Of a stretch of 64,000 bases of DNA, positions 1-64,000 are shown one piece after another. The position numbers were made by a program, and so were the translations under genes. The notes beneath the pieces were generated by a model. The model saw nothing but the letters and a program-made list of their open reading frames with translations. It was not told where the DNA came from and did no database searches. Source of the stretch: Carnobacterium sp. 17-4 (GTDB taxonomy: Bacteria; Bacillota; Bacilli; Lactobacillales; Carnobacteriaceae); assembly GCF_000195575.1 (NCBI RefSeq), contig NC_015391.1, forward strand, positions 674,501 through 738,500. Direction: 5' to 3'. The number at the start of each line of letters is the position of its first letter. The stretch's first letter is position 1.

Positions 1-194
1 CTATGGATACGCAAGATTGTTTTCTGCTCATTCGAACCATTCCTGGAAATGCTTTTGCTCTAGGGAGTTTAATTGATACTTCAAATTTTGACAGTGTCTT
101 TGGAGCTATCTCAGGAGATGATACAGTACTTATTATTTGTCGTTCAAATGAAGAAGCACTCCAGTTGAAAAATCATTTTATACAATTAATTTAA
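1..194 (+). CDS. argR: Arginine repressor ArgR, C-terminal part (cut by window edge)
   Basis: The readable 63 residues match the C-terminal oligomerisation and arginine-binding domain of ArgR/AhrC: a GNA segment, GSLID, then the GDDT motif that holds the acidic arginine-binding residues. The N-terminal winged helix lies before the window, so the visible ATG at position 3 is probably internal. The family represses arginine biosynthesis and activates arginine catabolism as an arginine-bound hexamer. The stop is at 192-194 and recN follows after 34 bases; argR-recN adjacency is classic in Firmicutes and supports the call. Confidence 0.85.
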   Translation, partial: MDTQDCFLLIRTIPGNAFALGSLIDTSNFDSVFGAISGDDTVLIICRSNEEALQLKNHFIQLI

Positions 195-228
195 GCAATC
201 AAGATGGAAGTATTGGAGGTGTTAAACA

Positions 229-1947
229 GTGCTTCAGGAATTAACAATTAAGGATTTTGCAATCATACAAGATTTGAATCTTAGTTTTAATCGTGGTATG
301 ACTGTTTTAACCGGAGAAACAGGGGCAGGGAAATCGATTATTATTGATGCGGTTGGGCTGCTTGCAGGTGGAAGAGGATCCAGTGAATTTATTCGTCATG
401 GTGCAACTAAGTGTGTCCTAGAAGCGTTGTTTTCATTAGAAGGAAATTCCACTACTTATAAGTTACTAAAAGACTATGATATAGACAGTGAAGAAGATAG
501 TGTGATTATTCAGCGAGACATTCATCGTAGTGGTAAAAATGTTTGTCGAATCAACGGTCGTTTAGTAACGATCGCTACCTTGCGTCTAATTGGAGAATCG
601 ATTATTGATATTCACGGACAAAATGAACATCAAGAATTAATGAATCCAGAACGTCATTTAAGTATGTTAGATCATTTTGGTGATCAGGAATTAGTGAGAT
701 TAAAAAAGAATTATCAAGAAACTTATGCAGACTATAAAAAAGTAAAAAAAGCTTTTGATAAATGGCAAAATGGAGAACAAGAACTAGCACAACGATTAGA
801 TATGCTTCAGTACCAAACAAATGAAATTGAAATGGCTGAACTTCTTGATGGTGAGGAAGAAGAGCTGTTAGAAGAAAAAAATTTGTTAGCTAATTATCAA
901 AAAATTATGTCTGCATTATCAATGAGCTATGATGCTTTGCAAGGAGATGAAGTCAATGGAATTGACTTGATTGGAAATGCCATGACTGAAATGAATTCTA
1001 TTGAAGAAATAGATGAAAAATACAAAATCTTGTCAGAAGCAATTTCAAGTAGTTACTTTCAGCTTCAAGAAGCTGCTAGTGACATTTTAAGAGAAATGGA
1101 TCAAACAGCATATGATGAGGATCGCCTTAATGAAATTGAAAAAAGACTTGAAACCATCAAACAATTAAAACGTAAATATGGCGAGTCTATTGTAGAAATC
1201 AAGATGTATTATGAAAAAATTGCAGCAGAATTAAATCAAATTTTAAATCGTGAAAATCACCTGACGAATATGACAAAAGAGTTATCCAGTTTATCGAAAG
1301 AATTGATTAAGCGAGGTAACGAACTTTCTGAAAAACGTAGAGTGGTAGCCAAAAATATTGAACAAGCCATTCATGAACAGTTAAAAGAATTGTATATGGA
1401 AAAAGTGGTATTTGAAGTTCAATTTTTTAAACCGGTTCAAGATTTTACGAGTGAAACTGCACACGAGTCTGGCTTTGATGAGGTAGAATTCTATATTGCT
1501 ACAAATATGGGTGAACCGTTAAAACCTTTGGCTAGGGTAGCCTCTGGAGGAGAATTATCTCGTATGATGTTAGCGATGAAAACCATTTTTTCTAAATCTC
1601 AGGGTATTACTAGTATTATATTTGATGAGGTAGATACCGGTGTCAGCGGACGAGTCGCTCAAGCGATTGCAAATAAGATTTATATGGTAGCTGTTCATTC
1701 GCAAGTCCTCTGCATTACGCATTTGCCTCAAGTAGCTGCGATGGCAGATAACCATTTATATATTTCAAAAAGTGTGGAAAATGATCGTACAAAAACGCAT
1801 GTCAATTCTTTAGTGTCTTTAGAAAAAATTGAAGAAATTGCCCGTATGTTAGCAGGTACTGAAATCACAAAATTGACTTTAGAACATGCTAAAGAATTAA
1901 CTATTTTAGCTGAAACAGAAAAACAAAAGCAAAAGCAATTGAGTTAA
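229..1947 (+). CDS. recN: DNA repair protein RecN
   Basis: This 572-residue SMC-like ATPase of double-strand-break repair is full length for RecN. Residues 1-50 carry the Walker A region (GETGAGKSIIIDA) after an ELTIKDFAII start typical of the family. The middle (about 160-390) is coiled coil. The C-terminal half has the ABC signature region (ASGGELSRMMLA) and Walker B (IIFDEVDTGVSG). RecN gathers at breaks early and acts with RecA. The start is GTG at 229, placed 9 bases after a GGAGG at 215-219. It follows argR closely and ends at a strong terminator. Confidence 0.96.
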   Translation: MLQELTIKDFAIIQDLNLSFNRGMTVLTGETGAGKSIIIDAVGLLAGGRGSSEFIRHGATKCVLEALFSLEGNSTTYKLLKDYDIDSEEDSVIIQRDIHRSGKNVCRINGRLVTIATLRLIGESIIDIHGQNEHQELMNPERHLSMLDHFGDQELVRLKKNYQETYADYKKVKKAFDKWQNGEQELAQRLDMLQYQTNEIEMAELLDGEEEELLEEKNLLANYQKIMSALSMSYDALQGDEVNGIDLIGNAMTEMNSIEEIDEKYKILSEAISSSYFQLQEAASDILREMDQTAYDEDRLNEIEKRLETIKQLKRKYGESIVEIKMYYEKIAAELNQILNRENHLTNMTKELSSLSKELIKRGNELSEKRRVVAKNIEQAIHEQLKELYMEKVVFEVQFFKPVQDFTSETAHESGFDEVEFYIATNMGEPLKPLARVASGGELSRMMLAMKTIFSKSQGITSIIFDEVDTGVSGRVAQAIANKIYMVAVHSQVLCITHLPQVAAMADNHLYISKSVENDRTKTHVNSLVSLEKIEEIARMLAGTEITKLTLEHAKELTILAETEKQKQKQLS

Positions 1948-1951
1948 AAGT

Positions 1952-2005
1952 AAAGAATCCTGTAATCAATGGACTGAAAAGTCTGTTGGTTACGGGATTC
2001 TTTTT
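1952..2005 (+). terminator. Rho-independent terminator after recN
   Basis: A 14-base stem (AAAGAATCCTGTAA pairing with TTACGGGATTCTTT, one G-U wobble) is followed by a T run. It closes the argR-recN transcript. Confidence 0.85.
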
Positions 2006-2038
2006 ATAAAAACTAATTTAAAAATATAAAGCAGTAGT

Positions 2039-2689
2039 TTACCACCGAATAGTTGCAAGCAGCTTCTCTAAAATGTTTTTTTCATTGTCACTCAATCCCC
2101 AAAATTCGAGTTCTTTTTTGATATTAGTTAAAAGACCGTATTCTCGAACAAAACCATTCAGACGTGCAGCAATAGTTGAATCAACATAGTCAGTATAGGT
2201 TGGAAAAAGATTGCTTACTGCCTCAAGAGCTTTAGGGTAACGTTTCATAAAATATTTTTGATGGTGATCTTCTGCTCGATAAAAGTGAGTGTATGGGAGA
2301 AATTCAGTCTGTATTTGTTTATTGTATTTCTTTTCCCAGTTATTTTTGACCTGATTAGCAGTCTTTTGTTGTTCAGCATTATGATAAAACACAATTGAAA
2401 GATACTGGCGCCCCTTATAGTTGCGGTCTTTAACAGCATCATGACTGTCCCAAAATAAATTTAAAATATCTGAATAACTAATAACCTCAGGATCAAAATC
2501 AATCTCTAGCGTCTCAGAATGGTCTCCAATGGATCTATAGGTAGGATTAGGTAAAGCACCGCCAGCATAACCTACGCGTGTTCGAATGACACCAGGAAGA
2601 TGACCAAAACGACTATCAGGTCCCCAAAAGCATCCCATACTAAAAGTAGCGGTTTGAATGCTATTCGATTGTCTATCAAAATTTGTCAT
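2039..2689 (-). CDS. msrA: Peptide methionine sulfoxide reductase MsrA
   Basis: MsrA reduces the S-epimer of methionine sulfoxide in proteins. The catalytic GCFWG motif is at about residues 19-23 with the nucleophilic Cys at 20, followed by RVGYAGG and the family's THFYRAEDHHQKY block. At 216 residues it is longer than minimal MsrA (about 170-180) because of an extra C-terminal segment of about 40 residues. The ATG at 2689 has a GGAGG just upstream. MsrB, which handles the R-epimer, is encoded separately at 34.8 kb, not fused. A hairpin lies only about 20 bases upstream, so its promoter is unclear. Confidence 0.95.
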   Translation of the reverse strand: MTNFDRQSNSIQTATFSMGCFWGPDSRFGHLPGVIRTRVGYAGGALPNPTYRSIGDHSETLEIDFDPEVISYSDILNLFWDSHDAVKDRNYKGRQYLSIVFYHNAEQQKTANQVKNNWEKKYNKQIQTEFLPYTHFYRAEDHHQKYFMKRYPKALEAVSNLFPTYTDYVDSTIAARLNGFVREYGLLTNIKKELEFWGLSDNEKNILEKLLATIRW

Positions 2690-2710
2690 GTTGTGACCTC
2701 CAAAGTTAAA

Positions 2711-2752
2711 ATAAAAACCACATCAATCGATTTACTCAATCAATTGATGTGG
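2711..2752 (-). terminator. Hairpin with T run between the small peptide gene and msrA
   Basis: On the - strand CCACATCAAT/ATTGATGTGG arms (10 bp, extendable) are followed by TTTTTATTTT. It would end or attenuate transcription coming from the 43-codon gene at 2759-2890. It is directly upstream of the msrA ribosome-binding site. Confidence 0.6.
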
Positions 2753-2758
2753 TGGGCT

Positions 2759-2890
2759 TTAATTAATAGTAATTAGTGTGGAAATAAGCGTTAGAAATGC
2801 TGTGCTTAACATTGCGATTAGCATAATCCAGACAAACACTTTAGTGAAGCGTTGTGTTTTAGAGACTGATTTTTTGTTTTTTGTAGCCAC
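2759..2890 (-). CDS. Small membrane protein, DUF4044-like (43 residues)
   Basis: A short gene on the - strand starts with GTG (2888-2890) about 8 bases after a GGGGG Shine-Dalgarno-like run and encodes 43 residues. The product has a Lys/Arg-rich start (MATKNKKSVSKTQRFTK) and one hydrophobic segment of about 22 residues (about 18-40) with the FVWIMLIAML pattern I associate with the DUF4044 small proteins of Lactobacillales. The function of the family is unknown to me. A fair sigma-A promoter (TTGATT, 18 bases, TAAACT) lies upstream, and a hairpin-T-run follows the stop. It sits between corA and msrA. Confidence 0.7.
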   Translation of the reverse strand: MATKNKKSVSKTQRFTKVFVWIMLIAMLSTAFLTLISTLITIN

Positions 2891-2926
2891 GAGGTAATCC
2901 CCCACTTTCATATGGATATTTCTTAC

Positions 2927-2956
2927 AGTTTACATCAAATAAGCAGAAAGAATCAA
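2927..2956 (-). promoter_or_regulatory. Candidate sigma-A promoter for the 43-residue gene
   Basis: Read on the - strand: TTGATT (2951-2956), 18-base spacer, TAAACT (2927-2932). The start codon follows 36 bases further on. Confidence 0.45.
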
Positions 2957-2963
2957 TAGGCTA

Positions 2964-3920
2964 TTAAAAATAATCTTTTTTTCTCAATATCCAAACGGTT
3001 AATACGCATATTGCAAGACTGATGAAGCAAAGTATCCAAAAAGCACCTGGAGTGTCTTCAAATGGGAGTGTCACATTCATACCCCAAAGCGCTCCGATAA
3101 TATTTGGGATAGTCAAAACAATGGTGATGGATGTTAATACTTTCATAATATTATTTAAATTGTTTGAAATAACTGAAGAAAAGATAGCACTGATTTGTTC
3201 CAACATTTTATTAGACTGGCGAATCATTGCTTCGGCTTGTTGATTTTCAATAACAACGTCATGTAAAAAGGAAAGAATATTTTTATTTGTATTAAAACGC
3301 TCAATAGCTTTTAAACGTTTGAAAATCGGGTGATTACTTTCAATGGCAGTACTAAAATAAACTAAACTTTTTTGTAGAGACATTAAGACAAATAACTGGC
3401 GGTTTTTAGAAGTCTTTGTAATGGTGTCTTCTAATTTTTCTATTTTAGCATTGATATCTTTTAAGTAAGTAATGTAATCAGAAGAAATGTGCCAAGCGAT
3501 ATCTAACAAAAAATTTTCTTGATTTGTACTAGATATTGGGAAATTCGGTTTATTCTCAATCATTTTTGAAATAAAATCAGGTGTATGAACCGCAGCTGTA
3601 ATAACGGTTTTCGATGTCATAATAACAGCTAAAGGTCTGGTAACATATTCACTATCATTTGGGTTACTCGATATTTTTAATGGATAAAGAAACATAGCCA
3701 ATGAAGAACTCTCGCTTTCATCTAATTCTAAATTTTCATGTCTTGAAACCTCATCTGGATCCAAAACACTAGAAAGGTAGTCTTTTGGAAATCCAAAATG
3801 TTTAACTACTCGATTGATTTCATCAGGTGTTGGATTAGATAGGTGCAGCCATTCCACATGAGTAAATTCAGTGTCATGGATAACTTCACCTTTGGTTGTT
3901 GTATAATAAGAATGAATCAT
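2964..3920 (-). CDS. corA: CorA-family magnesium/divalent cation transporter
   Basis: This 318-residue protein has the CorA layout: a long soluble cytoplasmic N-terminal funnel (about 1-255) with a long helix, then two C-terminal membrane helices (about 258-280 and 292-312). The GMN selectivity signature occurs as WGMN at the end of the first helix, where YGMN is usual. The C-terminus ends in basic residues (LRKKDYF). CorA forms a homopentameric channel for Mg2+ (some members Co2+ or Zn2+). The ATG at 3920 has AAGGAG 9 bases upstream. The gene diverges from gnd. Confidence 0.92.
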   Translation of the reverse strand: MIHSYYTTTKGEVIHDTEFTHVEWLHLSNPTPDEINRVVKHFGFPKDYLSSVLDPDEVSRHENLELDESESSSLAMFLYPLKISSNPNDSEYVTRPLAVIMTSKTVITAAVHTPDFISKMIENKPNFPISSTNQENFLLDIAWHISSDYITYLKDINAKIEKLEDTITKTSKNRQLFVLMSLQKSLVYFSTAIESNHPIFKRLKAIERFNTNKNILSFLHDVVIENQQAEAMIRQSNKMLEQISAIFSSVISNNLNNIMKVLTSITIVLTIPNIIGALWGMNVTLPFEDTPGAFWILCFISLAICVLTVWILRKKDYF

Positions 3921-4046
3921 GGCAAACGCTCCTTGAAATAAGATTAATAGAAGATACGATTAAGAAATAAACTCTACTCTATTCCTTAGTTTACACTAAG
4001 CAGGGTGAAAAAAGTTAGAAAATGTTTTTTGTTAAAAGGAAAACTG

Positions 4047-4087
4047 CACTTTTATTTAATTGGTACAACATTTTTTAAATAAAAGTG
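4047..4087. repeat. 13-bp perfect inverted repeat upstream of gnd
   Basis: Arms CACTTTTATTTAA (4047-4059) and TTAAATAAAAGTG (4075-4087) pair perfectly around a 15-base loop. It lies about 80 bases upstream of the proposed gnd -35. On the - strand it would be followed by a moderately T-rich run. Confidence 0.7.
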
Positions 4088-4166
4088 TATAAATCATATT
4101 TTTAACTTAAAAGTGGTTGTAACTTGAGTGAGAAGATAAATAACTTAACAGAATATATGAAACAAC

Positions 4167-4195
4167 TTTTCATTTCTTGTTTTTTTTGCTAGGAT
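4167..4195 (+). promoter_or_regulatory. Candidate gnd promoter with extended -10
   Basis: TTTTCA (4167-4172), 17 bases, TAGGAT (4190-4195), with a TGC extended -10. The start codon is 63 bases downstream of the -10. Confidence 0.4.
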
Positions 4196-4258
4196 AGTAA
4201 AGGACAAAGAAATAATATTAGTTAAATAGAGGTTGAAGAGAAGGGAGTTCAAATAAAT

Positions 4259-5692
4259 ATGAGTAAGCAACAAATTGGTGTAGTTGGAATGGCTGTCATG
4301 GGGAAAAATTTGGCTTTAAACATTGAAAGCAGAGGATATTCCGTGTCAGTTTATAACCGTACGACATCTAAAACAGAAGCAGTTATTGCAGAAAATCCAG
4401 GTAAAAAATTAGTATTGACTCGCACAGTTGAAGAATTTGTGGATTCTCTTGAAAAACCAAGACGTATTTTGTTAATGGTACAAGCAGGTAAAGGAACGGA
4501 TGCAACCATCCAATCTTTATTGCCGCATCTTGATGAAGGAGATGTATTGATTGATGGAGGAAATACCTTCTTTAAAGATACAATTCGCCGTAGTGAAGAG
4601 TTAGCAGAATCAGGTGTGAACTTTATTGGAACAGGTGTTTCTGGTGGAGAAGAGGGTGCACTTAAAGGACCGGCTATTATGCCTGGTGGGCAAAAAGAAG
4701 CTTACGATCTTGTTGCACCTATCCTTGAACAAATTGCTGCTGTAGCTGAAGATGGTGAAGCTTGTGTTACTTACATTGGACCAAATGGAGCAGGACATTA
4801 CGTTAAAATGGTTCATAATGGTATTGAGTATGGCGATATGCAATTGATTGCTGAATCTTATCACTTGTTGCGTAACGTTGCAGGTTTATCAGTTGAAGAA
4901 ATTGCTGAAGTATTTGCTGAATGGAACAAAGGCGAATTAGATAGTTTCTTAATTGAAATCACAGCAACAGCTTTAACTAAAAAAGATCCTGAAACAGGCA
5001 AACCAATGGTTGATATCATTTTAGACCGTGCTGGTAATAAGGGTACTGGTAAATGGACATCGCAAAGTGCATTAGATCTAGGTGTGCCACTTCCATTAAT
5101 CACAGAATCTGTTTTCGCACGTTATATTTCAGCTTTAAAAGAAGAACGTGTTGAAGCAAGCAAAGTTTTACCCAAACCTGCTAGTTATTCATTTGAAGGC
5201 GAAAAAGCTGAATTAGTCGAAAAAATTAGACAAGCTTTATACTTCAGTAAAATTATGAGTTATGCTCAAGGATTTGCACAAATGCGTACAGCTAGTGAGG
5301 AGTATGATTGGAATTTACAATACGGTGAAATAGCTAAAATTTTCCGTGCCGGTTGTATTATTCGTGCTCGATTCTTGCAAAAAATCACAGATGCTTATGA
5401 TCGCAAAGCAGATCTTAAAAACTTGATGTTGGACGATTACTTTATGGATATCACAAAAAATTACCAAGACTCTGTTCGTGATGTGATTGGTATTGCTGTT
5501 AAATCAGGTGTACCTATCCCAACATTCTCTTCAGCAATTGCTTATTATGATTCATATCGTACTGCTGATCTGCCTGCAAATATCATTCAAGCACAACGTG
5601 ATTATTTCGGAGCACACACTTACGAAAGAACAGATAAAGCTGGAACCTTCCACTTTGACTGGTATGGAAATGAAGGAGAAGAACAACTGTAA
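4259..5692 (+). CDS. gnd: 6-phosphogluconate dehydrogenase, decarboxylating
   Basis: This enzyme oxidises 6-phosphogluconate to ribulose 5-phosphate with release of CO2 and NAD(P)H in the oxidative pentose phosphate pathway, and in the phosphoketolase route of heterofermenters. The protein is 477 residues, family length. The N-terminal dinucleotide fold begins [15 protein letters not shown]. The signature [11 protein letters not shown] (about residues 128-138), the [16 protein letters not shown] catalytic block with Lys and His, and the IIRARFL segment are present. An AGGGAG precedes the ATG, and a strong terminator follows. Confidence 0.97.
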
Positions 5693-5718
5693 GACATTGT
5701 TTTTCTAAAATAGATCGT

Positions 5719-5755
5719 AAAAAAGAGACTGAGATTATATTTTCAGTCTCTTTTT
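5719..5755 (+). terminator. Terminator after gnd
   Basis: AAAAAGAGACTGA pairs with TCAGTCTCTTTTT, with a T tail. Confidence 0.85.
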
Positions 5756-5841
5756 GTATGACCAAAAATTAATGAAATTATCTAATAAATAATAGACAAC
5801 TGTCGAATTGCTTAAGAAACTCTTAAAGATGAATTTTAAGG

Positions 5842-5871
5842 TTCTCATTTTTTTTTAATTTATGGTAAAAT
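5842..5871 (+). promoter_or_regulatory. Candidate csrRS promoter, extended -10
   Basis: TAAAAT (5866-5871) is preceded by TATGG, giving an extended TGG-TAAAAT -10. The -35 is weak (TTCTCA at 5842-5847, 18-base spacer). The 15-base stretch ATGGTAAAATGATAA recurs in front of the PBP gene near 54761-54775. Confidence 0.4.
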
Positions 5872-5979
5872 GATAACGGACACATTAAAAATTGATTGTG
5901 AAAAAATACTTATCATGGTATCGTAACAAGAGCAAAAGAGATAAAAATAGGGATTTTAGAGGAGCAGGTGTACACTAAC

Positions 5980-6672
5980 ATGAACAAAATTTTAATTATT
6001 GAAGATGAAAAAAATCTGGCTCGTTTTGTAGAACTAGAATTAAAACATGAAGGCTACGCAACAGAGGTTCGTTACAACGGACGTACAGGATTAGAAGCTG
6101 CAGTTGCAGAAGACGCACATTGGGATGTTATTTTATTAGACTTAATGCTACCAGAATTAAATGGAATAGATGTTTGTCGTCGTATTAGACAAGTAAGTAA
6201 TGTGCCTATTATTATGATGACTGCTAGAGACTCAGTTATTGACCGCGTATCTGGATTAGATCATGGTGCAGATGACTATATTGTTAAACCATTCGCTATT
6301 GAAGAATTACTCGCACGTTTACGCGCGTTATTCCGCCGTATTGAAATTGAAAGCGAACAAAATATCACAAAACAAACAACAGTTACGTATAGAGATTTAA
6401 CGGTTGAAAAAGAAAACCGTGTCGTACGTCGTGGTGATGAAGTTATTGAATTAACGAAGCGTGAATATGAATTATTGCTAGAGTTAATGGAAAATGTGAA
6501 CGTTGTTTTAGCTCGTGATGTATTATTGAATAAAGTTTGGGGATACGAAACTGAAGTTGAAACAAATGTTGTAGATGTATATATTCGTTACCTAAGAAAT
6601 AAAATTGACGTTCCGAATGTTGACAGCTACATTCAAACCGTTCGCGGGACAGGTTATGTGATGCGTTCGTGA
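5980..6672 (+). CDS. csrR: OmpR-family response regulator, CsrR/CovR type
   Basis: This 230-residue regulator has a receiver domain (ILIIEDEKNLARFVELEL start, phospho-acceptor Asp in LLDLMLPELNG, Lys in IVKPFAIEELLARLR) and a C-terminal winged helix with the NVVDVYIRYLRNKID recognition block ending TVRGTGYVMR. The text closely follows streptococcal CovR/CsrR and staphylococcal ArlR. I prefer ATG 5980 (MNKILIIEDE, AGGTG 9 bases before) over the in-frame GTG at 5968, which sits only 4 bases after GAGGAG. It overlaps csrS by 4 bases. The regulon here is unknown; in streptococci CovR represses envelope and virulence genes. Confidence 0.92.
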   Translation: MNKILIIEDEKNLARFVELELKHEGYATEVRYNGRTGLEAAVAEDAHWDVILLDLMLPELNGIDVCRRIRQVSNVPIIMMTARDSVIDRVSGLDHGADDYIVKPFAIEELLARLRALFRRIEIESEQNITKQTTVTYRDLTVEKENRVVRRGDEVIELTKREYELLLELMENVNVVLARDVLLNKVWGYETEVETNVVDVYIRYLRNKIDVPNVDSYIQTVRGTGYVMRS

Positions 6673-8216
6673 GATTCTCGTTCTATGACAAAAATAAGGA
6701 AGGAAAGAAAAGAAAACGATTATCCTTAAAATGGAAATGGACTATTGGAGCTACACTTGCAATATTCTTAACGTTTTCGATTTTTTCTATTGCTATTTTT
6801 GTAGGTTTTAGACAAATTATGTTCACACAAGAGGAAGAAAATTTTAGAGAAGTCTTATTTTCATCAACTAGTCGACTAGTTGATGAAAATAAAATAACAG
6901 ATAGCGATTCCTCAGCTTTATCAAAGGCAACGGTTTACTCTGCATTTAATCCCTCTTACTTTCCAGATATTATGGAGCTAAATGGGGAATATGATCAGAG
7001 AAATACAACCTTTGAAGATTCTGGAAATTACGAAGATACCTTATATGCCAAAATGAATGAAGAAGATGTCATCGTAAGAGTGTATACTCCAACATCGCGT
7101 TTGCTTTTTGAATCAAAATTAGGCGATTTTTCTTTTGAAGAAAGCTCGGAACCCGTTATTAAGATGATCGAAGTAAATGGTGAAGAGGGCTATTATGGAG
7201 TTGCGCCTGTTATTTCTGACGAGACACAACAAATCATTGGATATGTACAAGTTATAGATGGGATGTCAGATTACCATAATATGATAGAGGTCACGTTTAT
7301 TAGTTTAGTAGCTATGAGTTCTGCTGCGCTTATTTTTAGTGGTATTCTAGGTTACTTCTTGGCATCTAATTTTTTGAAGCCGATAAAAAACATTACAAAA
7401 ACAATGAATGATCTTCGACAAGATACGCAATCGACTTCTAGAATTGAAGTAGTTGAAGGAAACGATGAATTGGATCATCTATCCATTGTATTTAATGACA
7501 TGCTGGACAAGATGCAAAAGTATATTGAGCAACAGAAACAATTCGTTGAAGATGTTTCTCATGAATTAAGAACACCAGTTGCTGTGATGGAAGGTCATTT
7601 GAAGCTGTTAGATCGCTGGGGTAAAAATGATCCTGAGATCCTAGATGAATCGCTTTCTGCTTCATTGCAAGAAATTACAAGGATGAAAAGTTTGGTTCAA
7701 GAAATGTTAGATTTATCTAGAGCTGAGCAAGTAGAAATCCATTATAAAAATGAAAAAACGGCTATAAAACCGATTATTCAACAAACTTATAATAATTTTA
7801 AAATGATTCATCCAGAATTTGTTTTTAATTTGGACGATGATATTAAAGAAGAGGTATATGTTTCCATTTACCGAAATCATATCGAACAAATCTTGATTAT
7901 TTTACTGGATAATGCAGTGAAATATTCTACTGAACGTAGAGAAGTCCATATATCAGTTTCAAATGATGATCGAGAAGTCCAAATTGCCATTCAAGATTTT
8001 GGTGAAGGGATGACTCCAGAAGACGCTGAAAAGATTTTTAATCGTTTTTATCGTATTGACAAAGCACGTAGCAGACATAAAGGCGGAAACGGTCTTGGTC
8101 TAGCGATAGCAAGAGAATTATTAAGTGGATACAATGGCACAATTACTGTAGAAAGTGTTTTAGACTATGGTTCAATATTTAGAATCACATTGCCTATCTA
8201 TAAAGATGAAGTATAA
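6669..8216 (+). CDS. csrS: Sensor histidine kinase, CsrS/CovS (ArlS) type
   Basis: This 515-residue membrane kinase pairs with csrR. A basic N-terminus precedes membrane helix 1 (about 26-48); an extracellular sensor of about 150 residues follows, then helix 2 (about 207-232), a HAMP linker, the dimerisation H-box (SHELRTPVAVMEGH), the N-box (LLDNAVKYS) and ATP lid motifs DFGEGM and GNGLGLAIA. It starts at GTG 6669, overlapping the csrR stop by 4 bases, so translation is coupled. A perfect 38-bp palindrome (6855-6892) lies inside the part encoding the start of the extracellular domain. A bidirectional terminator follows. Confidence 0.92.
   Translation: MRFSFYDKNKEGKKRKRLSLKWKWTIGATLAIFLTFSIFSIAIFVGFRQIMFTQEEENFREVLFSSTSRLVDENKITDSDSSALSKATVYSAFNPSYFPDIMELNGEYDQRNTTFEDSGNYEDTLYAKMNEEDVIVRVYTPTSRLLFESKLGDFSFEESSEPVIKMIEVNGEEGYYGVAPVISDETQQIIGYVQVIDGMSDYHNMIEVTFISLVAMSSAALIFSGILGYFLASNFLKPIKNITKTMNDLRQDTQSTSRIEVVEGNDELDHLSIVFNDMLDKMQKYIEQQKQFVEDVSHELRTPVAVMEGHLKLLDRWGKNDPEILDESLSASLQEITRMKSLVQEMLDLSRAEQVEIHYKNEKTAIKPIIQQTYNNFKMIHPEFVFNLDDDIKEEVYVSIYRNHIEQILIILLDNAVKYSTERREVHISVSNDDREVQIAIQDFGEGMTPEDAEKIFNRFYRIDKARSRHKGGNGLGLAIARELLSGYNGTITVESVLDYGSIFRITLPIYKDEV
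6855..6892. repeat. Perfect 38-bp palindrome inside csrS coding sequence
   Basis: Nineteen bases each side of the centre (6873/6874, a GTCGAC) are exactly complementary, with no spacer. The encoded residues are about FSSTSRLVDENK. In mRNA it could form a stem of about 17 bp. Confidence 0.95.
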
Positions 8217-8251
8217 AAAAATACCTACTCGTTTGAGTAGGTATTTTTTTT
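8215..8251. terminator. Bidirectional terminator between csrS and yidC
   Basis: The stem AATACCTACTC/GAGTAGGTATT with a GTTT loop is flanked by A run and T run, so it serves both convergent genes. Confidence 0.85.
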
Positions 8252-9173
8252 AACGATTTTTTTGTTGTTTGCCGGCATTTCTACCGCGGCCATTCATTTT
8301 ATTTGAAGGCTGATTTAGAACTTTAGATTGTTGTGCAACAGGTTCAGCTTGTTTAATCGTCCGTTTTGGTTTAACAGGACGTTTTTTAGCTTCTGCTTCA
8401 ACTTGTGCCTTGATTCTAGGTTTATAGATAAAATTAGTAATAAGTGTTTGGAAGACTGCAAAAATTCCTCCAACAAACCAATACAACCCTAATCCAGCAG
8501 GTGATGTAAATGAAACCATTAAGATCATAATTGGACTAACATACATCATTGTACGCATCTGTTTCTTTTGTTCATCAGGAAGTCCGATCATTGAGACATA
8601 AGATTGAACAAAATAGACAGCACCGGCTGCGATAGCAAGAGCAATATTTTGATCTCCTAAACTAAAGCCTAAGAATGTACTATTTCCTATTTCTTTAGAC
8701 AAATTGATTGCTTGGAACATAGCTGTAAATATCGGCATTTGAATCAACAATGGTAAACATCCGATACCACCTAACATACTCATGTTGTTATCTTTATAGA
8801 GACTCATGAGTTCTTGTTGAGCAGCAGCTTTTTCTTCAGCTGTAACAGCAGATTTTTGTTTCTTCTGAACTTCTTCCATTTCTGGTTTGATTAAGGCCAT
8901 TTTTTCTTGTTGGATAATGGATTTTTTTGACTGGCTTAAATTTAAAGGTAAAATAATTAAGCGGACAACTAATGTAATGACAATAATAGCTAGTCCATAA
9001 CTACCTCCTAATAATTCAGCAAGTTGAATGATCACTTGTTGCGTTGGAACCACTAGAAATTCGTAAATAAAACCACTAGGATTTCCATCTGAATCATGAC
9101 CCATACAACCAGACAAAAAAACCATAACGCTTAATAGCGTTCCTGATAAAAGTAATTTCTTAAAATTTTTCAT
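8250..9173 (-). CDS. yidC: Membrane protein insertase YidC/OxaA
   Basis: YidC inserts and folds membrane proteins, alone or with Sec. The 307-residue protein starts with a lipoprotein signal (basic start, hydrophobic core, lipobox LSGC with Cys at 23). The conserved core has a membrane helix near 57-80 ending VVRLIILPLNL, with the hydrophilic-groove Arg; a cytoplasmic helical hairpin; and three later helices (GCLPLLIQMPIFTAMF, LAIAAGAVYFVQSY, GLYWFVGGIFAVFQ). The tail is very basic (KKRPVKPKRTIKQ...), as in ribosome-binding YidC2-type paralogues. It lies downstream of acyP on the - strand. Confidence 0.95.
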   Translation of the reverse strand: MKNFKKLLLSGTLLSVMVFLSGCMGHDSDGNPSGFIYEFLVVPTQQVIIQLAELLGGSYGLAIIVITLVVRLIILPLNLSQSKKSIIQQEKMALIKPEMEEVQKKQKSAVTAEEKAAAQQELMSLYKDNNMSMLGGIGCLPLLIQMPIFTAMFQAINLSKEIGNSTFLGFSLGDQNIALAIAAGAVYFVQSYVSMIGLPDEQKKQMRTMMYVSPIMILMVSFTSPAGLGLYWFVGGIFAVFQTLITNFIYKPRIKAQVEAEAKKRPVKPKRTIKQAEPVAQQSKVLNQPSNKMNGRGRNAGKQQKNR

Positions 9174-9196
9174 TGTTCACAATCCTTCATTTTTAA

Positions 9197-9216
9197 AGTA
9201 AGTAGCATTACTTACT
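9197..9216 (-). terminator. Small hairpin between acyP and yidC
   Basis: Arms AGTAAGTA/TACTTACT form an 8-bp perfect stem with a 4-base loop, followed on the - strand by TTTAAAAA. It could be a weak terminator or an attenuator upstream of the yidC ribosome-binding site. Confidence 0.4.
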
Positions 9217-9238
9217 ATACAGGATTCAGGAATGGTTT

Positions 9239-9514
9239 TCAATTGCTTATTATGAACTTATCTCTAACAGGCAAAGATGAAAGTTCTTCTACAGTTATAG
9301 AATCAACTTGCCCACTGGGCGAAGGGGAATTTCTTATTTTTTCTATAAATTTGTCTATTTTTTCTTCATCGCCATTAGCTTCTATATAAACGCTTCCATC
9401 TGATTCATTACGAACAATGCCGTAGACACCGATTTGATCAGCTACTAATTTAGTTGAATAACGAAAGCCAACTCCTTGAACAAGACCTGCTACACGGATC
9501 GAAACTTTTTTCAT
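9239..9514 (-). CDS. acyP: Acylphosphatase
   Basis: A 91-residue acylphosphatase hydrolyses carboxyl-phosphate bonds. The family motifs are clear: VQGVGFRYST with the catalytic Arg, and GIVRNESDGSV with the catalytic Asn. I chose ATG 9514, which gives family length and has GGAGGG six bases upstream. An in-frame ATG at 9610 would add 32 residues (MSSFFSVIKEFLFPANKP...) and also has a consensus GGAGG six bases before it, so both starts could be used. A good promoter lies upstream of 9610. Confidence 0.88.
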   Translation of the reverse strand: MKKVSIRVAGLVQGVGFRYSTKLVADQIGVYGIVRNESDGSVYIEANGDEEKIDKFIEKIRNSPSPSGQVDSITVEELSSLPVRDKFIISN

Positions 9515-9648
9515 AGAAATCCCTCCATTACTGTTGTTATCCATTGAAGATTCTATTGGTTTATTTGCTGGAAAAAGAAACTCTTTGATTACTGAAAAAA
9601 AAGAACTCATCTTATGCCTCCTTAATAAAATAGTTGCTTATTTAAGTT

Positions 9649-9677
9649 ATTGTAACGAGTGACTTAAATTTGGTCAA
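9649..9677 (-). promoter_or_regulatory. Promoter for acyP-yidC
   Basis: On the - strand TTGACC (9672-9677), a 17-base spacer and TACAAT (9649-9654) form a near-consensus sigma-A promoter about 40 bases upstream of the long-form start codon at 9610. Confidence 0.65.
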
Positions 9678-9723
9678 TCATTCTTGATGCTAAATAGTAA
9701 AAAAGAACAAACTTTTGGTCTTA

Positions 9724-9752
9724 TTGCATTGAGTATAGAGATACCTTACAAT
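9724..9752 (+). promoter_or_regulatory. Promoter for topB
   Basis: TTGCAT (9724-9729), 17-base spacer, TACAAT (9747-9752). It is divergent from the acyP-yidC promoter. Confidence 0.6.
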
Positions 9753-9817
9753 GGATGCACAATGGTTACAGAGAAAAGTGAAAGCATCAGCATTTTTAAG
9801 TATAGAAAGGAATAATC

Positions 9818-11893
9818 ATGAAGACATTAATTATTGCCGAAAAACCAAGTGTAGGAAAAGAAATTGCACGAGTATTAGGAGCAACTCAAAAAAGTAAGAC
9901 ACACATTGAAGGAAAAGATGTTATTGTAACGTGGGCATTAGGCCATTTATTGGGGTTGAAAATGCCAGAAGATTATAAAGCAGAGTGGGCAACATGGGAC
10001 TTAAATGCCTTACCGCTTATTCCAGAAAAAATGACAACTAAGCCGTTAACGAATACTAGAGGCCAATTAAAAGCAATCAAACAGCTGGCTAATCGAAAAG
10101 ACATTGGTTCAGCAGTGATTGCGACGGATGCCGGACGTGAAGGAGAATTGGTCGCAAGATGGATACTAGAGTATGTAAATTTTAATAAACCAGTAAAAAG
10201 GCTGTGGATCTCATCGCAAACCGATAAGGCTATTAAAGATGGCTTTAATCAATTGCAACCAAGCAAAAAATACGATACATTATACGATTCTGCAGTTGCA
10301 CGTTCAGAAGCAGATTGGCTAATTGGTTTAAACGTTACTAGAGCATTGACTGTAAAGTATCAAGATAATTTATCAGCTGGACGAGTACAAACACCTACAT
10401 TAGCCATGGTACGTAAGCAAGAAGCAAAAATACAGTCTTTCGTTCCAGAAACTTTTTATACGGTGCAATTGACAGTTGATGGAAAAAAAGCTGTGTTGCA
10501 AGAAGGTGCTCCCCGTAAGTTCAATGACCGAGAAAAAGCTGAGGCCTTAGTGTCTTCGTTAAAAGACAAACCAATAACAGTTGTGGATATAAAAGAAAAG
10601 CAGTCAGTTCAACAAGCGCCAATGCCATATGATTTAACAGAACTTCAACGCGAAGCTAACCAACGCTACCAATTTTCAGCAAAGAAAACACTTAGTTTGA
10701 TGCAGACCTTATATGAACGTCATAAAGTGCTATCTTATCCAAGAACAGATTCAAAATATTTGACTCAAGACATGGTAGGAACTTTGAAAGAACGAGTTAT
10801 GGCAATTCAAGGATTTGCTCCTGAAGAAGCTAAAGGGATTTTGAAAAGAGGAGCTCAAGTAACTCAAAAAGGTGTTTTTAATACTGCTAAAGTGACAGAT
10901 CACCATGGTATTATTCCTACGGAAGAACGCCCGCGTCCAGAAAAAATGGAAGCAGACGAGTTGAAAATTTATCGCATGGTTGTGGAACGTTTTATTGGAC
11001 TATTTTTACCAGCTTATAAAGTCTCTAAGACAACGATTGTTTTTTCAGCAGCAGATGTCTTATTTAGTCTACAACAAGAAACAGTACTTGAAAAAGGGTG
11101 GAAAAAGGACGTTCCGAAACAATCAGAAAATGTGTATAAACTAAACGAACAACTAATGCGTACAGCTTATACCATTCAAAAACAGTTGACTGAAGCTCCA
11201 ACACGATTGTCTGAAGGCACCTTGCTACAAAATATGGAAAAGAATGGGTTAGGAACACCTGCAACTCGTGCTGAGATTATTGAAAAACTGATTAGCAGCG
11301 AGTTAATGGAACGAAACCAAAATAAACTAAGCACCACACCTAAAGGGCAGCAGTTGCTAACGTTAGTAAACCCTGCACTAGTGACTCCTGAGCTAACAAG
11401 TAAATGGGAGAAGTCGTTGGAAGAAATTTCAAATGGTGGTTTAAAAAAAGAGGATTTCTTAAAGAACATAAAGCAGGAAACTGCTCGCTTAGTGACAGAA
11501 ATTAAAACGAGTACGCAAACGTATAAAGATCATGCATTAACCAGCAAAATCTGTCCTGAATGTGGTGAATTGTTGAAAGAACGAAGCGGCCGTGATTGGA
11601 AATTACTCATTTGTAGCAGTTCGACTTGTTCGTACAAACGTAGAAAAGATCCGAAAGTATCTAATCACCGTTGTGCACAGTGCCATCGGAAAATGGAAAT
11701 CCATGAAGGTAAAAATGGAAATTATTTTAAGTGCAAATATTGTAACATTACTGAAAAATTAGAAGGAAAAAGTAGTAAGAAACCTAGCAAACACGAAACA
11801 AAGAAATTAATGCAAAAAATAAACAATCAACAAGAAGAAGTAGAAAGTCCGTTGGCATTAGCCATGAAAGCTGCGATGGCAAAAAAAGAGTAA
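9818..11893 (+). CDS. topB: DNA topoisomerase III (type IA)
   Basis: This 691-residue enzyme relaxes and decatenates DNA through a covalent 5'-phosphotyrosine. The N-terminal Toprim domain begins TLIIAEKPSVGKEIA and contains DAGREGE. The active-site Tyr is in LSYPRTDSKYL (about residue 307). The core ends with TRAEIIEKL. The C-terminus has two Cys-rich zinc-finger-like blocks (CPECGELL...CSSSTC and CAQCHRKM...CKYC, about 582-645) and a basic tail. The RBS AGAAAGGAA precedes the ATG. No plasmid-transfer genes are nearby, so this looks like the chromosomal copy. Confidence 0.95.
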   Translation: MKTLIIAEKPSVGKEIARVLGATQKSKTHIEGKDVIVTWALGHLLGLKMPEDYKAEWATWDLNALPLIPEKMTTKPLTNTRGQLKAIKQLANRKDIGSAVIATDAGREGELVARWILEYVNFNKPVKRLWISSQTDKAIKDGFNQLQPSKKYDTLYDSAVARSEADWLIGLNVTRALTVKYQDNLSAGRVQTPTLAMVRKQEAKIQSFVPETFYTVQLTVDGKKAVLQEGAPRKFNDREKAEALVSSLKDKPITVVDIKEKQSVQQAPMPYDLTELQREANQRYQFSAKKTLSLMQTLYERHKVLSYPRTDSKYLTQDMVGTLKERVMAIQGFAPEEAKGILKRGAQVTQKGVFNTAKVTDHHGIIPTEERPRPEKMEADELKIYRMVVERFIGLFLPAYKVSKTTIVFSAADVLFSLQQETVLEKGWKKDVPKQSENVYKLNEQLMRTAYTIQKQLTEAPTRLSEGTLLQNMEKNGLGTPATRAEIIEKLISSELMERNQNKLSTTPKGQQLLTLVNPALVTPELTSKWEKSLEEISNGGLKKEDFLKNIKQETARLVTEIKTSTQTYKDHALTSKICPECGELLKERSGRDWKLLICSSSTCSYKRRKDPKVSNHRCAQCHRKMEIHEGKNGNYFKCKYCNITEKLEGKSSKKPSKHETKKLMQKINNQQEEVESPLALAMKAAMAKKE

Positions 11894-11907
11894 TAAATTA
11901 AATCTAG

Positions 11908-11953
11908 GAAGGGATGGAATAGGACAAGAATGATTGTCTGTTTCATCCTTTTA
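11908..11953 (+). terminator. Terminator after topB
   Basis: An imperfect long stem (GGATGGAA..GGACAA pairing with TTGTCT..TTTCATCC, some G-U pairs) ends in CTTTTA. Confidence 0.65.
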
Positions 11954-11958
11954 CTACA

Positions 11959-11987
11959 TTCCGTTTAAGAGTAATTTTGTGTATAAT
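11959..11987 (+). promoter_or_regulatory. Candidate ftsK promoter
   Basis: A consensus -10 TATAAT (11982-11987) with a weak -35 (TTCCGT, 17-base spacer) lies 30 bases before the start codon. Confidence 0.45.
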
Positions 11988-12017
11988 CAAAGAAGAGTAT
12001 AAGGAGGGAAGAAAATC

Positions 12018-14357
12018 GTGGCAGTGAAAAAAAAGACTAGCACAACTAAAAAGAACGCAAATTATCGTTTCTCTTTTGAAATTATTGGTTTGATATTTAT
12101 TATTCTAAGTATTTTTTCAGCTTCAAAAACTGGCTTTGCGGGTGTTTTTAGTGCAAATCTATTTCGTTTTTTTGTAGGAAACACATTTATCGTGGCATCC
12201 ATTTTAGTAGGGATCTATGGCGTGTATCTAGTATTTAAAGGTAAAGAACCACCTTTTAAAAATAAACGGATTACGGGATTTTTACTTATTTACAGCAGCT
12301 TACTGCTAGTATTACATGCCCGTTTATTTGCACCTATTGTCCATTCAGATATGAACATCATTTCTGCTACTTTTCGTTTTTTCATGACAGACATGGCAAA
12401 TAACGAAATTACCCAGTCGCTTGGTGGTGGTATGATTGGATCCGTTTTTTATGCAATCAGCTATTTTTTATTTTCTCAATGGGGTACTTATTTTATAGCA
12501 GTACTTAGTTGCTTTTTTGGACTATTTTTATTATTTCAACTATCGTTTAAAACTTTTTTGAAAAAAACTGGTCAGGTATTTCTAATGATTTGGGAGAAAT
12601 TAAAATCAGCTTTAAATCATTTTAAGACGTCTATCCATCAAAAAACAAGTAAGTTAAAAGAGACTTCCAAGGCTGAGGGAGTAAAAGTTAGTAAGAAAAA
12701 TAAAGAAAATACAGTTAAAGCAGCATCAACTACAAATGAAATCGATCAATCAGTCACAAAAGATAAAAATGAGCAATTGCAGCTAGAAATTGACAGCTAT
12801 CAAAATCGTGTTGAAAAACCGGTGACTAAGGAAGCAGCAGATGCTACTTTTGAAGAGAATGAGAGCGAAACGATCGATTTTGAGATAGGGTCTGAAAAAG
12901 AAAATAAAGATTATCAATTGCCACCTTCAGATTTGTTGAATGAAATACCACAAAATGATCAAACAAATGAGTATGCGCTTATCCAAAAAAATGTGAAAAA
13001 ATTAGAAGAAACATTCCAAAGTTTCGGAGTGGATGCTAAAGTTACTAAAGCAAACTTAGGTCCAGCTGTAACAAAATATGAAGTTCAACCGGCTGTTGGA
13101 GTAAAAGTGAGTAAAATAGTCAATCTCAGTGATGACATCGCTTTGGCATTAGCAGCAAAAGATATCCGAATTGAAGCGCCTATTCCTGGGAAATCATTTA
13201 TTGGAATTGAAGTTCCAAATAGCGAAGTGAGCTTGGTTTCGTTTAGAGATGTTATTGAAGGTCAAGTTCATAATAAAGAAAAAATGCTAGAAGTTCCGCT
13301 TGGAAGAGACATATCCGGAAACATCACTATGGCAGATTTATCTAAAATGCCTCACTTGCTTGTTGCAGGGTCTACGGGTAGTGGGAAGTCAGTTTGTATT
13401 AATGGTATCATCACTAGTTTATTGATGAAAGCTAAACCAAACGAAGTGAAATTAATGATGATCGATCCTAAAATGGTAGAGTTAAATGTATACAATGGGA
13501 TTCCACATTTGTTGACTCCTGTTGTAACGAATCCTAAAAAGGCAGCTCAAGCGTTGCAAAAAGTCGTTACTGAAATGGAAAGAAGATATGAGCTATTTGC
13601 GGCCAGTGGAATGCGAAATATTACTGGATACAACCAGTATCTACAAAGTCATAACGATGAAAATGCCGAAAATTATCCTATACTACCTTTTATCGTAGTA
13701 ATAGTGGATGAATTAGCCGACTTGATGATGGTAGCTAGTAATGAAGTTGAAGATGCCATCATTCGGTTAGCTCAAATGGCCAGAGCAGCTGGCATTCATA
13801 TGATCTTAGCAACTCAAAGACCTAGTGTAGATGTCATTACCGGCATTATCAAAGCGAATGTACCTTCACGTATTGCTTTTGCTGTTTCAAGTGGTGTTGA
13901 TTCTAGAACGATAATCGATGGCAGTGGAGCAGAAAAATTGTTGGGTAGAGGAGATATGCTATTTTTACCAATGGGCGAAAATAAGCCTGTTCGTGTACAA
14001 GGGGCGTTTATTTCAGATGAAGAAGTTGAACATATAGTGACTTTTGTGACGGATCAACAAGGTGCAAATTATGTAGAAGAAATGATGCCTACTGAAGAAA
14101 CTAAGGCTATGGAAAGTGAAGTACAAGATGATGTCTATGATGATGCTGTGGCTTTGATTGTTGAAATGCAGACAGCAAGTATTTCATTATTGCAACGTCG
14201 TTTTAGGATTGGATATAATCGCGCGGCTCGATTGATTGATGAAATGGAAATGCGAGGCATTGTTGGACCATCGGAAGGAAGTAAACCTCGTAAGGTAAAC
14301 ATTACTCAACTTCCTGGTGAGGATCATTTGGCAGAAGCAGATACAGAGCAATATTAA
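12018..14357 (+). CDS. ftsK: DNA translocase FtsK/SpoIIIE
   Basis: This 779-residue septal DNA pump clears and resolves chromosomes at division. The N-terminus has about four membrane helices (about 17-180), then a charged low-complexity linker (about 195-310). The motor has Walker A in [14 protein letters not shown] (about 456), Walker B in [14 protein letters not shown] and the [10 protein letters not shown] block. The C-terminal gamma winged helix ([23 protein letters not shown]) reads orienting sequences. GTG 12018 has AGGAGG upstream. A terminator follows. Its place before the ymf genes matches Bacillus spoIIIE context. Confidence 0.96.
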
Positions 14358-14362
14358 TAGAT

Positions 14363-14403
14363 AACACTCGTTGAAAAGCAATCTATTTAACGAGTGTTTT
14401 TTT
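14363..14403 (+). terminator. Terminator after ftsK
   Basis: AACACTCGTT pairs with AACGAGTGTT, followed by a T run. Confidence 0.85.
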
Positions 14404-14496
14404 GGAATGTGCACTTTTTGTTAGTCATTTGGTCCATATGCAAACGAAACGAGCGCTAATACATTAGAAATCAATTAAAAACTGAACGATTTTAAG

Positions 14497-14510
14497 CTAA
14501 AACGTTTTCA
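14497..14510 (+). promoter_or_regulatory. Candidate catabolite-response (cre) or other operator before bmpA
   Basis: CTAAAACGTTTTCA contains a perfect AAAACGTTTT core and fits the cre consensus except for its first two bases. A PurBox-like CTGAAC lies about 15 bases upstream (14482-14487) but is weak. Either could link nucleoside uptake to carbon or purine state. Confidence 0.35.
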
Positions 14511-14617
14511 ATAATCATTTTTGTTGTTTATTTTTTAAATTAAAGGTGGTACTATAAATGCGAGGATGAATTGATGCTAATTTAATTCATACTAAAAAAT
14601 TATTGGGGGTTTTTTGA

Positions 14618-15670
14618 GTGAAGAGTAGAAATTTTAAGAGTTTATTAACTCTAGGTTTATTGTCAAGTTTAACATTGGCAGCATGTGGTGCTGATGAAGG
14701 AAGCGAAAGTGCATCATCCACTTCAGGTTCGGGTGAAGATTTTTCAATTGTCATGGTTACCGATGTAGGTGGAGTAGATGATAAATCATTTAACCAATCT
14801 GCTTGGGAAGGCATGGAAGCTTGGGGAGAAGAGCACGGACTTGAAAAAGGACCGGATGGCTACAACTACATTCAATCTGACGAAGATTCTCAATTTGTTA
14901 CAAACTTAAATACTGCTCTAAATAGTAATTTTGATTTAATTTATGGAATTGGATTTAAATTACAACCAGCAATGGCAGACGTTGCTGCTCAAAACCCTGA
15001 TCAAAATTTTGTTATTATTGATGAACAGATCGAAGCAGACAATGTTGCTTCTGTATTGTTTAAAGATCATGAAGCTGCATTTTTAGCAGGTGTTGCAGCT
15101 GCTGAAACAACTGAAACAGACCATGTTGGATTCATCGGTGGACAAGAAAGTGCTGTTATCGACCGTTTTGAAGCTGGTTTTGTTGCAGGTGTAGAAGCTG
15201 TTAACCCAGATATTACAATCGACGTTGAATATGCAGGTTCATTCGGAGACGCTGCACTAGGTAAACAATTAGCAGCTGCTATGTACAGTTCAGGAGCAGA
15301 TGTAATTTATCATGCGTCAGGTGATACAGGTAACGGAGTATTCTCAGAAGCTATTGACCGTATGAATTCTAACCCAGATCAACAATTATGGGTAATCGGA
15401 GTTGACCGTGATCAAACTGCTGAAGGTGCATATGATGGCGGGAACTTAACACTTACTTCAACTCTTAAAGGAGTGGGGCAAGCTGTTCAAGATATCGCAA
15501 ATGAATCAATGGAAGGCAATTTCCCAGGTGGAGAAATCAGCAACTTTGGTTTAGCTGAAGATAGTGTAGGCATTACTGATGGAGCTTTGTCTGAAGAAAC
15601 AATTGAAGTTGTTGAAGGTTACAAACAACAAATTATTGACGGCGATATTACAGTCCCAGAAGCACCATAA
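14618..15670 (+). CDS. bmpA: BMP-family nucleoside-binding lipoprotein of ABC importer
   Basis: This 350-residue extracellular substrate-binding lipoprotein has a signal peptide with lipobox LAAC (Cys at 23), then a Ser/Gly-rich linker. The Bmp/PnrA fold shows VTDVGGVDDKSFNQSAWEG, the family hallmark, followed by GFKLQPAM and FKDHEAAFLAGVAAA. PnrA/BmpA proteins bind purine or other nucleosides. GTG 14618 follows a GGGGG run. A terminator between this gene and the ATPase gene, with a second promoter, suggests that the binding protein is made in excess over the membrane components. Confidence 0.92.
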   Translation: MKSRNFKSLLTLGLLSSLTLAACGADEGSESASSTSGSGEDFSIVMVTDVGGVDDKSFNQSAWEGMEAWGEEHGLEKGPDGYNYIQSDEDSQFVTNLNTALNSNFDLIYGIGFKLQPAMADVAAQNPDQNFVIIDEQIEADNVASVLFKDHEAAFLAGVAAAETTETDHVGFIGGQESAVIDRFEAGFVAGVEAVNPDITIDVEYAGSFGDAALGKQLAAAMYSSGADVIYHASGDTGNGVFSEAIDRMNSNPDQQLWVIGVDRDQTAEGAYDGGNLTLTSTLKGVGQAVQDIANESMEGNFPGGEISNFGLAEDSVGITDGALSEETIEVVEGYKQQIIDGDITVPEAP

Positions 15671-15711
15671 TTGTAATTTATACTAATTACTTCTTATGAA
15701 TAAATAAAGGT

Positions 15712-15740
15712 AAAGGACCGGTAACTTATACCGGTCTTTT
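15712..15740 (+). terminator. Terminator after bmpA
   Basis: AAAGGACCGGT pairs with ACCGGTCTTT (one bulge), with a T run. It separates bmpA from the transporter genes and may be partly read through. Confidence 0.75.
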
Positions 15741-15822
15741 ACTCTCTTATGAGCTAGCACTTTTTCTGCGATTTGATAAATAGACTTTCTATTAAAATTA
15801 CAAGAGAAAACTAGATAATCAC

Positions 15823-15851
15823 TTGTCTGTAAAAGAACTATAATGGATAAT
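15823..15851 (+). promoter_or_regulatory. Candidate promoter for nupABC
   Basis: TTGTCT (15823-15828), 17 bases, GATAAT (15846-15851). A consensus TATAAT at 15839-15844 overlaps it but lacks a good -35. Confidence 0.4.
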
Positions 15852-15883
15852 GGATTGAGCAATAGAAAAGGAGTGAAACCATC

Positions 15884-17461
15884 GTGTCAGAATCAGTAAA
15901 CGTCATTGAAATGAAGGGCATTACAAAACAATTTGGGACTTTCAAAGCGAATGACAATATCAATTTGCAGCTTAAAAAGGGAGAAATTCATGCTCTTTTA
16001 GGAGAAAATGGTGCAGGAAAATCCACTTTAATGAATATTCTTTCAGGGCTACTAGAGCCAACTTCTGGAGAAATTCTAGTTAATGGACAGGTGGTAAACA
16101 TAAGTTCACCTAGCGCAGCAAACAAATTAGGTATTGGAATGGTTCACCAACATTTTATGTTAGTGAAGAAATTTACCGTAACTGAAAATATCATTTTAGG
16201 AATGGAAAAAACTAAGAATGGTTTTCTGGACAGGAACTCTGCTAAAAAAGACATCAAAGAATTGTCTGAGAAATATGGTCTATTAGTTGATCCTAGTGCA
16301 AAAGTTGAATCTATTTCAGTAGGAATGGAGCAACGGGTAGAGATTTTAAAGACACTTTACCGTGGAGCAGATATTCTGATTTTTGACGAACCAACAGCAG
16401 TATTGACCCCTCAAGAAATTGATGAATTGATCAATATAATGAGAGCCCTAACAAAAGAAGGGAAATCTATTATCTTAATCACTCATAAACTTGACGAAAT
16501 CAAAGCAGTTGCAGATCGCTGTACAGTTATTCGTCGAGGAAAAAGTATTGACACGGTAGATGTTTCAACTACTTCTCCACAGGAATTGGCAGATATGATG
16601 GTTGGACGTTCGGTTTCCTTTAAAACAGTTAAGAAAGCTCCTCAGCCAAAAGAAACTGTATTGGCGATTGAGAACCTTGTTGTAAAGGAACATCGTGGTT
16701 TAGACGCTGTAAAATCCTTGAGTTTGGAAGTACGAGCTGGTGAAGTTGTTGGTATAGCAGGTATCGATGGGAATGGACAAAGTGAACTGATTCATGCAAT
16801 AACAGGCTTAGCGAAGACTGAAAGTGGAAAAATTACATTAAATGGGCAAGAGATCCAAAATAAACCTCCACGTAAAATTACAGAAATAGGCTTAGGTCAT
16901 ATCCCAGAAGATCGCCATAAATATGGTTTGGTTTTACCAATGTCCTTAGAAGAAAATATGGCATTGCAAACTTATTATAAAAAGCCTTTAAGCAATTATG
17001 GCATTCTAAATCAGAAAGAAATAAAGAATTTCGCGTTAAAATTAATTGAAGAATTTGATGTACGTACACAAAATGAAACGACTCCTGCTGGCTCACTATC
17101 AGGAGGGAATCAACAAAAAGCGATTATCGCTAGAGAAATTAACCGTAATCCTTCATTGTTGATTGCTGCTCAACCAACACGTGGACTTGATGTTGGAGCA
17201 ATTGAATACATCCACTCACGTTTGATCGAACAACGTGATAATGGAAAAGCAGTTTTATTAATGAGTTTTGAGTTGGATGAAATTTTAAATGTTTCAGATC
17301 GAATCGCTGTTATGTATGAAGGAAACATTGTTGCTATTGTAAATCCAAAAGAAACAACAGAACAAGAACTTGGCTTATTAATGGCTGGTACTTCTCTTGA
17401 AAAAGCCCGTTCTTTGATCAAACAAGGAAATGGGAAGGAAGGTGTTCACATTGACGAATAA
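15884..17461 (+). CDS. nupA: Nucleoside ABC transporter, double ATPase (NupA/NupO type)
   Basis: This 525-residue protein carries two ABC ATPase domains in tandem, as in sugar and nucleoside importers. The first has LLGENGAGKSTLMNI (Walker A, about 38), signature SVGMEQRVEI and LIFDEPTAVL. The second has a degenerate Walker A (GIDGNGQSELIHA, no Lys-Ser pair) but a full LSGGNQQKAIIARE signature, a common asymmetry in this family. GTG 15884 has AAAGGAGTG upstream. The stop overlaps the next gene. Orthologues are NupO (Bacillus) and NupA (Lactococcus). Confidence 0.93.
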   Translation: MSESVNVIEMKGITKQFGTFKANDNINLQLKKGEIHALLGENGAGKSTLMNILSGLLEPTSGEILVNGQVVNISSPSAANKLGIGMVHQHFMLVKKFTVTENIILGMEKTKNGFLDRNSAKKDIKELSEKYGLLVDPSAKVESISVGMEQRVEILKTLYRGADILIFDEPTAVLTPQEIDELINIMRALTKEGKSIILITHKLDEIKAVADRCTVIRRGKSIDTVDVSTTSPQELADMMVGRSVSFKTVKKAPQPKETVLAIENLVVKEHRGLDAVKSLSLEVRAGEVVGIAGIDGNGQSELIHAITGLAKTESGKITLNGQEIQNKPPRKITEIGLGHIPEDRHKYGLVLPMSLEENMALQTYYKKPLSNYGILNQKEIKNFALKLIEEFDVRTQNETTPAGSLSGGNQQKAIIAREINRNPSLLIAAQPTRGLDVGAIEYIHSRLIEQRDNGKAVLLMSFELDEILNVSDRIAVMYEGNIVAIVNPKETTEQELGLLMAGTSLEKARSLIKQGNGKEGVHIDE

Positions 17462-18518
17462 AAAAGATACGCTTAATAATTTATTAGTGCCAATATTATC
17501 TGTAGTTTTGGGATTTGTTCTTGGTGCTATTATCATGGTTATTTTTGGATATAATCCTATTTCGGGCTATACTGCAATGATCAATGGGGCTTTTGGTTCT
17601 TCATTTTACATTGGTGAAACCTTAAGACAAGCTACACCACTTATTCTAACAGCGTTAGGTTTTTCTGTGGCCTATAATGCAGGATTCTTTAATATCGGAG
17701 TTGCAGGACAAGCACTATTAGGGTGGTTATGTTCGGTATGGGTTGCAAATAGTTTGATAGATTTGCCTAGCATTATTTTACTCCCTTTAAGCATATTGGG
17801 TGGAGTTTTAGCTGGTGCGATCTGGGCTGGAATCGCTGGATTTTTAAGAGCCTATTTTAATACAAGTGAAGTTATTGTAACCATCATGTTAAATTATACT
17901 GCTCTTTATACAACTAATTATTTAATTCGTAACGTTTTGACTGAGTCAGCTGATGCAACACCACGTATTTCAGAAGGTGCTAGTCTGCGAGCTGGATGGA
18001 TTACTGAATTAACAAGTAATTCTACACTGCATACTGGGATATTTATTTCGTTAGCCATGGCTGTCATTGTATGGTTCTTAATGAAAAAAACCACTACTGG
18101 ATTTGAAATTAGAACAGTTGGATTAAACCCAAGTGCTTCTGAATATGCTGGTATGAGTACTAAACGAAATATCATTATTTCAATGTTGATCAGTGGTGGT
18201 TTAGCTGGTTTAGGAGGAGTAATGGAAGGTTTAGGAAATTTCCAAAATATTTTCACGCAAGGTGCAATGCCAACGATTGGTTTTGACGGCATGGCGGTTG
18301 CCTTGTTAGGACTAAGTAATCCTGTAGGAATCATCTTCTCAGCTATATTGTTTGGTGCATTGAAAATTGGTGGGAACAGTATGCCGATGATTTCAGGTGT
18401 ACCAACCGAAGTTGTAGATATTGTAATAGCATCTATTATCTTCTTCGTTGGAGCTAATTACTTAATTCGTTACTTTATTGACAAACGAGCTAGAGTGAAT
18501 AAAGGAGGAGTAAAATAG
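17451..18518 (+). CDS. nupB: Nucleoside ABC transporter permease 1
   Basis: A BPD_transp_2-type permease of 355 residues with about 8-10 membrane helices, an inner NAGFFNIGVAGQ motif and ISGGLAGLGGVMEGLG. I chose TTG 17451 (MTNKKDTLNN) because AAGGAAGG ends 8 bases before it; the upstream in-frame ATG 17430 has a Shine-Dalgarno only one base away. It overlaps the ATPase gene by 11 bases and is followed after 1 base by its partner permease, so all three are one transcript. Confidence 0.9.
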   Translation: MTNKKDTLNNLLVPILSVVLGFVLGAIIMVIFGYNPISGYTAMINGAFGSSFYIGETLRQATPLILTALGFSVAYNAGFFNIGVAGQALLGWLCSVWVANSLIDLPSIILLPLSILGGVLAGAIWAGIAGFLRAYFNTSEVIVTIMLNYTALYTTNYLIRNVLTESADATPRISEGASLRAGWITELTSNSTLHTGIFISLAMAVIVWFLMKKTTTGFEIRTVGLNPSASEYAGMSTKRNIIISMLISGGLAGLGGVMEGLGNFQNIFTQGAMPTIGFDGMAVALLGLSNPVGIIFSAILFGALKIGGNSMPMISGVPTEVVDIVIASIIFFVGANYLIRYFIDKRARVNKGGVK

Positions 18519-18519
18519 G

Positions 18520-19479
18520 ATGGATATTACAAATTTACTACAACTTATTATTTCATCATCGCTTGTTTATTCAGCTCCTCTTGTGTTGACGGCCCTTGGT
18601 GGAACCTTTTCTGAGCGCAGTGGTATCGTCAACGTAGGACTTGAAGGAATAATGGTTATGGGAGCATTTAGTTCAATTGTTTTTAACTTAACATTTGCTG
18701 GAACTTTTGGTGATTGGACTCCTTGGATTGCTGCTTTAGTTGGTGGACTTGTGGGGACGATTTTTTCAATGATCCACGCAGTAGCAACTGTTAATCTAAG
18801 AGCAGATCACATAATTTCTGGTACTGTTATTAACTTAATGGCTCCAGCATTAGCTATATTCTTTACACGTGTACTGTATAATGGTGCTGGACAAACGGAT
18901 CGTATTACTGAAAGTTTTGGTAAAGTAACGATACCTTTGCTAAATCGTATTCCAATTATTGGCGATATCCTCTTTAAAGGAACTTCTGCACCCGCATTTG
19001 CAGGTATTTTAATTGCGATTATTTGCTGGGTAGTCGTCTTTAAAACTCGTTTTGGTCTACGTTTGAGATCTGTTGGAGAGCATCCTCAAGCAGCAGATAC
19101 ATTAGGAATCAATGTTTACTTAATGAAGTATGCTGGAGTTATGCTATCTGGTTTGCTAGGTGGTATGGGTGGAGCAATCCAAGCTCAATCTATTTCGTTG
19201 AGTTTCCAAGCTTCAACAATTGCTGGACAAGGGTTTATTGCTATGGCGGCAATGATCTTTGGTAAGTGGAATCCTCTTGGTGCAATGGGAGCAGCTATTT
19301 TCTTTGGTTTTGCTCAAAGTTTAGGGGTTATCGGAAACTATATTCCAATTATCCAAGATATTCCAAGTGTATGGTTGCAAGTCGCACCATATGTTATCAC
19401 TATTATTGTATTGGTTGGAGTAATCGGTAAATCAGAAGGACCAGCAGCTGGTGGTAAAACGTATATTAAATCAAAATAA
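18520..19479 (+). CDS. nupC: Nucleoside ABC transporter permease 2
   Basis: The second permease (319 residues, about 8-9 membrane helices) shares the family motifs FSERSGIVNVGLEGIMVMGAF near the N-terminus and SGLLGGMGGAIQAQ in the coupling region. It heterodimerises with the preceding permease. The start ATG lies just after GGAGGAG at the end of the previous gene. The operon ends at a strong terminator. Confidence 0.92.
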   Translation: MDITNLLQLIISSSLVYSAPLVLTALGGTFSERSGIVNVGLEGIMVMGAFSSIVFNLTFAGTFGDWTPWIAALVGGLVGTIFSMIHAVATVNLRADHIISGTVINLMAPALAIFFTRVLYNGAGQTDRITESFGKVTIPLLNRIPIIGDILFKGTSAPAFAGILIAIICWVVVFKTRFGLRLRSVGEHPQAADTLGINVYLMKYAGVMLSGLLGGMGGAIQAQSISLSFQASTIAGQGFIAMAAMIFGKWNPLGAMGAAIFFGFAQSLGVIGNYIPIIQDIPSVWLQVAPYVITIIVLVGVIGKSEGPAAGGKTYIKSK

Positions 19480-19490
19480 TCATTTTGTTG

Positions 19491-19531
19491 GCAGTAACGG
19501 ACATTCATGTCCGTTGCTGCTTTCTTTTTTT
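19491..19531 (+). terminator. Terminator after the nucleoside importer operon
   Basis: GCAGTAACGGACAT pairs with ATGTCCGTTGCTGC, followed by a T-rich run. Confidence 0.85.
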
Positions 19532-19587
19532 CATTATTTATTTTAAGATAGACAATGAACACTTTTTAAGTTAGAGGAGGAAAAAGT

Positions 19588-20850
19588 ATGTCCATTCAAT
19601 TAAACGAAGGAGTTCATTTACATGTTCTCCCCACTAAAAAATATAAAACCATTCGAATCATGATGAAATTTCGTGCTCCATTAAATAAGAAAACGATTAC
19701 TAAACGAGCTATGTTAGCGAATTTATTAGAAACAAACAGTAAAAAATACCCTACACAAACAGCACTAAGAAGTGCTCTATCAAATATGTATGGAGCTAGT
19801 TTTGGAACAGGTGTCAGTAAAAAAGGAAACACTCATATTTTTTCTATCAGTTTGAACTTAGTAAATGAAAAGTATCTTTCAAAAGGCGATAATGTATTAC
19901 AAGAAAGTATCGACTTTTTAAAAGAAATTATATTTCAACCAAATACAGAGAATGGACATTTCCATGAACAAACCTTTAAGAGAGAAAAAGAAAATTTAGT
20001 AGATTATTACGATTCACTCTTTGATGATAAACAGACTTATGCTAGTCTTGCTTTGCAAGAGCTCTTATTTGAAGATGTTAATCAACAAATACCTAGTGTG
20101 GGTTCAAAAGAAGATTTGGAAGAACTAACTCCTACATCATTATATGACTATTATCAAGAGCTGTTAGATCAAGACAAAATTGATATTTATCTAATGGGGG
20201 ATGTTGATGAGAGTGAAATTCAATCAGCCTTTGAACAATTTAATTTTTCGTCTCGTGAAATCGCGCCAACAAGCAGTTTTTACGCTGAAATGGAACCCAA
20301 TGAAGTGGAAAATAAGACTGAAGAACAAGACATTATTCAAGCAAAATTTAATCTTGGCTACACAACCTCAGTTTTTTATCACGAACCTTCTTATTACGCT
20401 GCACAAGTATTCAATGGTTTGTTTGGTGGATTTCCGCATTCGAAATTATTTATGAACGTCCGTGAAAAGGAAAGTTTAGCTTATTATGCTTCTAGTTCAT
20501 TGGATACGTTTAGAGGAATGATGACAGTTCAAACAGGAATTGATAATAAAAAAGTAGATCAGGTTAAAGAAATTATTGCCTTACAATTAAAAGAGATGCA
20601 AGCGGGCAATTTTACTGAGGAAGCAGTTTCTCAAACAAAAGAAATGCTGAAGAATCAACTTTTCCAATCAGAAGATAATCCTGGATCCGTTATTGAGCGT
20701 ATTTATGCGTTACAATTGACCAAAGGGAAAATCCTTACCATTGATGAATGGGTAAAAAGAATTGAAAAAGTTACTAAAGAAGAAATAATTGAAGTGGCCA
20801 ACCAAGTGAAGTTAAAGGCAACATTCTTTTTGACAGCGGAGGCGAAATAA
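19588..20850 (+). CDS. ymfF: M16-family protein YmfF (EF-P modification-associated), catalytic motif absent
   Basis: This 420-residue protein has the M16 peptidase fold but lacks the zinc HxxEH box: the place where it would sit reads MLANLLETNSKKY. The C-terminal half keeps the R-x-x-x-Y-like segment NVREKESLAYYASSS. It is the inactive partner of the next gene, as in mitochondrial-processing-peptidase-like pairs. NCBI names the family EF-P 5-aminopentanol modification-associated because it travels with ymfI. GAGGAGG precedes the ATG, and the last base overlaps the ymfH start. Confidence 0.9.
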   Translation: MSIQLNEGVHLHVLPTKKYKTIRIMMKFRAPLNKKTITKRAMLANLLETNSKKYPTQTALRSALSNMYGASFGTGVSKKGNTHIFSISLNLVNEKYLSKGDNVLQESIDFLKEIIFQPNTENGHFHEQTFKREKENLVDYYDSLFDDKQTYASLALQELLFEDVNQQIPSVGSKEDLEELTPTSLYDYYQELLDQDKIDIYLMGDVDESEIQSAFEQFNFSSREIAPTSSFYAEMEPNEVENKTEEQDIIQAKFNLGYTTSVFYHEPSYYAAQVFNGLFGGFPHSKLFMNVREKESLAYYASSSLDTFRGMMTVQTGIDNKKVDQVKEIIALQLKEMQAGNFTEEAVSQTKEMLKNQLFQSEDNPGSVIERIYALQLTKGKILTIDEWVKRIEKVTKEEIIEVANQVKLKATFFLTAEAK

Positions 20851-22151
20851 TGGAGAAAAAAGTTTACGAACAATTGCAAGAAATAATTTATACCGAAACG
20901 TTAGATAATGGATTAAAGGTTACATTGTTACCTAAAAATGATTTCCATAAAACATATGGATTGTTTTCCACAAACTTTGGTTCAATTGATAATCAATTTG
21001 TACCGAACGGCAAAACAGAAATGGTTACTGCACCAGATGGAATCGCTCATTTCTTAGAACATAAACTATTTGAAAAAGAAGATGGAGATGTATTTAACAA
21101 GTTTGGCCGTTTGGGTGCTTCTGCCAATGCATTTACCAGTTTTACTCGAACAGCGTATCTTTTTTCTAGCACTAGTCATGTTTCGGAAAGCTTAACAACT
21201 TTATTAGACTTTGTTCAAGAACCTTATTTTACAGAGGAAACAGTGAACAAAGAAAAAGGAATCATTGCTCAAGAGATTCAAATGTACGAGGACGAGCCAG
21301 ATTGGCGCTTATTTTTTGGAATTTTAGGAAATATGTATCCTAAACACCCTTTACACATCGATATTGCGGGAACTGTAGATAGCATTATGGACATCACACC
21401 TGAATTATTATATGAAAATCATGCAACTTTTTATCATCCTAGTAATATGAATTTGTTTGTTGTAGGGAAGTTAGACCCTGAAGAAATGATGAAGTTGATT
21501 CGAGAGAATCAAGCACAGAAAGAATATGCTCCAGCCGAAGCCATTAAGCGAATTTTTCCAGAAGAAACGATTAAAGACATTAAACCGTATAATTTTATTA
21601 ATATGACTGTGAATCGACCAAAGAGTATTGTAGGAGTAAAAGGAATAAAAGAAATTCCAAGTGGTATTGAAGCCTTAAAATACAAAACAACGATGGATTT
21701 ATTGCTAACGCTATTATTTGGTCCTACATCAGCAAATTATTTAAAATTATACGATAAAGGCGTTATAGATGATAGTTTTTCGTTTGAATTTAACTTAGAT
21801 CGTACGTTCCATTTTATTGATGTTAGTGGAGATACGAAGGACTCTGCAGTTTTCAGTGCCGAAATCAAAAAATTGTTACTTGAAGCAAAAATGAGTTCAG
21901 AATTTACTGATGAGAACTTAGCAATAGTTAAGAAGAGAACCATTGGCCAAGAACTACAATCGTTAAATTCACTAGAGTATATTGCCAATCAATATAGTCA
22001 ACCTATATATGGCGAAGCAACTTTATTTGATGTTGTTCCCATCATAGAAAGTATTACATTAGATGAGATAAAAAAAGTGGCTGAAGAGTTTATGATTGAA
22101 GATCATATGACTACGTTTCATATTTTGCCAAAAGGAGACAAAGACGCGTGA
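20850..22151 (+). CDS. ymfH: M16-family zinc peptidase YmfH
   Basis: A 433-residue M16 metallopeptidase with the inverted zinc motif HFLEH (about residues 67-71), followed by KLFEKEDGDVFNKFGRLGASANAFTSFTRTAY, and the downstream zinc-ligand Glu in EKGIIAQEIQMYEDEPDWR. It is probably active and pairs with the motif-less YmfF upstream. Start ATG 20850 overlaps the ymfF stop by one base. The physiological substrate is not established. The stop overlaps the ymfI start by 4 bases. Confidence 0.92.
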   Translation: MEKKVYEQLQEIIYTETLDNGLKVTLLPKNDFHKTYGLFSTNFGSIDNQFVPNGKTEMVTAPDGIAHFLEHKLFEKEDGDVFNKFGRLGASANAFTSFTRTAYLFSSTSHVSESLTTLLDFVQEPYFTEETVNKEKGIIAQEIQMYEDEPDWRLFFGILGNMYPKHPLHIDIAGTVDSIMDITPELLYENHATFYHPSNMNLFVVGKLDPEEMMKLIRENQAQKEYAPAEAIKRIFPEETIKDIKPYNFINMTVNRPKSIVGVKGIKEIPSGIEALKYKTTMDLLLTLLFGPTSANYLKLYDKGVIDDSFSFEFNLDRTFHFIDVSGDTKDSAVFSAEIKKLLLEAKMSSEFTDENLAIVKKRTIGQELQSLNSLEYIANQYSQPIYGEATLFDVVPIIESITLDEIKKVAEEFMIEDHMTTFHILPKGDKDA

Positions 22152-22873
22152 AATTTGCCTTGATAATGGGAGCAAGTGGAGATATTGGGAAAAAAATTGC
22201 ACAAGAATTAGCTGAAAAAGGTTGGTCGCTGTATCTGCATTATCATTCAAATATCAAAAGTGCTGAAGAACAGTTGCAGGAGTATCAAGAACGCTACCCT
22301 AAACAAGATTTTTATGCATTGTCTTTAGATATGACTCAAGAAGAGGGGATTCCTCTATTCCTGAAATCCATTTTTCAGTTGGATGCTGTGATATTTGCAA
22401 GCGGGTTTACGACGTATCAATTGTTAACCGAAGTCTCTACTGTGGATATGGATCATATGTGGGCAGTACATGTTAAGACACCAATTGTATTGCTTCAACA
22501 TCTACAGTCTAAATTAGCTCATTCTAGAAATGGAAGAATCATTTTTATCAGTTCAATTTATGGTGAAACAGGTAGTGCAATGGAAGTTCTTTACAGTACA
22601 ACAAAAGGCGCTCAATTGGCTTTTGTGAAAGCATATAGTAAAGAAATAGCTAGTTTAGGGATAACAGTAAATGCTATTTCTCCAGGAGCTATTGCTACAA
22701 AAATGAATCAAGAATTCACTTCAACTGAAGTAAAAGAACTAGAAAATGAAATTCCCTTGGGGCGTTTAGGAAGTGTATCTGAAATCAGTTTTTGGGTTAT
22801 GCAACTAGTGGATAAAAGAAGTGCATATATGACCGGTCAATCTATTGTCATCAGCGGTGGTTGGCTAAAATAA
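22148..22873 (+). CDS. ymfI: SDR oxidoreductase YmfI (EF-P 5-aminopentanone reductase)
   Basis: A 241-residue short-chain dehydrogenase. It has the glycine-rich cofactor site GASGDIGKKIA at the N-terminus, the catalytic Ser in FISSIYGE, Tyr-x-x-x-Lys in YSTTKGAQLAF, and a PGAIATKM segment. In Bacillus, YmfI reduces the 5-aminopentanone on elongation factor P to 5-aminopentanol, which helps translate polyproline stretches. GTG 22148 overlaps the ymfH stop. Without context it could be read as a FabG paralogue; the neighbours favour YmfI. Confidence 0.85.
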   Translation: MKFALIMGASGDIGKKIAQELAEKGWSLYLHYHSNIKSAEEQLQEYQERYPKQDFYALSLDMTQEEGIPLFLKSIFQLDAVIFASGFTTYQLLTEVSTVDMDHMWAVHVKTPIVLLQHLQSKLAHSRNGRIIFISSIYGETGSAMEVLYSTTKGAQLAFVKAYSKEIASLGITVNAISPGAIATKMNQEFTSTEVKELENEIPLGRLGSVSEISFWVMQLVDKRSAYMTGQSIVISGGWLK

Positions 22874-22907
22874 GAAAAATTAGTTATGCAGTATAAAGAA
22901 AAATTAA

Positions 22908-22936
22908 TGTTTCTAAAGTATCAGGTATGTTATAAT
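22908..22936 (+). promoter_or_regulatory. Candidate promoter for the rodZ-like gene
   Basis: Consensus TATAAT (22931-22936) with TGT extended -10. The -35 is weak (TGTTTC, 17-base spacer). Confidence 0.5.
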
Positions 22937-22988
22937 TCAAATGATATGAGATTTTCTCTCTAAAAAAGAGAACAGGTAGGTGAGACAA

Positions 22989-23843
22989 TTGAATGAAATA
23001 GGTGAAAAATTAAAAGAAGCAAGAAAATCAAAAGGCTATACATTAGATGATTTGCAACAAATGACTAAAATTCAAAAACGTTACCTAATTGCTATTGAAG
23101 AAGGCAACTATGATGTTATGCCGGGGAAATTTTATGCTCGTGCATTTATTAAACAATATGCGGATACTGTTGGCTTAAACGGAGACCAACTATTAGAAGA
23201 ATATACAGATGCGGTACCTCATACTCATGATGAAGAATCCGTAGAAAAAATTTCTACGGATCAAACCCGTGTTGGAAAGAATACAGAAAATGCATTCTTA
23301 ACAAAAGTCCAAGAGTATCTACCTACAATTCTAATTGGTATTATAGCTGTAGCTATAATAGCAGCCATTTACTTTGCAGTAATCAAAACGAATAATCAGG
23401 GTGATGAAGAAATGATCACCAAAGAATCTGAAGAAATAACTGTTTCTAGTGCAGATTCTACAGCAAATGAAGAGTCTGAATCTGCAATGGAATCCTCAGA
23501 ATCTGAGGAAAGTGAAGAAAATCAAGGAATAGAAATTGTATCTTCTACTGGATCTGCCACAACTTATTCTGTTACAGGAAGTTCTGAAGGCAGTATTTTA
23601 ACCTTAACGGCGGCAGGTGGAGATTCTTGGATCAGTGTTGAAGCAGATGGTTCAACAATTGATGCTCAATTAATAACAGAGGGCTCTAATTTAGAAACAG
23701 AAATTCCAGAAGGTACTTCATCATTACTGGTTATCATTGGAAATGCTCCTGCAACGGAAGTTAATCTTAATGGCGAAGATATTTCATATGCTCCGGAAGC
23801 AGAAAATTCTGTTCGACAAGAAATTGAATTTCAATTTGAGTAA
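22989..23843 (+). CDS. rodZ: RodZ-like helix-turn-helix membrane protein (YmfM)
   Basis: The N-terminus is an Xre-type HTH_25 domain (EIGEKLKEARKSKGYTLDDLQQMTKIQKRYLIAIEEGNYD...), followed by one membrane helix (about 108-130), a Ser/Glu-rich linker and a C-terminal DUF4115 beta domain (SWISVEADGSTIDAQLI...). RodZ links MreB filaments to the cell-wall elongation machinery; in a coccoid or short-rod lactic bacterium the role may differ. I chose TTG 22989 (MNEIGEKL, AGGTGAG about 6 bases upstream); GTG 22980 overlaps the Shine-Dalgarno. Confidence 0.85.
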   Translation: MNEIGEKLKEARKSKGYTLDDLQQMTKIQKRYLIAIEEGNYDVMPGKFYARAFIKQYADTVGLNGDQLLEEYTDAVPHTHDEESVEKISTDQTRVGKNTENAFLTKVQEYLPTILIGIIAVAIIAAIYFAVIKTNNQGDEEMITKESEEITVSSADSTANEESESAMESSESEESEENQGIEIVSSTGSATTYSVTGSSEGSILTLTAAGGDSWISVEADGSTIDAQLITEGSNLETEIPEGTSSLLVIIGNAPATEVNLNGEDISYAPEAENSVRQEIEFQFE

Positions 23844-23933
23844 ACCCTTTAAGAGAACAGGCTAAGAAGAATTTTTGGTAAAATTCTTCTTAGCAACAAT
23901 GGGTAGATATTATTGGAGAGAGGAAGCAAAAAA

Positions 23934-24515
23934 TTGAACTTACCGAATAAGCTTACAGTATTGAGAATATTTATGATTCCAATATTTGTTATTGTAGTAT
24001 TGGCACCATTTGATTGGGGCGTTTTTCAATTTTTAGGATCAACAATTGAAGTTACACAATTGGTAGGGGCAGTTCTATTTGCTTTAGCAAGTTTTACGGA
24101 TTGGTTAGACGGTAAAATTGCGCGTGATCGAGGATTAGTAACAAATTTTGGTAAATTTGCCGATCCTTTAGCTGACAAAATGTTGGTAATGACAGCTTTA
24201 ATTATTCTAGTAGGGCAAGACTTAGCTCCTTCTTGGGTCGTATCTATTATTGTTTGTAGAGAGTTAGCTGTTACTGGATTAAGATTGCTACTGGTGGAGC
24301 AAGGCGGAACTGTTTTAGCAGCTGATTGGCCAGGAAAAATCAAAACAGCTACTCAAATGGTTGCCATTATTTTATTACTGGTTGATAATTTACCATTTGA
24401 AGGGATAGGTCTGCCAGTGGCTTCTATCATGTTATACATTTGTTTATTCTTTACCATTTATTCTGGTGTAGATTATTTTGTTAAAAATAGTGCAGTATTT
24501 AGAGGTCCAAAATAA
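23934..24515 (+). CDS. pgsA: CDP-diacylglycerol-glycerol-3-phosphate 3-phosphatidyltransferase
   Basis: PgsA makes phosphatidylglycerol phosphate, the precursor of phosphatidylglycerol and cardiolipin. The CDP-alcohol phosphatidyltransferase motif D-G-x2-A-R-x8-G-x3-D-x3-D reads DWLDGKIARDRGLVTNFGKFADPLADK. About five membrane helices are visible. TTG 23934 (MNLPNKLTVLRIF) matches family starts and has AGGAAG 8 bases upstream; TTG 23913 is less likely. Length 193 residues. Position after rodZ is conserved in Firmicutes. Confidence 0.95.
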   Translation: MNLPNKLTVLRIFMIPIFVIVVLAPFDWGVFQFLGSTIEVTQLVGAVLFALASFTDWLDGKIARDRGLVTNFGKFADPLADKMLVMTALIILVGQDLAPSWVVSIIVCRELAVTGLRLLLVEQGGTVLAADWPGKIKTATQMVAIILLLVDNLPFEGIGLPVASIMLYICLFFTIYSGVDYFVKNSAVFRGPK

Positions 24516-24540
24516 CAAGACGTTAACATATAAATGATAG

Positions 24541-24573
24541 AGAAGACTGTTTTAATAGGTCTTCTTTTTTTTT
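24541..24573 (+). terminator. Terminator after pgsA
   Basis: AGAAGAC pairs with GTCTTCT, with a long T run. Confidence 0.75.
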
Positions 24574-24694
24574 ACCACTTAAAAAGTATGGTAAAGTTAG
24601 GAATACAATAACTAGTCTTTTATGATTATTAAGGTAAAGAAAATAAAAGTTGCGGAAAAGAATTCGCGTATTATAGAAGTAGGAGTGAAGTAAG

Positions 24695-25957
24695 ATGAAC
24701 GCTGAAATCATAGCAGTTGGAACAGAACTTTTAATGGGACAAGTAGTAAACACCAATGCTTCTTTTCTCTCTCGCGAACTATCGTTATTAGGGTTAGATG
24801 TTTATCACCAAGTAGTGGTTGGAGATAATCCGAAACGATTATTAGAAGCAATACAAGTGGCAGAACAAAGAAGTGATCTAGTTATCCTTTCAGGTGGTCT
24901 TGGACCTACGAAAGATGACATTACAAAACAAGTATTAGCTGAACATTTAAATAAAAAACTAATTTTAGATATGAGTACTATGGAAAAAATAAGTAGCTAT
25001 TTTAAAAATAGCAAACGAGTAATGACAGAAAACAATCGATTACAAGCTATGGTAATTGAAGGGTCTACTGTTTTAAAAAATGAAACAGGACTTGCAGCAG
25101 GAATGTTTTTAAAACAAGACAAACAAGCTTTTTTATTATTACCAGGCCCACCTAGCGAGTTAGAACCCATGTTTATAAAAGAAGTAAGGCCATTATTAAT
25201 GGACGGGCGTCCAAATGAAAACCACCTTGTATCAAGAATTTTACGTTTCTTTGGTATTGGAGAATCTCAATTAGCTGCTGAATTAGATGATTTGATTGAA
25301 GAGCAAAAAAATCCTACTCTTGCAACGTATGCTGGAAAGCATGAAGTAACCTTGCGTTTAACAGCAAACGGAACCACTGAGGAAGCATGTCAATTATTAT
25401 TGGATAAGATGGAAGCTATCATCCAGCAACGCATAGGTGGCTATTTTTATGGGTATGGAGAGGATAGACGATTAGTAAATGTAGTTACAGATTTATTAAA
25501 TGAACAAAATCTGACACTTACAGCAGCTGAGAGCTTGACTGGTGGTGCTTTTCAAAACCTTATAACAAGTGTTTCAGGTGCAAGTAACTATTTCAAAGGT
25601 GGAATCGTAACTTATAGTAATGAAGCAAAAACAACTATTTTAGGTGTTGCAAAAAGATCAATTGAAGAGTTTGGTGTAGTCAGTGCTGAGTGTGCAATAG
25701 AAATGGCAAAAAAAGCACAAGGAATGTTTGATACAGATTTGGCTATCTCATTTACAGGGGTTGCAGGTCCAGATAAGTTGGATAATAAAGAAGTAGGAAC
25801 CGTATGGATTGGTATTGCTACTAAAGAAACAACATTTGCTAAAGAATACCATTTTGGTAAAGGGCGTGAAAATAATCGAGAAAAATCGATTATGTCTGGA
25901 TTAGAATTGATTCGAAGAGTGTTACTAAATTTGCCTATAGAACAAAAAGTTTTGTGA
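24695..25957 (+). CDS. cinA: Competence/damage-inducible protein CinA
   Basis: A 420-residue two-domain protein. The N-terminal MoCF/COG1058 domain (AEIIAVGTELLMGQVVNTN; LSGGLGPTKDD) is related to molybdopterin-binding folds. The C-terminal CinA domain (about 255-410; TLTAAESLTGGAFQN, GVAGPD) is a nicotinamide mononucleotide deamidase in characterised members, recycling NMN from NAD-using ligase. In streptococci cinA is co-transcribed with recA during competence. No clear terminator separates it from recA here, so read-through is likely. Confidence 0.95.
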   Translation: MNAEIIAVGTELLMGQVVNTNASFLSRELSLLGLDVYHQVVVGDNPKRLLEAIQVAEQRSDLVILSGGLGPTKDDITKQVLAEHLNKKLILDMSTMEKISSYFKNSKRVMTENNRLQAMVIEGSTVLKNETGLAAGMFLKQDKQAFLLLPGPPSELEPMFIKEVRPLLMDGRPNENHLVSRILRFFGIGESQLAAELDDLIEEQKNPTLATYAGKHEVTLRLTANGTTEEACQLLLDKMEAIIQQRIGGYFYGYGEDRRLVNVVTDLLNEQNLTLTAAESLTGGAFQNLITSVSGASNYFKGGIVTYSNEAKTTILGVAKRSIEEFGVVSAECAIEMAKKAQGMFDTDLAISFTGVAGPDKLDNKEVGTVWIGIATKETTFAKEYHFGKGRENNREKSIMSGLELIRRVLLNLPIEQKVL

Positions 25958-25991
25958 AATGAGAAAAGAGATTAATTGATTAAAAAAAGAC

Positions 25992-26005
25992 CGAATGTTT
26001 GTTCG
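25992..26005 (+). promoter_or_regulatory. LexA (SOS) box before recA
   Basis: CGAAT-GTTT-GTTCG matches the Gram-positive LexA/DinR consensus CGAAC-N4-GTTCG with one mismatch. It lies 8 bases upstream of the recA -35. Confidence 0.75.
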
Positions 26006-26013
26006 CTTTTTTC

Positions 26014-26042
26014 TTGCTTTTTTTATAAAAAAAAGGTATGAT
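26014..26042 (+). promoter_or_regulatory. recA promoter
   Basis: TTGCTT (26014-26019), 17-base spacer, TATGAT (26037-26042), 70 bases before the recA ATG. Confidence 0.65.
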
Positions 26043-26112
26043 AATCTTTGTAGCAGATGAAAATATGAATGATTAATTAAATAATAAAAGAGACTTGAGG
26101 AGGATTTATTTA

Positions 26113-27156
26113 ATGGCAGACGATCGTAAACAAGCATTAGACGCAGCGTTAAAAAAGATTGAAAAGAACTTTGGTAAAGGTTCCGTTATGAAACTTGGAG
26201 AAAAAGTTGATACGCGTATTTCTACAGTCCCTAGTGGATCATTAGCATTAGATGTTGCATTGGGAGTCGGTGGATTTCCTAGAGGAAGAATTATTGAAGT
26301 ATATGGTCCTGAGAGCTCAGGTAAAACAACGGTAGCTTTGCATGCTGTTGCTGAGGTTCAAAAACAAGGCGGAATTGCTGCATTTATTGATGCTGAAAAT
26401 GCATTGGATCCAAAATACGCAGCTGCACTTGGAGTAGATATTGACGAATTGCTATTATCGCAACCGGATACAGGTGAACAAGGGTTGGAAATTGCAGATG
26501 CATTGGTTTCCAGTGGAGCAGTGGATATTGTTGTTATTGACTCAGTTGCTGCATTAGTACCACGTGCGGAAATTGAAGGAGAAATGGGAGACTCTCATGT
26601 AGGGTTACAAGCTCGTTTGATGTCTCAGGCTTTACGTAAATTATCTGGTTCAATCAACAAAACAAAAACTATTGCTCTATTTATCAACCAGATTCGTGAA
26701 AAAGTTGGTGTTATGTTTGGTAACCCAGAAATTACACCAGGTGGACGTGCTTTGAAATTTTATGCTACGATTCGTTTAGAAGTTAGAAGAGCTGAACAAA
26801 TTAAACAAGGTACAGATATTATGGGTAATCGTACAAAAATTAAAGTGGTTAAGAATAAAGTTGCTCCACCTTTTAGAGTAGCTGAAGTAGATATCATGTA
26901 TGGTGAAGGTATCTCTCAAGTAGGAGAACTTGTAGATATGGGATCAGATAAAGATATCATTGATAAAGCAGGTGCATGGTATTCTTATGGTGGCGAACGA
27001 ATTGGCCAAGGGCGAGAAAATGCAAAAAAATTCTTCAAAAACAATCCTGAATTAAGAGCTGAAGTAGAACAAAAAGTTCGTGCAGCTTATGGTATTGGAG
27101 AAGCAGGTGCTGAAGAAGTAGTAGAAGCGTCTGAAACGGACTTACTAGAAGATTAA
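26113..27156 (+). CDS. recA: Recombinase RecA
   Basis: The 347-residue strand-exchange ATPase and SOS coprotease. Walker [10 protein letters not shown] (about 66-74), Walker [10 protein letters not shown], the DNA-binding L2 region ([31 protein letters not shown]) and an acidic C-terminus are all present. The ATG at 26113 ([13 protein letters not shown]) follows GAGGAGG by 8 bases; an in-frame TTG at 26095 lies before the Shine-Dalgarno and is rejected. A LexA box upstream implies SOS induction. A strong terminator follows. Confidence 0.98.
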
Positions 27157-27175
27157 AAGAACTAAAAAATTGAGA

Positions 27176-27212
27176 AAAGCCAATAAGCTTAGATGCTTAT
27201 TGGCTTTTTTTT
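27176..27212 (+). terminator. Terminator after recA
   Basis: GCCAATAAGC pairs perfectly with GCTTATTGGC around a 6-base loop, with A run before and T run after. Confidence 0.9.
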
Positions 27213-27308
27213 AAAAAAATTATACTGAAAATGTATGAAAAAGGATTCTTGAATGAATTAGGCAACACAATGAAAGTTTATGAAAGGGCTACAAAACCAT
27301 TATTTAAG

Positions 27309-27337
27309 TTGACATGTCTCTTCACTACAATTAAAAT
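27309..27337 (+). promoter_or_regulatory. rny promoter
   Basis: Perfect -35 TTGACA (27309-27314), 17-base spacer, TAAAAT -10 (27332-27337). Confidence 0.75.
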
Positions 27338-27340
27338 TAA

Positions 27341-27368
27341 GATATCTATTAATTTAAAATTAGATATC
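27341..27368 (+). repeat. Inverted repeat at the 5' end of the rny transcript
   Basis: GATATCTA (27341-27348) and TAGATATC (27361-27368) flank 12 AT-rich bases. It starts a few bases after the -10, so it is either a 5' terminal hairpin or an operator. Confidence 0.6.
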
Positions 27369-27462
27369 GGGTAGGTTTTATTGGTATAAAGCTATTCTTG
27401 TTCTACCAAATAATGGATAAATATTAAATGACAAATTAAATAAATGATACGGAGGTGGAAGA

Positions 27463-29022
27463 ATGGATTTTAAAAGTGTTGCCTTCGCTATCGTTACTTT
27501 AGTTGTCGGTCTTATTGTTGGATATCTCGTCCGCAAAGCAAACCACGAAAAAGAACTAGCTGGTGCTAGAAACACCGCAACTGGAATATTGGAAGAAGCA
27601 AAAAGAGAAGCAGAAACCATGAAAAAGGAAGCGATGTTAGAAGCGAAGGATGAAAGCCACAAATATCGAACTGAAATTGAAGCTGAGCTGAAAGAGAGAA
27701 GAAATGAAGTTCTAAGACAAGAAAATCGTTTGCTGCAACGCGAAGATAATATTGATCGTAAAAACGACAGCTTAGAAAAGCGTGAACACACACTCGAGGC
27801 GAATGAAGAAAAATTAAGTTCTAGACAACTACATGTTAACGATTTAGAGAAGAAAGCCATTGAGTTAGTCGAACAACAAGAAAATGAATTGGAACGAGTT
27901 GCGGCTTTGTCACGAGAAGAAGCAAGACAATTAATTTTGAAAGAAACAGAAAATGAATTGTCTCATGAAGTAGCCGTAATGGTAAAAGATTCTGAACAAA
28001 AAGCAAAAGAAGAAGCAGATCGAAAAGCTAAAAATTTAATTGCGTTAGCCATTCAACGTTCTGCAGCGGATCAAGTTTCAGAAACGACAGTATCCGTGGT
28101 AACATTGCCTAACGATGAAATGAAAGGTCGTATCATAGGCCGTGAAGGGCGTAACATCAGAGCACTAGAGACACTGACTGGTATGGATTTAATTATAGAT
28201 GATACACCAGAAGCAGTAGTACTTAGTGGATTTGATCCAATACGTCGTGAAATTGCTCGAATGACTCTTGAAAAATTAATCCAAGACGGACGGATTCATC
28301 CAGCTCGAATTGAAGAGATGGTAGAAAAATCACGTAAGGAAATGGATGAAAGAATCAGAGAAATTGGAGAACAAGCTACTTTTGATGTAGGAGTACATTC
28401 ATTACACCCAGATTTGATCAAAATTTTAGGACGTCTGAAATTTAGAACAAGTTATGGACAAAATGTTTTGAGTCATTCTATTGAAGTGGCTAAATTAGCT
28501 GGTGTGATGGCTGCTGAACTAGGAGAAGATGTTACATTAGCTAAGCGAGCAGGTCTACTTCACGATATTGGTAAAGCACTAGATCATGAAGTTGAAGGGT
28601 CACATGTTGAAATTGGTGCAGAGATTGGTATGAAGTATAAAGAGAATGAAACAGTTGTAAATGCAATTGCTTCACATCATGGTGATGTAGAAGCGACATC
28701 TGTCATTTCTGTTTTAGTTGCTTCAGCCGACGCAATATCTGCGGCGCGTCCAGGTGCAAGAAGCGAATCACTTGAAAATTATATTCACCGACTTGAAAAA
28801 TTAGAAAGTATTTCTAATGATTTCGAAGGAGTGGAACAAAGTTTTGCAATACAAGCTGGTCGTGAAATCCGCATTATGGTCAAACCTGAAAAACTTGATG
28901 ATTTAGCTGCAAGTAAGCTAGCGCGTGATGTTAGAAACCGCATTGAAAGTGAACTTGATTATCCAGGACACATTAAAATCACGGTTATTCGCGAAACAAG
29001 AACAATAGAATACGCTAAGTAA
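27463..29022 (+). CDS. rny: Ribonuclease Y
   Basis: The 519-residue membrane-anchored endoribonuclease that starts much mRNA decay in Firmicutes. It has one N-terminal membrane helix (about 5-22), a long charged coiled coil (about 28-200), a KH RNA-binding domain with [15 protein letters not shown] (about 220-235), and an HD domain with HDIGKA (about 367) and the ASHHGDVE His pair. GGAGGTGG precedes the ATG. The leader carries a hairpin, which may allow self-regulation. A terminator follows. Confidence 0.97.
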
Positions 29023-29035
29023 ATAGTAGTGTAGA

Positions 29036-29080
29036 AACCGATATGAGTCGATGACAAATCCGACTTGTATCGGTTTTTTT
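29036..29080 (+). terminator. Terminator after rny
   Basis: AAACCGATATGAGTCG pairs with CGACTTGTATCGGTTT (two mismatches), with a T run. Confidence 0.8.
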
Positions 29081-29144
29081 GTTGCAAGTTGCCAAAAATT
29101 AATGTTAAACAAGTGAACTGGTAAATAAAAATGGAAAGGCCAGC

Positions 29145-29173
29145 TTTTATTTCGGTCCGTTTATTGTTAAAAT
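29145..29173 (+). promoter_or_regulatory. Candidate ymdB promoter
   Basis: TAAAAT (29168-29173) with TGT extended -10. Weak -35 TTTTAT, 17-base spacer. Confidence 0.4.
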
Positions 29174-29206
29174 ATAGAGGATGATAAAGAGAAGAGGAAT
29201 ATTTGA

Positions 29207-30013
29207 ATGAAATTATTATTTATTGGAGATGTTGTAGGTTCGATGGGCCGCGAAATGGTTCATGATTACTTACCTAAATTGAAAAAGATGTATAAACCAC
29301 AAGTCACTATTTTAAATGGAGAAAATGCAGCAGCAGGTCGTGGAATTACAGAAAAAATTTATAAAGGTTTTTTACAAGATGGTGTGGATATTGTAACAAT
29401 GGGAAATCATACTTGGGATAACCGAGATATTTTTGAGTTTATTGAAGATGCTAAAAAAATGATTAGACCGGCTAATTACCCAGAAGGAACACCCGGAAAA
29501 GGGATTTCCTATATAAAGGTCAATCAACTTGAGTTGGCTGTTATTAATTTACATGGCCGAGTGTTCATGACGGATGTTGATGATCCCTTTAGAAAAGCTG
29601 ATGAACTAGTGGAAGAAGCGTTAAAACGCACACCATTGATCTTTGTTGATTTCCATGCCGAAACGACTAGTGAGAAGCAGTCAATGGGATGGTATTTAGA
29701 TGGTAGAGTATCGGCAGTAGTTGGAACACATACTCATGTGCAAACGAATGATGCACGTATTTTACCAAATGGAACAGCTTATTTAACGGATGCTGGGATG
29801 ACTGGACCGTATGATGAATCATTAGGTATGGATCGTGATGCTGTTTTAAGAAAATTCTTGACACAGATGCCAACACGTTTTGAAGTGCCAAAAGAAGGAA
29901 GAAAAATTCTATCGGGTTGTTTTATTGATATTGACGATAGTACAGGCGAAGCTAAAAAAATTGAAAATATTGTGATCAATGAAGATCGTCCGTTTAATGG
30001 CGGTTTTGAATAA
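29207..30013 (+). CDS. ymdB: YmdB-family metallophosphoesterase
   Basis: A 268-residue calcineurin-like phosphoesterase (TIGR00282/YmdB). Metal-binding motifs: FIGDVVGSMGRE at the N-terminus, NGENAAAGRG, MGNHTWDN, DFHAETTSEK and VVGTHTHVQT. Bacillus YmdB hydrolyses 2',3'-cyclic nucleotides and influences biofilm or motility choice; a cyclic nucleotide role here is inferred from the family. It sits between rny and mutS as in Bacillus. The ATG follows GAAGAGGAA. Confidence 0.93.
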   Translation: MKLLFIGDVVGSMGREMVHDYLPKLKKMYKPQVTILNGENAAAGRGITEKIYKGFLQDGVDIVTMGNHTWDNRDIFEFIEDAKKMIRPANYPEGTPGKGISYIKVNQLELAVINLHGRVFMTDVDDPFRKADELVEEALKRTPLIFVDFHAETTSEKQSMGWYLDGRVSAVVGTHTHVQTNDARILPNGTAYLTDAGMTGPYDESLGMDRDAVLRKFLTQMPTRFEVPKEGRKILSGCFIDIDDSTGEAKKIENIVINEDRPFNGGFE

Positions 30014-30063
30014 GCAGAATACAAGATTGCTGAACACTAATTAACCACAAGGAGGCGGGAAAA

Positions 30064-32688
30064 GTGCCACAAAAAACAAAACAAACGCCTATGATGGAAC
30101 AGTATCTAGGGATAAAGGCAAATTACCCAGATGCTTTTTTGTTTTATCGTTTAGGCGATTTTTATGAACTATTTAATGAAGATGCTATTAAAGCTTCGCA
30201 ACTTTTAGAAGTTACGTTAACGAGTCGAAACCGTAATGCAGATGAACCGATTCCAATGTGTGGTGTTCCGTATCATGCAGCAAAAGGGTACATTGACAGC
30301 TTAATAGAACGAGGATACAAAGTAGCCATTTGTGAACAAGTAGAGGATCCAAAAACAGCAAAAGGTATGGTGAAAAGAGAAGTCGTTCAGTTAATTACAC
30401 CCGGAACAGCTATGGATACGAAGTCTATGGACGCTAAAACAAATAATTATTTGGCTGCTATAATGGGTACAAATACAGATCACTATCATTTAGCGTATGC
30501 TGATTTAAGTACAGGAGAATTAAAAACAACAAAGTTAAATTCATTAGAAGCGGTAATGAGCGAATTAATGAGTTTGAAAGCAAAAGAAGTTGTTTTTAAA
30601 GAAGCGATGGAAGTAGATGTACAAGCGGAATTAGAAACAAAGTTAGGCATTATGGTATCTACTCAAAAAGAAATGATTGAACGCGCAGAATTTTCTTACC
30701 TGACAAGTGAGATTGAGAACAGCGACTTGATTGATGTTGTTAAGTTATTATTTTCTTATTTATATGTTACCCAAAAACGAAATTTAGGTCACCTACAAAA
30801 AGTAGAAGTTTATTCTCCTACTAATTATTTGAAAATGGATCATTATTCTAAGCATAATTTAGAATTAGTTTCTTCGATTCGTACAGGACAAAAAAAGGGG
30901 ACTCTTTTGTGGTTGTTGGATGAAACCAAAACAGCCATGGGTGGAAGGCTTTTAAAGCAATGGATTGATCGACCTCTCATTCAAGAACAACAGATCATGA
31001 TGAGACAGAATATTGTTGAAAGTTTAATCAATCATTTCTTTGAAAGAACAGATCTAAATGAAGCGTTAACGAGAGTGTATGATTTAGAAAGGTTAGCTGG
31101 TAGGGTAGCATTTGGTAATGTTAATGGACGCGACTTAATTCAACTCCAAACGTCGTTGCTTCAAATCCCTCAGTTAATTGAGATTATTCAGTTGATGAAC
31201 AAAGGTGAATGGGATCAATTGATTACTGAATTAGACCAAGTTCCTGAAGTCGTTCAGCTGATTGATCAAGCAATAGATGAAAATGCTCCTCTTTCTATAA
31301 AAGATGGTGGAGTCATTAAAGATGGATTCAATGAACAGTTGGATATTTACCGTGATGCTATGCGTAACGGTAAAAAATGGATCGCTCAGTTAGAGGCTGA
31401 AGAAAAAGCAGCAACAGGCATTAGAAACTTGAAAATTGGCTACAACCGAATCTTTGGTTACTATATTGAGATAACTAAAGCCAACCTTGCTAATTTGCCT
31501 GAAGGGCGTTATGAACGGAAACAAACTTTAGCAAATGCTGAACGGTTTATTACTCCAGAATTAAAGGAAAAAGAAGTTTTAATTCTAGAAGCTGAAGAAA
31601 AATCCATGCTTCTAGAATACACCTTATTTGCTGAAGTTAGAGAAACGATTAAAGACTATATTGAACGATTGCAAAACTTGGCCAAAACAGTAGCCGCCAT
31701 TGATGTGTTGCAGAGTTTTGCAACGATAAGCGAAAAATACCATTATACTCGTCCTTTAATGGCTGCTAATAGTCAAGAAATCAGTTTGATAGAAGGAAGA
31801 CATCCTGTTGTTGAAAAAGTTCTGGGACAACAAACGTATGTGCCAAATAGTGTTGAAATGGATCAAGATAATGAAATCTTACTTATTACTGGACCGAATA
31901 TGTCTGGTAAAAGTACGTATATGAGGCAATTAGCGTTAACCGTTATTATGGCTCAAATGGGCTGTTTTGTTCCTGCTGATAAAGCAATAATGCCGATATT
32001 TGATCAAATATTTACCCGAATTGGAGCAGCAGATGATTTAATTGCAGGTCAAAGTACCTTTATGGTTGAAATGATGGAAGCGAATGAAGCTTTGCGGTAC
32101 GCTTCAAAGAACAGCTTGATTTTATTTGACGAAATTGGACGTGGAACAGCCACTTATGACGGTATGGCTTTAGCGGAAGCTATCATTGAATACATTCATG
32201 AAAATGTTCACGCAAAAACGTTATTTTCAACACATTACCATGAGTTAACAGTGTTAGATGAGCGACTGACTCGTTTAACAAATGTTCATGTAGGTGCAGT
32301 AGAAGAAGAGGGAGAATTAGTCTTTTTACACAAAATGCTTCCTGGTCCTGCAGATAAGAGTTATGGGATTCAAGTAGCTAAACTTGCTGGACTTCCTGAT
32401 GATTTGCTTTCACGTGCAGCTGTTATTTTAGAACAACTGGAACAAAAAGAAGAAATTGTGTTAAACCGCTCTACTCAAATAGCTTCAGCTAAAGAAACGT
32501 CAATTCCAAGTAAATCTTCTCAGAAAGAAAAAGTTGAAGAGAAGGATGAAGGACAGCTTTCTTTATTCGGACTGCTGGAAGATTCTGAAACTGAAGTCGT
32601 TAAAGCTGTTCGAAAGATGAATTTATTAACAATGACCCCTCTAGAAGCATTGAATTGCATTAGTGAATGGCAACAGAAATTGAACTGA
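30064..32688 (+). CDS. mutS: DNA mismatch repair protein MutS
   Basis: An 874-residue mismatch sensor. The N-terminal mismatch-binding domain has the Phe-x-Glu motif in [11 protein letters not shown] (about 28-38). The ATPase has Walker [15 protein letters not shown] (about 613), the [10 protein letters not shown] signature and Walker [16 protein letters not shown], then the STHYHEL His switch. The C-terminus ends with a linker and dimerisation segment. GTG 30064 has AAGGAGGCGG upstream. It is followed by mutL after 28 bases; no mutH is present, as is normal in Gram-positives. Confidence 0.97.
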
Positions 32689-32716
32689 TTTTAGTTAGTG
32701 GGAAGGAATGGAAGAG

Positions 32717-34699
32717 ATGGCAAAAATTCAAGAACTCTCAGATGTATTAGCTAATCAAATTGCGGCTGGCGAAGTAATTGAGCGACCTGCTTCAGTAGTG
32801 AAAGAATTGATTGAAAATGCAATTGATGCAGAAAGCAGCCAGATTGACATTCTTATCGAAGAAGCTGGATTGAAAAAAATACAGATCATTGATAATGGAC
32901 TAGGTATCGAACCAGAAGAAGTTCAAAATGCATTCAAGCGACATGCAACAAGTAAAATTTATTCTCGTGATGATCTTTTCCGAATTCGTACACTTGGGTT
33001 TCGTGGAGAGGCTCTGCCCAGTATTGCCTCCGTGTCAGAGGTTACGCTAGAAACATCGATCGGTGGAGAACGTGGAACGTATCTTTCTTTAAAAGGCGGT
33101 AAAATTATTGAGGAAAGAGCGAATGAAGCAAGAAAAGGAAGTAAGATCACAATAGAAAACCTTTTTTTCAATACGCCTGCACGATTAAAATACGTAAAGA
33201 GCTTGCAAACAGAACTGTCGAATGTGACAGATATTGTCAATCGAATGGCTATCAGTCACCCGAATATTGCTTTTCGCTTGGTTCATGATGGCAATCAGTT
33301 GTTGCGAACAGCTGGGAATGGCGATCTGAAACAAACTCTAGCAGGTATTTATGGAGTTGCTACAGCCAAAAAAATGAGAGAAATAAAGAAAGAAGATTTG
33401 GATTTTAGAGTGTCGGGTTTTATTTCATTACCCGAACTCACAAGAGCAAGTCGAAATTACATCTCTATTATTATAAATGGACGCTATATTAAGAATTATT
33501 TATTGAATAAAGCTATTATCTCGGGTTACCGGTCTAAACTTATGGTTGGACGCTATCCGGTTGCTGCTATTGAAATTGATATGGATCCTTTGTTAGTAGA
33601 TGTAAATGTACATCCGACAAAGCAAGAAGTTCGTATTAGTAAAGAAAAAGAATTGATGCAATTGATAGAGTCCGCTATTCATGAGAGTCTAAGTAAAGAA
33701 CAACTTATCCCGGATGCTTTAGAAAATTTATCTTTTAAAAAGAAAACAGACTTGCCGATGGTGGAAACTGAACAGACAACGTTTCAGTTTCATCAAGAAA
33801 GAAACCCAGAAGTAAAAAATGAAAACAATAAAGAGTCCGAAAATAATTATTCATCTTCAACCTCTTATAATGCTCATCATCAATCTAGATCTTTTGAAAA
33901 GGATAGTGTAGATGAGGAAGAAAAAGATTCGTTTTTCTTGAAAGAAAATACTCAAGAGACTCCCTTTGGATATGCTCCGCAAGAAAGTCATATTGGAGAA
34001 GTCCCAAATAAACTAGTCAGTGAATTAGTTGATTATCACCAAGAATCGCCATTAAAAACAGCAAGTAAATTAATGGAGAAAAAAAAGATCCCTACTGAAT
34101 CCGTTGACCAATTTCCAACGCTAGAATATGTTGGTCAAATGCATGGAACGTACTTATTTGCGCAAAATGATAAAGGGTTGTATATCTTGGATCAGCATGC
34201 CGCTCAAGAACGAATAAAATACGAATACTTCCGGAAAAAGATTGGCGAAGTCAGTAATGATCTACAGGATTTATTGGTACCTATAATGCTGGATTACCCG
34301 AATAGCGATGCAATCAAGATCAAAGAAAATAATGATGCATTGGAGACTGTGGGTATTTTCTTAGAACCATTTGGCCAAAATAGCTTTCTGCTAAGAAGTC
34401 ATCCTGTATGGTTTAACCAAGGCGAAGAAGAGAGCATCGTAAGAGAAATGATTGATTTGTTATTGGAGCAAGGCAGCATAAGTGTTGCTAAGTTTAGAGA
34501 AGCTACAGCAATAATGATGAGTTGTAAAGGCTCGATCAAAGCAAATCATTATTTGAATGATGCAGAAGCTAGAGCATTATTAAAAGACTTAAAGAAGACA
34601 GAAAATCCATATAATTGCCCGCATGGAAGACCAGTATTGATTCATTTTACTAATAAAGATATGGAAAAAATGTTCAAACGTATCCAAGACCCTCATTGA
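32717..34699 (+). CDS. mutL: DNA mismatch repair protein MutL (endonuclease type)
   Basis: A 660-residue GHKL ATPase with motifs [19 protein letters not shown] and GFRGEAL, a variable acidic linker (about 335-455), and a C-terminal endonuclease domain with the DQHA-x2-E-x4-E metal motif ([12 protein letters not shown]), the [11 protein letters not shown] segment and CPHGRP. The intact motif predicts nicking activity in a genome without MutH. I chose ATG 32717 (MAKIQELSD), 9 bases after AAGGA; ATG 32708 overlaps the Shine-Dalgarno. Confidence 0.96.
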
Positions 34700-34726
34700 A
34701 TTCAATAAATTAAATTCAATAAATTG
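34699..34726. repeat. 14-bp tandem duplication upstream of msrB
   Basis: AATTCAATAAATTA at 34699-34712 is repeated with one change at 34713-34726, just after the mutL stop and running into the msrB -35. Confidence 0.8.
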
Positions 34727-34752
34727 AAGCAATTCTTTAAAAAGTGTAGAAT
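34724..34752 (+). promoter_or_regulatory. msrB promoter
   Basis: TTGAAG (34724-34729), 17-base spacer, TAGAAT (34747-34752). Confidence 0.55.
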
Positions 34753-34780
34753 GAAAGTAGAATCAAAAAGGAGGATTTTC

Positions 34781-35218
34781 ATGAGCACCTATGATAAAAA
34801 CGAATTGAAAAATAAGTTAACTGATATTCAATATGAAGTAACTCAAAATGAAGCTACTGAACGTCCATTTACAGGTGAGTACGACGACTTTTATAAAGAT
34901 GGTATTTTTGTAGACATTATCAGTGGAAAACCATTATTCTCTTCAAATGATAAATATGATGCAGGATGCGGTTGGCCATCATTCACAAAACCAATTGAAG
35001 AAGAAGAAGTTATTGAAAAAATGGATGTGAAATTTGGTATGCAACGCACTGAAGTGAGAAGTTCAGATGCGAACTCTCATTTAGGACATGTCTTTCCGGA
35101 TGGTCCTCAAGATAAGGGTGGTTTACGCTACTGTATCAATTCAGCAGCTTTAAGATTTGTACCAGTGGATAAATTAGAAGAAGAAGGGTACGACAGTTAC
35201 CGAAAATTATTTGCTTAA
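34781..35218 (+). CDS. msrB: Peptide methionine (R)-S-oxide reductase MsrB
   Basis: A 145-residue SelR-fold enzyme that reduces methionine R-sulfoxide. Family blocks: [40 protein letters not shown] and the catalytic [11 protein letters not shown] with the nucleophilic Cys. The CxxC zinc pairs found in many MsrBs are absent. ATG 34781 follows AAAGGAGG; an in-frame ATG at 34724 lies in the promoter and is rejected. It has its own promoter and terminator, so it is expressed apart from mutL. Confidence 0.95.
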
Positions 35219-35236
35219 TGTAGTAAGTTAAATAGG

Positions 35237-35280
35237 AAAAGCACTCTCTAACTGTTTACACAGTTTAGAGGGTGCTTTTA
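35237..35280 (+). terminator. Terminator after msrB
   Basis: AAAAGCACTCTCTAACTG pairs with CAGTTTAGAGGGTGCTTTT. Confidence 0.85.
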
Positions 35281-35333
35281 TATTTTGTCTAGGATTTTTT
35301 AGGCAGCAGCTCCTTTTATGGATGCAAATGTGG

Positions 35334-35359
35334 TAAAATAAATAGCGAACAGGTGTGCC
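35334..35359 (+). promoter_or_regulatory. Candidate ruvAB -10 and LexA-like box
   Basis: An extended -10 TGG-TAAAAT (35334-35339) is followed at 35346-35359 by CGAAC-AGGT-GTGCC. The left half is a perfect LexA half site; the right half departs at two bases. SOS control of ruvAB is common in bacteria. Confidence 0.4.
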
Positions 35360-35406
35360 TTTTTGCATCTAGTAAAACGATAGAATGAGTGAATGGAGAA
35401 AATAAT

Positions 35407-36021
35407 ATGTATGAATATATTAAAGGGATAGTGACCTTTGTTAGTCCTGCGTACATTGTCCTTGAAACAAATGGGATAGGGTACCAATTATTTATAGCTA
35501 ACCCTTTTCGCTTTTCAAGTAAATTAAATGAGGAAATAACAATTTATGTACACCAAGCTGTTCGAGAAGATGCGATTACGTTATATGGTTTTAAAGATTA
35601 TACTGAAAAACAATTGTATTTAAAATTGCTTAGCGTTTCAGGTATTGGTCCAAAAAGTGGATTAGCTATTTTAGCTAATGATAATCATCAAGGTCTAGTA
35701 CAAGCAATTGAAAATGAAGACGCAGCTTATTTAACAAAATTTCCAGGAGTGGGTAAAAAAACGGCATCACAGATCGTTTTGGATCTAAAAGGGAAATTAG
35801 CTGACTTGACAGTTGCACCATTAGAAAATGCAGCTGATTATCAACAGGAATTAGTATTGTCCACTAATTACAATCATGTTACTGAAGCAATGGAAGCTCT
35901 AGAAGCGTTAGGGTACAGTGCGAAAGAAATTAAAAAAATTGAACCGCAAATTCGTAAATTAAATAAAGAATCAACAGATGCTTATTTACGAGAAGCTTTG
36001 CGATTATTGATGAAGAAGTAA
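35407..36021 (+). CDS. ruvA: Holliday junction DNA helicase subunit RuvA
   Basis: A 204-residue junction-binding protein. The N-terminal OB fold begins MYEYIKGIVTFVSPAYIVLE; two helix-hairpin-helix motifs follow (LLSVSGIGPKSGLAIL and LTKFPGVGKKTASQIVLDLKGKL), then a flexible linker and the C-terminal RuvB-contact domain (ALEALGYSAKEIKKI). ATG 35407 matches family starts with GGAG 8 bases before; ATG 35389 is less likely. RuvB follows 34 bases later. Confidence 0.96.
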   Translation: MYEYIKGIVTFVSPAYIVLETNGIGYQLFIANPFRFSSKLNEEITIYVHQAVREDAITLYGFKDYTEKQLYLKLLSVSGIGPKSGLAILANDNHQGLVQAIENEDAAYLTKFPGVGKKTASQIVLDLKGKLADLTVAPLENAADYQQELVLSTNYNHVTEAMEALEALGYSAKEIKKIEPQIRKLNKESTDAYLREALRLLMKK

Positions 36022-36055
36022 GCAAAGTGCAAAAAAAGAAAAGTGGTGAAAAACA

Positions 36056-37069
36056 ATGAATCCAGAAGAACGCATAATTTCCGGTGATAGCAGCACGACT
36101 GAAGAAATTTCGTTAGAAAAGTCATTACGCCCGCATTATTTAGCGGAATACATCGGCCAAGAAAAAGTAAAAAGAGAATTGTCGATTTATATAGAAGCAG
36201 CAAAGAATCGTGAAGAAGCGCTAGACCACGTCTTACTTTATGGCCCACCTGGTTTAGGGAAAACAACAATGGCAATGGTGATCTCAAATGAAATGGGCGT
36301 AGCCATACGAACAACAAGTGGTCCTGCAATCGAGAAAGCAGGAGATTTAGTTGCTCTTTTGAATGAGTTGGAAGCTGGTGACGTTCTATTTATAGATGAA
36401 ATCCATCGTATGCCAAGACTAGTTGAAGAAATGTTGTATTCTGCTATGGAGGATTACTTTGTAGACATCATTGTAGGACAAGGGCCAACTGCACACCCTG
36501 TTCACTTCCCGTTGCCACCTTTTACTCTTGTGGGTGCAACAACCAGAGCAGGATTGTTATCAGCTCCTTTAAGGGACCGTTTTGGAATTGTCTCGCATAT
36601 GGAATATTACACAGTAGAAGAACTGAGTGATATTGTTTTGCGTTCAGCAGATATCTTTAATACTGAAATAATCGAATCAGGTGCAATCGAAATTGCCAGA
36701 CGATCGAGAGGGACTCCTCGGGTAGCAAACCGCTTGTTAAAACGTGTAAGGGATTATGCTCAAGTAGAATCCAACGGTGTGATAAAAAAACAAATAGCAG
36801 ATGAAGCATTGGCGATGCTGCGAATCGATCAAGAAGGCTTAGATTTTGTTGATCAAAAATTATTAAAAACGATGATTGAAAATTATCATGGTGGACCAGT
36901 TGGATTGTCTACGATTGCAGCTAATATCGGAGAAGAAATTGAAACAATTGAAGATATGGTTGAGCCTTATTTGTTGCAAGCAGGCTTCCTTCAACGGACC
37001 CCACGTGGAAGAATTGTAACTCATATGGGCTACACTCATCTAGGTTATCCAACTACTTATACAGATTAG
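36056..37069 (+). CDS. ruvB: Holliday junction DNA helicase subunit RuvB
   Basis: A 337-residue AAA+ motor that drives branch migration with RuvA. Walker [10 protein letters not shown] (about 63), Walker [10 protein letters not shown], sensor 1 GATTRAG, the Arg finger in LRDRFGI and the C-terminal winged helix ([10 protein letters not shown]) are present. The N-terminus begins directly at the family block (ERIISG...[12 protein letters not shown]). Confidence 0.97.
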
Positions 37070-37079
37070 GAGTATGACT

Positions 37080-38111
37080 ATGTTAACAACAAAAGATTTT
37101 GATTTTGATTTACCAGAAGAACTAATTGCTCAAACCCCTTTAGAAAATCGCTCAAGTTCAAAATTATTGATTTTAAACAAAGAAACTGGCGAAGTTGACG
37201 ATAAACACTTCACGGATATCCTTGAGGAACTTAATGAAGGTGATGCGTTGGTCATGAATGATACACGTGTATTGCCAGCACGGTTACACGGAGTAAAACC
37301 AGAAACTGGCGCACATCTTGAAATATTGTTATTAAAAAATACAGAAAAAGATCAATGGGAAACGCTTGTTAAACCAGCTAAAAAAGCTACCGTGGGCACG
37401 GTTATTTCTTTTGGAGATGGGAGATTGACTGCGACTGTAACGGAAGAATTAAATCATGGGGGAAGGATCATTGATTTTTCTTATGATGGCATCTTTTTAG
37501 AAGTTTTGGAATCATTAGGAGAAATGCCCCTTCCTCCATACATCAAAGAGCGATTAGAAGATAGTGAACGTTATCAAACTGTCTATGCAAAAGAAAACGG
37601 TTCTGCTGCTGCCCCTACAGCTGGCTTGCATTTTACAGAAGAATTACTAGAAAAAATCAAGTCAAAAGGTGTAAAATTGATTTTCTTAACGCTACATGTA
37701 GGGCTAGGTACTTTCAGACCCGTGAGTGTAGATTCGATTGAAGACCATGAGATGCATTCAGAATTTTACCGTTTAACAGAAGAATCTGCCACAGAATTAA
37801 CAGCTGTTCGAAACAATGGCGGTAGAATTGTTGCTGTGGGGACAACCTCTATTCGTACGTTAGAAACGATTGGTACCAAATTTAATGGAGAAATAAAAGC
37901 AGACAGCGGATGGACGGATATTTTTATTTCACCGGGCTACACATTCAAAGTTGTGGATGCTTTTTCAACTAACTTTCATTTGCCAAAATCAACATTAGTA
38001 ATGTTGGTCAGTGCTTTTGCAGGAAGAGAGCATGTTTTAGCTGCGTATCAACATGCAGTTGATGAAAAATATCGTTTCTTTAGTTTTGGAGATGCAATGT
38101 TTGTTAAATAA
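37080..38111 (+). CDS. queA: S-adenosylmethionine:tRNA ribosyltransferase-isomerase QueA
   Basis: QueA transfers the ribosyl group of SAM to 7-aminomethyl-7-deazaguanine in tRNA, forming epoxyqueuosine at the wobble position. The 343-residue protein has [13 protein letters not shown], the [12 protein letters not shown] block, [13 protein letters not shown] and [13 protein letters not shown] 37080 is 7 bases after TAGGAG; ATG 37074 is too close to it. It lies with ruvAB; Tgt, acting one step earlier, is encoded 1.1 kb downstream beyond a TetR gene. Confidence 0.96.
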
Positions 38112-38139
38112 AGGCTTTCATTAATCTGCATACAAAAAA

Positions 38140-38178
38140 ATAGAAGTTGGCTTTTCAGGCCAACTTCTATTGGTTTTT
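38140..38178 (+). terminator. Terminator after queA
   Basis: AATAGAAGTTGG pairs perfectly with CCAACTTCTATT, followed by GGTTTTT. Confidence 0.85.
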
Positions 38179-38512
38179 AGAGAGGATAGGAGTGAATCAG
38201 CGAATTGTTAAAACAAACATTTATTTGAACTTCTTTTAAAACGACATACAGTTTCTGTACTACTTTGGTTAAACTGTCTTTAAACCTTTAAAAAGGGTAC
38301 ATATGGTGTTGCTAAAGGTACAGCTTTATTTTTAAACGAATCGGACAGTGAATCTTGTAACTCAAAACAGAATGTTGATTTTTTGCTTCTTCGACTTCTA
38401 AACACTAAAGAAATTCAACCAATTCACTCATATAAGCGTCTCTCTATCCACCTATAATATACCACGATTAGAAAGCGGTTACCAATAAAGTGTCTTAAAG
38501 TTAAAAAATAGC

Positions 38513-38540
38513 TTGTTTTCTAAAACTAGTGTGATAAACT
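38513..38540 (+). promoter_or_regulatory. Candidate tetR promoter
   Basis: TTGTTT (38513-38518), 16-base spacer, TAAACT (38535-38540). Confidence 0.35.
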
Positions 38541-38556
38541 ATTATATTGAGTGAGT

Positions 38557-38578
38557 ACATACTTGTTTAAAAGTATGT
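38557..38578 (+). promoter_or_regulatory. Candidate TetR operator
   Basis: ACATACTT and AAGTATGT are perfect 8-base inverted arms around 6 bases, just downstream of the proposed promoter and 22 bases before the start codon. Size and place fit autorepression by the adjacent TetR-family gene. Confidence 0.5.
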
Positions 38579-38600
38579 TGAATTTGGAGGTCATAATTAA

Positions 38601-39197
38601 GTGGCAAATGTAAACGCGGAAGCATTAACGAAGACGCAACAACGTATTATTGATGCAGCATTAGATTTAGTTTCACATGTGGGGTATAAAAGTACTACAA
38701 CAAAAATGATTGCACAAAAAGCTGAAGTTAATGAAACAACTATTTTTAAAAATTTTCAATCTAAACAAGCTTTAATGGATACCGCTTTTAAACAACATAC
38801 AAAACAAATTACTAACGAAGTAGATGAATTTTTCTCTCAGAGTTTTAAAGACACAACGGATTTAATGCAACAGTCCGGTCGTTTTATTGCGGATATTTTT
38901 GATAAGCATCGCCAAATTGTTCTCAGTACAATTAAAGAAGTAGGAAATGAACAAACAAAATCGATTTTTAACTATAAACAGGAATACATCCAACAATTAT
39001 TGTGTACAAAATTAAAAGAATTTTCGAAAGAACATTTATTAACTGATCAACAATATGAAACAATTGTTTTTATGTTTAATAGTGCTATTATGAGCCTTTT
39101 AGTTGATAAAGCTAGAAAAGAATATTCAGATGAAGAACCAGGACTGACGATTCATTTGAAAGATGTCATTGAGTTGACACTAAAAACAGTGCGTTAA
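38601..39197 (+). CDS. TetR/AcrR-family transcriptional regulator
   Basis: A 198-residue regulator. The N-terminal TetR helix-turn-helix is clear (TQQRIIDAALDLVSHVGYKSTTTKMIAQKAEVNETTIFKNFQSKQALMD, about 12-62). The C-terminal ligand domain is not diagnostic. GTG 38601 has TTGGAGG 13 bases upstream. No transporter or enzyme gene that it would obviously control is adjacent; it sits between two queuosine genes. The inverted repeat upstream suggests autoregulation. Ligand and targets are unknown. Confidence 0.88.
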   Translation: MANVNAEALTKTQQRIIDAALDLVSHVGYKSTTTKMIAQKAEVNETTIFKNFQSKQALMDTAFKQHTKQITNEVDEFFSQSFKDTTDLMQQSGRFIADIFDKHRQIVLSTIKEVGNEQTKSIFNYKQEYIQQLLCTKLKEFSKEHLLTDQQYETIVFMFNSAIMSLLVDKARKEYSDEEPGLTIHLKDVIELTLKTVR

Positions 39198-39236
39198 TGA
39201 ATAATTAAGTATAAAAAAGATTTAATGAATCTGTAA

Positions 39237-40412
<1,176 letters not shown>

Positions 40413-40511
40413 AGGTTTTATAAGAATCTTATTTAAGAGATAGTAAAAAGACTAGATGTTTGGTAAAGTAAGTAGTGTAAAGATGATTGAATCGGAGAAT
40501 GGAGTGGAAAA

Positions 40512-40856
40512 ATGGAGTTAATTCTTAATTTTGTACCTTTTATTGCGATTATGGGTTTGATGTATTTTATGATGATTCGCCCGCAAAAAAAAGCTGCTAC
40601 AAAAACACAAAATATGCTTGATGCTATGAAAAAAGGTGATTCAATTGTAACAATTGGTGGACTACATGGGATTATTGATGAAGTGAATACAACCAATAAT
40701 ACTGTTGTACTTGATTGTGACGGAATCTTTTTAACATTTGAAAAGAAAGCCATTGCTCGCATAGTGACTACTGGAGTTTCAACTCCTATAGAAGATCTTG
40801 GAACAAACACACCACCTCAAGATATAGTAGAAAACAATACTGACGAAAAACTTTAA
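40512..40856 (+). CDS. yajC: Preprotein translocase accessory subunit YajC
   Basis: A 114-residue protein with one N-terminal membrane helix (about 3-22; ILNFVPFIAIMGLMYFMMIRPQKKA) and a small cytoplasmic domain with GDSIVTIGGLHGIIDEV, the hallmark of YajC. It associates with SecDF-YidC where those exist; no secDF is seen here, as in many lactic acid bacteria. The downstream terminator ends the tgt-yajC unit. Confidence 0.95.
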   Translation: MELILNFVPFIAIMGLMYFMMIRPQKKAATKTQNMLDAMKKGDSIVTIGGLHGIIDEVNTTNNTVVLDCDGIFLTFEKKAIARIVTTGVSTPIEDLGTNTPPQDIVENNTDEKL

Positions 40857-40878
40857 TCGTTACACTTAAGAATAAGGG

Positions 40879-40912
40879 GTGCTATCAGACTAAAACTGAT
40901 AGCACTTTTTTT
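40879..40912 (+). terminator. Terminator after yajC
   Basis: GTGCTATCAG pairs perfectly with CTGATAGCAC, with a T run. Confidence 0.9.
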
Positions 40913-41010
40913 AATGCAATAGTTGTGTTTTAAAACAAATTATGTTACTTTGTTTTAAAGTTCTGTAGTAGTTACATAAAGGAATGAAGACAGTTTTAGA
41001 TAAGGAGTGT

Positions 41011-41298
41011 ATGCTGTTGATTAATGAATCCTTTGCTTACTATGCTAAGTACGAACCGTGGCTAAAATTAAAAATGCAAGAATTTAATCAAATGGGTTAC
41101 CATCAAATAAATGAAGAAGATTTATGGAATTATGTTACAAGCTTCTGTTGGAAAAAAATAAGACCAACACACTATTACCAACAAATTAATGATATTATGA
41201 AAATTACACCAAATCAGTACTTAGATTATGCTGCTTTAGAAGCTCAAGTTTATAAAGTTACTTCACTTGAAGAAATGAACTTTGACGATCTATTTTAA
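41011..41298 (+). CDS. ComN-like post-transcriptional regulator family protein
   Basis: A 95-residue acidic protein with aromatic-rich helices (ESFAYYAKYEPWLKLKMQEFNQMGYHQINEEDLWNYV) matching the Post_transc_reg/ComN family. ComN of Bacillus controls comE mRNA localisation and, as here, lies near yajC-secDF, which supports the call. The start is uncertain: AAGGAG (41002-41007) is 3 bases before ATG 41011 and 9 bases before TTG 41017; ATG 40984 lies before it. No comE gene is in the window, so the role here is open. Confidence 0.75.
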   Translation: MLLINESFAYYAKYEPWLKLKMQEFNQMGYHQINEEDLWNYVTSFCWKKIRPTHYYQQINDIMKITPNQYLDYAALEAQVYKVTSLEEMNFDDLF

Positions 41299-41335
41299 AA
41301 AGAAGAATCAGTGTATTTGACTGATTCTTCTTTTT
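41297..41335 (+). terminator. Terminator after the ComN-like gene
   Basis: AAAAAGAAGAATCAG pairs with CTGATTCTTCTTTTT. Confidence 0.9.
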
Positions 41336-41454
41336 AAAAGTTAATTTGTGAATGTTTTAACATCAAAATAATAAAATATTTAAAATGTAGAAAGTTATCA
41401 AACCTTTATTTTAAATTGTTTAATAAGGATTTATATTTTAAAGGATTATTTTTC

Positions 41455-41483
41455 TTTACAAAAAAACAAAAATAAAGTATGAT
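41455..41483 (+). promoter_or_regulatory. adhE promoter
   Basis: TTTACA (41455-41460), 17-base spacer, TATGAT (41478-41483). Confidence 0.65.
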
Positions 41484-41485
41484 GA

Positions 41486-41503
41486 TTGTGAAATAGATAA
41501 CAA
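41486..41503 (+). promoter_or_regulatory. Rex-like operator at the adhE start site
   Basis: TTGTGAAATAGATAACAA matches the Rex consensus TTGTGA-N6-TCACAA at 11 of 12 defined bases. It covers the predicted transcription start, 3 bases after the -10. Rex releases DNA when NADH is high, so adhE would be induced under anoxic, reducing conditions. Confidence 0.65.
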
Positions 41504-41520
41504 CATTAGGAGGATTTAAA

Positions 41521-44151
41521 ATGATGGAAGTTGGTATGAAAGAAAAAATCAAAACAGATAAAAAAAGTGCTGTAAGTAATAATGTTAGTGTAGTTGATGC
41601 AATCGACAACTTAGTTAACCGAGGGAAAGAAGCATTAAGTGTTTTAGAAACATTTGATCAAGAAAAAGTTGATTTTATCGTTCATCAAATGGCAATGGCT
41701 GGTTTAAGCCAACATATGCCTTTGGCTAAAATGGCAGTTGAAGAAACAGGTAGAGGAATCTATGAAGATAAATGCATTAAAAATATGTTTGCTACAGAAT
41801 CTATTTGGAATTCTATAAAAGACAATAAAACAGTTGGGATCATTAGTAAAGATAATCAAACTGAACTGATAGAAGTAGCCACACCAGTCGGAGTAGTATG
41901 TGGTGTAACACCTGTTACTAATCCAACATCTACAACAATGTTTAAAGCTTTAATTGCTTTAAAAACACGGAACCCAATTATTTTCTCTTTTCATCCAAGT
42001 GCACAAAAATGTTCTATAGCTGCAGCAACTGTTTTGAAAGAAGCGGCTATAAAAGCTGGAGCACCAGAAAACTGTATTCAATGGATCGAGCAACCTTCAT
42101 TGGAAGCTACGAATAACTTGATGCAACATCCGGGAGTTGCGATTGTGTTAGCAACTGGAGGATCTGCGATGGTTAAATCAGCTTATTCTACTGGCAAACC
42201 AGCTTTAGGAGTAGGACCAGGGAATGTCCCAAGTTACATTGAAAAATCTGCAAAAATCAAACGTGCAGTTAATGATATTATTGCATCAAAAACATTTGAT
42301 AATGGAATGATTTGTGCTTCAGAACAAGCAGTTATTGTAGATAAAGAAATTTATCAAGAAGTAAAAGAGGAGTTTAAAAAACATTCTATTTATTTTGCTA
42401 AACCAAACGAAATAGAAAAATTTGAAAAAGCTGTTATGAATGAAGCAAAAGTTGCTGTAAACCCAGAAATAGTAGGGCAAGCTCCTTACAAAATTGCAGC
42501 ACTCGCAGGTATAGAAATACCTCATGAAACGAAAATGATTGTAGTAGAAATAAATGGAGTTGGCGCAGATTATCCGTTATCTCGCGAAAAATTATCTCCA
42601 GTACTTGCAATGATCAAAGCAGATTCTACTCGTCATGCATTTGATTTATCTCAACAAATGTTAGAATTGGGCGGATTAGGTCATTCAGCAGCGATCCATA
42701 CTCAAAATGATGCACTAGCAGAAAAATTTGGAGTAGAAATGAAAGCTTGTCGTATTTTGGTGAACTCTCCAACAGCTCAAGGTGGAATAGGTGATTTATA
42801 CAACAACATGATTCCTTCATTGACACTAGGTTGCGGATCATATGGAAAAAATTCAATCTCTAAAAATGTTACGGCAGTAAACTTAATGAATGTTAAAACA
42901 ATTGCGAAACGGAGAAATAATATGCAGTGGTTTAAATTACCAGCAAAAATTTATTTTGAGAAAAATTCTCTTGCTTATTTACAAGACATGGAAAATATCG
43001 AACGTGTTTTTCTAGTCTGTGATCCTGGCATGGTAAAATTTGGTTATGCAGATACAGTTGTACAAGAGTTAATGAAGCGAACTAACAAAGTTCAAATTGA
43101 AATTTTTTCAGATGTTGAACCAAATCCTTCTACTGACACAGTTAAAGCTGGAACAGAAGCTATGGTTCGTTTTCAACCAGATACGATTATCGCTATTGGT
43201 GGCGGTTCTGCGATGGATGCTGCTAAAGGAATGTGGTTGTTCTATGAAAAACCTGAGACGATTTTCTTTGGAGCTAAACAGAAGTTTTTAGATATTCGAA
43301 AAAGAACTTACAAAATTCCGAATCTAACAAAAACACAGTTTGTTTGTATTCCAACAACTTCTGGTACGGGATCTGAAGTGACGCCATTTGCAGTAATTAC
43401 AGATAGTGAAACACACGTGAAATACCCATTGGCTGATTATGCTCTAACACCAGATGTAGCAATCATCGATCCACAGTTTGTTATGAGTGTACCAAAATCG
43501 GTAACAGCGGATACAGGTATGGATGTTTTGACACATGCAATCGAATCATATGTTTCTGTGATGGCTAGTGATTACACTAGAGGGTTGAGTCTTCAAGCAA
43601 TCAAGCTTGTTTTTGAAAATTTACGTGCATCATACGAATATGGTACAGAAGAAGCTCGAGAAAAAATGCATAATGCTTCTACTATGGCTGGGATGGCATT
43701 TGCTAATGCATTTTTAGGTATCAATCATTCTATTGCACATAAAATTGGAGCTGCTTATGATATTCCTCATGGACGCACTAATGCGATATTGCTGCCTCAT
43801 GTTGTTCGTTACAATGCAAAAGATCCAGCAAAACATGCTTTGTTTCCAAAATATGAATATTTCCATGCACATGAAGATTATGCTGAAATCGCACGTTTCT
43901 TAGGATTCAAAGGGAATACTACAGAAGAATTAGTGGAATCTTTGGTTCAAGAAATTAATAAATTAGGAAAAGATGTTGGCATTGATATGAGTTTGAAAGG
44001 TCAAGGTGTAACGTCTGAGAATTTATACAACACAGTTGACGAATTGGCAGAATTAGCATTTGAAGATCAATGTACCACAGCTAATCCAAAACAACCCTTA
44101 ATCAGTGAATTGAAACAAATTATTATTGATGCATTTGAAGAAGTACATTAA
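41521..44151 (+). CDS. adhE: Bifunctional acetaldehyde-CoA/alcohol dehydrogenase AdhE
   Basis: The 876-residue fermentative fusion converts acetyl-CoA to acetaldehyde and then to ethanol, regenerating NAD+. The N-terminal aldehyde dehydrogenase half has VTPVTNPTSTTMFKALIA, LATGGSAMVKSAY and the catalytic Cys in FDNGMICASEQ (about 261). The C-terminal iron-dependent alcohol dehydrogenase has IAIGGGSAMDAAK, TSGTGSEVTPF and metal-binding His in GINHSIAHKIGAAYDIPHGRTNA. AGGAGG precedes the ATG-ATG start. AdhE forms filaments (spirosomes). A terminator follows. Confidence 0.97.
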   Translation: MMEVGMKEKIKTDKKSAVSNNVSVVDAIDNLVNRGKEALSVLETFDQEKVDFIVHQMAMAGLSQHMPLAKMAVEETGRGIYEDKCIKNMFATESIWNSIKDNKTVGIISKDNQTELIEVATPVGVVCGVTPVTNPTSTTMFKALIALKTRNPIIFSFHPSAQKCSIAAATVLKEAAIKAGAPENCIQWIEQPSLEATNNLMQHPGVAIVLATGGSAMVKSAYSTGKPALGVGPGNVPSYIEKSAKIKRAVNDIIASKTFDNGMICASEQAVIVDKEIYQEVKEEFKKHSIYFAKPNEIEKFEKAVMNEAKVAVNPEIVGQAPYKIAALAGIEIPHETKMIVVEINGVGADYPLSREKLSPVLAMIKADSTRHAFDLSQQMLELGGLGHSAAIHTQNDALAEKFGVEMKACRILVNSPTAQGGIGDLYNNMIPSLTLGCGSYGKNSISKNVTAVNLMNVKTIAKRRNNMQWFKLPAKIYFEKNSLAYLQDMENIERVFLVCDPGMVKFGYADTVVQELMKRTNKVQIEIFSDVEPNPSTDTVKAGTEAMVRFQPDTIIAIGGGSAMDAAKGMWLFYEKPETIFFGAKQKFLDIRKRTYKIPNLTKTQFVCIPTTSGTGSEVTPFAVITDSETHVKYPLADYALTPDVAIIDPQFVMSVPKSVTADTGMDVLTHAIESYVSVMASDYTRGLSLQAIKLVFENLRASYEYGTEEAREKMHNASTMAGMAFANAFLGINHSIAHKIGAAYDIPHGRTNAILLPHVVRYNAKDPAKHALFPKYEYFHAHEDYAEIARFLGFKGNTTEELVESLVQEINKLGKDVGIDMSLKGQGVTSENLYNTVDELAELAFEDQCTTANPKQPLISELKQIIIDAFEEVH

Positions 44152-44155
44152 GAAC

Positions 44156-44197
44156 AAAAAAGAGAAGCTAAGGCAATTGCCCTAGCTTCTCTTTTTT
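44156..44197 (+). terminator. Terminator after adhE
   Basis: AAAAAGAGAAGCTA..GG pairs with CC..TAGCTTCTCTTTTT. Confidence 0.9.
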
Positions 44198-44229
44198 GTA
44201 TTCAAAATGCAATTAGTTTGATAAAAGAC

Positions 44230-44256
44230 TTGAAAAAAAAAAAATCAAGGTATACT
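44230..44256 (+). promoter_or_regulatory. Candidate promoter of the metal-transport operon
   Basis: TTGAAA (44230-44235) and TATACT (44251-44256). The 15-base A-rich spacer is short. Confidence 0.4.
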
Positions 44257-44267
44257 TTTAATATAAG

Positions 44268-44281
44268 TTAGGTGAGCCTAA
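44268..44281 (+). promoter_or_regulatory. DtxR/MntR-type operator
   Basis: TTAGG-TGAG-CCTAA is a perfect inverted repeat of the kind bound by DtxR-family metalloregulators. It lies just downstream of the proposed -10 and would block transcription when metal is plentiful. Confidence 0.65.
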
Positions 44282-44327
44282 AAATAATAATTAAATGATA
44301 GCGGGATATAAATGACCGGTCAAAAGA

Positions 44328-44346
44328 AAGTTAATTTAATTAACTT
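44328..44346 (+). promoter_or_regulatory. Second palindrome in the leader of the metal operon
   Basis: Nine-base arms AAGTTAATT/AATTAACTT pair perfectly about a single central T, 56 bases before the mntR start. It resembles AT-rich manganese-regulator sites of streptococci, but could also be a leader hairpin. Confidence 0.45.
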
Positions 44347-44401
44347 ATCTATAGCACAGCACTAAAAATTATAAACCTAGAAAGTAAGGTAGGAGAAAAT
44401 T

Positions 44402-45049
44402 ATGACGCCAAATAAAGAAGATTACTTGAAAATGATTTATGAACTTGGTGGTACAACTAAAAAAGTAACCAATAAAGAACTCGTTGCAGGACTAAAGGTA
44501 TCTGCTGCATCTGTCAGCGAAATGGTGACCAAGTTATTAAAAGGGGGATTTGTTGAACATGTGCCCTATCAAGGGATTCAATTAACCCAAGAGGGCCTTC
44601 AAAAAGCAAGTGCTTTGGTAAGGAAACATCGCTTATGGGAAGTTTTTTTAGTTAGCCATTTAGGGTATGCCTGGAATGAGGTTCATGAAGAAGCTGAGGT
44701 GTTGGAACACGTTACTTCAGTTGAGTTAGCAAGGAAATTAGATCATTACTTAAATTTCCCCACTGTTTGTCCTCATGGAGGAATGATTCCAACTGAAAAA
44801 GGCATCATCGATGAAAAAAAACTCCCGAATTTAGTAGATAAACAAGTTTATGATGTGGTCAAAATTAAAAGAGTCGCAGATGAGAAAGACTTGCTGGATT
44901 ATTTAGCTTCACTAGAAGTTAACATAGGTGATGTATATAAAATAATAGATATTGGGGCTTATGAAGGACCTATTATACTTGAATCAGAAGGTAAGCAGCT
45001 AGCAATCAGTTATAAGGCTGCTACGAGTATTTTTATTGAATTGGCATAG
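44402..45049 (+). CDS. mntR: DtxR-family metal-dependent transcriptional regulator (MntR/ScaR type)
   Basis: A 215-residue regulator. The N-terminal winged helix (TPNKEDYLKMIYELGGTTKKVTNKELVAGLKVSAASVSEMVTKLLKGGFVEH) is followed by the dimerisation and metal-binding domain (VRKHRLWEVFLVSHLGYAWNEVHEEAEVLEHV) with the usual His and Glu ligands, and a C-terminal FeoA/SH3-like domain (about 145-213). The length and domains match Mn-sensing ScaR, SloR or TroR. It is first in an operon with the metal importer; the palindrome upstream predicts repression of its own operon. Confidence 0.9.
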   Translation: MTPNKEDYLKMIYELGGTTKKVTNKELVAGLKVSAASVSEMVTKLLKGGFVEHVPYQGIQLTQEGLQKASALVRKHRLWEVFLVSHLGYAWNEVHEEAEVLEHVTSVELARKLDHYLNFPTVCPHGGMIPTEKGIIDEKKLPNLVDKQVYDVVKIKRVADEKDLLDYLASLEVNIGDVYKIIDIGAYEGPIILESEGKQLAISYKAATSIFIELA

Positions 45050-45063
45050 AAAGTAGGAGAAAG

Positions 45064-45996
45064 ATGAAAACTATTAAGCGCATTCTTTTCAGTTCACTGT
45101 TTATTGCATTTATTTTTCTAACAGGTTGTTATAATTTTGGGTCAGATCAGGATTCGGATAAATTACAAGTCGTAGCCACAACGACTATGTTAACCGATTT
45201 ATTGAAAGAAATAGGTGGAGAACATGTTGATGTAACCGGACTGATGTCTGCGGGAGTAGACCCTCATTTGTATAAAGCAAGTGCAAGAGATGTCATCTAT
45301 ATGCAGTCTGCAGATGTAGTAGCTTACAACGGACTAGAACTTGAAGGGAAAATGGGTGAAATATTTCAAGGACTAGAAGAACAGAAAAAGACCGTTATTG
45401 CTTTAGAAGATGGTTTAAATGAAGATGATGTTCTCTCTGCTGGAGAAGGAAGTACTTCCATTGACCCGCATATTTGGTTTGATGTAGGTCTTTGGAAAAA
45501 ATCAGCAATAGAAGTATCTAAAGGGTTGATTTCTGCAGATCCTAAAAATGAAACAAGTTATCAAGCAAACTTAGAAAGTTATTTGCTTGAATTGGAAGAG
45601 TTAGATCAATATGTAACCAATCGTGTAAATGAAATACCAGAAGATGATCGTGTTTTGGTAACAGCTCATGATGCCTTTAGTTACTTTGGTGAAGGATATG
45701 GATTTAACGTTATTGGGCTTCAAGGATTAAATACAAATGCTGAAGCTGGGACAGGTGATATCAGCCAATTAGCAGATTATATTGTAGACAATGGTATAAA
45801 AGCTATTTTTATCGAGTCTTCTGTTCCAACAAGAACCATTGAATCTTTACAGGCAGCTACTAAAGCAAAAGGTTTTGAAGTTGAAATCGGAGGAGAACTC
45901 TACTCAGATTCTCTTGGAGATAAAGAAAACGACAGTGAAACTTATATAAAGACAGTGAAATCTAATGTAGATACCATTGTTGATGCGTTGAAATAA
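45064..45996 (+). CDS. Metal ABC transporter substrate-binding lipoprotein (Mn/Zn/Fe)
   Basis: A 310-residue cluster A-I (ZnuA/PsaA) binding protein. It has a lipoprotein signal with LTGC (Cys at 22). Likely metal ligands are His in GVDPHLYKA, His in SIDPHIWFD, Glu in the ALFIESS-type segment (AIFIESSVPTR) and Asp near the C-terminus (YSDSLG), the H-H-E-D set of Mn/Zn binders. There is no His-rich loop as in ZnuA, which favours Mn. It is 14 bases downstream of mntR. Confidence 0.9.
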   Translation: MKTIKRILFSSLFIAFIFLTGCYNFGSDQDSDKLQVVATTTMLTDLLKEIGGEHVDVTGLMSAGVDPHLYKASARDVIYMQSADVVAYNGLELEGKMGEIFQGLEEQKKTVIALEDGLNEDDVLSAGEGSTSIDPHIWFDVGLWKKSAIEVSKGLISADPKNETSYQANLESYLLELEELDQYVTNRVNEIPEDDRVLVTAHDAFSYFGEGYGFNVIGLQGLNTNAEAGTGDISQLADYIVDNGIKAIFIESSVPTRTIESLQAATKAKGFEVEIGGELYSDSLGDKENDSETYIKTVKSNVDTIVDALK

Positions 45997-46022
45997 ATCA
46001 AAAAGACTGGAGTGCATAAAGC

Positions 46023-46793
46023 ATGGAGAATGAACAAATAGAAAAAACGACTGCAATACGCTTAAATCAATTAACTGTAGCTTATGAAGCACAACCGGTT
46101 TTGTGGAATATTTCGGTTAATATCCCTAAAGGCACATTAACAGCTATTGTTGGACCAAATGGTGCGGGTAAATCTACACTTATTAAATCTTTAATCAATT
46201 TAATAAAGCCAATTGCTGGTGAAGTAGATTTTACTTTTGAACAAACAAAAGATGAAAATTATGGGAAAAATAAAAATTTAGTCGCATATGTACCTCAAAA
46301 TGGAAGTGTGGATTGGGATTTTCCAACAACTGTTTTAGATGTCGTTGTGATGGGAAGATATGGTCACTTAGGATGGTTTAAAAGGCCTAAAAAGAAAGAT
46401 AAAGCCTTAGCAAATGAGATGCTTGCAAAAGTAGGGATGGCTGACTTCAAAGATAAACAAATCAGTCAATTATCTGGTGGACAAAGACAGCGTGTCTTTC
46501 TAGCTCGTGCATTGGTTCAAGAAGCGGAAATTTACTTAATGGATGAACCTTTCCAAGGTGTAGATGCGCAAACAGAAAAAATTATTATTCAATTGCTAAA
46601 GGAATTGAAAACAGAGGGGAAAACGATTGTCGTTGTTCACCATGACTTACAAACTGTGCCAGAATATTTTGATGAAGTTATTTTAATTAATCGCGAATTG
46701 ATTGGAAGTGGACCAATTGAAACAACTTTTACTAAAGAGTTGATTGCTAAAACTTATCGTCAAAATCAAACAAAACCATGGGAGGAAGAATAA
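46023..46793 (+). CDS. Metal ABC transporter ATP-binding protein
   Basis: A 256-residue ABC ATPase. Walker A GPNGAGKSTLIK (about 44), Q-loop VAYVPQNGSVDWDFP, signature LSGGQRQRVFLARAL, Walker B IYLMDEPFQGVD and H-switch VVVHHD. The VPQ...DWDFP wording is typical of Mn/Zn importers (MntB, ScaC). The stop abuts the permease ATG. Confidence 0.94.
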   Translation: MENEQIEKTTAIRLNQLTVAYEAQPVLWNISVNIPKGTLTAIVGPNGAGKSTLIKSLINLIKPIAGEVDFTFEQTKDENYGKNKNLVAYVPQNGSVDWDFPTTVLDVVVMGRYGHLGWFKRPKKKDKALANEMLAKVGMADFKDKQISQLSGGQRQRVFLARALVQEAEIYLMDEPFQGVDAQTEKIIIQLLKELKTEGKTIVVVHHDLQTVPEYFDEVILINRELIGSGPIETTFTKELIAKTYRQNQTKPWEEE

Positions 46794-47705
46794 ATGGATG
46801 TACTAAGTGCTCTTTTCTTTGATTATACTTTTCAAGTAGTCGTTTTCGGTTCGAGCATCTTAGGCTTATTAAGCGGTGTTATCGGAAGTTTTGCAGTTTT
46901 GCGTAAACAAAGTTTACTTGGTGATGCGGTAAGTCATGCAGCTCTACCAGGAATCTGTCTAGCATTTATTCTTACCTCAAATAAACAAATGGAAATTTTG
47001 TTGCTCGGAGCGCTTATTTCAGGTTTGCTGGCTACTTGGTTGATTATGGTTATCGTTAAACACTCTAAAGTTAAATTCGATAGTGCATTGGCGCTGACTA
47101 CAGCTGTGTTCTTTGGCCTTGGTTTAGTTTTATTGACCTTTATCCAAAAAAGTCCAAACTCTAATCAAGCTGGTTTGGAAAAATTTATTTTTGGACAATC
47201 TTCTACTCTTTTAGAGCGAGATGTCAGAATCATGTTCCTAGTAGGGATTGTGTTGTTGATCGTGGTCATCGCGTTCTGGAAAGAATTTAAATTAATGGCT
47301 TTTGATCATTCATTTGCTACCAGTATTGGATTGCCAGTCTACTGGATGAATAGTCTTTTAGCGACTCTAACGGTGATCGTTATCGTGATGGGATTACAAT
47401 CGGTTGGAGTTATCTTAATGAGTTCTCTATTGATTGGACCAGCAGTAGCAGCTAGACAATGGACGAATCATTTATCTATTATGGTAGTATTAGCAGCAAT
47501 TTTTGGGTGTGTTTCTGGAATTATTGGAACTATGATTAGTTCATTAGGCCAACAAATTCCAACAGGACCAACTATTGTTCTAATTATCAGTTCAATTGTG
47601 TTGATCAGTATTCTTTTTGCTCCAAGTAGAGGGATTATTTGGAAATTGATCAAAAATATGCAACGTAAAAAAGAGTTTGCAAGTCAATTAAAGAAAGGCG
47701 GATAA
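46794..47705 (+). CDS. Metal ABC transporter permease 1
   Basis: A 303-residue ABC-3-family permease with about 8 membrane helices and the family motif RKQSLLGDAVSHAALPGICLAF, with the DAxSHA coupling segment. It begins immediately after the ATPase stop and is followed 2 bases later by a second, related permease, as in TroCD and MntCD systems. Confidence 0.92.
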   Translation: MDVLSALFFDYTFQVVVFGSSILGLLSGVIGSFAVLRKQSLLGDAVSHAALPGICLAFILTSNKQMEILLLGALISGLLATWLIMVIVKHSKVKFDSALALTTAVFFGLGLVLLTFIQKSPNSNQAGLEKFIFGQSSTLLERDVRIMFLVGIVLLIVVIAFWKEFKLMAFDHSFATSIGLPVYWMNSLLATLTVIVIVMGLQSVGVILMSSLLIGPAVAARQWTNHLSIMVVLAAIFGCVSGIIGTMISSLGQQIPTGPTIVLIISSIVLISILFAPSRGIIWKLIKNMQRKKEFASQLKKGG

Positions 47706-47707
47706 GT

Positions 47708-48622
47708 ATGAACCCTGTTTTTGAAATACAACTCATTGCAGTTTTAGTTTCTGTTGCTTGTGCATTACCTGGTGTCTTTCTGGTAATCCGCGGGATGGCT
47801 ATGATGACAGATGCCATTACTCATACGATTTTATTGGGTATTGTAGTAGCTTTTTTTATCACCCAAGACTTAAATTCGCCATTACTGATTGTTGGTGCTG
47901 CACTTGTAGGAATTCTTACAGTTTGGTTGACAGAATTGATTCATCAAACAAAATTACTGGATAAAGATGCCTCTATTGGAATTATTTTTCCGTTGTTGTT
48001 TAGTATCGCAATTATTCTCATTACCCGTTATGCTGGAGATGTGCATTTGGATACAGATTCAGTGTTATTAGGAGAATTAGCTTTTGCTCCTTTTGATCGA
48101 TTGATTCTATTTGGGATTGATGTTGGTCCACAGGCTATTTATTCGATGGCTGCTATCCTTATCCTGCTGCTTTTGTTCATAGGTTTTTTCTACAAAGAAC
48201 TAAAATTGACTTCGTTTGATGCTTTGTTGGCAGCTTCGTTAGGTTTTTCTCCGGTCTTGTTGCACTATGCATTGATGTCATTGGTGTCCGTTACAGCAGT
48301 TGGGGCTTTCGAAGCAGTCGGATCGATATTGGTAGTAGCGTTTATGGTAGGACCTCCAGTTTCAGCGTACCTGTTAACAAATCGGTTAAGTTACATGTTA
48401 GGCATTAGTGCTGCCTTAGGTGCTGTAAATAGTTTGATTGGTTTTCAGCTTTCAATGTACTTTGATGTTTCCATTGCGGGTATGATCGCAGTTGTAACTG
48501 GTTTAACCTTTATAGTGATCTTTATATTTTCTCCAAAAAAAGGATTTATCTATGAATTGCATCGTAAAAAAAGACAGAAAAAGATATTAAAGAAAGCACT
48601 TGAAAGTAATCATTTAAGCTAA
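47708..48622 (+). CDS. Metal ABC transporter permease 2
   Basis: The second ABC-3 permease, 304 residues and about 8 membrane helices, with RGMAMMTDAITHTILLGIVVAFF. Two different permeases imply a heterodimeric pore, typical of TroCD/MntCD rather than single-permease Sca systems. A basic C-terminal tail follows the last helix. The operon ends at a terminator. Confidence 0.92.
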   Translation: MNPVFEIQLIAVLVSVACALPGVFLVIRGMAMMTDAITHTILLGIVVAFFITQDLNSPLLIVGAALVGILTVWLTELIHQTKLLDKDASIGIIFPLLFSIAIILITRYAGDVHLDTDSVLLGELAFAPFDRLILFGIDVGPQAIYSMAAILILLLLFIGFFYKELKLTSFDALLAASLGFSPVLLHYALMSLVSVTAVGAFEAVGSILVVAFMVGPPVSAYLLTNRLSYMLGISAALGAVNSLIGFQLSMYFDVSIAGMIAVVTGLTFIVIFIFSPKKGFIYELHRKKRQKKILKKALESNHLS

Positions 48623-48628
48623 AACGTA

Positions 48629-48662
48629 GAAGGGGTCTGGACAAAAGTCTGAGACCTTTTTT
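48629..48662 (+). terminator. Terminator after the metal-transport operon
   Basis: GGTCTGGAC pairs with GTCTGAGACC (imperfect) with a T run. Confidence 0.7.
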
Positions 48663-48729
48663 GCATGTTTAGATACCTATTTAAACGAAGATATGAAAAT
48701 ATAAACTCAATGCGCTAAGCTTATAAATC

Positions 48730-48758
48730 TTGATTCAGAATGTACGTTCCCTTATAAT
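48730..48758 (+). promoter_or_regulatory. dinB promoter overlapping a LexA-like box
   Basis: TTGATT (48730-48735), 17-base spacer, TATAAT (48753-48758). The spacer contains AGAAT-GTAC-GTTCC (48737-48750), close to the LexA consensus CGAAC-N4-GTTCG, so repressor binding would occlude polymerase. Confidence 0.7.
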
Positions 48759-48781
48759 GAGGATAAAGGAGGTGGAAAAGG

Positions 48782-49915
48782 ATGGACATTGGTGTGTTGA
48801 GATTTGATGAACCTAAAAGAGATACAACGAGGAAAATTATACACATTGATATGGACGCCTTTTTTGCCTCAGTAGAGGAACGAGAAAACCCTGATTTAAA
48901 AGGGAAGCCCGTTATTATCGCACGACATCCAAAAGAAACAGGGGGAAAAGGGGTCGTAGCTACTGCTAATTATGAAGCACGTAAGTATGGCGTACATTCT
49001 GCAATGAGTGCCCAAAAAGCATATGAGCTATGCCCGCACGGAAATTTTATCTCGGGACATTATGACTTATACCGTGAAATTTCTGCAGAAGTTCGGTCTA
49101 TATTTGAACGTTACACCGATACGATTGAACCTCTTTCTTTAGACGAAGCGTATTTAGATGTAACTGTAAATAAACATAACTTAACAAGTGCAACTTATAT
49201 TGCTAAACTCATTCAACGAGATATCTGGCAAGAAGTTCAATTGACTAGTTCAGCTGGAGTATCCTATAACAAGTTTATTGCAAAATTAGCTTCTGATTAC
49301 CATAAGCCTGCCGGAATAACAGTTATTCCACCAGATGAAGCCCTAGACTTTTTACGGAAACTACCCATTGAAAAATTTTATGGTGTAGGAAAAAAGACTG
49401 TTGAAAAAATGCATGACCTTTCTATTTATACTGGAGAAGATTTATTTCAAAAAAATGAAATGGAACTGATTCAAAGGTTTGGTAGAATGGGATATTCTCT
49501 TTATCGTAAAGTCAGAGGAATCGATAATTCACCTGTTCGAGTAAGTCGTGAAAGAAAGTCAGTTGGCAGAGAGTTAACTTATGGAAAAAATCTTACAACT
49601 GAACAAGAAGTTTTGAGCGAACTAAGATTTATCGCAAATAAAGTGCAACTCTCACTTCAAAAAAATCAAAAACACGGGAAGACAGTTGTGTTAAAAGTAC
49701 GGTATTCAAATTTCGAAACAGCTACAAAACGACTAACATTACCTAATTATGTAAAAAATGGGGAAGAAATATTCTTTCATGCTCAAAACCTATGGGATGA
49801 AATTGGGGTATTGGATAGAGGGATACGGTTACTAGGGATTACAGTAACTAACTTAGATCCTTTAGCCTATGAAAATATTGTTTTACCTTTATGGGATAAA
49901 GAAACCGATTATTGA
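48782..49915 (+). CDS. dinB: DNA polymerase IV (Y-family)
   Basis: A 377-residue translesion polymerase. Catalytic motifs: HIDMDAFFASVEERENP (first Asp), SLDEAYLDVT (Asp-Glu pair) and the SAGVSYNKFIAKLASDYHKPAG helix-hairpin region; the little-finger domain follows. The C-terminus ends LPLWD, a good fit to a beta-clamp-binding peptide. ATG 48782 has AAAGGAGGTGG upstream. A promoter with an embedded LexA-like box implies SOS induction. Confidence 0.95.
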   Translation: MDIGVLRFDEPKRDTTRKIIHIDMDAFFASVEERENPDLKGKPVIIARHPKETGGKGVVATANYEARKYGVHSAMSAQKAYELCPHGNFISGHYDLYREISAEVRSIFERYTDTIEPLSLDEAYLDVTVNKHNLTSATYIAKLIQRDIWQEVQLTSSAGVSYNKFIAKLASDYHKPAGITVIPPDEALDFLRKLPIEKFYGVGKKTVEKMHDLSIYTGEDLFQKNEMELIQRFGRMGYSLYRKVRGIDNSPVRVSRERKSVGRELTYGKNLTTEQEVLSELRFIANKVQLSLQKNQKHGKTVVLKVRYSNFETATKRLTLPNYVKNGEEIFFHAQNLWDEIGVLDRGIRLLGITVTNLDPLAYENIVLPLWDKETDY

Positions 49916-49936
49916 GTCTTGTTATATAACAAGACT
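49915..49936 (+). terminator. 22-bp palindrome at the dinB stop
   Basis: AGTCTTGTTAT/ATAACAAGACT is a perfect palindrome beginning at the last base of the stop codon. The T-rich run begins only 10 bases later, so termination is plausible, not certain. Confidence 0.4.
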
Positions 49937-49938
49937 AA

Positions 49939-49967
49939 TTGCATTCTATTTTTGACAACTGTATAAT
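49939..49967 (+). promoter_or_regulatory. Promoter of the UPF0173-ytoI-nrnA unit
   Basis: TTGCAT (49939-49944), 17-base spacer, TATAAT (49962-49967). Confidence 0.6.
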
Positions 49968-50018
49968 AAAATTATTCTATCGAGAGTTCGTTTCAACGAA
50001 TGAAAGGGGAGTAATAAG

Positions 50019-50708
50019 ATGCAAATTTCTTGGCACGGACAATCTTGTTTACAACTATTGACTGATTCGGGAATGACTATTTTAATGGATCCTTTTATTA
50101 CCGGAAATCCAGAAAGTGATTTAGACCCCGATACAGTTCAAGCAGATGTAATTATTATAACTCATGCACATAATGATCATATCGGAGATACGGAACCTAT
50201 CGCTAAAAGAACAGGAGCATTAATTGTAGCCAATGTAGAAATAGCATCTTTTTTTAAACGGAAGGGCTTTAAAACGCATGGCATGCAAATGGGTGGGAAA
50301 CATCAATTTGATTTTGGTGAAATTAAGATGACACCTGCTATTCATGGATCTTCATATGAAATAGATGGGGAAGCTGTTACCTTAGGACTTGCTGCTGGTA
50401 TCATTTTTAGTGCGGACGATCAAACGATTTATCATGCTGGTGATACAGCATTGTTTACAGATATGAAATTAATAGGCGCCTATAAAACAATAGATGTAGC
50501 CTTTTTACCTATAGGAGACAATTATACTATGGGACCAGAAGATGCTATCATTGCTGCAAGTTATATCCAAGCTAAAAAAGTCGTTCCTATTCATTATAAT
50601 ACGTTTCCACTCATTGAACAGAATGCAGAAGAGTTTTGCACAAACTTGTCTGAAGATCAAGGTCTAGCATTGAAAATTGGAGAAGTAATCGATTTATCTT
50701 ATATGTAG
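50019..50708 (+). CDS. UPF0173 metal-dependent hydrolase (YtkL-like)
   Basis: A 229-residue metallo-beta-lactamase-fold protein of the UPF0173 family. The HxHxDH motif reads THAHNDHIGD (about 47-56); AIHGSSYEIDG, HAGDTALFTDMKLIG and VPIHYNTFPLIEQ complete the set of metal ligands. The substrate is unknown. It is first in a compact run with ytoI and nrnA, an order also known from Bacillus (ytkL-ytoI-nrnA region). AAAGGGGAG precedes the ATG. Confidence 0.92.
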   Translation: MQISWHGQSCLQLLTDSGMTILMDPFITGNPESDLDPDTVQADVIIITHAHNDHIGDTEPIAKRTGALIVANVEIASFFKRKGFKTHGMQMGGKHQFDFGEIKMTPAIHGSSYEIDGEAVTLGLAAGIIFSADDQTIYHAGDTALFTDMKLIGAYKTIDVAFLPIGDNYTMGPEDAIIAASYIQAKKVVPIHYNTFPLIEQNAEEFCTNLSEDQGLALKIGEVIDLSYM

Positions 50709-50723
50709 TATGGAGGCAATTGA

Positions 50724-52055
50724 ATGACTACTAAACACGATCAGATCATCACGTACATTGAAACATTACCGGTTGGAGAAAAAATTTCAGTAAGGTCAAT
50801 TGCAAAAAATTTAAATGTCAGTGAAGGAACAGCATACCGTGCTATTAAAGATGCACAAAATGATGGATTGGTTTCAACGATTCAGCGAGTTGGAACGATT
50901 CGTATCGAACGTAAAATGAAAGAGACTTTCGAAACCTTGACTTATGGGGAAGTCGTAAAAATTATAGACGGCGATATCTTGGGCGGCGAAGAAGGATTAG
51001 ATAAAGATTTAAGCAAATTTATCATTGGTGCTATGACGGAAGAGGCAATGATGCGATACATTACACCCGGTTCCTTAATGATAGTAGGGAATCGTGAAAA
51101 TGCACAGAAATTGGCCCTTGAATGTGGAGCGGCAGTCTTGATTACAGGTGGCTTTAAAACCAATGAAGACATTATCTTATTAGCCAATAAATTAAAAATG
51201 CCTGTATTAAGTACAACATATGATTCTTTTACGGTAGCAACTTTGATAAACCGTGCAATTACAGATCAACTAATAAAAAAAGAAATTATGCTCGTTGATG
51301 ATATTTATACAAAAGCTGATAAAACGCTGTATTTAACAGCTAATCAAGTCGTTCTAGATTATCGGAAATTAAATGATGAAAGCCACCATACTCGTTTTCC
51401 TGTTGTGAATAAAAAAGGGCGTTTAATTGGGATGGTTACCGCTAAAGATATTATTGGTAAACAGGATCATGTCAGCATTGAACGAGTCATGACAAAAAAT
51501 CCTACATTTGCCAAAACACATATGAGTGTAGCAAGTGTGGGCCATTTAATGATTTGGGATGGGTTGGAAGTGATGCCTATCGTTGAAGATGATTTAACAC
51601 TTATGGGTATTGTCTCACGTCAAGATGTCATGAAAGCCATGCAATCATCTCAGCGTCAGCCGCAAATGGGAGACACATTGTCTGATCAGGTAAATGAAAA
51701 TATAGAGATTTTAACAACTTCTTCAGAAGAATGGTCTTCTAAAATCCCTTATTATAAATTTAAAGTGACGCCGCAAATGACCGATAATGTTGGGACGCTC
51801 TCATTTGGATTGTTGAGTGAAGTGATTTCTACCGTAACAAAAAATACCTTGGTTGTTTACCAAAAGAAAAATGCTATGGTAGAACAAATGAATTTATATT
51901 ACTTGAAACTAGTTCAACTTGGAAGTGAAATTGAAATCAGACCAAGTGTCTTTGAAATTGGTAGAAGAACCGCTAAGTTGGATATTGAGGTTTACACTGA
52001 TACGGTTTTAGTAGCAAAAGCAACCGTAGTATGTCAATTGATGCAAAGAAATTAA
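50724..52055 (+). CDS. ytoI: HTH-DRTGG-CBS-hotdog domain protein (YtoI-like)
   Basis: A 443-residue four-module protein. An N-terminal GntR-like helix-turn-helix (about 1-65; VRSIAKNLNVSEGTAYRAIKDAQNDGLVSTIQ) is followed by a DRTGG domain (about 75-185), a CBS pair (about 190-310; HHTRFPVVNKKGRLIGMVTAKDIIG and VMPIVEDDLTLMGIVSRQDV) and a C-terminal hotdog/thioesterase-like domain (about 330-440). CBS pairs usually bind adenine nucleotides. Function is not established. It sits 15 bases after the UPF0173 gene and 12 before nrnA. Confidence 0.88.
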   Translation: MTTKHDQIITYIETLPVGEKISVRSIAKNLNVSEGTAYRAIKDAQNDGLVSTIQRVGTIRIERKMKETFETLTYGEVVKIIDGDILGGEEGLDKDLSKFIIGAMTEEAMMRYITPGSLMIVGNRENAQKLALECGAAVLITGGFKTNEDIILLANKLKMPVLSTTYDSFTVATLINRAITDQLIKKEIMLVDDIYTKADKTLYLTANQVVLDYRKLNDESHHTRFPVVNKKGRLIGMVTAKDIIGKQDHVSIERVMTKNPTFAKTHMSVASVGHLMIWDGLEVMPIVEDDLTLMGIVSRQDVMKAMQSSQRQPQMGDTLSDQVNENIEILTTSSEEWSSKIPYYKFKVTPQMTDNVGTLSFGLLSEVISTVTKNTLVVYQKKNAMVEQMNLYYLKLVQLGSEIEIRPSVFEIGRRTAKLDIEVYTDTVLVAKATVVCQLMQRN

Positions 52056-52067
52056 AGGAGAAAAAGA

Positions 52068-53021
52068 ATGGCTATAAACTTATACGATCAAATACTTGAA
52101 AAAATTAAAGAAACAGAAATAATTATTATTCATAGGCACAAAAATCCCGATCCAGACGCGCTTGGGTCACAAGGTGGGTTAGCAGAAATTATAAAAACTA
52201 GTTTTCCAACTAAAAAAGTTTTAAAAGCAGGTGGACCAGTTGGAGATTTAAGTTATTTAACTGAAATGGATGATGTTTCAGATGAAGATTACCAAGAAGC
52301 TTTAGTTATTGTAACTGATACGGCAAACACACCGCGCATTAGCGATGAACGCTACAGTCAAGGAAAGAACTTAGTCAAAATAGATCATCACCCTAATGAT
52401 GATGTTTACGGAGATATTGTTTTAGTGGATACGAATGCTAGTAGCTCTAGTGAAATAATTGCTGATTTCTGTTTTCAACAAAAAGAAACATTGAAAATGA
52501 CAACTACAGCTGCTAAATTATTGTACGCAGGTATTGTTGGAGACACTGGTCGTTTCTTATATCCAGCAACTACACCTAAAACGATGCGCATTGTTGCCGA
52601 TTTAATGGAATTTCCTTTTAAACCGGATGAAATTAATCGGAAAATGAATGCTATGTCGCGAAAAGTAGCACAACTTTCAGGTTATGTTTTACAAAACATA
52701 GAAGTTCATCCATCTGGTGTAGGAAAAGTCGTTCTTACTAAGTCGATCTTGGATCAATTTGGTTTAACAGATGCTGAAACTTCTGCAGTGGTTTCATTGC
52801 CTAGCTCACTTGAAGAAGTCGTTTTATGGGGGATTTTTGTTGAACAGTCAGATGGCCATTTCAGGTGTCGATTACGGTCTAAAGGACCAGTAATTAATGA
52901 AGTAGCGAAAAAACATGATGGTGGCGGTCACCCATTAGCTAGTGGAGCTAACGCAAAAGATTTGCTTGAAGTAGATCAAATCATTCATGAATTGATTCAT
53001 GTTGTTGAACAAAGTCAATAA
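52068..53021 (+). CDS. nrnA: Bifunctional oligoribonuclease / PAP phosphatase NrnA
   Basis: A 317-residue DHH/DHHA1 phosphoesterase that degrades short RNA oligos and dephosphorylates 3'-phosphoadenosine 5'-phosphate; relatives cleave pApA from c-di-AMP. Motifs: HRHKNPDPDALGSQGG, VTDTANTPR, KIDHHPNDD (DHH), and the DHHA1 signature GGGHPLASGA. AAAGGAG precedes the ATG. Position after ytoI is conserved. Confidence 0.94.
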   Translation: MAINLYDQILEKIKETEIIIIHRHKNPDPDALGSQGGLAEIIKTSFPTKKVLKAGGPVGDLSYLTEMDDVSDEDYQEALVIVTDTANTPRISDERYSQGKNLVKIDHHPNDDVYGDIVLVDTNASSSSEIIADFCFQQKETLKMTTTAAKLLYAGIVGDTGRFLYPATTPKTMRIVADLMEFPFKPDEINRKMNAMSRKVAQLSGYVLQNIEVHPSGVGKVVLTKSILDQFGLTDAETSAVVSLPSSLEEVVLWGIFVEQSDGHFRCRLRSKGPVINEVAKKHDGGGHPLASGANAKDLLEVDQIIHELIHVVEQSQ

Positions 53022-53043
53022 AAAAAGATAAATGAAAGCATAT

Positions 53044-53079
53044 AAAAAGAGCCCAGATTGATTAATCTAGGCTCTTTTT
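53044..53079. terminator. Bidirectional terminator between nrnA and the CNNM gene
   Basis: AAAAAGAGCCCAGATT pairs with AATCTAGGCTCTTTTT (one mismatch). Confidence 0.85.
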
Positions 53080-53100
53080 GTCTATTCTAAAATCTATAAG

Positions 53101-54438
53101 TTAATCTATTTCATTCATAGCAACTTGAGGGGTCTTTTTTAAAATATCTATAACTTCAAGGGTACCATTTCCTAACTTAATAACTTTAAAGATGTAATTA
53201 TTAAAAGTTAATTCTTCATCGATGGAAATATCGTATTTTTGATTCATCATCCAGCCGCCGATGGTATCGACATCTTCTTCTTCGATGGAAAGACCAAAAA
53301 TGTCATTTACATCATCAATCAACATCCTAGCACTAACACGGTAGTGATGATCGCCAATTTTCTTGATTTCTGGCTCACCAACTACTTCGTAATCGTCGCT
53401 AATATCACCAACAATTTCTTCAACGATATCTTCCATTGAAATAATTCCACTGGTTCCACCATATTCATCTACAAGAACAGCAATTTGATTTCGTTCTTTT
53501 TGCATTTTTACGAGAAGCTCTTTAATAGGAATCGTTTCGATAACCGAAATGATGGGTCTAATGTATTCCGCAAAGCTAAAGGTTTCAGATAATTTTGCTT
53601 CCACGGCATCCACATAAACAGCGAATATTTCTTTTGTGTTTATGATGCCTAATACAATGTCTTTATCGCCATCTTTGATAACTGGATAACGTGTAAATCG
53701 TTCTCTACTTACCAATTGAGCTATCTCTCTCAAAGTCATTGAGGTCGACACAGTCACCATTTCAGTACGAGGCACCATGATTTCACGACTCATTCGATCA
53801 TCAAATGCAAATACATTTTCTACGAACTGATATTCATCGCGATTGATTTCGCCACTCTTTAAACTTTCACCCATAATGATACGAAGTTCTTCTTCAGAAA
53901 CTCCTTCTTCGGGTTCACTGATATTTTTCATGCCGATTCGGCGTGAAATACTATTTGCGATTCGATTCAATATATAAACTAAAGGGTACATGATCCGGAA
54001 CCACATCTGTAGTGGTTTAGCGATAAATAAACCAATCTGTTCCGTTTTATTGATTGCAATATTTTTAGGTACTAGCTCTCCAATAATAACTTGAAGAGAA
54101 GTTAAAATAATAAAAGATAAAGTAATTGAAGCAATCGTTGAAACAGAAGAGGGAATATCAACGGATGAAAATAAAAGATTAAACAAGCGCCCAAATGTAG
54201 GGTCACCTAACCAACCAATAGCTAACGAAGTGATGGTCACCCCTAATTGAGTTGCTGAAAGATACGTATCAAGTTTTTGTGTCATTTCTTTTAAAAGAAT
54301 TGCACGGTTGTCACCATTTTCAATTAAGTAATCCAACCTTGAAGGGCGAATACGCACCAGTACGAATTCTGACATCACGAATAATGCTGCGATAAATAAG
54401 ATAATAAAGAATGCAATGATTCCAGTTGTAATTGACAA
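53101..54438 (-). CDS. CNNM/CBS/CorC_HlyC membrane protein (hemolysin C-like family)
   Basis: A 445-residue protein: a CNNM (DUF21) membrane domain with about 4 helices (about 1-150), a CBS pair (about 215-340; REIMVPRTEMVTVS and IAVLVDEYGGTSGIISMEDIVEEIVGDI), and a C-terminal CorC_HlyC domain (about 355-438; ARMLIDDVNDIFGLSIEEEDVDTIGGWMM). The family is linked to Mg2+ export or cation balance; the old name hemolysin is misleading. The start is TTG 54438, because an in-frame stop lies upstream; the consensus Shine-Dalgarno is 36 bases away across a hairpin. Confidence 0.9.
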   Translation of the reverse strand: MSITTGIIAFFIILFIAALFVMSEFVLVRIRPSRLDYLIENGDNRAILLKEMTQKLDTYLSATQLGVTITSLAIGWLGDPTFGRLFNLLFSSVDIPSSVSTIASITLSFIILTSLQVIIGELVPKNIAINKTEQIGLFIAKPLQMWFRIMYPLVYILNRIANSISRRIGMKNISEPEEGVSEEELRIIMGESLKSGEINRDEYQFVENVFAFDDRMSREIMVPRTEMVTVSTSMTLREIAQLVSRERFTRYPVIKDGDKDIVLGIINTKEIFAVYVDAVEAKLSETFSFAEYIRPIISVIETIPIKELLVKMQKERNQIAVLVDEYGGTSGIISMEDIVEEIVGDISDDYEVVGEPEIKKIGDHHYRVSARMLIDDVNDIFGLSIEEEDVDTIGGWMMNQKYDISIDEELTFNNYIFKVIKLGNGTLEVIDILKKTPQVAMNEID

Positions 54439-54481
54439 ATTATTGTCTACGCCAAATTTATAGCGTAGACTTCACCTCCTT
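54436..54481 (-). promoter_or_regulatory. Hairpin-spaced ribosome-binding site of the CNNM gene
   Basis: On the - strand a consensus AAGGAGGTGA (54472-54481) is followed by GTCTACGC-N10-GCGTAGAC (54445-54470), then AATAAT and the TTG start. Unfolded, GGAGG lies 36 bases from TTG; with the 26-base hairpin folded, the distance is 10. Confidence 0.75.
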
Positions 54482-54564
54482 GTAATATAGTTTGCAATGA
54501 ATTGTAGTTATAAATAGTTCATCATACAAAGAGTATTTCAATGGTCATTATTAGTAAATTCCTC

Positions 54565-54693
54565 AGGATGAGGGTGAAATACAAGGTGAAAAACGACCAA
54601 AAGAAATAGTTGCATAAATAAAACTATCCTTTTGATAGATCAGTACCTTTATTCTATTTTCTGTCCCAAGGTCTCACCTCATCCTTTTTTTTT
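54565..54693 (+). ncRNA. Candidate structured RNA or imperfect-palindrome element upstream of the PBP gene
   Basis: AGGATGAGGGTGA (54565-54577) pairs with TCACCTCATCCT (54674-54685), one bulge, and the right arm runs into nine Ts. Inside, AGAAATAG (about 54602) can pair with CTATTTTCT (54654-54662), and CTATC-CTTTT-GATAG forms a local hairpin. The overall shape is one long rod with internal loops and a terminator-like end. I recognise no known RNA family. It could equally be an intergenic repeat element. Confidence 0.4.
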
Positions 54694-54764
54694 AACTAGT
54701 ATTAAAAAAACAGTCAGTTTTTCCATTTTAATAAAGTCTTTAACTTTACTCTACATCAATATGG

Positions 54765-54880
54765 TAAAATGATAAAGAAAAAAATAGTAAAATGGTGAAT
54801 AATAAACAATTGGTCAATGAAGGCATATCCTACTTAAGGAGGATGTGTCTTCATTATTGATTTGCTAAACTAAGTATAAT
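54765..54880 (+). promoter_or_regulatory. Candidate PBP promoters and leader hairpin
   Basis: Two -10 boxes: TGG-TAAAAT (54765-54770) and TATAAT (54875-54880), both with weak -35s. Between them a hairpin at 54816-54855 (AATGAAG/CTTCATT and ATCCT/AGGAT arms) overlaps the -35 area of the second. Confidence 0.4.
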
Positions 54881-54921
54881 AGAGAATGATTTAGAATAAA
54901 AAGAATAAGGAATGAATGCGA

Positions 54922-57066
54922 ATGAATAAATCTTCTTTTTTAGAGAAGTTGAAAAAAGCTTTGCTCACTTTTTGGAAATGGGCAAAACCGTATCTACTAA
55001 AGTTTCATAAAATACGACAACGAATTTGGAAAAAATACCATGTAAATAAAATTATCCTTTTGGTCATATTAACTGTTTCTTTAGTTGCAAGTGTTTATTT
55101 GTTGTACTTAGCAAAAACAGCAAATGTATCTACGTTAAAAGCAGGTCTAGAACAAACAACAACGATCTATGATGTCAATAATGAAGAAGCAGGAACCCTG
55201 TACTCGCAAAAAGGAACGTTTATTTCTGTTGATAATATATCTGACTCGATTGAGCAAGCCGTTATTTCGACTGAAGACAAACGCTTTTATAAACACGCCG
55301 GATTTGATCCAATTGGAATTGCCAGAGCGGCGGTTGGTTACGTTATTAATGGCGGGAATATTGTCGGAGGCGGGAGCACAATCACTCAGCAATTAGCTAA
55401 AAATGCTTATCTGACATTGGATCAAACGTTTATTCGAAAATTAAAGGAACTTTTTTTAGCTATCGAAATTGAAAAAGTGTATACAAAAGATGAAATATTA
55501 GAAATGTACCTCAACAATTCTTATTTTGGAAATGGAGTTTGGGGAGTCGAAGATGCGTCTCAAAAATATTTTGGGAAATCTGCGGCAGAAGTAACTTTAT
55601 CAGAAGCCGCTACCATAGCAGGTATGTTGAAGGCACCTACAAATTATAATCCTATTGATGATTACGATAATGCCATTTCAAGAAGAAACGTTGTTTTGGA
55701 CTTAATGGCAACAAACGAAATCATTACTCAAGAAGAAGTAGATAATATTAAAGCTGAAGGATTAACACTAGTTGACGCGTACTCAGAAAAGGAAGGATAT
55801 CAATACCCTTCTTACTTTGATGCGGTAGTAAATGAAGCCATTTATACTTATGGTTTAAGTGAAGAACAAATCTTAAACAAAGGGTATAAAATTTACACCT
55901 CATTAAATCAGGATTACCAACGCGCAATGGATTTAGCTTATGAAAATGATTATTTATTCCAAAATGCAGCAGATGGAACATTGCTAGAAAGTGGTTCTGC
56001 CGCATTAGATCCTGAGACTGGTGGAGTTTTCGCTATCTTTGGGGGTCGAAAAGAGCATACGTTTAGAGGGTTTAATTATGCGACTCAAATGGTTAGACAA
56101 CCGGGTTCTATCATCAAACCGCTGGCTGTTTATACTGTTGCTTTAGAACAAGGATATACCATTGATTCAATGCTAGCTGATGAGCCAATTTCTTATGGTA
56201 AAGATAAGTATACTCCTGAAAATGTTGACCATGAGTATGAAGGAGAAGTACCAATGTATCAAGCATTGGCGGAGAGCAAAAATACCTCAGCTGTATGGCT
56301 TCTAAATGAGATCGGCTTAAACAAAGGATTTAAAAAAGTTGAAGAATTCGGTATCCCTCTAACAGAAGGAACTGAAGGGGATGAATATCTAGGGCTAGCT
56401 TTAGGTGGATTGAGTAAAGGAGTCTCTCCTCTTCAAATGGCGAGTGCCTATACAACGTTTGCTAATGGCGGTGTGATGAGTGAAGGACATTTTATTACTA
56501 AAATCGTTGATGCCACAGGCGCAGTCGTTGTGGACAATACAGAACCCGAAATGAAAAAGGTGACTACTCCAGAAGTTGCAGATCAAATGACGAGCATGCT
56601 GATGGGTGTATTTACAAATGGAACAGCACAGAACAATAACCCATCCGGTTTTACGATAGCTGGAAAAACAGGTAGTACAGAAGTGACATTTAATGACGAG
56701 GGTGGTACAACGGATCAATGGACAGTTGGTTATACACCTGATATTGTGGTTGCAACTTGGATGGGATTTGACCCAACTGATGAAGAACATTATATGACAA
56801 CGGGTAGTTCCACTGGTGTAGGACCTTTATTTAAAAAACAAATGGAAAATATTCTTCCATACACTGAATTAACAGCTTTCAATACAGAGAGTGCCCAAGA
56901 AATTGTTGCTGCAGAAGCAGAAAATGAAGCGGGTTCTAGTGACTGGAAACAAGATGTAAAAGACACAATTGATTCAATTGGCGGAAAAGTAAAGGAAGGT
57001 TCGGATATTGTTAAAGACAAATTTGGAAACTTACTTGATCAATTTAAAAATAAAGTGACACAATAG
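54922..57066 (+). CDS. Bifunctional class A penicillin-binding protein (PBP1A/2a type)
   Basis: A 714-residue peptidoglycan polymerase. A basic cytoplasmic tail and one membrane helix (about 40-62) precede the glycosyltransferase domain with catalytic Glu in STEDKRFYKHAGFD and GGGSTITQQLAKNAYL. The transpeptidase has S-x-x-K in PGSIIKPLAVY, S-K-N in AESKNTSAVW and KTGST. The C-terminus is an acidic then Lys-rich tail. ATG 54922 is 9 bases after AAGGAA; ATG 54916 and 54912 are closer alternatives. The family is the target of beta-lactams. Confidence 0.94.
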   Translation: MNKSSFLEKLKKALLTFWKWAKPYLLKFHKIRQRIWKKYHVNKIILLVILTVSLVASVYLLYLAKTANVSTLKAGLEQTTTIYDVNNEEAGTLYSQKGTFISVDNISDSIEQAVISTEDKRFYKHAGFDPIGIARAAVGYVINGGNIVGGGSTITQQLAKNAYLTLDQTFIRKLKELFLAIEIEKVYTKDEILEMYLNNSYFGNGVWGVEDASQKYFGKSAAEVTLSEAATIAGMLKAPTNYNPIDDYDNAISRRNVVLDLMATNEIITQEEVDNIKAEGLTLVDAYSEKEGYQYPSYFDAVVNEAIYTYGLSEEQILNKGYKIYTSLNQDYQRAMDLAYENDYLFQNAADGTLLESGSAALDPETGGVFAIFGGRKEHTFRGFNYATQMVRQPGSIIKPLAVYTVALEQGYTIDSMLADEPISYGKDKYTPENVDHEYEGEVPMYQALAESKNTSAVWLLNEIGLNKGFKKVEEFGIPLTEGTEGDEYLGLALGGLSKGVSPLQMASAYTTFANGGVMSEGHFITKIVDATGAVVVDNTEPEMKKVTTPEVADQMTSMLMGVFTNGTAQNNNPSGFTIAGKTGSTEVTFNDEGGTTDQWTVGYTPDIVVATWMGFDPTDEEHYMTTGSSTGVGPLFKKQMENILPYTELTAFNTESAQEIVAAEAENEAGSSDWKQDVKDTIDSIGGKVKEGSDIVKDKFGNLLDQFKNKVTQ

Positions 57067-57095
57067 AAAAAAAGTCAGTGATTTAGATGAGAATA

Positions 57096-57125
57096 TTGGA
57101 AAAATAATGTGTGAAATGATATAGT
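57096..57125 (+). promoter_or_regulatory. Candidate yheA promoter
   Basis: TTGGAA (57096-57101), 18-base spacer, TATAGT (57120-57125). Confidence 0.4.
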
Positions 57126-57169
57126 TATTAAGATGAAACCATTATTTGAATTGGAGAGTGACATATACT

Positions 57170-57514
57170 ATGAGTGCAAATATTTATGATACAGCCAATG
57201 CTTTAGAAAAAGAATTAAGAGACAGTGAAGAATACACTGTTTTAGTAGCAGCTTTTGATGAAGTAAAAAAAGATGAAGCAGCTAGCAAAATGTACTTTGA
57301 CTTCCAAGAAGTTCAAATTAAATTACAACAAAAACAAATGTCGGGTGAACAAATTACTGAGGAAGAAATCGCTGAAGCTCAAAACTTAGCTCAAACTTCT
57401 GGAGAAAATGATGTTATCAAAAAATTGATGGAAGCTGAACAACGTTTAAGCACATTGATCGAAGATTTAAACCGCATCATTATGAAACCTGTTCAAGATG
57501 TTTACCAAGGTTAA
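57170..57514 (+). CDS. yheA: YlbF/YmcA-family protein YheA (UPF0342)
   Basis: A 114-residue all-helical protein of the DUF964/Com_YlbF family. The text (IYDTANALEKELRDSEEYTVLVAAFDEVKKDEAASKMYFDFQEVQIKLQQKQMSGEQITEEE) closely follows Bacillus YheA, ending LNRIIMKPVQDVY. Relatives YlbF and YmcA form the Y-complex that acts with RNase Y; YheA itself has no settled function. ATG 57170 (MSANIYD) is preferred to 57146. A terminator follows, separating it from yhaO. Confidence 0.88.
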   Translation: MSANIYDTANALEKELRDSEEYTVLVAAFDEVKKDEAASKMYFDFQEVQIKLQQKQMSGEQITEEEIAEAQNLAQTSGENDVIKKLMEAEQRLSTLIEDLNRIIMKPVQDVYQG

Positions 57515-57526
57515 GAAATAGAGGAC

Positions 57527-57570
57527 AAAAAAGAACTCACTAATATAAAAGAGTAGTGAGTTCTTTTTTT
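57527..57570 (+). terminator. Terminator after yheA
   Basis: AAAAGAACTCACTA pairs with TAGTGAGTTCTTTT, with a T run. Confidence 0.9.
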
Positions 57571-57640
57571 CTGATATTAAAGGAACGTATGTGCCCTTCA
57601 TAAGCTGAAGGCTATAAAAAGAAAGAAGAGAGTGGATACA

Positions 57641-58885
57641 ATGGTCAAATTTATTCATGCAGCTGATCTGCATTTGGACAGCCCTTTTATTGGCTTGAAA
57701 ATGTTACCTGATTTTATTTGGAATGCTATTTATTTATCTACTTTTTCAGCTTTGACTACAATCGTGGATAGTGCGATACAAGAAAAGGTGGATTTTATCT
57801 GCTTAGTTGGAGATATTTATGATAATGATGAGCGCAGTGTGAAAGCTCAAGCATATTTACGAAATGAAATGGAAAGATTGAATAAAGCCGAAATACCAGT
57901 CTATCTATTGCATGGAAATCATGATTACATAGAAAATACTGGGTTACACTTAGAAATGCCTGGAAATGTCGTTGTATTTACAGAATCAGTGGAGACAAAA
58001 TGGTATACGACAACGGAAAAGGATGAGGTCGCCATTAGTGGTTTTAGTTACGATAAAAGATGGGTCCTTGAACGGAAAATTAAGGAGTATCCAGAAAAAC
58101 ACCCACGTGCAAAGTATCATATTGGACTGTTACATGGCTTCTCTGAAGGCCTAGATTCAGAACACGGGAACTACGCCCCATTCTCATTAGGAGAGTTGAG
58201 AAGCAAGAGATACGACTACTGGGCTTTAGGTCATATTCATAAGAGACAGCAGTTAGCTGAAAATCCACCTGTCATCTATCCTGGAAATACTCAAGGTAGA
58301 AGCAGCAAGGAAAGTGGAGAAAAAGGTTTTGAATTAGTAACATTGACTGAATCTGGAGTGTCAATGGAATTTAGACCGACTTCAACGATTCAATGGAAGA
58401 CAATTGACCTTTCAATTAAAGAAATCAAGAGTTTAGATGAGCTTTACAAAGTCTTGAAGACTGTTGTCGAAGAACAAAAAAATGATTTCTATAGTCTATT
58501 CCTTTCCATTCATTTAGTGGATAGTGAGAATTTGCTTGAAGGAGTCCTAAAAAAAATCAAGCAAGGTGAATTAATAGAAGCTTTACAACAAATTCCAAAA
58601 ACCGATACTTTCGTTTGGGTCCACAAAATAGAATTGCAGACAGTAGTTGAAAATCGGATACCAGCTATCCAAAAGATTTTTCCAAATGAATGGGAACAAA
58701 TTCAAAAAGAAATTGAAAAAGAAAGTTTATTTAATGAAATAACGAATGCACTTTTTGATTTCCCCGGAATGGAAGAAGTTGTAGAAACACGTGAAGGAAA
58801 TTACCGAAAAAAAATTGTAAAAGATGCTAAAGAGTTGGTTCGTAATCAACTTGGATTTGAAAGAAGTGATGACCTTGAAGATTAA
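57641..58885 (+). CDS. yhaO: Mre11/SbcD-like metallophosphoesterase YhaO
   Basis: A 414-residue calcineurin-like nuclease-family protein. Motifs: HAADLHLDSPF, CLVGDIYDNDE, HGNHDYIE, LLHG and ALGHIHKRQ, the two-metal site of Mre11/SbcD. The C-terminal region (about 280-410) is helical and probably binds the partner ATPase. Start ATG 57641 (MVKFIHAADLH). It overlaps yhaN by 17 bases, so the pair is translationally coupled. Direct functional data are sparse. Confidence 0.9.
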   Translation: MVKFIHAADLHLDSPFIGLKMLPDFIWNAIYLSTFSALTTIVDSAIQEKVDFICLVGDIYDNDERSVKAQAYLRNEMERLNKAEIPVYLLHGNHDYIENTGLHLEMPGNVVVFTESVETKWYTTTEKDEVAISGFSYDKRWVLERKIKEYPEKHPRAKYHIGLLHGFSEGLDSEHGNYAPFSLGELRSKRYDYWALGHIHKRQQLAENPPVIYPGNTQGRSSKESGEKGFELVTLTESGVSMEFRPTSTIQWKTIDLSIKEIKSLDELYKVLKTVVEEQKNDFYSLFLSIHLVDSENLLEGVLKKIKQGELIEALQQIPKTDTFVWVHKIELQTVVENRIPAIQKIFPNEWEQIQKEIEKESLFNEITNALFDFPGMEEVVETREGNYRKKIVKDAKELVRNQLGFERSDDLED

Positions 58886-61712
58886 ATCAATGGAAATATA
58901 TGGTTATGGAAAATGGGTAGACCACAAAATCGATGATATAACTAACTTGCAAGTGTTTTATGGAGAAAATGAAGCTGGAAAAACAACTTTAATGTCGTTT
59001 ATTCATAGTATTCTTTTTGGATTTCCTTCTAAGATTAGTTCTGAGCTAAGATATGAACCTAAGAGTAGCAGCCAATACGGAGGAAGGCTCTTTTTAACTG
59101 GTACACAATATGGGGATGTTCAAATTGAGCGTGTACGAGGAAAAGCAAACGGCACGGTTACGGTAACTTTTGCTAGTGGAGAAACGGGTGGCGAAGAATG
59201 GCTTGAAAAAATATTATCTGGATTGGATAAGGCAACTTATCAAGCGTTATTTTCTTTTAATCTAGCTGGCCTTCAAAAAGTCCAACAATTAAATCGTGAA
59301 AAATTGAATCGTTATTTTTTAAGTGTAGGAACAATTGGAAACGAACAGCTGTTAAAGGTTGCAGATAAGTTTCAAACGGAAGCAAGTAAGTTGTTTAAGC
59401 CCAATGGACGAGTGACCGTTATTAATAAAAAAATGGCCGATGTTGAAGCAAAAAGGAAACAAGTAAAACTAGCAAAAGAAAAGAATAGTCAGTACATGAA
59501 TTGGTTGCTTGAAAAAGACAATCTTGAAAAAGAGTTGATCAGCCTACGAGAACAAAGGACACATTATGAAGATAAAGTATTCAAGTTAAACCAATTAGAA
59601 TCAAATTGGGTACTTTTTAGTGAGATGCAAGATATTCAACATCAAATAAAAAAAGAACAGCTCGAAGAATTGCCCAAAGATGGATTGTACCAGCTCAATC
59701 ATTACAATCAAGAAATAAATCAACTTAAATTAACTATTACGCAACAGCAAGAAAAATTGCATTATCTTAGAGATAAAACAGAGGAAACAAGGCAACTTAA
59801 AGTGTTTATTGAACATAGAGATGAAATGATCCTATTGATGGACAATCTGGATCATATCCAAGCTAAGTTACAAGAAGCTACTTTTATTAAAGAAACCATT
59901 TTGGCTACACAACATCAATTTTTGCGTGAAAAACAACAATTAGGTCTAGAGGAACAACAAGCTATACCAGCTATTATGACTGAGGAGAGTCGTTTGAAAT
60001 TAAATGATTTACAAGTCAAACAAGCTCAAGTTGAGCAAAGAATAAAACTACTAACAGAACGAATAGCGTTTTTGAACTTCCAGCAAGAATCTTTAGGAGA
60101 TCAACTCGATAAATTAGAAAAAAGACTATGGAATAATCAAACCTATCAAGAAGTAGAAGATCAACTAGAAAAAAATAATCCTGATCCACGTGCGTATAAT
60201 AAAGTAGATAAGCAAAGTGAGCAAAAATTAAGTAAAGGAACACTTACGAACTTAGTAGGCGGGTTATTGATAAGTATTTTAGGCCTATATATGTCTAATG
60301 GAATTGGTTTAGTTCTTACAACTGCTGGTTTAGGGCTCATTTTCCATAGTATTTGGTCAATCGTTAAAAAAACTAAAATACCAAATAAAATAGAAGAGAT
60401 TAGAGAGACTTCGTATTCATTTGAAGAATATATTCAACAAACGGAAATTCGAAAACAATGGAGAGAAAAACTTGCAGAAATTGATCAAGTCATTCTTGAA
60501 TTAAATGAGAAACAGGCTCAATATGAAGAGGCTGAAAATAAACAACTTCAAACTGAAAAAGAATTTCGATCATGGAAACAATTATGTGGTTATCCACTAG
60601 AGTATTCAACAAGCGAATTGATGCAAGAAACGGATATTTTCGAAGCAATAAGAGAAAAAGCGAATAACATTTATGAAAAACAAACACAATTAAGCCAGAT
60701 GGAAAATGAAATAGTTGAGTGGAAAGAATCCATCATGTATTTACAGCCTGTTATTTTTGTTGATTGGAATAATAATGAACAACTAATTGAGGGAATAAAA
60801 CAATTTTTTAAAGAAGCCATAGCTGATGAGGAAAAATTAAAAGATCTTACGAGGCAGCATAAAGTATCCCATCAGCATATTGAGCAGCTCATTATGCAAC
60901 AAAAAGAGTTTGAACAAAAGAGAAGACGTCTTCTTCATGCTGTTAAAGTTAAAACTGAAGAAGAATTCCGGAAAAAATATGTATTAGAGGAAGAATTAAC
61001 AACAAAAAAAGCTCGTTTAAATTTGTTAGAACAGCAAGTTGGTGAGTACAGTGCATTGTTAGAAAAGTATCGTGATAAGGCTGCTTTAGTTGAAAGTATC
61101 CAAGGTTTAAAAGCAAAACTGCAACAATTAAAAGAATCAATTGAAATCAAATTAAATAAAAAAATTAAAACAGAAGTCGCATTGAAAAACTTAGAAGTTG
61201 GTGGAGCTTATTCTGAATTATTGCAAGAATATGCCAATTTAAAGAGTGAAACACAAATTTTAGTTGATGAATGGACAACTTATAAAATAGCCGCAGAACT
61301 TATTGAGCGAACGTTAACTGAAGCTAGGAAAGATCGTTTTCCAGCAACTATACGTGATACGACTTACTTTTTTGCCATTTTGACAAATAGAAATTATCAA
61401 AAAGTCTTCTTAAAAGATCAAACTATAACGGTTCAACGTAAAGATGGCACTTTATTTGAAGCTTCTGAGCTTTCCCAAGCGACAGCTGAACAACTGTACG
61501 TAGCTCTGCGTTTTTCATTCGTAAAAAATGCTAATGACTTAATTCAATTGCCGTTGTTAGTAGATGATGGCTTTGTGAATTTTGATCAGCAAAGAAAAAA
61601 AGAGATGTATCAACTATTACAGAGAATTAGTGAAGACATACAAGTATTTTATTTTACATTTGATGAAACTGTAACAGATGTTTTTCGAAAAGAGCAGATA
61701 GAAATGTTATAA
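58869..61712 (+). CDS. yhaN: Rad50/SbcC-like ATPase YhaN with central membrane hairpin
   Basis: A 947-residue SMC-like AAA_27 ATPase. The N-terminal Walker A is YGENEAGKTTLMSF (about 35). Two long coiled coils (about 170-450 and 520-820) flank two hydrophobic segments at about 457-500 (LVGGLLISILGLYM and GLVLTTAGLGLIFHSIW). There is no CxxC zinc hook. The C-terminal signature (SELSQATAEQLYVALR) and Walker B (LPLLVDDGFVNFD) complete the head. Start ATG 58869 is probable; TTG 58875 and ATG 58890 are alternatives. It pairs with YhaO. Confidence 0.9.
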   Translation: MTLKIKSMEIYGYGKWVDHKIDDITNLQVFYGENEAGKTTLMSFIHSILFGFPSKISSELRYEPKSSSQYGGRLFLTGTQYGDVQIERVRGKANGTVTVTFASGETGGEEWLEKILSGLDKATYQALFSFNLAGLQKVQQLNREKLNRYFLSVGTIGNEQLLKVADKFQTEASKLFKPNGRVTVINKKMADVEAKRKQVKLAKEKNSQYMNWLLEKDNLEKELISLREQRTHYEDKVFKLNQLESNWVLFSEMQDIQHQIKKEQLEELPKDGLYQLNHYNQEINQLKLTITQQQEKLHYLRDKTEETRQLKVFIEHRDEMILLMDNLDHIQAKLQEATFIKETILATQHQFLREKQQLGLEEQQAIPAIMTEESRLKLNDLQVKQAQVEQRIKLLTERIAFLNFQQESLGDQLDKLEKRLWNNQTYQEVEDQLEKNNPDPRAYNKVDKQSEQKLSKGTLTNLVGGLLISILGLYMSNGIGLVLTTAGLGLIFHSIWSIVKKTKIPNKIEEIRETSYSFEEYIQQTEIRKQWREKLAEIDQVILELNEKQAQYEEAENKQLQTEKEFRSWKQLCGYPLEYSTSELMQETDIFEAIREKANNIYEKQTQLSQMENEIVEWKESIMYLQPVIFVDWNNNEQLIEGIKQFFKEAIADEEKLKDLTRQHKVSHQHIEQLIMQQKEFEQKRRRLLHAVKVKTEEEFRKKYVLEEELTTKKARLNLLEQQVGEYSALLEKYRDKAALVESIQGLKAKLQQLKESIEIKLNKKIKTEVALKNLEVGGAYSELLQEYANLKSETQILVDEWTTYKIAAELIERTLTEARKDRFPATIRDTTYFFAILTNRNYQKVFLKDQTITVQRKDGTLFEASELSQATAEQLYVALRFSFVKNANDLIQLPLLVDDGFVNFDQQRKKEMYQLLQRISEDIQVFYFTFDETVTDVFRKEQIEML

Positions 61713-61746
61713 TAAAGTAAAGATGCAAATAGAAAGAGGGAGTCAA

Positions 61747-62715
61747 ATGGAAAAGAAATTATTTGAGTATACGAATGATGAAACCTTCGACATTTATTTA
61801 TTAATCAAATCAGCGGACATTCGAGTTGCTAAAAACGGTAAAAAATTTATTGCTTTTACGTTTCAGGATACAAGTGGTCAAATGGATGGTAAATATTGGG
61901 ATGCATCAGAAGATGATATTGCAGCATTTACTGCTGGGAAAGTAGTAAAAGTTTCAGGAAAAAGAGAACTTTATCAAGGAAATCCTCAAATCAAACTATT
62001 TAAAATTGCAGTGACAAAATCTGGAGATCCAGATAATCCAGATTTATATGTTGAAAGAGCCCCATTAAAGAAAGAAGATATGATGGAAGAAATAAATGAT
62101 ACATTATTTGAGATTACAAATGCGAATATGAATCGGATTGTACGTTATTTATTGAATCATTATCAAAAACCTTTTTTTCAACATCCAGCAGCTAAACGAT
62201 TTCACCATGCTTTTACTGGTGGACTAGCTTACCATACCGTATCTATGTTAAGAATTGCAAAAACAATAGCGACTCAATATGAAGATATCAACAAACCTTT
62301 ACTTTATGCTGGTGTTATCCTACATGATTTGGGCAAAATTATTGAACTGTCAGGACCAATATCTACAGAGTATACTTTAGAAGGAAATCTTTTAGGACAT
62401 ATTGTGATAGTAGATGAAGAAATTACAAAAGCTTGTCTTGCTCTAAAAATTGATGAAAAAAGTGAAGATGTTTTGCTTTTGAAGCATATGGTATTAGCTC
62501 ATCACGGACTACTTGAGTATGGTTCTCCGGTTAGGCCAAAGTTAAGAGAAGCTGAAATTTTATATATGATCGATAATTTAGATGCGACTATAAACATGTT
62601 AAATTCGACATTAAATAGAACAGAGCCAGGGATGTTTACAGAAAGAATTTTTGGATTAGACAATCGGACATTCTACAAACCTAATGAATCAGAAAAAACA
62701 ACTGATAGTAAATAA
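61747..62715 (+). CDS. yhaM: 3'-5' exoribonuclease YhaM
   Basis: A 322-residue nuclease: an N-terminal OB fold (about 15-90; IRVAKNGKKFIAFTFQDTSGQMDGKYWD) and an HD domain with HHAFTGGLAYHT, LHDLGKI and HHGLLEYGSPVRP. Bacillus YhaM trims RNA and single-stranded DNA from the 3' end. ATG 61747 follows GAGGGAG by 5 bases; ATG 61723 is less likely. The yhaO-yhaN-yhaM order and the nearby prsA match Bacillus. Confidence 0.94.
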   Translation: MEKKLFEYTNDETFDIYLLIKSADIRVAKNGKKFIAFTFQDTSGQMDGKYWDASEDDIAAFTAGKVVKVSGKRELYQGNPQIKLFKIAVTKSGDPDNPDLYVERAPLKKEDMMEEINDTLFEITNANMNRIVRYLLNHYQKPFFQHPAAKRFHHAFTGGLAYHTVSMLRIAKTIATQYEDINKPLLYAGVILHDLGKIIELSGPISTEYTLEGNLLGHIVIVDEEITKACLALKIDEKSEDVLLLKHMVLAHHGLLEYGSPVRPKLREAEILYMIDNLDATINMLNSTLNRTEPGMFTERIFGLDNRTFYKPNESEKTTDSK

Positions 62716-62754
62716 AAAAAGGAGTTAGGATATTAATCCTAACTCCTTTTTTTA
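62714..62754. terminator. Bidirectional terminator between yhaM and prsA
   Basis: AGGAGTTAGGAT pairs perfectly with ATCCTAACTCCT around a 4-base loop, flanked by A and T runs. Confidence 0.9.
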
Positions 62755-62788
62755 TTTAGTTATTTAATGTTGCTAGAGACACTAATGA

Positions 62789-63790
62789 TTATTCAGCAGC
62801 AGAGTCTTCTACAGCTGATTCCTCAGTAGCAGAGCTATCAGCAGCTGGTTCTTCAGTGGTAGACTCTTCAGTAGCAGAGCTATCAGCAGCTGGTTCCTCA
62901 GTAGTAGATTCCTCAACAGCAGAGTCTTCTTTAGGAGCCAAGTAAGCATCCATTGCAGTAGCTAGATCTTTATCATCAATAATGATATTTGCATCTTGCA
63001 TAATACCTGAAATTACTTCTTGAATAGCAGCACTATCAGCTAATTTAGCTGTTAATAATTGATCTTTGATTGTATCTGTTTCTTCTTCAAGTGTTCCTTT
63101 TTCAGGTTTTTCAATCATTTTGATAACGTGGAAACCATATTCTGAAGCAACTGGTTCAGTTGTCATTTCGCCTTCTTCTAAAGCATAAGCTGCTTCTTCG
63201 AATTCAGGAACCATTTCTCCAGATGAGAACGTTATTTCTCCACCATTAGGAGCAGTAGCGGTATCTACTGAGTTTTCAGTAGCAAGTTCAGCAAAGTCAG
63301 CACCATCATTTATTTGAGTGATAAGGTCTTTTGCAGTTTCTTCATCTTCTACAAGAATATGAGCAGCTGTTACAGGTGGGACATAAGCGTCGTAAGCAGC
63401 TTGAATTTCTTCTTCAGTAAATTCTGTTTTGTCTTTTACTGCTTCTTCAATTAATAAGTTTAAACGGATCGTGTCTTTATAATTTTCAGCGGTATAACCT
63501 TGTTGTAGCATGATGTATTCAAATGCTTCAGCACCACCATAAGTTTCTTCTTCAGTAGCGTATTGTTTGTCTACTACTTCATCTGTAACTTTATCTCCAT
63601 ATAAATCAGTTAAAACATCTTCAATAATCAATTGTTGAAGCATGCTTGTTCCAACGGTTTCTTTCATTGCTTCATAAAACTCATCTTCCGTAATTTTCCC
63701 TGCAGTTGATGAGGCAACAGTGCTATCAGAACAACCAGCAATTGTTAATCCGGCTAAGATAGTAGCTGTAGCTAATAATAATTTTTTCAT
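62789..63790 (-). CDS. prsA: Foldase lipoprotein PrsA (parvulin-type peptidyl-prolyl isomerase)
   Basis: A 333-residue lipoprotein that folds secreted proteins at the membrane-wall interface. Signal peptide with IAGC lipobox (Cys at 20); an N-terminal chaperone domain; a PpiC parvulin domain at about 137-225 (TAAHILVEDEETAKDLITQI, YGFHVIKMIEKPEKGT); a helical C-domain; then a Ser/Thr/Glu/Ala tail from about 290 with two near-identical 15-residue units. The start ATG 63790 has AAGGGAA upstream. It converges on yhaM, with a shared terminator. Confidence 0.94.
   Translation of the reverse strand: MKKLLLATATILAGLTIAGCSDSTVASSTAGKITEDEFYEAMKETVGTSMLQQLIIEDVLTDLYGDKVTDEVVDKQYATEEETYGGAEAFEYIMLQQGYTAENYKDTIRLNLLIEEAVKDKTEFTEEEIQAAYDAYVPPVTAAHILVEDEETAKDLITQINDGADFAELATENSVDTATAPNGGEITFSSGEMVPEFEEAAYALEEGEMTTEPVASEYGFHVIKMIEKPEKGTLEEETDTIKDQLLTAKLADSAAIQEVISGIMQDANIIIDDKDLATAMDAYLAPKEDSAVEESTTEEPAADSSATEESTTEEPAADSSATEESAVEDSAAE
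62821..62910 (-). repeat. 45-bp tandem repeat in the prsA 3' end
   Basis: Two tandem 45-base copies (62821-62865 and 62866-62910) differ at about four bases and encode STTEEPAADSSATEE-like units. Degenerate partial copies flank both sides. Confidence 0.85.
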
Positions 63791-64000
63791 TTCCCTTACA
63801 CATCCATTTCTTTTATTTTACGTTACCAAACTATTTCCTAATGACAAATATAAATATACCATACTCATTTGTATAAAAAAAACTAAAATCCCATTATTTA
63901 GTTTAAAGTCAATTAAAAATCACAAAAAAAACACAATCGAACGAGTTTTTGAAAAAAATCAGATGGAATAGACAAGTACTGCTATAAAATGTTCTTTTTT

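Follow-up and report, generated by a model that had tools for sequence, protein, structure and literature searches.

Organization of the yhaO-yhaN-yhaM locus

The window analyzed here, which is the whole 64,000-nucleotide stretch, comes from the 2.69 Mb genome of Carnobacterium sp. 17-4 and includes yhaO (57641-58885), yhaN (58869-61712), and yhaM (61723-62715), in this order and all on the plus strand. The 3′ end of yhaO shares 17 bp with yhaN, in agreement with the original prediction of a gene pair coupled by overlap with yhaM located nearby. The features of this region are as follows.

57582-57595, plus strand: LexA-like operator GGAACGTATGTGCC, approximately 45 bp before the yhaO start, with one mismatch to GAAC-N4-GTTC
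57641-58885, plus strand: yhaO, Mre11/SbcD-type nuclease, 414 aa (Metallophos, 7e-13; sbcd TIGR00619, 3e-15, below its curated cut-off)
58869-61712, plus strand: yhaN, Rad50/SbcC-like ABC ATPase, 947 aa (AAA_27 PF13514, 2e-21; profile search against Rad50 3qf7_A, 5e-15)
58869-59408, plus strand: N-terminal ATPase lobe of YhaN with Walker A (invariant residues; PF13514 over aa 4-207)
59418-60173, plus strand: first long helical arm, aa 184-435, interpreted as a coiled coil (AlphaFold helices)
60177-60233, plus strand: linker 1, aa 437-455 (pLDDT under 50)
60234-60290, plus strand: hydrophobic helix 1, aa 456-474 (AlphaFold helix, overlapping the charge-free run of aa 457-499)
60300-60368, plus strand: hydrophobic helix 2, aa 478-500 (AlphaFold helix; best 19-mer aa 481-499, scoring -8.75 with octanol-scale values)
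60372-60410, plus strand: linker 2, aa 502-514 (pLDDT under 50)
60420-61382, plus strand: second long helical arm, aa 518-838, which continues into the C-terminal lobe (AlphaFold helices)
61311-61709, plus strand: C-terminal ATPase lobe of YhaN with S869, D899, and D900 (invariant columns; Rad50 matches at about profile positions 815-952)
61723-62715, plus strand: yhaM, 3′-5′ exoribonuclease and downstream neighbor of yhaN (NF010007, 2e-122; 408 bits, below the curated cut-off of 460 bits)

The open frame of yhaN spans 58824-61712, and the ATG at 58869 was adopted as the start because homologue alignments begin at query residues 1-3. Of the named YhaN proteins at the loci found, that of Carnobacterium jeotgali was the nearest (80% identity). 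YhaM had a BLAST match in 76 of 107 surveyed YhaN loci (that in L075 being weak), and yhaM is thus a frequent but non-obligatory neighbor of yhaN.

The PF13514 score of YhaN was 76.9 bits, above the curated cut-off of 22, and TIGR00618 (sbcc) was not found among its NCBIfam matches with E values up to 1. G32, N34, E35, G37, K38, and T40 were invariant in an alignment of 72 sequences. In the C-terminal lobe, which resembles Rad50 crystal sequences in the profile search, S869 and D899/D900 presumably represent the signature and Walker B, respectively. YhaN therefore has Rad50-type ABC ATPase lobes separated by long arms. An AlphaFold model of a single chain, built with 72 sequences, had a mean pLDDT of 83.1 and a pTM of 0.46. 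Foldseek with this model listed Smc5/6, condensin, MRN, MukBEF, Wadjet, and Lamassu, all with low TM scores, so only the general family was read from the structure search.

YhaO is predicted to be a nuclease with an Mre11 fold. Its AlphaFold model (pLDDT 89.6) best matched 5dny_A, an Mre11/Rad50-DNA complex (Z score 27.0, 305 aligned residues, rmsd 4.9), and E. coli SbcD (4m0v_A) gave a Z score of 24.9. H6, D9, H11, and D95 were invariant and D58, N93, H94, H165, H198, and H200 nearly invariant; we take these conserved His, Asp, and Asn residues to be the metal-binding site. In all 187 loci compared, yhaO adjoins yhaN on the same strand, lying within 50 nt in 183 and overlapping in 125 when starts were picked by a script, and the two genes were also neighbors in 20/20 phylum loci (see below). 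The predicted fold and this adjacency support the proposed Mre11-Rad50-like pairing of YhaN with YhaO.

Hydrophobic hairpin of YhaN

The original prediction placed two hydrophobic segments between the coiled coils of YhaN, at 60238-60370. We found this pair at aa 457-499 (60237-60365 of the window), where 43 consecutive residues contain no D, E, K, or R; in 5000 composition shuffles of YhaN, the longest charge-free run was 38 residues and the mean was 17. The AlphaFold model resolves the stretch into two helices (456-474 and 478-500) joined by a 3-residue turn, with pLDDT values of 77-87 over blocks 461-500. On either side, stretches with pLDDT below 50 (437-455 and 502-514) lead into the long helices. 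The hydrophobic pair at the coiled-coil apex is thus confirmed. YhaN contains a single cysteine, C573, and no CxxC motif, as had been claimed, and in this respect lacks the apex CxxC of zinc-hook Rad50 and SbcC.

The 19-residue Kyte-Doolittle (KD) peak of YhaN was 1.81, at the low end of the family (median 2.34, see below), and 737 of 2000 shuffles reached 1.6 somewhere in the chain. Hydropathy alone was rejected as proof because the peak is not significant by itself; the case for the hairpin is built instead on the stretch without charged residues and on the homologues. For comparison, two other products encoded in the window that we read as membrane proteins, one CNNM-like and one PBP1-like, had peaks of 2.82 and 2.63, respectively.

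Conservation of the hairpin among YhaN homologues

Three sets of homologues were compared. The first comprised 107 loci: six from the genus, one class match, and 100 regions picked from order and class matches, about one or two for each genus or family code, the choice preceding any inspection of hairpins. YhaN matches were obtained in 126 of 148 genomes in the order search and 112 of 200 in the class search; one genus (code g8, family code f3) accounted for 17 of the 20 listed YhaN-less genomes of the order search, and none of its genomes was among the matches. The second set, chosen after the first survey, consisted of 20 phylum loci among the highest-ranking entries of a long list, picked on PF13514 score and frame length with their middles then unread; it covers the stronger PF13514 matches, the weaker ones including many other ATPases. 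The third set, consisting of named loci, took the best 80 from 399 relatives that had been retrieved via ATPase motifs. Two broken frames (L167 and L198) were dropped before counting, leaving 205 proteins.

A central hydrophobic segment, defined as a central 19-residue window with KD ≥ 1.6, was present in 202 of the 205 homologues (106/107, 18/20, and 78/78 in the three sets), with a median KD of 2.34, which makes chance untenable as an explanation; a general absence of the pair from homologues, which the original prediction had named as a refuting result, was not seen. The sets include near-copies, and after clustering the segment was found in 195/198 (90% identity), 180/183 (70%), and 163/166 (50%) clusters. 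A comparable segment outside the center occurred in only 10/205 YhaN proteins, and any such segment in 11/187 YhaO proteins. Two separate segments, each with 17 residues at KD ≥ 1.2, were detected in 199 homologues; the remaining six comprised L086, L106, and L205, in which one segment is strong and the other weaker, as well as three soluble proteins. Chain lengths on the two sides of the hairpin are correlated (0.92), indicating that the hairpin marks the point at which the chain folds back. According to the named loci, carriers belong to many genera of Bacillota, and single bins with the hairpin are labeled Deltaproteobacteria, Latescibacterota, Verrucomicrobia, Planctomycetota, and Acidobacteria. 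The longest named YhaN proteins, L174 (Deltaproteobacterial, 1317 aa) and L189 (unclassified, 1320 aa), have the segment near their middle.

The letters of the hairpin are poorly conserved and show no consensus residues, while hydrophobicity persists. L, I, A, V, G, and F together make up approximately 82% of the segments and D, E, K, and R approximately 0.7%, although selecting the segments by hydropathy favors this membrane-like make-up. GxxxG helix-packing motifs were not enriched in the hairpins (67 versus 72.1 expected) and were rejected as support for helix-helix dimerization. In the 15-residue flanks of the 199 hairpins, K+R amounted to 0.23 and 0.21 per residue and D+E to 0.10 and 0.11. 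The loop is 1-8 residues long in 173/199 hairpins and uncharged in 105/199; its charges per residue (D+E, 0.078; K+R, 0.063) are at least as much acidic as basic. Under the positive-inside rule, the positive flanks and short loop fit a hairpin whose two ends lie in the cytoplasm. Sequence and model together thus predict that the YhaN hairpin is inserted in the membrane.

Comparison with SbcC

SbcC-SbcD has the same general design as YhaN-YhaO, namely, an ABC ATPase whose lobes are separated by two long helical arms and a nuclease partner with an Mre11 fold. The same genome encodes SbcC as a separate gene (L108), with CPVC at residue 530 of 1039; it is the only TIGR00618 match of the genome and is itself below the curated cut-off. 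Among 29 SbcC loci of the order, from which a weak 376-aa match (L245) had been removed, a central CxxC was found in 26 and a central hydrophobic segment in none (median KD 0.62). The three SbcC proteins without CxxC are explained by their loci, which cover just 700-771 residues of frames that are 1044-1152 residues long, and their apparent middles are therefore displaced. In YhaN, by contrast, the segment is nearly universal, and only 1 of 207 frames examined had a CxxC in its middle fifth. This single case, CECC at 0.54 of the length of L208, was judged to be chance and rejected as an apex hook; six further homologues (L059, L098, L120, L122, L138, and L154) have an off-center CxxC. The hydrophobic apex therefore sets YhaN apart from SbcC, and the hairpin as a family-wide difference between the two is well supported.

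YhaN proteins lacking the hairpin

A central hydrophobic segment is missing from the three soluble proteins mentioned above (L102, L109, and L110; 1173-1187 aa) and likewise from four plasmid-borne YhaN proteins of Pseudomonadota, L209-L212 (1146-1192 aa). In a tree with 70 rows, built from the ATPase lobes by a quick method with SH-aLRT support only and left unrooted, these seven form one side of a branch with an SH-aLRT of 99. The hairpin trait changes once on this tree, compared with 6.8 times in shuffles (0/500 as low), and never among the 63 hairpin rows. This single change indicates that the hairpin consistently characterizes one branch, the larger one, rather than arising and vanishing repeatedly. 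The long soluble proteins (1146-1192 aa), which occur in Pseudomonadota and a few Bacillota and are annotated "YhaN family protein," share the same head families and have a neighbor that is yhaO-like or annotated "DNA repair exonuclease," but they differ in length, in having no central hydrophobic segment, and in their separate branch. One genome (G387) encodes both a soluble (L109) and a hairpin (L114) YhaN, each with its own YhaO.

In two of the five plasmid-borne soluble-YhaN loci fetched, L209 (3004-8397) and L210 (3013-8679), the YhaO-YhaN pair lies directly upstream of a strong match to GajA (Gabija) and an annotated helicase gene; brxL is near one of these pairs and MmeI near the other. 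The soluble kind may thus travel in defense islands. A defense-system reading of the pair in the window was rejected, as PADLOC gave no match for YhaN and a weak one (3e-05) for YhaO.

LexA-like operator upstream of yhaO

We take GAAC-N4-GTTC to be the LexA consensus. In 115 of 185 loci, the 160 bp preceding yhaO contain this motif with at most one mismatch, and 70 loci lack it; random stretches drawn from these loci gave an expectation of 9.4. Two loci with short upstream DNA were excluded. A search with a LexA 14-mer allowing up to two mismatches gave no match before yhaO; the site was detected when the less stringent core motif was searched across homologues. Variants of the site recur in groups of loci, for example, AGAACGTGCATTCG and CGAACAAATTTTCG. 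The genome has a lexA gene, with CGAACGTTTGTTTG upstream. In the excerpts available of a study of Bacillus pumilus (PMC3896406), yhaO, yhaN, and yhaM are tabled under LexA/SOS with values of 8.76, 8.73, and 2.81, and transcription of the yhaONM cluster is described as increased after H2O2. Since the yhaO-yhaN operon appears to be SOS-induced, the pair would act on damaged or incoming DNA.

Discussion

We consider YhaN-YhaO to be an SOS-induced Mre11-Rad50-like nuclease with a predicted membrane anchor at the coiled-coil apex of YhaN, with a probability of roughly 0.75. The analysis establishes the layout of the sequence, its conservation, the separate branches of the tree, the predicted folds, and the conserved operator; how the hairpin sits in the membrane, how the dimer is built, how long the arms are, and on which substrate and where the complex acts are inferred. 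Rad50-type proteins have been seen as free complexes joined by a zinc hook or a hinge at the coil tip. In YhaN, a two-helix hairpin would replace the zinc hook and tie YhaN-YhaO to the cytoplasmic membrane. The hairpin would enter from the cytoplasmic side, with its ends inside near the positive linkers and its turn at the outer face, and the arms (approximately 250 paired residues, at most approximately 37 nm) would point inward, so that the ATPase lobes, together with the YhaO nuclease, would face membrane-near DNA. Two YhaN chains may meet through ATP head engagement and their common membrane instead of a zinc hook; the heads, engaging with ATP, and the active site of YhaO would function as in Mre11-Rad50, and fixation of the apex would keep the nuclease near the cell boundary.

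The chief rival is a soluble dimerization tip, in which two YhaN apices bury their greasy helices in a four-helix bundle and fulfill a zinc-hook or SMC-hinge role in the cytoplasm. The hairpin does occupy the zinc-hook position, the single-chain AlphaFold run does not discriminate between the two arrangements, and the nucleoid foci reported for SbcE (see below) would suit such a tip. However, the residue make-up of the segments is membrane-like, allowing for the selection bias noted above, and their letters drift while hydrophobicity is kept, although particular residues should be conserved in a specific soluble interface; the positive flanks and short loop also obey the positive-inside rule. 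We regard this alternative as unlikely. A still less probable reading is that the hairpin is in the membrane mainly to dock another membrane protein, such as the DNA-uptake machinery, with anchoring of the nuclease being secondary. This would agree with the interaction network in excerpts of PMC4205851, in which SbcE is connected with the transmembrane kinase YabT and SpoIIE, and with the polar location of the uptake machinery, RecA, and RecN in competent B. subtilis (excerpts of PMC2727465), but the hairpin has no consensus residues pointing to one partner and is retained across genera and phyla. The poor conservation of its letters might also suggest a functionless neutral remnant or spacer; the persistence of hydrophobicity in 163/166 clusters at 50% identity and the single trait change on the tree, with none in the 63 hairpin rows, make this highly improbable.

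The yhaN of the window is an orthologue of B. subtilis YhaN/SbcE because it has the same family and neighbors, and we are aware of no known difference between the two proteins. SMC, MukB, and the Wadjet and Lamassu ATPases share the general coiled-coil ABC ATPase fold, but their partners and apex structures differ from those of YhaN. A 2010 paper on SbcE refers to double-strand-break repair and competence in its title and reportedly mentions a "unique central domain" in its abstract; foci on nucleoids in some growing cells and a polar signal in competent cells are also said to be described there. The polar signal fits a membrane anchor. The nucleoid foci fit less well and count against the anchor, because a plain membrane protein would not show such foci, though arms of tens of nanometers could reach the DNA. 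Further points against the anchor are the low hydrophobicity of the YhaN of the window, the weaker second segment of L086, L106, and L205, the loop charges, which are at least as much acidic as basic, and the lack of GxxxG enrichment.

The window shares with B. subtilis YhaN/SbcE and YhaO the same set of neighboring genes, and the SOS listing is the one tabled for B. pumilus yhaONM in the excerpts of PMC3896406. The portions available of PMC4205851 describe SbcE as an SMC-like protein of double-strand-break repair that is networked with YabT. The 2010 title, taken with the polar uptake machinery with RecA and RecN in excerpts of PMC2727465, suggests a link of YhaN to competence. The statement in the original prediction that the role of the pair is poorly described was therefore too strong, as SbcE of B. 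subtilis has been tied to double-strand-break repair and competence. In a search of open-license PMC literature, which did not include the 2010 SbcE paper, a membrane-bound YhaN or Rad50-like protein was not found. YhaN itself is already known, and the addition made here is the predicted membrane reading of its central part.

A broader and more doubtful idea is that a whole old branch of Mre11-Rad50, spanning several phyla, has the bilayer in the position of the zinc hook, with arms that dimerize through the membrane and watch boundary DNA during uptake, at membrane-near breaks, and perhaps when foreign DNA arrives. If the membrane hairpin is real, one branch of Rad50 proteins would do its DNA-end work at the membrane, and the hairpin may be the reason for the reported link of YhaN/SbcE to competence.
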